Shown here piece after piece: positions 1 to 21,693 of a DNA stretch of 21,693 nt. The stretch's first letter is position 1. Each line of letters begins with the position of its first letter. A program made the position numbers and the translations under genes. The notes below the pieces were generated by a model. That model had not been told where the DNA came from. It saw only the letters and a program-made list of their open reading frames with translations, and did not search any database. The stretch is from a virus, in IMG/VR virus record IMGVR_UViG_3300044823_000209, positions 1 to 21,693 of that record; one strand, written 5' to 3'.

Positions 1-2
1 TT

Positions 3-494
3 TCAGCCGTTGAAAATGGTTGTACTCGTGGGAGTGGTCAAAACGCTTGGGAAAATACTCGGTGAGTTGGGCGTAAAGGTTCTCCCTTGTTTCAACAATT
101 TTTTTTTTAATACCGCCTCGGTCAACCCATGTTCTGACAGGGTTTTGAGAATAGACTTAAGGTTGTCTGCGGACAGATCCGTGACCTGCCGACCGTCTAC
201 GGAGTGAATCAGGCAGCCAAAGGCAAGATGTTTAAGGTTTACTCCGTTGATAATGTTCCAAACCAAACTCCTTAAATTCTGAACCTCTCCGGCAAGTTTC
301 TGCGGATCCTTTATTAAGCTGCTGATTGTATTAAGGTGAAGCGTGTCGATCTCCGTGAAGTCGGAACCTATGCCTGAGTCGATCAGTAAATACTTATTGA
401 AGTAACTGTAATTCTCTGCCGGGAGATCATCAATGCTTTCAAATAACTTGAATTCAATGGACTTAAGAAATTTATTTAATCGGATCGTTATCAT
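3..494 (-). CDS. Hypothetical phage protein in the tail-assembly position
   Basis: A complete 163-residue protein. It starts with ATG, which overlaps the TAA stop of the preceding exported cargo gene by one base (TAATG), so translation may be coupled. It is soluble, helix-rich and mixed in charge, with a Ser/Thr/Pro-rich tail and no signal peptide or membrane segment. I recognise no family. Gene order (portal, scaffold, capsid, completion proteins, then this) places it where siphophages usually keep tail-assembly chaperone genes, just before a tape-measure gene that would lie beyond the left edge. That role is inferred from position only. Base composition is like the phage backbone (one GGATCC near 303), unlike the AT-rich gene upstream, so it is probably an original phage gene. 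Confidence 0.75.
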   Translation of the reverse strand: MITIRLNKFLKSIEFKLFESIDDLPAENYSYFNKYLLIDSGIGSDFTEIDTLHLNTISSLIKDPQKLAGEVQNLRSLVWNIINGVNLKHLAFGCLIHSVDGRQVTDLSADNLKSILKTLSEHGLTEAVLKKKLLKQGRTFTPNSPSIFPSVLTTPTSTTIFNG

Positions 495-1243
495 TAGAAA
501 GTGTGCTCTTCAAAAACACCTATATTTTCCTGATTCCATTGGATACCAAAATGTCCATCAAGTATTTCTAAAACCGGCTTGATACAATGCCATGCAACCC
601 CAACACCACTTGTTTTTTCTTTATATTTCAATACCAATAAAATGTTTTTATTGGAATCAAAAAAGACTGTATAAAAACTAATAGTTTCATTTGGCTTATT
701 GATAAGACTGACAAAAATTATTAATCCTACCCCATTAACCTTTAAGTTGAATTTGATTTGTTTTATTACAGATGTTATTGAATCTATGCACAAATGGGAT
801 TCATTGCAATCAAAATTTATTTTTTTATTCCTTGTGCCAACGAAAGTTGTATCAAAATTCTGAATACATTTTTTAAAATTGTCGAATTGTTTATTTACAA
901 AGATTAGGTCATTACAATCGCTATAAAAGTTATTCATATAGTCATTCTTTCTGCCAGGAGAACATATTTTGGCATAAGAAAAATCCAATCCGAACCAATC
1001 TGTTTTTACAATCGACTTGGCTTTTAATGCCCTGACAAGTTGCCTGGTTGCTGATGAAAATTCCAGGTATTTTATTTGCTTGATGGGAATATTAAAACTT
1101 TTACCATTGGAAATGTAGAATATAGAGTCAGTTGAAACTTCTGTTATTTTACACTTCACCGTGTCTTTATTCACAGCAATTCTATGCTGTGAATAAAGAT
1201 TTACAGAACTAAGTATTGTAAGAAATAAAATAAACTTTTTCAT
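494..1243 (-). CDS. AT-rich exported hypothetical protein (moron-like cargo)
   Basis: A 249-residue protein. It begins with a classical signal peptide: Met-Lys-Lys, about 13 hydrophobic residues, then a Ser-Gln cleavage region near residue 19. The rest is a mixed alpha/beta sequence with several Cys and no family I recognise. It is much richer in A+T than its neighbours and has no GGATCC, which the backbone uses often. Genes on both sides are phage tail-type genes on the same strand. A TAGTTTTG promoter-like element lies 13 bases before its ATG, so it could be transcribed on its own. I infer a late-acquired cargo gene whose product is exported by the host. Its early codons contain a perfect 15-bp inverted repeat (1164-1199). 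Confidence 0.8.
   Translation of the reverse strand: MKKFILFLTILSSVNLYSQHRIAVNKDTVKCKITEVSTDSIFYISNGKSFNIPIKQIKYLEFSSATRQLVRALKAKSIVKTDWFGLDFSYAKICSPGRKNDYMNNFYSDCNDLIFVNKQFDNFKKCIQNFDTTFVGTRNKKINFDCNESHLCIDSITSVIKQIKFNLKVNGVGLIIFVSLINKPNETISFYTVFFDSNKNILLVLKYKEKTSGVGVAWHCIKPVLEILDGHFGIQWNQENIGVFEEHTF
1164..1199. repeat. Perfect 15-bp inverted repeat containing two opposed DnaA boxes
   Basis: The arms 1164-1178 and 1185-1199 are exact reverse complements around a 6-base loop (ATTCTA). Each arm contains TTATTCACA, which matches the DnaA-box consensus TTATNCACA, so two boxes face each other. The repeat lies within the first codons of the exported cargo gene, just after the signal peptide codons. 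In RNA it would form a stable hairpin; in DNA it is a candidate site for a dimeric DnaA-type binder. Confidence 0.85.
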
Positions 1244-1256
1244 GACTTTTTTTTTG

Positions 1257-1264
1257 CAAAACTA
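1257..1264 (-). promoter_or_regulatory. Putative Bacteroidota -7 element (TAGTTTTG)
   Basis: Read on the minus strand this is TAGTTTTG, an exact match to the Bacteroidota -7 consensus TAnnTTTG, 13 bases before the ATG at 1243. I see no convincing TTTG -33 element at the usual distance. It is plausible as a private promoter of the cargo gene. Confidence 0.35.
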
Positions 1265-1283
1265 CACCTTCCTGTCAGAGTTG

Positions 1284-1712
1284 TTATTTATTTCTATTCA
1301 CAACTCTCATAAGTGCTGTTGCTGTCCGGTTCCTGGTTTCCTCAGTCGTCCACATTTTACCACAAGCCGGGTTCTTACAGCGATAGTGCCACATGGTAGA
1401 AAAATACACCCTGCCCTGATAGTTGAACTTCCAATTGCTGTGATCCCTCTTGGCAATCGCTGAACATTGAGCACATGGGATCTCTTTAGGGAATTTTACC
1501 TTCAAAGGGTTTTCGATTTTCTTTTTAAATCCGTATCTGATGAAAATTGAAAGCCTGCCTGCTCGCTTTGCCAGATAGATCAAAGTCTTTTTAACATAAT
1601 GGTAAATTGTTTCGCTTACCCAAAGAATCCCGGCCAAAACAAAATGATATAAGGAGATAACAAGGAATTTACAAACCTTGCAAAGTCCGAGGAAAAAGTC
1701 TTTACCTTTCAT
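1284..1712 (-). CDS. Membrane-anchored zinc-ribbon protein in the tail region
   Basis: 142 residues from the ATG at 1712. This start overlaps the stop of the upstream tail-completion gene (ATGA), which is why I prefer it to the TTG two codons earlier. The N-terminal part has a hydrophobic stretch at about residues 13-33 that could be one membrane helix, then a Lys/Arg-rich linker. The C-terminal half has a four-Cys arrangement, Cys80-x2-Cys83 and Cys112-x4-Cys117, typical of a zinc ribbon and resembling small phage Ogr/Delta-type fingers in layout only. The last 25 residues are basic. Function unknown. A membrane-tethered zinc protein is odd among virion genes; regulation, lysis or superinfection control are all possible. 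Confidence 0.7.
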   Translation of the reverse strand: MKGKDFFLGLCKVCKFLVISLYHFVLAGILWVSETIYHYVKKTLIYLAKRAGRLSIFIRYGFKKKIENPLKVKFPKEIPCAQCSAIAKRDHSNWKFNYQGRVYFSTMWHYRCKNPACGKMWTTEETRNRTATALMRVVNRNK

Positions 1713-2302
1713 GAGCAAACGAATTGAATGAATTCAAGGGTACAATCAAATCTTACTGCATAATACGGCTGCTGCCAAAGGTTCTTTTGTTGGGAGTCAA
1801 GTGCATATCCCCTGAAAACGTCCTCTATTTTTTGGTCATAGATTTTGTTGGGAATGATACTGCCACCTATTTTATGCATTTGCGTGTTAAGTACCATTGT
1901 TATGACGTTCTTGAATGCTTCCCGGTAAATAGCGTAATCACCTACCCATTTGGTCATACCTAAGTAGCGCTTGAAGTTTATAAAAAATATAATAGAAAGG
2001 TCAATAGTATACTTGGCTCTCGAATACCTGACATTCTCTCCATTTTTTACCGGAGTGAAGGTGATCGGATCCTGATACTCGAAGAACACAAACCCTGCGT
2101 TACTATCGTTTGGCAAAAGGTTTATTTCATCGGTTAAACTCCCCTGAGTAACGACCGGGATCAATCCATTGTCCAAAAACTTTTTATAGGCGAGTCCGTA
2201 AATTTTAATATTATCCCTTGAAGGGCGTAATGGCTCGACGGTATTGAATGCCGTATTAAATGCGGTTCCGACCTTGGTTACAATCTCGTTCAGGGTTGTC
2301 AT
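1709..2302 (-). CDS. Putative tail-completion or head-tail joining protein
   Basis: 197 residues. The start overlaps the upstream gene's stop by 4 bases, and its own stop overlaps the next start by 4 bases, so it sits in a tightly coupled row. It has no signal peptide. The middle is beta-rich with several Phe/Tyr strands (about residues 70-115), followed by a helical stretch, and it ends in a strand-rich segment. Size, fold pattern and place (after the GpG/gp10-like gene, before the tail genes) fit a tail-terminator or completion protein. I assign this by position and general character, not by a diagnostic motif. Confidence 0.6.
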   Translation of the reverse strand: MTTLNEIVTKVGTAFNTAFNTVEPLRPSRDNIKIYGLAYKKFLDNGLIPVVTQGSLTDEINLLPNDSNAGFVFFEYQDPITFTPVKNGENVRYSRAKYTIDLSIIFFINFKRYLGMTKWVGDYAIYREAFKNVITMVLNTQMHKIGGSIIPNKIYDQKIEDVFRGYALDSQQKNLWQQPYYAVRFDCTLEFIQFVCS

Positions 2303-2754
2303 GATAAAAGAATTTGCTCCCGGATCTTCTGCACGATCCTGGGGTTTATTAAGTCCTGAACCTTACTGAGGTTCTCTTTGGTGAGGGAAAATATAAACTC
2401 GCTGTATCTCTTAATGAGTCCTGCGGTCAGATCCCATCCTTTTACCATTGCCGGGGGTGCTGTGATCTCAATAAAGTCAATGCCGTAATGAATGATAAAC
2501 GACTTGTGCCAATCTCCTTTTTCAAACAACGTCACATGAGTAGGCAACCCTTCTTTCATTTTCTTGACAATGGTACTTGGAGCGTAATCAGGAAGTACCG
2601 GAGAACCCTCAGAATTGATCCCTTTGTTAAATAACTGATCCGTCCGGTTCAGGTCAAGGATTTCTTTTTCGTTCTCCTTTACGACTGCGTTAATGATCGC
2701 ACCCTTATCCAAGGATTGAAGCGTGTCAATCAGCTTATCCAAAACGTCGGTCAT
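2299..2754 (-). CDS. Phage virion morphogenesis protein (GpG/HK97 gp10-like)
   Basis: 151 residues. Residues about 40-85 carry the pattern usual in Bacteroidota phage morphogenesis proteins of this size: a Phe-Asn-Lys-Gly-Ile segment, then a Tyr-x-Pro-x-Thr core, Lys-rich residues, and a Thr-Leu-Phe-x-Lys-Gly-Asp-x-x-x-Ser-Phe region. Helices flank it. It lies directly after the large virion protein (stop and start overlap by one base) and before the tail-completion-like gene, as head-tail joining genes do. The role is probably head-tail connection or tail-tube completion. Confidence 0.6.
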   Translation of the reverse strand: MTDVLDKLIDTLQSLDKGAIINAVVKENEKEILDLNRTDQLFNKGINSEGSPVLPDYAPSTIVKKMKEGLPTHVTLFEKGDWHKSFIIHYGIDFIEITAPPAMVKGWDLTAGLIKRYSEFIFSLTKENLSKVQDLINPRIVQKIREQILLS

Positions 2755-4040
2755 TATATTGAGTCTATCTCAATTCCCTTGCCTCGGGTACCGAGGCATG
2801 GCGAATCAAAGTTTGAAAAGTCTAACTCTATGCCTGTAATTTCATCCTCAAGGATCTTTTCGAGGCTGATGATCTTGGCCTGATTGTCGCCCTTGAGTTC
2901 CAACATGGCACGATCCCGGGTTGCTTGAGCCGTGAAGTCTGTCCGGGTAGTGAAAGCGATCTGCTTTAAAACATCAGCCGTGACCTGCTTCTGCAAAGCG
3001 TTTCTGAAAATATTTTGATTGTAAACTAACAAATCGGTGTAGTCACATTTTACCGTCAGCCTCATGTTCATCCCGAAATTATTGGTAGGATCATAGCCGA
3101 TTAACGTAAGATCCGGCAGGGTTGTACCTCGTAAAGCTGAGAAGGGTAGGGCAAACGGTCTGATACCAACGTACTTTGTCCATTCGAGATATGCGAGTCT
3201 GTTATAAGTTTGTGTGATACAACCCTGACACGGAACCACGTTAAAATTGTAGAGTTTCTGCAAGGCTTGACCTGTAATATCGTCCTCGAAGTAGCCAACA
3301 TAAAACCTTCCACCGGCATCATTCCCCCCTGATTTGCAGAAGTTGAAAATAAAGTCGGTCGGCTTGAACCATTGGAAGCTGCTGCCTTCAACTGTGGTAA
3401 ACTTGAATGAGGCAATCGGATCCTGCTTGCTCGAATGAAAAACGTAAATATTTTTATCTGTATTGATCTCTGTGAATTGAAGTCCGAGTTCTTCGACCTT
3501 TACCTGTAATGAGTCAAAATTCTTGATCGTAATTTCAAAACCCACAAACCGGCTCTGCCGGATAATCGGATTGTGAAGTTCACCGGCTCCGTCGAAAATC
3601 AAAAGGTTCTGCAGCAGTCCTTTCGTACTCCGGTTTATTTTTTTGGCTAAGAGAACCTGATCGACCACGCTACTGATTGCCCCAAGCGTCAAATTCTTTA
3701 CGTGCTGCGATAAGAGGCTGCAAAACCAATCCGGTGAGGTGTTGGGGGCATGAGCCTTGTTTGCGTCCTGTAACGAAACATACACCGTGTTACTTGCCCT
3801 TACGATTGCACCTTTGGGATAGGTGACTGCTGCATCATAAGGGGAAGCGTTATAATTGTCAAAGTCCGGACAGGTAGCGTAAATATTCTCAAGCGTGACT
3901 AAGGGGTGTCCGTCATTGAAAACCTTGCCACTTATGGAAGTGGTAAGGTCTGTTCCTAATTGAGGAAGGTCCGGATTGTTCGAATTTCTCCAACCTACCA
4001 GTGGAAGGAAGGCAGCTTGAATGGTTGCTATGTCGTACAT
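2754..4040 (-). CDS. Large virion protein with a carbohydrate-binding-like module
   Basis: 428 residues, no signal peptide, placed just downstream of the major capsid gene. Residues about 67-106 read like a chitin-binding type 3 / CBM5-12 module: an aromatic Tyr, then a Tyr-Pro-Lys-Gly turn, Val-Tyr-Val-Ser, an Asn/Pro-rich loop, and a final Asp-Trp-Phe. The rest is beta-rich with several aromatic clusters and a Cys-x2-Cys near residue 275. I know such proteins from Bacteroidota prophages as structural or hypothetical. The module suggests display on the virion surface and weak sugar binding, as in capsid decoration proteins, but a head-completion role is equally possible. Confidence 0.65.
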   Translation of the reverse strand: MYDIATIQAAFLPLVGWRNSNNPDLPQLGTDLTTSISGKVFNDGHPLVTLENIYATCPDFDNYNASPYDAAVTYPKGAIVRASNTVYVSLQDANKAHAPNTSPDWFCSLLSQHVKNLTLGAISSVVDQVLLAKKINRSTKGLLQNLLIFDGAGELHNPIIRQSRFVGFEITIKNFDSLQVKVEELGLQFTEINTDKNIYVFHSSKQDPIASFKFTTVEGSSFQWFKPTDFIFNFCKSGGNDAGGRFYVGYFEDDITGQALQKLYNFNVVPCQGCITQTYNRLAYLEWTKYVGIRPFALPFSALRGTTLPDLTLIGYDPTNNFGMNMRLTVKCDYTDLLVYNQNIFRNALQKQVTADVLKQIAFTTRTDFTAQATRDRAMLELKGDNQAKIISLEKILEDEITGIELDFSNFDSPCLGTRGKGIEIDSI

Positions 4041-4061
4041 CGGATCCGGGTTTGATTGTTA

Positions 4062-4075
4062 CCCCTTGAAAGGGG
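4062..4075. repeat. GC-rich dyad between capsid gene and next virion gene
   Basis: CCCCTT-GA-AAGGGG forms a 6-bp stem with a minimal loop in the 77-bp gap downstream of the capsid gene. On the minus strand it is not followed by a U-run, so it is a weak terminator at best. It may be an RNA stabiliser or a processing point that helps set a high capsid level. Confidence 0.5.
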
Positions 4076-4117
4076 GGCGGTTTTCTTTGATCGGGAAAGC
4101 GCCTTAATACCTTATGC

Positions 4118-5146
4118 TTACTGAGCGAGAATGTCAGCTTTGAGAATTGTTCCCGGAAGTGTGGCCGGTGAACTGTTGTAAGGAGTCACCAGTGCGTAAT
4201 CAAACGAGAACTGATAATGAATACGGTTCGAGGCTTCAAACCCTGCACCGGCTTCGGTTGAGTTGTCGTTACAACCGACCTGAGTCTTTAAACCGACCTC
4301 GAAACCAAGTTCCGGAAGGTTCTCAACGGTCCAGGTGGTATTGTATGCCTGTTCACCCATGCGTGCCGAAGGATCAATCCAGGTCACAATCCCTGCGCTT
4401 CCTTTAGGCATCACAAAGAAGGTATCCCTTGCGTTGTCGGAGAGTGTTACCCTGTTGGAAAAACCAAGATCGAAGTCACCAAACTGAAATGCTAAATTCT
4501 GAGCGTTTCCGATCCCCTGATTTTTCAGAAGGTTCACCAGGGACTGCATCCTTGGAGTGGCAACGAGGTTAAAGCGTCCGTTCAGGTCGTTCTGATACAT
4601 GATTGAACTGAGTTCATTAAGAACATTGTTCGTATCGGTTGCCGGGAATAGAATGACATTATTAGTAAACGGATAAGGCTTACCTGCACCGTTATTCACC
4701 TGCGACTTATTGGCGTTAAGGTAATTGTAGCAAGCTATATCCATAGCCGTCAAAATCGACTTCTGACTGTCCTTCATTTTCATGTTGAAGTCCTGCTGCA
4801 ATCCGATATAATTGTTCCCGTACTGAGAAGGAACCATGTGGAAATTCCATACAATAGTGCCGAACACTAAAGTAACGAAAGCGGATTCATTGCTGTTTGT
4901 TACAACGGCACATGAACGGGTGTTTGTGATTGCGTAATCTTTGGTTTTGATTACGGGAATTGTGACCGGACGAGTCTGAGCCTTGCGACCTGCCTCAAGG
5001 GTAGCTGCCGGGATCAAATTAGGGGTGTCACGTTTGAAGAGTTCGAAAACGCCATACTGAGAAAGGCGGTGTTCTGCCAGGTCCAGGGCGCTGTCTGCAT
5101 ACGGCAGACGGTAGGCATCAAGGACGGTCAAAGCTAAATTTGCCAT
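4118..5146 (-). CDS. Major capsid protein
   Basis: 342 residues. It forms the icosahedral shell. It lies directly after the coiled-coil scaffold gene with a 72-bp leader, the standard order portal-scaffold-capsid. The sequence is rich in Asn, Thr, Ala and aromatic residues, with no signal peptide or membrane helix. A long helix at about residues 120-145 (Met/Lys/Ser/Asp-rich) resembles the spine helix of HK97-fold capsids. The final third is beta-rich and ends with a Pro/Leu segment. The start ATG has an A-rich leader with no Shine-Dalgarno, as is normal in Bacteroidota. The assignment rests on size, composition and context; no cleavable protease domain is encoded nearby. Confidence 0.8.
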   Translation of the reverse strand: MANLALTVLDAYRLPYADSALDLAEHRLSQYGVFELFKRDTPNLIPAATLEAGRKAQTRPVTIPVIKTKDYAITNTRSCAVVTNSNESAFVTLVFGTIVWNFHMVPSQYGNNYIGLQQDFNMKMKDSQKSILTAMDIACYNYLNANKSQVNNGAGKPYPFTNNVILFPATDTNNVLNELSSIMYQNDLNGRFNLVATPRMQSLVNLLKNQGIGNAQNLAFQFGDFDLGFSNRVTLSDNARDTFFVMPKGSAGIVTWIDPSARMGEQAYNTTWTVENLPELGFEVGLKTQVGCNDNSTEAGAGFEASNRIHYQFSFDYALVTPYNSSPATLPGTILKADILAQ

Positions 5147-5218
5147 TTTAAATTAGTTTTTTGTAGTTTGTACTGAGTGGTTTTAGTTTCTGTCCTTGTC
5201 CCCTTCGGACGTAGTATT

Positions 5219-6091
5219 TTATTGTAACGGTAACGCTGATCCATACTGCTTGAAAGCTGCCATGAATTCGTTTGAGCCTCTTACCAAGCCTGCCTTTAAA
5301 AGGTGGTCTGTCAATTCGCCCTGAGTCTTTATGGAAGCCGGTACATGAACGGATACAACCGTTTTGCCGTCTTTATCTTTGGTCACGTTTGCCGGTGGCG
5401 TGGTACCACTCCCCTTTGCGACAATACCGTTATCAATGATGTCTTTTAACTCTTCCCTGAGCAGGGTTTCAGCCGAAGCCGGTAAATATGTAGCTAAGTC
5501 TAACTCAGCCGTTCCGTCTTCCTTCATGAACACGACCTTCCCGTCAACCATCTTCGCCCTTGCGGTCATTTTTGCTTTGGTAGCCTCAATGTAAGTGTCA
5601 AGTACTGGTTTCGGGATCTCCTTAAACTTCAAGCCTGTCATAGCCTGACTCAGGTGAGCGTTGATTTCCCTTTGGACAAGTTGCTGATTTAAAAGGGCAA
5701 TTTTGTCCGTCAGGTCTTTCTCCTTCTTGGCTGCTGCACTCCGTACATTCTCGAGTTCAACCCCACCCCCGTTTTTCTTCAGTTCCTCGATCTGCTCCTT
5801 GAGTTTTTTAACATCTGCATTGGAAAGCTGATCTTTGAAGTCCTTTAAAACCCTGACGGCATAGTCATAGGTCTTCTCGTCTGCATTTTTTGGGATCCCG
5901 GTAGAGGTGAGAACGTCACGATCAATACGGTCGTAGATCTCCTTTACCTTGGGTTTCATATCCCGTTCAATTTCAACATTCCTGTAATTGGTAAGGAAGG
6001 TTGTTTCTTCTGAGGGTGTTCTGATAATGAATTCCGCTTCCTGCGACCCCTGCACGAAAGCTAATGCTTGTTCTTTAGTCATTTTAGGCAT
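5219..6091 (-). CDS. Capsid scaffold protein (coiled coil)
   Basis: 290 residues, very rich in Lys, Glu, Asp, Ala and Leu. A coiled coil spans about residues 85-150, with a Gly-Gly-Gly break near 108-110. The C-terminal part (about 225-290) is a compact helical segment after a Gly/Ser/Thr/Pro linker, as expected for the capsid-binding end of scaffold proteins. I chose the ATG at 6091 because AGGAG lies 9 bases before it, one of the few Shine-Dalgarno-like sites here; a second ATG is three codons later. Between portal and capsid genes, it should direct procapsid assembly and then be lost. I see no protease motif. Confidence 0.75.
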   Translation of the reverse strand: MPKMTKEQALAFVQGSQEAEFIIRTPSEETTFLTNYRNVEIERDMKPKVKEIYDRIDRDVLTSTGIPKNADEKTYDYAVRVLKDFKDQLSNADVKKLKEQIEELKKNGGGVELENVRSAAAKKEKDLTDKIALLNQQLVQREINAHLSQAMTGLKFKEIPKPVLDTYIEATKAKMTARAKMVDGKVVFMKEDGTAELDLATYLPASAETLLREELKDIIDNGIVAKGSGTTPPANVTKDKDGKTVVSVHVPASIKTQGELTDHLLKAGLVRGSNEFMAAFKQYGSALPLQ

Positions 6092-6125
6092 TCCGTTTTT
6101 CTCCTACGGTTTAGTGAATATTGAA

Positions 6126-6395
6126 TTACTCTTTTGGTTCGATAATAAGCGAAGGATCATGAAGGATCTCTGCCCCTACATGATTGAATAAATGTTTGTG
6201 CGTTTGATACCCTTCAAAGTCTTTCGGTGAAAAAATAATCACTCGTTTACGGTCTTCAAACCTGAGCGGATCCTTTGTTGCTGTCCGTTCAACCACCTGC
6301 AGGTGGTAGTGGTGCTCTTCTCCCGGTTGCATCAGGTATTGTGGATTCCGGTTGCCCGGGATTCCCTGCTGTTTCTTTTGCTTGTTCGCTGGCAT
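6126..6395 (-). CDS. Small basic phage protein overlapping the portal gene
   Basis: 89 residues from the ATG at 6395; the frame extends upstream but the longer form would lie deeper inside the portal gene. It overlaps the portal 3' end by about 107 bases in another frame and ends 35 bases before the scaffold start. It begins with a Lys/Gln-rich segment, then has His-rich and acidic stretches, and no signal peptide or membrane segment. I recognise no family. A similarly sized gene between portal and scaffold occurs in many phages, but I cannot give it a role. Confidence 0.6.
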   Translation of the reverse strand: MPANKQKKQQGIPGNRNPQYLMQPGEEHHYHLQVVERTATKDPLRFEDRKRVIIFSPKDFEGYQTHKHLFNHVGAEILHDPSLIIEPKE

Positions 6396-8022
6396 AACTG
6401 TTGAGTTGTTTGTTAATAATGTCAATTTTTTTAAAGTAGTCCATCCCTTCACCGAATTCAGTTACAGGAAGGTTCTCACGTTCAAACCGTCTGACATAAG
6501 CGTCCAAATTCAGCTTTATCAACATGGTTTCCTTGGAGATAAGTCCTGCGGTGTAAACCGCCAAAGTGTCTGTGACGGATTTTGTCGGGTACGGGTCTAA
6601 ATCCATAATGATCCCCACCCGTTCTTTAGTTTCCGAGTCAATTCTGTATTTCGTATCAAAATAGGCTCCCGTTAAGTCTGAAATGATCGCTTCGGGTGCC
6701 TGGTAGCTTTTAGCGTTACTGATGTCGTTAAGAATATCATTCTCGTTCTGCAAGTAAAACTCAGTACCGTAATCCACTTCAGCGCTGCTGAACTTCTCCC
6801 CGTAGCGTAACTGAGCCAACGTAGAGGCTGTCCATTTATGGATTTCCTCGAAGTTCAACTTCAGGCTGAGTAAAATATCCTTTCTGCTCTCGAATGAAGA
6901 CTTGACCTGTTTGACGTTCTTCGCCTGATCGTTCTTGGGATCCCCGTCAAACCCTACACAACTCTTAAAGATTTTGTCTGCAAGGCGTGTTTCCTCTTCT
7001 GTGTTGTAATCCAAACTTTCACGCTCTGCCGGGATAACCTTGAGTGGGTTATTCATCAGGTCAGGATCTTCCTTCGCTTGCGGAGCCGGTACTTTGATGT
7101 ACGATCCTGCTCCCATGAGTTTCTTGCCTTTGGGGTTTCTTACGAACTTCCCTTCCTCTCCGGGTGTTCCGGTTTTCTTCTCTTCGGTGTTGTAGGAAAC
7201 ATAAATAGGATAAGAGGCATACAGATCCAGGTGACGCTTACTGATCCTGTGGAAAAGCAACCAATCCAACTCACCGAGGGAAGTAGTAATAGGACTCCTT
7301 CTGTTAATAAAATTCCTGGACTTCAAACGGTCCGTCCATAACATTCTTGCCGGTGCCGCTTCAAGTCCGTGCTTAACTTCGGTTTTCAGAATGAGTTTAT
7401 CCCTTTCTCCGGTAAAGACTCTCCAATAGGTATCATCGATACAAACCGTGCTACCTTCCCCGTCCAGGAAAATCACATACTCTATCTGATTGTCCTTGTC
7501 CACCTGAACATCTATAACGTGGTCAATCTCCACAAAGTAGTAATAGGGTTCCGGAGAGGTCGATTGTTCGTTAGCGTCAGAGGGAAGGTCAACTACAACA
7601 ATCGAATCAATGGAGTTCTTCATCGCTTCAAAGGCTTCTGCCTTAAACTTGTCGCTATTGAAAAACTCTTTAAAGTCTTCCCCTAATTGCTTATCTGTAA
7701 ATAAGTATCTCTCATTTGCGTTCTTCCCGTCAAAGACTCGTTTCAGGTTCGTGTAAATATTCTCAAGTAGCTCGGTTGTTGGAAGCGGATAGGTCAACAG
7801 TGACTTAAAGGTGTCAAACTTGTCTGCCGGCAGGATTCCCGGTAATACTTCGGTCCCACCGATCCACTTAAAGAAGTCGCTCAGGTAACTGTCTGAAGGA
7901 AGTTCCTCTATGGTAGAATCGGAGTGAAACTGCAACCGTTTGCCATGCTGGACCCCTGTCCTGACTTCGGTAAGATGAGCCGGTTTGATTGCGAGTTGCT
8001 GTATTTGACTTAGTTCGAGCAT
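6289..8022 (-). CDS. Portal protein
   Basis: 577 residues from the ATG at 8022. A TTG 17 codons upstream is possible, but the ATG form begins with a helical N-terminus typical of the family. The protein forms the dodecameric ring through which DNA enters the head and to which terminase and connector bind. Size, the long mixed helix/strand core, and a helical C-terminal half (about residues 380-540, many Lys/Glu/Leu) ending in a disordered Pro/Gly/Ala tail all fit portals. The acidic Asp-Tyr-Asn-Thr-Glu-Glu region near 345 resembles the stem/wing border of related portals. It lies upstream of scaffold and capsid. It is separated from terminase by the cargo island, which is unusual. Confidence 0.75.
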   Translation of the reverse strand: MLELSQIQQLAIKPAHLTEVRTGVQHGKRLQFHSDSTIEELPSDSYLSDFFKWIGGTEVLPGILPADKFDTFKSLLTYPLPTTELLENIYTNLKRVFDGKNANERYLFTDKQLGEDFKEFFNSDKFKAEAFEAMKNSIDSIVVVDLPSDANEQSTSPEPYYYFVEIDHVIDVQVDKDNQIEYVIFLDGEGSTVCIDDTYWRVFTGERDKLILKTEVKHGLEAAPARMLWTDRLKSRNFINRRSPITTSLGELDWLLFHRISKRHLDLYASYPIYVSYNTEEKKTGTPGEEGKFVRNPKGKKLMGAGSYIKVPAPQAKEDPDLMNNPLKVIPAERESLDYNTEEETRLADKIFKSCVGFDGDPKNDQAKNVKQVKSSFESRKDILLSLKLNFEEIHKWTASTLAQLRYGEKFSSAEVDYGTEFYLQNENDILNDISNAKSYQAPEAIISDLTGAYFDTKYRIDSETKERVGIIMDLDPYPTKSVTDTLAVYTAGLISKETMLIKLNLDAYVRRFERENLPVTEFGEGMDYFKKIDIINKQLNSYASEQAKETAGNPGQPESTIPDATGRRAPLPPAGG

Positions 8023-8100
8023 CTTTTTGAAAACGAAGCAGGGCGAAGGCAGATCCCTCACCCTGAGGTACAACCTATGACGGTTGAGAATTTTTCATGG

Positions 8101-8697
8101 TTAAAGGTCGAGTGAATTGAAGTTTGCAGTAGGATCAACGATTAAGAAGTTGTTTGACCAATTTTCAGGAAATGAGAAGGTCATTTCATAATAATCCGGT
8201 GCATCGAATCCCCCGAGTTTCAGATCGCTTATATTAAGGCTCTGAATAGGAAGTCCGACAACCCTGACTCCGGATTTTCCGCAACCGATCCAACCCACTT
8301 CATTGAATAACAAAACTTCGAGCTGCTCACCCACCAGGGCTTTTAAAGCCGTGATAATGTCCGCACTGTATTCATACAGCTTGGCGGTGACCTTGGTAGG
8401 CTCATTGCGCATAACGATAGGAATACCGTTACGGACTTCGTTGCCTGATCCGTATTCTTTTGCTTTGCCGGGTTCGGTGTCAACCCCTGAAAGGAATGGA
8501 GTGATAACGACTTTCGTGCTATCAACGGCTGCCTTTAAGGTAGTCCATGTTAACAGGGTTTGTGCTAAAATAATAGTAACGATACTGTTCCCTTTTCTCC
8601 AAAATGCCATTTTTTGAGTCTGCCCGAAACTCTGTGCACAGGATAAATCAGGAATGGTGGTGAGGGAAGCCGGTAGGGGGCAAGTTTGAATTCTCAT
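8101..8697 (-). CDS. Putative structural (tail-tube-like) protein
   Basis: 198 residues, beginning with a Cys/Pro-rich segment and then a Cys-Ala-Gln-Ser-Phe-Gly-Gln motif that I associate with small virion proteins of Bacteroidota phages. The body is beta-rich and contains a Thr-Lys-Val-Thr-Ala-Lys strand followed by a helix. The C-terminal part (about 145-198) has a Tyr-Tyr-Glu-Met-Thr-Phe-Ser-Phe strand, as in tail-tube folds. No signal peptide. It lies 30 bases after the exported-protein gene and 78 bases before the portal start. A major tail protein or head decoration protein are both possible; I cannot decide between them. Confidence 0.55.
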   Translation of the reverse strand: MRIQTCPLPASLTTIPDLSCAQSFGQTQKMAFWRKGNSIVTIILAQTLLTWTTLKAAVDSTKVVITPFLSGVDTEPGKAKEYGSGNEVRNGIPIVMRNEPTKVTAKLYEYSADIITALKALVGEQLEVLLFNEVGWIGCGKSGVRVVGLPIQSLNISDLKLGGFDAPDYYEMTFSFPENWSNNFLIVDPTANFNSLDL

Positions 8698-8727
8698 GAT
8701 CTGGTAGGTTTACGAGGGTGTGATGAG

Positions 8728-9186
8728 TTACTGATAACTGACTTTGACCGGATACCCTAATGCCTTGACTGTGGCTGTACCGGTGACATAATGCTGAACG
8801 GCAACCCTGATGTAAGGAAGCGGTACGCTTGACGGTGTCCAAATATAATTAGCGGTAGCTGCTCCAAAGGTGACAACCGTAAAACTTGTCGTCGGAGAAG
8901 CGGTGTATGATGCGCAGGTTGCCCCTGAAATATTATGGTAATTCGTGCCATCAATGGATCCCTCGAACCAGATATGAGCCGAGTCCGTGGATCCGGTGAG
9001 GTGCTGATAAACAGCCTGAAATGAATAGGTGGTGTAACCTTTTGCGAGCGAGAGGCTGTAATACTTCGTCTGTGCCCCGCTCAGCGTATCAGCGTAGCTT
9101 GAAATAATGATCTTTTGAGCGTTTGCAGTGGCAAACAGCACCAGACTGAGAACGAGGATTGAAAAAAGCTTTTTCATTGGTTTCAT
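8728..9186 (-). CDS. Small exported protein in the virion operon
   Basis: 152 residues from the ATG at 9186; another ATG three codons later (9177) is equally possible. A clear signal peptide runs from Met-Lys-Lys through a Leu/Val-rich core to Ala-Asn-Ala-Gln near residue 24. The mature part is rich in Ser, Thr, Tyr and Ala, beta-stranded, with a Trp-Phe-Glu-Gly-Ser segment, as in phage-encoded surface beta proteins. It is the first gene after the cargo island and has a TACATTTG promoter-like element upstream. It may go to the periplasm or outer surface, for example for receptor masking or exclusion, or be a processed virion component. Backbone-like composition (two GGATCC) shows it belongs to the phage. 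Confidence 0.65.
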   Translation of the reverse strand: MKPMKKLFSILVLSLVLFATANAQKIIISSYADTLSGAQTKYYSLSLAKGYTTYSFQAVYQHLTGSTDSAHIWFEGSIDGTNYHNISGATCASYTASPTTSFTVVTFGAATANYIWTPSSVPLPYIRVAVQHYVTGTATVKALGYPVKVSYQ

Positions 9187-9209
9187 GTTTTTTTGGTTTA
9201 TAAATTCCA

Positions 9210-9217
9210 CAAATGTA
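9210..9217 (-). promoter_or_regulatory. Putative Bacteroidota -7 element before the virion operon
   Basis: On the minus strand this reads TACATTTG, an exact match to TAnnTTTG, 23 bases before the ATG at 9186. A TTTG -33 element is not obvious; the spacer region carries TTATAAGCGTA, which also occurs before the DUF488 gene. It is a good candidate to restart transcription of the virion genes downstream of the island. Confidence 0.45.
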
Positions 9218-9257
9218 ATACGCTTATAATGTCATTTAACATTCACTTAAAAAATAT

Positions 9258-9266
9258 TTATTCACA
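9258..9266 (+). promoter_or_regulatory. Lone DnaA-box match (TTATTCACA)
   Basis: TTATTCACA matches TTATNCACA in the non-coding gap between the helix-turn-helix gene and the exported protein gene. It is the same sequence as the two boxes at 1164-1199. Single 9-mers occur by chance, so the weight of this match is low. Confidence 0.35.
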
Positions 9267-9392
9267 ATTATTTATCCCTGCCTCATTATGGCAATGCCCT
9301 TCAAATGGAATTAATCAGGTAAAGGAATACTACAATACAGGTCTGTTGTAAAGTAGTTTTATTCGCTTTGACGGTGCGATATTAAGAAAATA

Positions 9393-9701
9393 TCAAATTC
9401 GCCTGTTTGGGCAGTTCCGGTTTTTACAGACTTCTTCCGATGTATTCCGGTAGGTGTCTAATTTTTTTACAGGTGGAACGGGAAGCTTTTGGAGTAACAT
9501 TATCAACTTTTCCGGATCTTTCTCATTGATACTGAGCCACCATCTTGCTATATGAGCGGGATGCAACTTAAAATAATCTGAAACGTGGTAAATGGTGATG
9601 TGATCGACTCCGTATAGTTCACGGATTTCCTTTGCGATCCTGGATCCTGTCTTATCGCTGCAACCTATCAGCTTTGACAGTTCCTTGATAGAGATTATCA
9701 T
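9393..9701 (-). CDS. Helix-turn-helix DNA-binding protein
   Basis: 102 residues. Residues 1-35 form a helix-turn-helix (Ile-Ser-Ile-Lys-Glu-Leu-Ser-Lys-Leu-Ile-Gly-Cys-Ser followed by a basic recognition helix), as in small excisionase-like and adaptor proteins of Bacteroidota phages. The middle is helical with Trp-Trp, and the C-terminus is basic with two Cys. It lies on the minus strand, divergent from the plus-strand cargo island. The 537-base gap upstream of it holds three dyads (9829-9887) that look like operators, so it is a natural candidate to control that intergenic region or its own gene. This link is inferred from position. Confidence 0.65.
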   Translation of the reverse strand: MIISIKELSKLIGCSDKTGSRIAKEIRELYGVDHITIYHVSDYFKLHPAHIARWWLSINEKDPEKLIMLLQKLPVPPVKKLDTYRNTSEEVCKNRNCPNRRI

Positions 9702-9740
9702 GGCGCAAAGCTATGAAAAAGCCCAGGCTTGTATTTTTTC

Positions 9741-9754
9741 CCCTTTGTAAAGGG
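9741..9754. repeat. 14-bp dyad CCCTTT-GT-AAAGGG
   Basis: A perfect inverted repeat with 6-bp arms and a 2-base centre, 40 bases before the ATG of the helix-turn-helix gene. It could be a binding site for that protein (autoregulation) or an RNA hairpin in its leader. Confidence 0.5.
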
Positions 9755-9828
9755 AACTTCCACCCTAACAATAGCGTGGACTAATTCTACATTACTCTGT
9801 TTTGCGGCACTCTGAGTGTTTCAACCAG

Positions 9829-9887
9829 TGTAAAAAAAATTGACACCAGTGTAAAATCTTTTTACAGATATGTCAAAAATTTTGACA
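9829..9887. promoter_or_regulatory. Three 17-bp operator-like dyads at exact 21-bp spacing
   Basis: The sites are 9829-9845 TGTAAAAAAAATTGACA, 9850-9866 TGTAAAATCTTTTTACA, and 9871-9887 TGTCAAAAATTTTGACA. Each has the shape TGTmAAAA-n-TTkACA. The second has 7-bp perfect arms and the third 8-bp perfect arms. Start-to-start spacing is 21 and 21 bp, two helical turns, so three dimers would sit on one face of the DNA. I read them as a cooperative operator in the control region between the divergent helix-turn-helix and cargo genes. The regulator is unknown. Confidence 0.75.
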
Positions 9888-10061
9888 CTTTTCAAAAATA
9901 TGAAAAATTCAACTATTTAATTATTAATTATATGAAAAATTGGCATGATTTTTGCATATAATATTCATTTTCAATCACTTATTATTCATTGGTAATCAAC
10001 CTAACAGCTAAATCAGGATACTGTTTCATATACGGAATCGTTAATTATAATATTAGGGGAA

Positions 10062-10190
10062 ATGAAAAACCCCCTTCCTTCAATGAATGCAAGAATAAAA
10101 GCAAATATATTTTCACAGACAAAAAGAAAGGAGGCAGACACAAATGTAAACATTTCTGACATCATCACATTTCAATTAAATAATTTTTGA
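10062..10190 (+). CDS. Possible 42-residue small peptide gene
   Basis: An open frame of 42 codons preceded by AGGGGA at suitable spacing, ending 48 bases before the lipoprotein start. The product is basic in the first two thirds (several Lys/Arg) and ends with an Ile/Thr/Phe/Leu/Asn-rich segment. There is no signal peptide, membrane segment or Cys. It could be a real small gene heading the cargo operon, a leader peptide, or chance in AT-rich DNA. Confidence 0.25.
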   Translation: MKNPLPSMNARIKANIFSQTKRKEADTNVNISDIITFQLNNF

Positions 10191-10238
10191 AATGTTTTTG
10201 AATTTAATAATTCTAAATAAAAATTTAAATGAAAGATT

Positions 10239-11243
10239 ATGAAAAGAAAAACTCTTTGCGCTTTTATAGTACTAATTGGTATTTCATTGTTATTCTCAAT
10301 GAATGCATGTAAGAAAGAGCAACAAAAACAACAGAATAAATCAGAATTGTCAAATGAGTTAAGTCAACAAGTGTTAAAACTTGTTGATAATTTCATAAAA
10401 AACAAATCAAGCAAATTAAAAGATGGCGAAAGCTTATCAGTCGACAGTACTATCTGGTATCTTGAAACTGCGATGAATGCAACCTATGCCCGAATGGATT
10501 CTATTACAAAAGTCCTTTTAACGGATTCAGCCTTTATTTCTATTCCAATGAACAGGGATGGGACAATAAATCTAAGCGATGTTTATACAGCATATAATCA
10601 ACTAGTGGATAGCTTGTCTGTGTTTTATTATTCAGTAAATGGCGATAAAAGTGTCCTTGTTAATGATGTTTTTAAAGTTGGAATAGCAAATAATCAATTG
10701 CAAGTTGGCATTAATATGATTTTAGCGCAACTACCGACACCACCTCACCCACCAATTTGGTTTGGGACAATTGACAATTGGATTTGGGGAAATCAATTAG
10801 GGAAATGCGATTACACTTTACAACCTCGTGATGCATCAACTGAATTAACAACGCATGCTAATTACAATATTCCAATTGCACCACCAGGGCAGTATTATAC
10901 ATACGTAAATGTCGAAAAGACACCAATGATATATCCTACTGATGTTCCTTTACCACAAGGTCAAACTAACCCGTATGGCTATTTCAACAGTTATTTGTTT
11001 AGAAATAGTGGCAACGTTTATATGGATGAATGTCTAACATATAATGTTATGAATTATTATTTACAAAACCTTTTTACCATTAGTACCATTTACCAACCAC
11101 AAGGGAAGGAAATAATTAAATATGAAGTCTGGTATGACTATGCTGTGGGATCTGGTTATCTTCATATCCATAGAGCCAAGCTGACCTATGGGACAAGAAT
11201 TATCGCCTATTATCCAGCTATAAATCCACCATCGGGAGAATAA
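10239..11243 (+). CDS. Cargo lipoprotein of the plus-strand island
   Basis: 334 residues. The N-terminus is a lipoprotein signal: Lys-Arg-Lys, a hydrophobic core, then Met-Asn-Ala-Cys with Cys24 as the likely lipidated residue. Lys-Lys-Glu follows, close to the charged stretch that sends Bacteroidota lipoproteins to the surface. A helical, Lys/Ser/Asp-rich region follows (about 30-165). The last third is beta-rich with many Tyr, Asn and Pro, including a Pro-Pro-His-Pro-Pro segment near 170. I recognise no enzyme motif. Codon use is AT-rich and unlike the phage backbone. It is the first large gene of the island and is likely exposed on the host surface. A role in attachment exclusion or host fitness is inferred only from location. 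Confidence 0.8.
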   Translation: MKRKTLCAFIVLIGISLLFSMNACKKEQQKQQNKSELSNELSQQVLKLVDNFIKNKSSKLKDGESLSVDSTIWYLETAMNATYARMDSITKVLLTDSAFISIPMNRDGTINLSDVYTAYNQLVDSLSVFYYSVNGDKSVLVNDVFKVGIANNQLQVGINMILAQLPTPPHPPIWFGTIDNWIWGNQLGKCDYTLQPRDASTELTTHANYNIPIAPPGQYYTYVNVEKTPMIYPTDVPLPQGQTNPYGYFNSYLFRNSGNVYMDECLTYNVMNYYLQNLFTISTIYQPQGKEIIKYEVWYDYAVGSGYLHIHRAKLTYGTRIIAYYPAINPPSGE

Positions 11244-11265
11244 AATATCACCTTATTTATATTAC

Positions 11266-11273
11266 TAATTTTG
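11266..11273 (+). promoter_or_regulatory. Possible -7 element (TAATTTTG) for the secreted cargo gene
   Basis: TAATTTTG fits TAnnTTTG and lies between the lipoprotein stop and the large inverted repeat. No TTTG -33 partner is visible. If used, the inverted repeat would fall in the 5' leader of the next gene. Confidence 0.25.
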
Positions 11274-11286
11274 TTGAATATTTATA

Positions 11287-11345
11287 AATAATGAATTCAT
11301 TCTGTATCGAGGTCTAAAGAACAGGTACAGAATGAATTCATTATT
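11287..11345. repeat. Perfect 20-bp inverted repeat with 19-base loop
   Basis: The left arm 11287-11306 (AATAATGAATTCATTCTGTA) and right arm 11326-11345 are exact reverse complements. The loop is 11307-11325. It ends 14 bases before the ATG of the secreted protein gene and begins 44 bases after the lipoprotein stop. It may be a terminator for the first gene (the stem is AT-rich and the downstream U-run is poor), an mRNA-protecting hairpin, or a leader structure limiting translation of the second gene. Confidence 0.85.
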
Positions 11346-11359
11346 ATACTTTCAATTCT

Positions 11360-12823
11360 ATGTGCAAAAGACAAATTATTTCTTTCATGTTATGTCTGAT
11401 TTGTGGTATTCATCCTGTAATATCTCAGACAACATTTAATATAACGGTAAAAGATACTGTTTACGATCACCAGATTATGGATGCGGTAGAACTTCCTTCC
11501 GGTGACTTTATTATTGTCGATGTCACAAATCTCAGCCCATCAACAAGCTGTTCGAGATTACTAAAGATAAGCCGTAAAGGTGAAGTTCTCATTCATAAAG
11601 ATATCAGCTACGAAGGCATTTCCTCATGGCTTTCTTCTGTTAACCAAATATCTGATAACAAGTTATTATTGAGTGGGGCGGTACAATTCCCAGAATTATC
11701 CCGGCTTTGGTTTTGTACCATTGATACATCACTGAATATAATTCAGAATAAAACATTTTCGCTTTCAGGGTATAATCTGTTTATGAGTAAAGTTAAAATT
11801 GGAAGCAATAATGATATAATCTGTTATGGTACTGTTGAAGACACAACAAGTTACCAAATGGACTTTTCTTTCATTTATACACTTACCATGGAACTTGACA
11901 GTCTTCATTTAAAAATCTTTGGAGATCATTGGGCATTTGGTTTAGATTTAATTGAGCGGAATGATCTTCAGGGTTATTATTTTGCGGTTTTAGGTTTTAG
12001 TAGTTCAAGCGGTCCAGGAAATATTGTAAGTCTTGATAATTCCTTTAACGTTAAAAAAATAGTAGGCATTGATCAGGATCTTAACAATATGAGTTCAATA
12101 CAATATACTGATCCGACTCATTTTATAGTAACCGGAGAGTATGAAAAGTCCTGGCCTTATGAACCAACAAGGGACATAGGGGCTGTTTATTATGACACTG
12201 CCTTTACTCCTAAACACTTTAAAGCCTATGGTAAAATAGACACGGAGGATTGCCCTGGATTTTTTAAAAATATTGGCGTGTCAGATGCACATTCAATATT
12301 CATCGCTGGAACAGCTAATTTTGATTATGGTAGTATTCTATCAACACAGGATTCATGGTATCTCCTTAATAATGTCGATACAACTCTGGGACTTAACTGG
12401 CAGAAATATTACGGCGGAGATGGTTATTATAGCCTATTTGGAATATTAGCTACCAGAGATAGCGGTTGCCTTATGTTTGGCACTTTTTGGGATTATCATC
12501 ATACCCAGAAGCGTATCCGATATCTATCCCTGATTAAGGTCACAAAGGAAGGACAATTCCTGTCCGTTAATAACGAACCAACTGCAAGTGTGCACGAAGT
12601 TATCATTTACCCAAACCCCGGAAATGATAGGATTTACGTTGAAACGCAATTGAAGAATGCCACATTCTTCCTATATGATCTTACAGGTCGGGAAGTACTT
12701 CATGTCGGTCTTCTTCCTGGACGCATTTCCATTCAGATTCAGAATTTGAATTCTGGTATCTATATCTATAAAGTAATTCAGAATTCACAGGTGAAAGAAT
12801 GTGGGAAATGGATTAAAGAATAA
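11360..12823 (+). CDS. Secreted T9SS cargo protein, beta-propeller-like, with sorting domain
   Basis: 487 residues. A signal peptide ends near residue 23 (Ile-Ser-Gln). The body, about 25-400, is a succession of short beta blades (repeats of a hydrophobic strand, then Ser/Asp/Asn turns and Trp/Phe), as in the six- to seven-bladed propellers of Bacteroidota secreted proteins. From residue 414 to the end is a type A T9SS C-terminal sorting domain: a Tyr-Pro-Asn-Pro start, a Leu-Tyr-Asp-Leu-Thr-Gly-Arg-Glu strand, a Leu-Asn-Ser-Gly-Ile-Tyr turn and a final basic strand. The host must own a type IX secretion system to place it on the surface. No catalytic motif is recognised. It is AT-rich, with no GGATCC. 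T9SS cargo inside a phage genome is unusual. Confidence 0.85.
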   Translation: MCKRQIISFMLCLICGIHPVISQTTFNITVKDTVYDHQIMDAVELPSGDFIIVDVTNLSPSTSCSRLLKISRKGEVLIHKDISYEGISSWLSSVNQISDNKLLLSGAVQFPELSRLWFCTIDTSLNIIQNKTFSLSGYNLFMSKVKIGSNNDIICYGTVEDTTSYQMDFSFIYTLTMELDSLHLKIFGDHWAFGLDLIERNDLQGYYFAVLGFSSSSGPGNIVSLDNSFNVKKIVGIDQDLNNMSSIQYTDPTHFIVTGEYEKSWPYEPTRDIGAVYYDTAFTPKHFKAYGKIDTEDCPGFFKNIGVSDAHSIFIAGTANFDYGSILSTQDSWYLLNNVDTTLGLNWQKYYGGDGYYSLFGILATRDSGCLMFGTFWDYHHTQKRIRYLSLIKVTKEGQFLSVNNEPTASVHEVIIYPNPGNDRIYVETQLKNATFFLYDLTGREVLHVGLLPGRISIQIQNLNSGIYIYKVIQNSQVKECGKWIKE

Positions 12824-12861
12824 GCTTCATTTAACATCAAGTCACAAAAAGACCGATAATA

Positions 12862-13110
12862 ATGGAAAAGATAGTTTATTGTTTGAAGAAAAAAAAGGAC
12901 ACGGAGGAATTACATCTGTTTGAAGCAAATCCAACTATTGATAATAAATGCATGCCTAAAGAGGATTCTATTTGTAAAAAAATGAGAAAGAACGAGAGTT
13001 CGGAAAATATTTTTTCATGCAAATCAATAGAAGATGCGAGAACTCAATGTGCAAAAATAGGCAGAAAAGTATGTGGAATTTGTGTCAGCCATTTATATGA
13101 GACCTATTAA
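12862..13110 (+). CDS. Small Cys-rich cytoplasmic protein of the island
   Basis: 82 residues, no signal peptide, seven Cys (7, 30, 38, 53, 63, 71, 74). The C-terminal part has a Cys-x9-Cys-x7-Cys-Gly-Ile-Cys arrangement followed by Val-Ser-His-Leu-Tyr, and looks like a compact metal-binding or Fe-S-like fold. The N-terminal part is Lys-rich. It lies 38 bases after the secreted protein gene on the same strand and ends 30 bases before the convergent terminase gene. I recognise no named family. A regulator or redox-sensitive accessory are possible. Confidence 0.65.
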   Translation: MEKIVYCLKKKKDTEELHLFEANPTIDNKCMPKEDSICKKMRKNESSENIFSCKSIEDARTQCAKIGRKVCGICVSHLYETY

Positions 13111-13140
13111 CGTCAGCTACATTTAAACTCACGAAACTGA

Positions 13141-14367
13141 CTAATTCTCTTGTTCCATCACAAAACTTCTCCGACCAAGCTTAGCCATACAACCATAGCG
13201 GAGTGCGTCAAGGGCATGGTTGAAGGCATCAATCGGTACGTTGATCGGCTTGCCGGTCATTTTATCCTGTTCCCATTTATAATTGCGGAGTTCCTTGATC
13301 ATATTCACGCTGTCCTGAGTCACGTTCAGTTTATACTGCCGCACAAGCTGAATACCCTGATTCACGCTGTCGGCTCCTTTGGTCACTCCTTTGATCAGCC
13401 AACCATTTTGCCTGAGTTCATAAATAGACTTGGGTTCTGCCGAGTCTGCTATGATGAAGTCTTCGTTCTTCTTCAGCCCTGCCTGTTCCATTCTCAGGGA
13501 AATGTCCTTATTTGTCATACCGGTTTCATAGAACATTTCCTGTACCCACAACTCACCACCCTGTACACAGGTTTTGATCAGTGCTGAGGGATCATTTGTA
13601 AAGCCAAAATCTAACCCATACCAAACGGAATCAACCTCTGTGGGAAAGAAGGTTGACTGAAACCAATTCGTGTAAATTACGCCCTCTTTCGTACCCATTT
13701 CACCTTCACCGTAAACCTTCCACCAGTTAGGATCCCCGGCTTTTCGTGTCAGGATACTGGCCTTGATTCGTGGATCCAAATAAAGGTTATGGATAAACGT
13801 GGACTTGTGAAAACTTACATGACTTTTGCCGATCAACTGCTCGTTTACCCAAAACTCACTGACTGGATTGTAGTCCAAAAAAACTCTCAGCTTCGTCCTG
13901 ACCTCAAGCTGATCGAAAACCTCCCAGGGTACATTATTGCACTCGTTGATGTAGAGAATATCCCTTCTTGCTCCCCTGATCTTTGCAGGATTGTCGGCTG
14001 AGAAAAACTCTATGACGTTTTTACCAATGGTGTATGTATTGTCGCTCTTATTGTGGAACTTTTCATTATAAATGCCGTATTCAATCAGCATTTTCAGGAA
14101 GTCACGCATTGCACCCCTTCTGAGGTGAGGCAAGGTTTCTGAAACAACTGAAATCAAAACAGGATCCGGGTTATAAATCAGGTAGGTCAAAAGCACCTGA
14201 AGTATGGAATAGGTTTTGCTTGAGGACGTACCGCCTTGGTTTATGACGATCCTTTTTTTGCTTATCAGCGTCCAATCATAAACATCGGTGGTGTTGATAT
14301 CATCCCTGCTGGGGAGGATCGACTTCAAAAAATTTCCCACTTTCAATAAGTTTCTTGGCTTCTTCAC
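13141..14367 (-). CDS. terL: Terminase large subunit
   Basis: 408 residues with a GTG start; the frame overlaps the terminase small subunit gene by 68 bases and a later start is possible. It is the ATP-driven motor that packs phage DNA into the head and cuts it. The ATPase half has a Walker A variant, Gly-Gly-Thr-Ser-Ser-Ser-Lys-Thr at residues 45-52, and a Walker B-type Ile-Leu-Tyr-Ile-Asn-Glu at 137-142. The nuclease half has the RNase H-like acidic series: Asp253 in Gly-Leu-Asp-Phe-Gly-Phe, Asp308 in Ile-Ala-Asp-Ser, and Asp387 in Asn-His-Ala-Leu-Asp-Ala-Leu-Arg-Tyr. This matches the Terminase_3/PBSX type. Its length is normal. Downstream lies the cargo island instead of portal. Confidence 0.95.
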   Translation of the reverse strand: MKKPRNLLKVGNFLKSILPSRDDINTTDVYDWTLISKKRIVINQGGTSSSKTYSILQVLLTYLIYNPDPVLISVVSETLPHLRRGAMRDFLKMLIEYGIYNEKFHNKSDNTYTIGKNVIEFFSADNPAKIRGARRDILYINECNNVPWEVFDQLEVRTKLRVFLDYNPVSEFWVNEQLIGKSHVSFHKSTFIHNLYLDPRIKASILTRKAGDPNWWKVYGEGEMGTKEGVIYTNWFQSTFFPTEVDSVWYGLDFGFTNDPSALIKTCVQGGELWVQEMFYETGMTNKDISLRMEQAGLKKNEDFIIADSAEPKSIYELRQNGWLIKGVTKGADSVNQGIQLVRQYKLNVTQDSVNMIKELRNYKWEQDKMTGKPINVPIDAFNHALDALRYGCMAKLGRRSFVMEQEN

Positions 14368-14845
14368 TCATGACGTTGATCTTAATGTCCTTGAGGGTAT
14401 GCGTAACATCACGTTCCTGCCTATCTCTCCATTTGTCCGGTTGCCGGTTCTTGAGCCAAAAAATAGCGGCTGTTACATCGGACGGAATGTATTTCTTGGT
14501 CTTTTTGACTGAGGTAGGCATGGCATCACCGTTCTTGCTTACCTTCACTTCCTGCGAGGTTTCTTCAAACTCGAACCCGACGGCTCTTTTGAAGACCGCA
14601 TTCTCGACCTGAATGTCGGCTTCTTCCTTCGATGTTTTTAGGGTTTCTTTAATCTTGGGAAATTCTCTCTTTAATTTCAGCCAAGTTGAGATACTGATCC
14701 TTAGCTTTTTGGCTATTTCTCTCTCCGTTGCTCCATCCCTGCACCATGCAGCGATCTTTATTAATTTGTTGTCAAGGTCATACTTAGCATATAAGTCTTC
14801 CCGGGGTCTTCCCCCTTTACCCGAGTTTCTCTTCACTCTCTCCAT
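14300..14845 (-). CDS. terS: Terminase small subunit
   Basis: 181 residues from the ATG at 14845, inside the end of the ParB-like gene. It recognises phage DNA for packaging. The N-terminus has Gly-Gly-Arg-Pro-Arg, then a helix-turn-helix (about residues 25-60: Trp-Cys-Arg-Asp-Gly-Ala-Thr-Glu-Arg-Glu-Ile-Ala). A central helix (Ala-Val-Phe-Lys-Arg-Ala-Val-Gly) and a C-terminal Phe-Trp-Leu-Lys-Asn-Arg-x-Pro-Asp-Lys-Trp-Arg-Asp motif follow; this last motif is typical of terminase small subunits. It lies just before the large subunit and overlaps it. Confidence 0.9.
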   Translation of the reverse strand: MERVKRNSGKGGRPREDLYAKYDLDNKLIKIAAWCRDGATEREIAKKLRISISTWLKLKREFPKIKETLKTSKEEADIQVENAVFKRAVGFEFEETSQEVKVSKNGDAMPTSVKKTKKYIPSDVTAAIFWLKNRQPDKWRDRQERDVTHTLKDIKINVMSEEAKKLIESGKFFEVDPPQQG

Positions 14846-15596
14846 TTGATTCTTGTTCGTCAATTTCCTTGATCTTCTGTTCACAGATCTCAAGCATTTT
14901 TATAAAAGCGATAGTATTGTTTTTTATGTTCGTCCGCTTTTTAACTTCAGTCATGATTCGGATGAAGTCCACAAAGTTCACAAAGCAAAAGGCTGAATTC
15001 TCGTCCATCTTTCGTTTATCCAAAGCCTCGAGGACTTCTCTGATCCTCTCTGCCTTGAACTGAGTGAATACAAACTTGATCTCATGTAGTTTTATATCGT
15101 CTTCCGATATTGAGGGAAGGCTGATCGTCTGATAGTCCAAAAACATCAGGTCGTTCAATCCGGTGAATTCCTTTTGAGCAAGTCCTTCTATTTCGTTGAA
15201 CAGATCCTTGAGCATTTGCATATCGTCTTTCCCTACCAGGGTGTTATGGCTCAACTGATACCCGAGTTCTTCATCCCGGGTAAGGTTCTCAACGTACATG
15301 ATTAACACATAGTCAAGCTTGGCTTTTAACGCTGCCTTGATCCGGTGGTTCCCGGAAAGGATTTTGTACTTTCCGTTTTCCATCTTCAAGCCGAAAGGTA
15401 GCTGACTGAGGAACCCATCTTTCTGAATGTTCTCCGTCAGGCGGTCAAATTTCTCCTTGTCCATAAAATGAGCGTTTCGCTCAAGCAACACACAATCGTC
15501 CTTCGGTGAAACGTAGGCGAGTTTGTAGGGTGTGATAAGTAAATTTATGTCTTCGAGTTTCCCTCTGACGAGTTCGACTTTTTGCGTTTCATCCAT
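14817..15596 (-). CDS. ParB/sulfiredoxin-fold protein of the modification module
   Basis: 259 residues. The N-terminal half is a ParB/Srx nuclease-type domain: Arg-Asn-Ala-His-Phe-Met at 40-45, a helix with Asp-Gly-Phe at 60-62, and Ser-Gly-Asn-His-Arg-Ile-Lys-Ala-Ala-Leu at 81-90, the signature of the nucleotide-binding box. The rest is helical (about 105-245) with a Lys/Glu-rich C-terminus. There is no partition ParA nearby, so segregation is unlikely. ParB-fold proteins next to base-modifying enzymes in phages are thought to act as nucleases, CTP/ATP-binding switches, or DNA-modification partners. It overlaps the 443-residue modification gene by 52 bases upstream and the terminase small gene downstream. 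Confidence 0.85.
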   Translation of the reverse strand: MDETQKVELVRGKLEDINLLITPYKLAYVSPKDDCVLLERNAHFMDKEKFDRLTENIQKDGFLSQLPFGLKMENGKYKILSGNHRIKAALKAKLDYVLIMYVENLTRDEELGYQLSHNTLVGKDDMQMLKDLFNEIEGLAQKEFTGLNDLMFLDYQTISLPSISEDDIKLHEIKFVFTQFKAERIREVLEALDKRKMDENSAFCFVNFVDFIRIMTEVKKRTNIKNNTIAFIKMLEICEQKIKEIDEQESNGESEEKLG

Positions 15597-16876
15597 GCTA
15601 TAAAAATGTCTTTTATGGTTGCGTTCTTGAATTCTCCTTCGTAGATCAGCTTGCCTTTATCCCTTCTCTCGAGTTTTAAGACTCCCCGGTATTTCATGGA
15701 AACCGGCTTATCGGTGTAAACGGTAGTTTTAACCTTGTCAAAATAGTTCTTATATCCGTCGACCAACTCTTCTCTTACTTCTTTTGACAGAAGCAACATG
15801 ATTACAAGCTTGCTCAGCTGCTTCTCTGAGGCACTCACCACAAAGTCACTATGAATGAACGCACTCTGCTGAGTGGACAGGAATTTGCTGAAACAGGCAA
15901 AGCCGAAAAGTTTATCATCTGCGAAGAACAGCAACCCTAAATCGCCACCAAGGGAATAATCCACTTTTGCTGCCATGAAAAAGCCTTTGTAGTAATTCAC
16001 CTCGTCTGCCTTGCCAAACCTTACTGATAGTTTGGTGTCAGGTGTGAATTTAAAGTCATAGGGCATCATCGGATAAGGCTTTACCGGCTTTGTGACCTGC
16101 TTTTCAAGGTAAAATTTAGTATCCCTGTCGACTGATGAATAAATGAAAATGTCATGCCGGCTTTTTCCGAGCCTTACTTTTGCGATCACATACTCACTGA
16201 GGTTCGGGAATTCCCGGTCGGAGTAAATTATATTCTCGTCCCCTTCAAGCATCCCCTGAAACAATGTACCGGCTCCCTTGGGATCAAACAGTTTATAGGG
16301 TGCAGGTTCATAGCTGAAAGTTTCGTCAATAAACTGAAACAGCTTTTCGTAACCGCCTTTGTATGTCGGAGGGAAGAGGATCCCGATACCTTTACCTTGC
16401 TTCTCCTTGATATGATCCACAAAGTCACCGTAGAAAAAGTCAGCGATCTTAAAGTTTAGGGATTGCGTTCTCTCAAATTTCTCAACGGTCTGCGTATGGA
16501 ACTCGTTTGCCTGATCGATGTAGTATTTGAAAAAGGTCTTCTGATAGTCGTTTTTCTGTGCCCTGAACCCGGATATTTTGATGATGTAAAGTATTTGAAT
16601 CAGATTCTTGTACCTGGACTCCTGCCATTGACTAAAGACTCCCTCAAAAAGCGGATCGTTGACCTTTACTTCATGGTCCCGCCCTAAGAGAATATCGGCA
16701 ACCGTTCTCGAGTATAATGAAACGTCATTCGAGTGCACCTTGCACCCATGAAACGCTGCAATCTTATCGACGGTGAAGTTCCCGGAGCAACCGATATAAA
16801 CGTTCTGCCCTTTTCTCTTACTAAGGATCTCATTTAGCAATAATCTTACTTCCGGTGGGGTGGTTCCTACAAACAT
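15545..16876 (-). CDS. Two-part DNA-modification protein: methyltransferase-like plus Mom/GNAT-like
   Basis: 443 residues. The N-terminal part has a Rossmann motif I-like Ile-Gly-Cys-Ser-Gly-Asn-Phe-Thr at 28-35 and an acidic motif His-Ser-Asn-Asp-Val-Ser at 48-53. The place where an adenine methyltransferase has Asp-Pro-Pro-Tyr reads Phe-Pro-Pro-Thr (168-171), followed by Tyr-Lys-Gly-Gly-Tyr. The C-terminal part (about 285-415) has an acetyltransferase-like strand order and a Thr-Asp-Lys-Pro-Val-Ser-Met-Lys-Tyr-Arg-Gly motif at 388-398. I associate this motif with phage proteins called putative antirestriction adenine methyltransferases and with Mom-type modification. The predicted role is hypermodification of phage bases to evade restriction. 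The chemistry is inferred. It overlaps the DUF488 stop by one base (TAATG). Confidence 0.7.
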   Translation of the reverse strand: MFVGTTPPEVRLLLNEILSKRKGQNVYIGCSGNFTVDKIAAFHGCKVHSNDVSLYSRTVADILLGRDHEVKVNDPLFEGVFSQWQESRYKNLIQILYIIKISGFRAQKNDYQKTFFKYYIDQANEFHTQTVEKFERTQSLNFKIADFFYGDFVDHIKEKQGKGIGILFPPTYKGGYEKLFQFIDETFSYEPAPYKLFDPKGAGTLFQGMLEGDENIIYSDREFPNLSEYVIAKVRLGKSRHDIFIYSSVDRDTKFYLEKQVTKPVKPYPMMPYDFKFTPDTKLSVRFGKADEVNYYKGFFMAAKVDYSLGGDLGLLFFADDKLFGFACFSKFLSTQQSAFIHSDFVVSASEKQLSKLVIMLLLSKEVREELVDGYKNYFDKVKTTVYTDKPVSMKYRGVLKLERRDKGKLIYEGEFKNATIKDIFIAWMKRKKSNSSEGNSKT

Positions 16877-17286
16877 TAAAAAAGGTTTAATTGCGGATCC
16901 GGTTTACTCTCCGGGATCCCGGTAAATTCGATCACTTCAACACTTATATTCTCCTTGAGCCATTCTGCCACTAACCTTCTGTGGCACATTACGTCAAGGA
17001 CTTCCCAACAAAGCAAGGCAACGTCACCACCTGCACCCATGATATAAAGACTTCGTAAAATGTTTTTCGGATCACGCCTTTCTAACCTTGATTTGAATTG
17101 ACGTTCATATTCTTCCCAGGTAATTTGACCTGATTTCGACAGGCTTACCATTTGATAGGACGGTGCTAACTCGATCAAGCTTGCACCTTTATACCATGCC
17201 GGGGGGTGTATTGCAATAGAAATCGGTTTTATCTCAGATGTTTTCAGCTTTGACAGGTTCCCGAAATATGACGTAAATATCTTCAT
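16876..17286 (-). CDS. DUF488 family protein
   Basis: 136 residues from the ATG at 17286; a TTG two codons upstream is less likely. DUF488 features: an Ile-Ala-Ile-His-Pro-Pro segment near 24-29, a central Tyr/Pro/Ser region, and Val-Ala-Leu-Leu-Cys-Trp-Glu at 89-95 followed by Cys-His-Arg-Arg-Leu-Val-Ala-Glu-Trp-Leu at 101-110. This is the family's strongest signature. DUF488 function is not settled; several members lie with nucleic-acid modification or repair genes. Here it is the first gene of the cluster with the Mom-like and ParB-like proteins, so it is probably an accessory to DNA modification. It starts the operon after a non-coding gap with promoter-like elements. Confidence 0.85.
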   Translation of the reverse strand: MKIFTSYFGNLSKLKTSEIKPISIAIHPPAWYKGASLIELAPSYQMVSLSKSGQITWEEYERQFKSRLERRDPKNILRSLYIMGAGGDVALLCWEVLDVMCHRRLVAEWLKENISVEVIEFTGIPESKPDPQLNLF

Positions 17287-17396
17287 TGTCAATTCATTAC
17301 GCTTATAAATATACTTTATTTTTTGGAGATAAGCAAGTTTACAAGCAGTTATTTTTCAATTAGTTACCTTCCCATTCTGCTGAATACATTGAGGGG

Positions 17397-17404
17397 CAAA
17401 TATA
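17397..17404 (-). promoter_or_regulatory. Putative -7 element (TATATTTG) before the modification module
   Basis: On the minus strand TATATTTG matches TAnnTTTG exactly. A TTTG lies 15 bases upstream (17420-17423), shorter than the usual 19-21. The element is 110 bases before the DUF488 start. This 165-base gap between the small membrane protein gene and DUF488 is the only sizeable gap in the right half, so a promoter here is expected. Confidence 0.4.
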
Positions 17405-17457
17405 GTACCGTATTCGCTTCAAATTACCTTTCAATATTTTTTAATTATCAACAAACT

Positions 17458-17628
17458 TCATTTTAAGGGTATTTTCAAGGCACAAACAAAGCCGTTCCAA
17501 AAGGATCCAAACAACTGCCCGACCTCGGCAGGCTTGAATACTAAGGATACAAATAAGGCTGCGACGACTAAGAGAATAAAGCATATCAGGATCTCCCTGA
17601 GTATTTTTACAGTGTTCATGGTTTTCAT
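17458..17628 (-). CDS. Small single-pass membrane protein
   Basis: 56 residues: a basic start (two Lys, an Arg and Glu within residues 1-12), one hydrophobic segment of about 20 residues (13-32) made of Ile, Leu, Val, Ala and Phe, then a short Gly/Phe/Trp tail ending with Leu-Lys. The start ATG lies 5 bases after the TAA of the DnaA-like gene, which supports coupled translation and reality despite the small size. No family is recognised. A holin-like, superinfection-exclusion or regulator-tether role is possible but not shown. Confidence 0.6.
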   Translation of the reverse strand: MKTMNTVKILREILICFILLVVAALFVSLVFKPAEVGQLFGSFWNGFVCALKIPLK

Positions 17629-17632
17629 TTTT

Positions 17633-18211
17633 TTAAGTTAAGATTATTGCTTCAATTTCCTTGATTAAATTCGCTTGATCCTTGTAGGCAGGTGAGGAGA
17701 AAATAGTACGGAATTTCCTCTGGCCATGTATGACAGTAGCATGGTCAGTGAATACAAAGATTGCGGCAAGTTTACTAAGGGATATTTTTGGATACCTCTT
17801 TTTAACAACGTGCCAAACACAGTGCCTTGCAAATACGAATTCCTGCTTCCTGCATCGGATTCCCAGGTCGTTGGGATCCACAACTAATTTGTCGCATACT
17901 TTTTGGACTACGAATTCTATGAATAGTTTCTGTGCGTCCTGTACGGAAATTTCAGGCATGGTCTCTGAAACCTTGAACCGTTTAGTGATTGTACGATTCA
18001 CGACCTGAGTGGTGAGGGTATAGATTGCATTACAGTTCCCACACTTGCCTAATCCCTCAATGACCAGCATATTTTTTGATCCCTGGGGTAATGTATCACC
18101 AGGGCAGTACTCAGCTTGTAGGTTCTCTAACGCTTTTATCTGAATTGCTGCATTATGTCTCTTTCCGCACTTCGGGCATTTGATATTTTTATGATGAATT
18201 ATGTCGAACAA
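17633..18211 (-). CDS. Zinc ribbon fused to DnaA domain IV, without ATPase
   Basis: 192 residues with a likely TTG start (no ATG in the usable part of the frame). N-terminal zinc ribbon: Cys12-x2-Cys15 and Cys57-x2-Cys60. A linker of about 30 residues follows, then a helical region and a DnaA C-terminal domain (about 115-170): Arg-Lys-Gln-Glu-Phe-Val-Phe-Ala-Arg-His near 121-130 and Asp-His-Ala-Thr-Val-Ile-His-Gly-Gln-Arg-Lys-Phe at 156-167. The latter is the DnaA signature that reads the DnaA box (Asp-His-Ser-Thr-Val in bacteria). There is no AAA+ domain, so it cannot melt an origin by itself. It could occupy or mark DnaA boxes, compete with host DnaA, or act in phage gene control. Candidate boxes lie at 1164-1199 and 9258-9266. 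Confidence 0.8.
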   Translation of the reverse strand: MFDIIHHKNIKCPKCGKRHNAAIQIKALENLQAEYCPGDTLPQGSKNMLVIEGLGKCGNCNAIYTLTTQVVNRTITKRFKVSETMPEISVQDAQKLFIEFVVQKVCDKLVVDPNDLGIRCRKQEFVFARHCVWHVVKKRYPKISLSKLAAIFVFTDHATVIHGQRKFRTIFSSPAYKDQANLIKEIEAIILT

Positions 18212-18220
18212 TGCTTTGGA

Positions 18221-18252
18221 GTTTAAGGGATCCCCCGTTTAAGAGGGATCCC
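18221..18252. repeat. Tandem GTTTAAG-GGATCCC units able to pair as a hairpin
   Basis: Unit 1 (18221-18234) and unit 2 (18237-18252) share GTTTAAG then GGATCCC, with two extra bases in unit 2. Because GGGATCCC (18227-18234 and 18245-18252) is its own reverse complement, the units can pair as an 8-bp stem with a 10-base loop in RNA. It lies between the DUF2303-like stop and the TTG start of the DnaA-like gene, where it could hold back translation or cause partial termination. Confidence 0.7.
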
Positions 18253-18260
18253 GGTGAAAT

Positions 18261-18980
18261 TTATACTTCAATTACGACGATCTCAGGGGCGGTTTCGTCA
18301 ATCGCCTTGAGTTCCCGGTCAATGATCTTGTTCCCCTCGACCTTGATAACATCGTTTGCCTCTACACTTTCCAGGACACAGTCTATGTCAGCGTCTCGGG
18401 CGATTAAGTTTATTTCAACGTTGAACTTCCTGGGCTGCTCTCCCTTGAAAACAGGAAGCGTTAAGGTGAAGGAAGCCGGGATATTGCTTTCAACTGCCTG
18501 GTCGAACAGGATCCGGGTGTTTGCCCTGTTGTCCTGTGCATTTTCAACCTGCTTGTTGATCTTTGCCTTGATGTTTTTAAGTTCAGCAACGATTTTCATG
18601 GCTGCTCCCGAGTCCTCGAAACAGTACCGGTGCATCCTGAGAAAGTCTGCAAGATCTTTCGGGTTCCTCTTTTTCCCGGTATTGATTTCAAACTCCTTGA
18701 AGTCTTCGTCAAAGAGTAACTGACCTTTTACCTTACCTTCCGTGAAGGGATTAGTTTCATTGAAAGTCAGTTCAACACTCAGGCACTTCCTGGATACCTC
18801 GATATGAGCAAGTCCTTCATCAAGATCGTTAACTCTTTTTTTGACAAACCTGCTCACACTATCAATGTTTCCCTGTAATTTCAAAGGAGTAGGGTTTGAA
18901 ACCTCAATGGCTTCTCCGGTCCTGATTACCAATTCACTTACGCCTTCCTTGGCGGTGATTTCAATTTTCTGCGTTTCCAT
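18261..18980 (-). CDS. DUF2303/YfdQ-like phage protein
   Basis: 239 residues. The layout matches DUF2303 (YfdQ) proteins: an N-terminal strand region, a central Leu-Ala-Asp-Phe-Leu helix near 109-113, an Asp-Ser-Gly-Ala-Ala-Met segment, then a helix of about 30 residues and a C-terminal beta core that begins Ile-Pro-Ala-Ser-Phe-Thr-Leu-Thr-Leu-Pro-Val-Phe near 168. YfdQ function is unknown. Members occur in phage early regions beside recombination genes, as here. Start and upstream stop overlap by one base (TAATG). Moderately sure of the family; it is not a precise hit I can test. Confidence 0.65.
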   Translation of the reverse strand: METQKIEITAKEGVSELVIRTGEAIEVSNPTPLKLQGNIDSVSRFVKKRVNDLDEGLAHIEVSRKCLSVELTFNETNPFTEGKVKGQLLFDEDFKEFEINTGKKRNPKDLADFLRMHRYCFEDSGAAMKIVAELKNIKAKINKQVENAQDNRANTRILFDQAVESNIPASFTLTLPVFKGEQPRKFNVEINLIARDADIDCVLESVEANDVIKVEGNKIIDRELKAIDETAPEIVVIEV

Positions 18981-19414
18981 TATACTTCGTTTTGTGCAAC
19001 CTTCATTGTACGGCTGCTGTTAATACTCAGTTGTCCTTCTTCGGGTGTCATTCGCCTCGAGGAAATCAGATCTCCCCGGTCGTCATACACTCCGAGCATG
19101 CCGGTAGTGAAGTCTTTGAGAGTGAACACCCTTCCTTTGACCACCCTCTGCCGGGTTTTCAAGGTGTGCATCATTTCTTTCATTTCCTCACGCATCGGTT
19201 TAAGTTCTTCTGCGAACCTCTCTTTTACCGCTTTCAGTTCCTCTTCAAGGGCATTGACTTCGATTGCCTTCTGAGTGAAGTCGATCCGCTCCTTGTCGAG
19301 TTCTTCCTGGGTTAAAGGTTTTGCATAGGTCTGCTCTCCTACGCTTTCTGCATTTGCCTCGAGCATTTCTGCTCTCTGATCCAAAGGCACTTCCTGAAAC
19401 AATTTACTGTCCAT
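18980..19414 (-). CDS. Coiled-coil phage protein of the recombination operon
   Basis: 144 residues from the ATG at 19414; the frame runs further upstream, but that start would overlap the NinB-like gene by almost 100 bases. Residues about 42-95 are a strongly charged Glu/Lys/Arg/Leu coiled coil. The C-terminal 50 residues form a small beta-rich unit with Tyr-Asp-Asp-Arg-Gly and Met-Thr-Pro-Glu-Glu. No family is recognised. It lies between the NinB-like and DUF2303-like genes and probably assists early DNA metabolism. Confidence 0.7.
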   Translation of the reverse strand: MDSKLFQEVPLDQRAEMLEANAESVGEQTYAKPLTQEELDKERIDFTQKAIEVNALEEELKAVKERFAEELKPMREEMKEMMHTLKTRQRVVKGRVFTLKDFTTGMLGVYDDRGDLISSRRMTPEEGQLSINSSRTMKVAQNEV

Positions 19415-19419
19415 GATTT

Positions 19420-19926
19420 CTAATTTTGGTTTATAACTAACTTGAATTCTTTTTCTGATCTTTCGAAGTCTAAATCTCCCTGTTCGTTTGGAAGCGGTAC
19501 TGTGATACCGAACCATTCTTCAATAAATCTCCGGCACTTCTCAAGGTATATTTCAAAGTCAACCGTACTGAGGTCTGCCGTACTCTTGGAAACTCTCAGG
19601 ATCTCCCCGGTTTCCTCTTTTATGATCTCTTTGAAATTACACTCCCGTTTTAAGGTTTCATGTGCCTCTTCTGCCGTGATCCAATCCTCAGTAGTTTCGT
19701 GGTATCCCTGGCAATATTCAGAAATGACTATTCCCCAGTAGTACCCATTTTGTCCTTTACCGTTGTCGGTGAAAGTGGATCGTTTGTTGTAAAGTTTTTC
19801 GACGGTTAACTTAATTCTGCAGTCCGGAAAGTTTTTTACCATTTGTGAAAATGTATCCCGGTAACTGATTTTCAGCTTGCCGTCCTTTACGGATCCATAA
19901 GTTTCTATTTTCTTCCCGGTTGTCAT
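19420..19926 (-). CDS. NinB-like recombination protein
   Basis: 168 residues from the ATG at 19926, which overlaps the upstream stop (ATGA). It has the layout I know from Bacteroidota phage proteins placed in the NinB superfamily: a beta core with Leu-Thr-Val-Glu-Lys-Leu-Tyr-Asn-Lys-Arg-Ser near 40-50, a Gln-Asn-Gly-Tyr-Tyr-Trp-Gly motif near 59-65, a Cys-Asn-Phe-Lys-Glu-Ile segment near 96-101, and a C-terminal helix with Phe-Gly-Ile-Thr-Val-Pro near 139-144. NinB binds single-stranded DNA in recombination. Together with the NinG-like and single-strand binding proteins this makes a recombination set. Confidence 0.7.
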   Translation of the reverse strand: MTTGKKIETYGSVKDGKLKISYRDTFSQMVKNFPDCRIKLTVEKLYNKRSTFTDNGKGQNGYYWGIVISEYCQGYHETTEDWITAEEAHETLKRECNFKEIIKEETGEILRVSKSTADLSTVDFEIYLEKCRRFIEEWFGITVPLPNEQGDLDFERSEKEFKLVINQN

Positions 19927-20258
19927 AACTGAGCGATTGCAGGGGTGTTCGGTCTTACAAGGGTATGCCAAAGGTTTTCTATTTCAACTCTGACCTTCGG
20001 GAACATCGGAGCCGGTATTTCTGATTTCATGATGGGAACCTTTTTCACCTTTACGATACCAGGCAAAGGGTTGACCTTTTTCAGGATCCGGTCACAGTTT
20101 GGATCCAAAACCTCCGACAGTCTTCTGAGGTGGAATTCTTCTTTTTCGAGGTATACTCCATAAATGACTCTGTATACGCAAGCCGGTTCTTTGGCTTCCG
20201 TTGCGAACGCCTGAACTGCGTCCATTGCGTTCTGCTTTGTTGCAAATGTTGTCTGCAT
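19923..20258 (-). CDS. Small hypothetical protein between recombination genes
   Basis: 111 residues, soluble, mixed charge, no motif I recognise. It begins with a helical Ala/Thr/Gln segment and has a Lys/Val-rich middle with Pro residues. It starts 3 bases after the upstream gene ends and its stop overlaps the NinB-like start by 4 bases. Tight packing argues that it is real. Function unknown. Confidence 0.65.
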   Translation of the reverse strand: MQTTFATKQNAMDAVQAFATEAKEPACVYRVIYGVYLEKEEFHLRRLSEVLDPNCDRILKKVNPLPGIVKVKKVPIMKSEIPAPMFPKVRVEIENLWHTLVRPNTPAIAQL

Positions 20259-20261
20259 GGC

Positions 20262-20543
20262 TTAGTTTTTTGAGATTTGTACTTTAGTTAGTCCCCACTC
20301 TTGCATTTTCACTACCACAACGGCATGAGTCTCGAAATTCACTTCCTTTGTGGCTTCTCGTAAGAGTACCGAATAGCCGTTAAACATAGCTGGTGAGTCC
20401 GGGGTATAGATGTTCATTTTTTTCGTTCCGACGGGAAGTAAATCATACAAGTTTGTGCTTGCAGCCGATAACACTTTCCGGGGCACGATTGCGAAAAAGA
20501 TATTTCCCTTTAAATGCTTGAGTTCGATGTTATCTAAGTTCAT
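20262..20543 (-). CDS. Small hypothetical protein downstream of NinG-like gene
   Basis: 93 residues, mixed helix and strand, no Cys, no membrane segment. It overlaps the NinG-like gene by 14 bases. The sequence carries no motif that I can name; the Val-Val-Val-Val-Lys strand near 75-79 suggests a small beta fold. Part of the early operon by spacing. Confidence 0.65.
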   Translation of the reverse strand: MNLDNIELKHLKGNIFFAIVPRKVLSAASTNLYDLLPVGTKKMNIYTPDSPAMFNGYSVLLREATKEVNFETHAVVVVKMQEWGLTKVQISKN

Positions 20544-20946
20544 ACCCTTTCCTTTTCAATTCTGCCTTAAATTCTGCGATCATGTATTTCAGATCAAAGG
20601 CATTTCTCTTGGTGATCATTTTTGACTTGAATAGCATGGCTTCTGATATTCCTGCCCCGTATTTCTTATCGAGGTATTGAGCAAATTCAAACTGACGACC
20701 TTGAGAAAAAATATTGCAGGAAACACATTGAGCACCGGTGTTTTTTTCATCAAAACGGGTTGACTTGTTTCCTCTCGAAATGAAATGGCCATTCTGTAAA
20801 CGCCTCCAATGATGGATTGCTCCACAGGTGCAACACTTTGCAAGTCCGATTTCGTTTGCTGCTTTTTGTCTGACAAGTAATGAAAAGAGGCGGTCTGCCT
20901 CTGCTTCGAGTTTAGCGAATGATAGAGTTTTAATAGCAGTCTTCAT
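20530..20946 (-). CDS. NinG (Rap)-like recombination endonuclease
   Basis: 138 residues from the ATG at 20946, which overlaps the HNH gene's stop by 4 bases; an in-frame start five codons earlier is less likely. The zinc-site pattern of NinG is visible: Cys38-Cys39-x-Cys41-Gly, then His-His-Trp, Gln-Asn-Gly-His-Phe near 51-55, Thr-Arg-Phe-Asp near 63-66, and Cys74-x2-Cys77-Asn. NinG (lambda Rap) cuts recombination junctions. It is shorter than lambda NinG, which has a longer N-terminus. A lysine-rich helical tail follows the core. Confidence 0.85.
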   Translation of the reverse strand: MKTAIKTLSFAKLEAEADRLFSLLVRQKAANEIGLAKCCTCGAIHHWRRLQNGHFISRGNKSTRFDEKNTGAQCVSCNIFSQGRQFEFAQYLDKKYGAGISEAMLFKSKMITKRNAFDLKYMIAEFKAELKRKGYELR

Positions 20947-21479
20947 GCAACGTGTTTCCATGTTTGGCGGTTTAAAATCTGCTGAATTGAACTAACACAA
21001 ACCCTATATTCTTCTGCGAGTGCTCTCATTGAATATGTCCTCGGAATGTATTTTGTTCGTATATCTCGAATTTGCTTTTCGGTGAATCTTGAAAAGGGAT
21101 GATGTTCTCCTTTCTTTGATTTTTGGAGTCCTGTCCTGACTGCATGAAATTGATTTTCAGAACGAGTGACCCATTCAAGGTTTTCAACTGAATTGTTCAG
21201 TTTATTGCCGTCGATATGATTTACTATTGGCTTATAGGCGGGATTAACAATAAAGGCACTTGCAACAAGTACGTTGACCTGATGGAGTTTTTTAATTCCA
21301 TCCTTGCTTAAACAAATACGAAAATAATCATCCATTTTAGCTTTTAAAATTCTACCTGGAACTCCTTGCATTGATCCTGATTTTCCTTTCTTGAGCCTCG
21401 GGAGTGATTTAACTCTTCCGAGGTTTGAGATTTCATACTTTCCCTCATATCCGAGAATTGATTTCCATTGTTCTGTCAT
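20943..21479 (-). CDS. Free-standing NUMOD4/HNH homing endonuclease
   Basis: 178 residues. N-terminal NUMOD4 motif: Gln-Trp-Lys-Ser-Ile-Leu-Gly-Tyr-Glu-Gly at 4-13 and Ile-Ser-Asn-Leu-Gly-Arg-Val-Lys-Ser at 17-25. The HNH_3 core lies at about 66-110: His67, then Asn-His-Ile-Asp-Gly-Asn at 87-92 and Leu-Glu-Trp-Val-Thr near 101-105. A C-terminal DNA-binding helix-turn-helix is at about 135-172. Such enzymes cut phage DNA lacking the gene and spread by repair. It lies between the single-strand binding gene and the NinG-like gene without an intron that I can see, and overlaps the latter by 4 bases. Confidence 0.9.
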   Translation of the reverse strand: MTEQWKSILGYEGKYEISNLGRVKSLPRLKKGKSGSMQGVPGRILKAKMDDYFRICLSKDGIKKLHQVNVLVASAFIVNPAYKPIVNHIDGNKLNNSVENLEWVTRSENQFHAVRTGLQKSKKGEHHPFSRFTEKQIRDIRTKYIPRTYSMRALAEEYRVCVSSIQQILNRQTWKHVA

Positions 21480-21503
21480 AATTTATTGATAATTAACTTG
21501 TTA

Positions 21504-21693
21504 TCAAAAAGGGAGATCGTCAATTGGTTGCTGAGGTGGAGTTTCAATACTTCCGGTGTTCTGAACTTCCTCACTTGCCTTCAATTCGGCCTTTTGTATG
21601 AAGTCTTCAACTTCTTCCTCTTTTACCGGTTTTGGCTTATCTGCCGGTTGAACATTGCCCGATAGCCAGATATTTCCACCATCGGTTTTCCGG
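21504..21693 (-). CDS. ssb: Single-strand DNA-binding protein, C-terminal part
   Basis: Only the last 62 codons are inside the window; the start lies beyond the right edge. It contains Trp-Leu-Ser-Gly-Asn, a Glu/Lys/Pro-rich linker, and the acidic tip Ile-Asp-Asp-Leu-Pro-Phe at the very end. That tip is the hallmark of bacterial and phage SSB, by which it recruits partner proteins. It heads the recombination operon (NinG-like and NinB-like genes downstream), as usual. The OB-fold core cannot be seen here. Confidence 0.8.
   Translation of the reverse strand, partial: RKTDGGNIWLSGNVQPADKPKPVKEEEVEDFIQKAELKASEEVQNTGSIETPPQQPIDDLPF

Follow-up and report, generated by a model that had tools for sequence, protein, structure and literature searches.

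The gene at positions 17633–18211 (minus strand) of the window, i.e., the whole 21,693-base virus record analysed in this study, encodes a protein of 192 aa with a TTG start, an N-terminal pair of Cys knuckles, and a C-terminal half that adopts the DnaA domain IV fold without an ATPase. DnaA tails lacking AAA+ are a large, annotated phage class, of which this architecture is a rare variant; it is only the head that is unusual, not the tail. Our tentative first choice, at somewhat less than an even chance, is that the protein is a DNA-binding adaptor belonging to a phage replication and recombination module, where it would dock a partner onto a phage site of diverged sequence.

The reading frame holds at the predicted coordinates, strand and length, TTG being the earliest start codon downstream of the previous in-frame stop. 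The DUF2303 gene comes before it and a 56-aa ORF (17458–17628), judged by eye to look membrane-bound, comes after it. Its codon score is 0.004, on a measure built from ten other window genes that themselves score from 0.001 to 0.098, while 500 random synonymous versions average −0.055 and reach at most 0.023; this backs coding status weakly, and the domain match is the better support. The record may be a fragment, and one ORF is truncated at its right end. A Por secretion tail (PF18962) found by profile search on one window protein points to a Bacteroidota host. That protein, with its type IX secretion sorting tail, is encoded together with a lipoprotein-like protein (recognised by eye) in a low-GC island on the plus strand (10239–13110), probably the cargo genes of a Bacteroidota phage.

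The DnaA DNA-binding domain of the original prediction was recovered by profile search, with the absence of AAA+ that had been claimed for it. Bac_DnaA_C (PF08299) matches residues 98–166 (17714–17920, minus strand) with 43.2 bits (cut-off 31.5; E 3.9e-11 on the protein alone, 2.0e-13 in the record-wide search), and profile searches of the 192 aa gave no AAA+ family or Walker A match. The DnaA equivalog model TIGR00362 aligns through its C-terminal part only (positions 319–418 of 437), scoring 38.5 bits against the 343.9 asked of full-length DnaA, and the remainder of the protein outside the tail is shorter than 100 aa. The AlphaFold model (67 rows) is confident from about residue 91, with block means of 89–95 pLDDT over residues 91–190, and VIA-align superposes it on E. 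coli DnaA domain IV bound to box DNA (1j1v) with Z 15.4 and an rmsd of 1.5 Å over 94 residues; 8btg and 3pvp follow at Z 15.2 and 15.1, while unrelated entries lie at about 5. Among the latter were TFIIB-type, MarR and TrpR folds, taken to be common helical arrangements. Foldseek ranks 1–7 are all DnaA structures (best E 1.2e-3). A phmmer search of PDB sequences returned nothing significant (8btg at E 0.5, behind an unrelated chain at 0.11), and a profile of 67 viral tails, the window protein included, finds 1j1v at 2e-16. Structure prediction thus bore out the domain IV fold, but left the strands of the head at low confidence.

The head is predicted to be a zinc ribbon, and this is likely. 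The knuckles C12-P-K-C15-G (CPKC, residues 12–15, 18167–18178) and C57-G-N-C60 (CGNC, residues 57–60, 18032–18043), both on the minus strand, are pairs that we take to be typical zinc knuckles; 41 residues separate them, many for such a pair, and further cysteines occur at 36, 106, 120 and 131. Two AlphaFold runs place strands around each knuckle (4–11 and 18–24 around the first, 54–56 and 63–65 around the second), with low block pLDDT (41–69 in the first 80 residues, 35–64 for the head alone). Of the four-Cys ribbon proposed earlier, the cysteines are in place, but the nearest ribbon profiles, YjdM-type (E 0.025) and TIGR04104 (E 0.015), both fall below cut-off.

Searches for the whole architecture returned no full-length relatives in phages (tblastn, E 0.01) or plasmids (tblastn, E 1), and peptide patterns picked out three stretches in viral contigs, none confirmed. 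The head alone matched 37 phage records at E 10, the best among the matches listed being a chance-like 0.1, and its 12 weak matches in 395 Bacteroidota genomes (0.003–0.05) were scattered, half with internal stops, and were taken as chance. The full protein matched 332 of those genomes, nearly all of the matches listed being in open frames of about 460–550 aa, i.e., host DnaA; short frames among them occur in G001 (128 aa), G362 (95 aa) and G328 (194 and 360 aa), and none of those listed starts before residue 57, so that none reaches C12–C15. Two viral DnaA tails have short Cys-rich heads of different spacing, L576 (3085–3573) and L726 (11709–12044); the first has the one paired CxxC seen in 446 viral DnaA-tail ORFs, with shorter spacing than in the window, and the second a lone CxxC at its N-terminus.

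The tails themselves are abundant. The motif DHATV[IL]HG occurs at no fewer than 208 loci in viral contigs (88 plus at least 120), and none of the 208 ORFs has a Walker A or a paired CxxC, two have a single CxxC, 194 are complete, and the longest is 286 aa. DHSTVIH and DHTTV.H add at least 240 further loci, from which 238 ORFs pass a DnaA-tail profile (E 1e-3), two with Walker A, one with a paired and six with a single CxxC. Walker A is therefore present in 2 of 446 motif-bearing viral ORFs but in 21 of the 22 relatives confirmed among 110 pattern matches in genome contigs, the other one being a 127-aa tail in a Bacteroidetes MAG; full dnaA genes are in any case rarer in viral contigs, and the contrast should be read with that in mind. 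In the best 50 rows from a viral structure library, all 31 named entries are phage 'DnaA C-terminal' proteins, the other 19 being unnamed.

The class is also diverse, 199 sequences (five isolates included) forming 45 groups at 40% identity, and it is represented in annotation by Cellulophaga phi19:3 gp13 ('DnaA protein'), Tenacibaculum Gundel_1 gp36 and Pelagibacter HTVC034P gp20, all without AAA+ and with heads that differ from the one described here. A DnaA has also been named among phage genes in published work (PMC6811365, PMC4615864), and, by title among the matches listed, the open-licence literature held no experimental study of these proteins. PHROGs assigns 5 of 67 viral tails to 'replication initiation protein' and 3 to 'DnaA-like replication initiation protein'. 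The window protein matches the unnamed phrog_16091 only, and weakly (E 1.6e-4, residues 97–185), yet it has the features of the class: a phage gene, fewer than 300 aa, one DnaA tail and no Walker A. Like the proteins of phrog_16091, phrog_27829 and phrog_30669, it is a small phage protein with a single DnaA tail and no ATPase, in a group where recombination or replication genes are often nearby. In a tree of 142 domain sequences the host DnaA proteins cluster (4 changes against 41.7 when shuffled) and the window protein joins 29 viral tails at an open fork (81/84), in no starred set. As the branches are long, few columns are available, and the single sequence most similar to it (32% identity) is a host DnaA, descent of its domain from viral tails rather than from host DnaA is favoured only weakly.

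How such a tail would read DNA can be approached through the residues that do so in E. coli, where R399, P423, D433, H434, T435 and H439 make the specific box contacts (PMC7561715) and R399 is the minor-groove reader (PMC5742627). The DnaA box-reading signature claimed for residues 156–167 is there, as D156-H-A-T-V-I-H162-G, the recognition-helix motif DHATVIHG (residues 156–163) being encoded at 17723–17746 on the minus strand. Alignments put R121, S146, D156, H157, A158 and H162 at the six contact places, Arg121 (17849–17851, minus strand) being the equivalent of Arg399. In fold and domain length the tail resembles DnaA domain IV (PF08299; 1j1v, 3pvp, 8btg), and four of the six contacts are kept (the equivalents of R399, D433, H434 and H439). 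Domains I–III are lacking, however, and VFT precedes the D433 place where DnaA has GGR. The P423 place is Ser, whereas all 29 host Bacteroidota DnaA sequences compared have Lys there (they come from the 30 best-matching loci, one of which fell outside the search pattern); at the T435 place the window protein has Ala and the same 29 have Ser. With four contacts kept and two changed, the protein probably reads DNA in the manner of DnaA, but its target is not certainly the same site.

These residues bear directly on whether the protein is an antagonist of host replication, whose tail would occupy the DnaA boxes of host oriC, or titrate DnaA, and, being without AAA+, would block initiation. The largely conserved base-reading residues agree with this and with the DnaA mimic of the original prediction, a protein taking over host boxes, but the P423 and T435 places are unlike those of the host. 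A depletion of box words might be expected if phage DNA were kept free of the target, and the eight TTWTNCACA words pooled over 84 viral representatives with tails were indeed observed 93 times against 147.5 expected. This count, however, was made without control phages and with small numbers per word, one word (TTATACACA) is not depleted (21 vs 15.6), and boxes are not depleted in the window. Overall, the antagonist reading is considered unlikely.

In the window, exact TTWTNCACA occurs six times where 2.9 would be expected (a count reached in 22 of 300 shuffles), and one-mismatch boxes 72 times against 58.3 (reached by 4 of 100 shuffles), many of the latter in the AT-rich 9.7–10 kb region. 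There are no exact boxes in 13057–21693, which counts against the adaptor, and the vicinity of the gene holds no cluster of exact boxes or iterons and no iteron-like repeat family. At 1167–1196, inside ORF 494–1243, an inverted pair of exact TTATTCACA boxes has its starts 21 bases apart. Operator-like repeats (GTGTAAAA...TTGACAC, TGTCAAAAATTTTGACA) occupy 9824–9890, between an HTH-like ORF on the minus strand (9393–9701) and the plus-strand island, and one-mismatch boxes are dense there too. Classical boxes were rejected as the target in viral loci, TTATCCACA being found nine times in the 208 loci (related ones included) against a permutation median of 20, about rank 1516 of 1680, and six times in the 84 representatives against 9.7 expected. 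In the excerpted text of a CtrA study of alphaproteobacterial phages, predicted DnaA sites were not unevenly distributed (PMC9437464). Given that viral loci with such tails show no enrichment of classical boxes, and that none of the six in the window is near the gene, a phage-side adaptor that has its own site is favoured.

Support for the adaptor comes from the domain and its fold and from the recombination- and replication-type genes that share its strand. The upstream neighbours are a DUF2303 (YfdQ-type) gene directly adjacent (18261–18980; PF10065 1.9e-6, 27.7 bits vs 26.6; phrog_11501 2.7e-59), a NinB/Orf-like recombination mediator (19420–19971; phrog_72 2.8e-9), a NinG/Rap-like endonuclease (20530–20961; PF05766 3e-12, phrog_5034 1.7e-24), and the 3′ end of a possible SSB gene cut by the end of the record (21504–21692), which has no Pfam match and whose translation ends in DDLPF, presumably the SSB tip motif. 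Downstream, also on the minus strand, are the terminase large and small subunits (13141–14893; PF17288, PF04466, phrog_309) and, at 14817–16876, a ParB-like gene that overlaps a fusion of DAM-like-phage1 (PF22555) and GNAT-phage-like (PF22559) domains, possibly a DNA-modification pair. In several phages DUF2303 has replication genes in its vicinity. Isolates of Bacteroidota phages with AAA+-less tails show comparable settings: Gundel_1 has the order NinB, DnaA tail, replication protein, DNA replication protein, Arctus_1 has a 'DNA replication protein' directly upstream of its tail, and phi19:3 has one (COG1484) about 2 kb away. Against the adaptor, PF08299 was found in none of six DUF2303-bearing records (one only 4.6 kb long), and no helicase, loader or primase was found among the window genes scanned, which were part of the ORFs of a record that may be a fragment.

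The neighbours were surveyed more widely in the 69 viral representatives, out of 84 clusters, that had sufficient flank, taking the one nearest same-strand gene of at least 130 aa within 3 kb on each side; 63 had one upstream and 62 downstream, and the family counts overlap. Upstream, an exonuclease VIII family is present in 9 of 63, and downstream there are DnaD-like loader families in up to five, a replication initiation family in five and O-like families in three of 62, with terminase families, in up to six, as common as the replication ones. The kind of neighbours is also the one support found for the suggestion that the gene marks a replication origin. They are open to a different interpretation, however, namely that the protein is a transcription regulator with a DnaA-type HTH, such as an early/late switch or an autoregulator. 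The gene stands between recombination genes and terminase, and terminase being the next long downstream gene in up to 6 of 62 fits an early/late border. The protein is basic (pI 9.4), and DnaA itself regulates promoters. The gene is preceded by a strong RNA hairpin (18227–18252, minus strand, between the DUF2303 and DnaA-tail genes; −20.1 kcal/mol, z −3.64, matched by 1 of 200 shuffles) and a repeated GGGATCCC/TTAAAC element, but GGGATCCC also occurs within coding sequence, and no set of matching operator-like sites was found upstream of other operons. A regulator is somewhat unlikely.

The DUF2303 neighbour can also be read in favour of an antagonist, as YfdQ belongs to this family and the YfdQRST cluster of the E. 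coli prophage CPS-53 inhibits DnaA-dependent initiation (PMC4776307). The two systems have a DUF2303 gene and a link to DnaA in common, but the excerpted text of that report describes no DnaA tail in CPS-53, and the DnaA binder there is YfdR (PMC4776307), of which no similar family was seen among the window genes scanned.

In marine relatives, the region immediately behind terL holds an array of three to seven direct repeats (such as TTAAACATAGTAGG, TTAAACGCAGTAGG and GTTTAATATRAAGGGG), which in those examined is followed by a stretch that looks AT-rich. Arrays of the TTAAACRYAGTAGG type occupy this place in L224, L205, L211 and the loci found by iteron pair, all in phages with AAA+-less DnaA tails, and are possibly a replication origin or a packaging site. 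When contigs were chosen by the iteron pair alone (at least 120), the matches listed included 20 distinct records at least 29 kb long, and every one of these had a DnaA tail in an open frame of 135–219 aa, with E values no worse than 6.5e-6 and 17 of them over cut-off, while a DnaB_C helicase, or phrog_2514, which is one loader family among several, was found in none of the 20. Among 80 TerL relatives, 42 had enough flank, and 27 of these had tail and array, nine the tail only, six the array only and none neither, under a loose array rule (three 8-mers, without a shuffle control). Of 30 TerL-relative loci without an upstream tail, the records of 18 were searched and 10 had one (three already seen further downstream, the rest divergent); in three of the 18 (41, 29 and 23 kb) no tail was detected. 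Since no record lacks both tail and array, function and shared ancestry are not separated by these counts.

These arrays would suit an ATPase-free mode of phage initiation, in which the motorless tail binds the origin by reading its own iterons, as with the TTAAACRYAGTAGG-type arrays, and variable heads (here the zinc ribbon) recruit the host helicase, a step invoked because no DnaB_C was found in the iteron phages searched. We regard this as rather unlikely. Direct binding of the iterons by the tail is, on sequence grounds, unsupported by box resemblance or by covariation with subfamily: TTAAACATA and TTAAACGCA fit six of the eight fixed TTWTNCACA positions, but this fit is equalled by 21% and 11% of their shuffled versions, and the fits of five other iterons by 21–81% of theirs, so that the resemblance was not taken as evidence for DnaA boxes. 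Nor does iteron type track tail subfamily, as TTAAACATAGTAGG occurs in two unlike subfamilies and TGTGAATTCAATAGG likewise in two. The repeats found in 40 of 208 and 32 of 194 loci (none in a block-shuffled control) include coding repeats and were not counted as iterons. Separately, 15-base repeats occur near the DnaA-tail gene in L200 (about −0.8 kb), where by eye they read like a pentapeptide-repeat protein, and in L206 (about −1.0 kb), where only a 15/30 spacing was seen.

The same arrays, being just behind terL, could suit a role in targeting DNA during recombination or packaging, with the tail addressing a partner enzyme to its site. Exonuclease, NinB, NinG, terminase and ParB-like genes among the neighbours are in keeping with this, and in one viral relative, L128 (10691–11341), the tail is joined to a VRR_NUC-like nuclease domain (E 3.3e-4; its 21.1 bits fall short of the 23.8 cut-off), where it may serve as the addressing part of an enzyme. 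The window protein, however, has no nuclease domain, and no such array lies behind the window terL, and this role appears improbable.

In the preferred reading, that of an adaptor, the DnaA tail would bind phage DNA at a diverged DnaA-like site. Since it could not form the ATP-DnaA filament or open DNA itself, it would serve as a landing pad, the basic Cys-knuckle head replacing domains I–III as the docking surface. Loading the helicase and opening the strands would fall to partners or to the host. Candidate partners are a helicase, a helicase loader, SSB or the recombination machinery, and host DnaA; the choice is a guess, because no relative of the head was found. There is a precedent in DnaI, whose N-terminal zinc-binding domain touches the DnaB helicase (PMC3791466), a zinc-binding head in a replication protein, although the analogy is one of role only and DnaI has an AAA+ domain.

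In DnaA, box reading is coupled to an ATP-driven filament. Here a widespread class of phage proteins has kept only the reading half, whose role on its own becomes the question: it could designate an origin, act as a competitor of the host or control gene expression. The Cys-knuckle form described here shows that the head is exchangeable. If the link to the iterons is true, cultured marine phages would provide a minimal initiator together with its site, directly testable in vitro.
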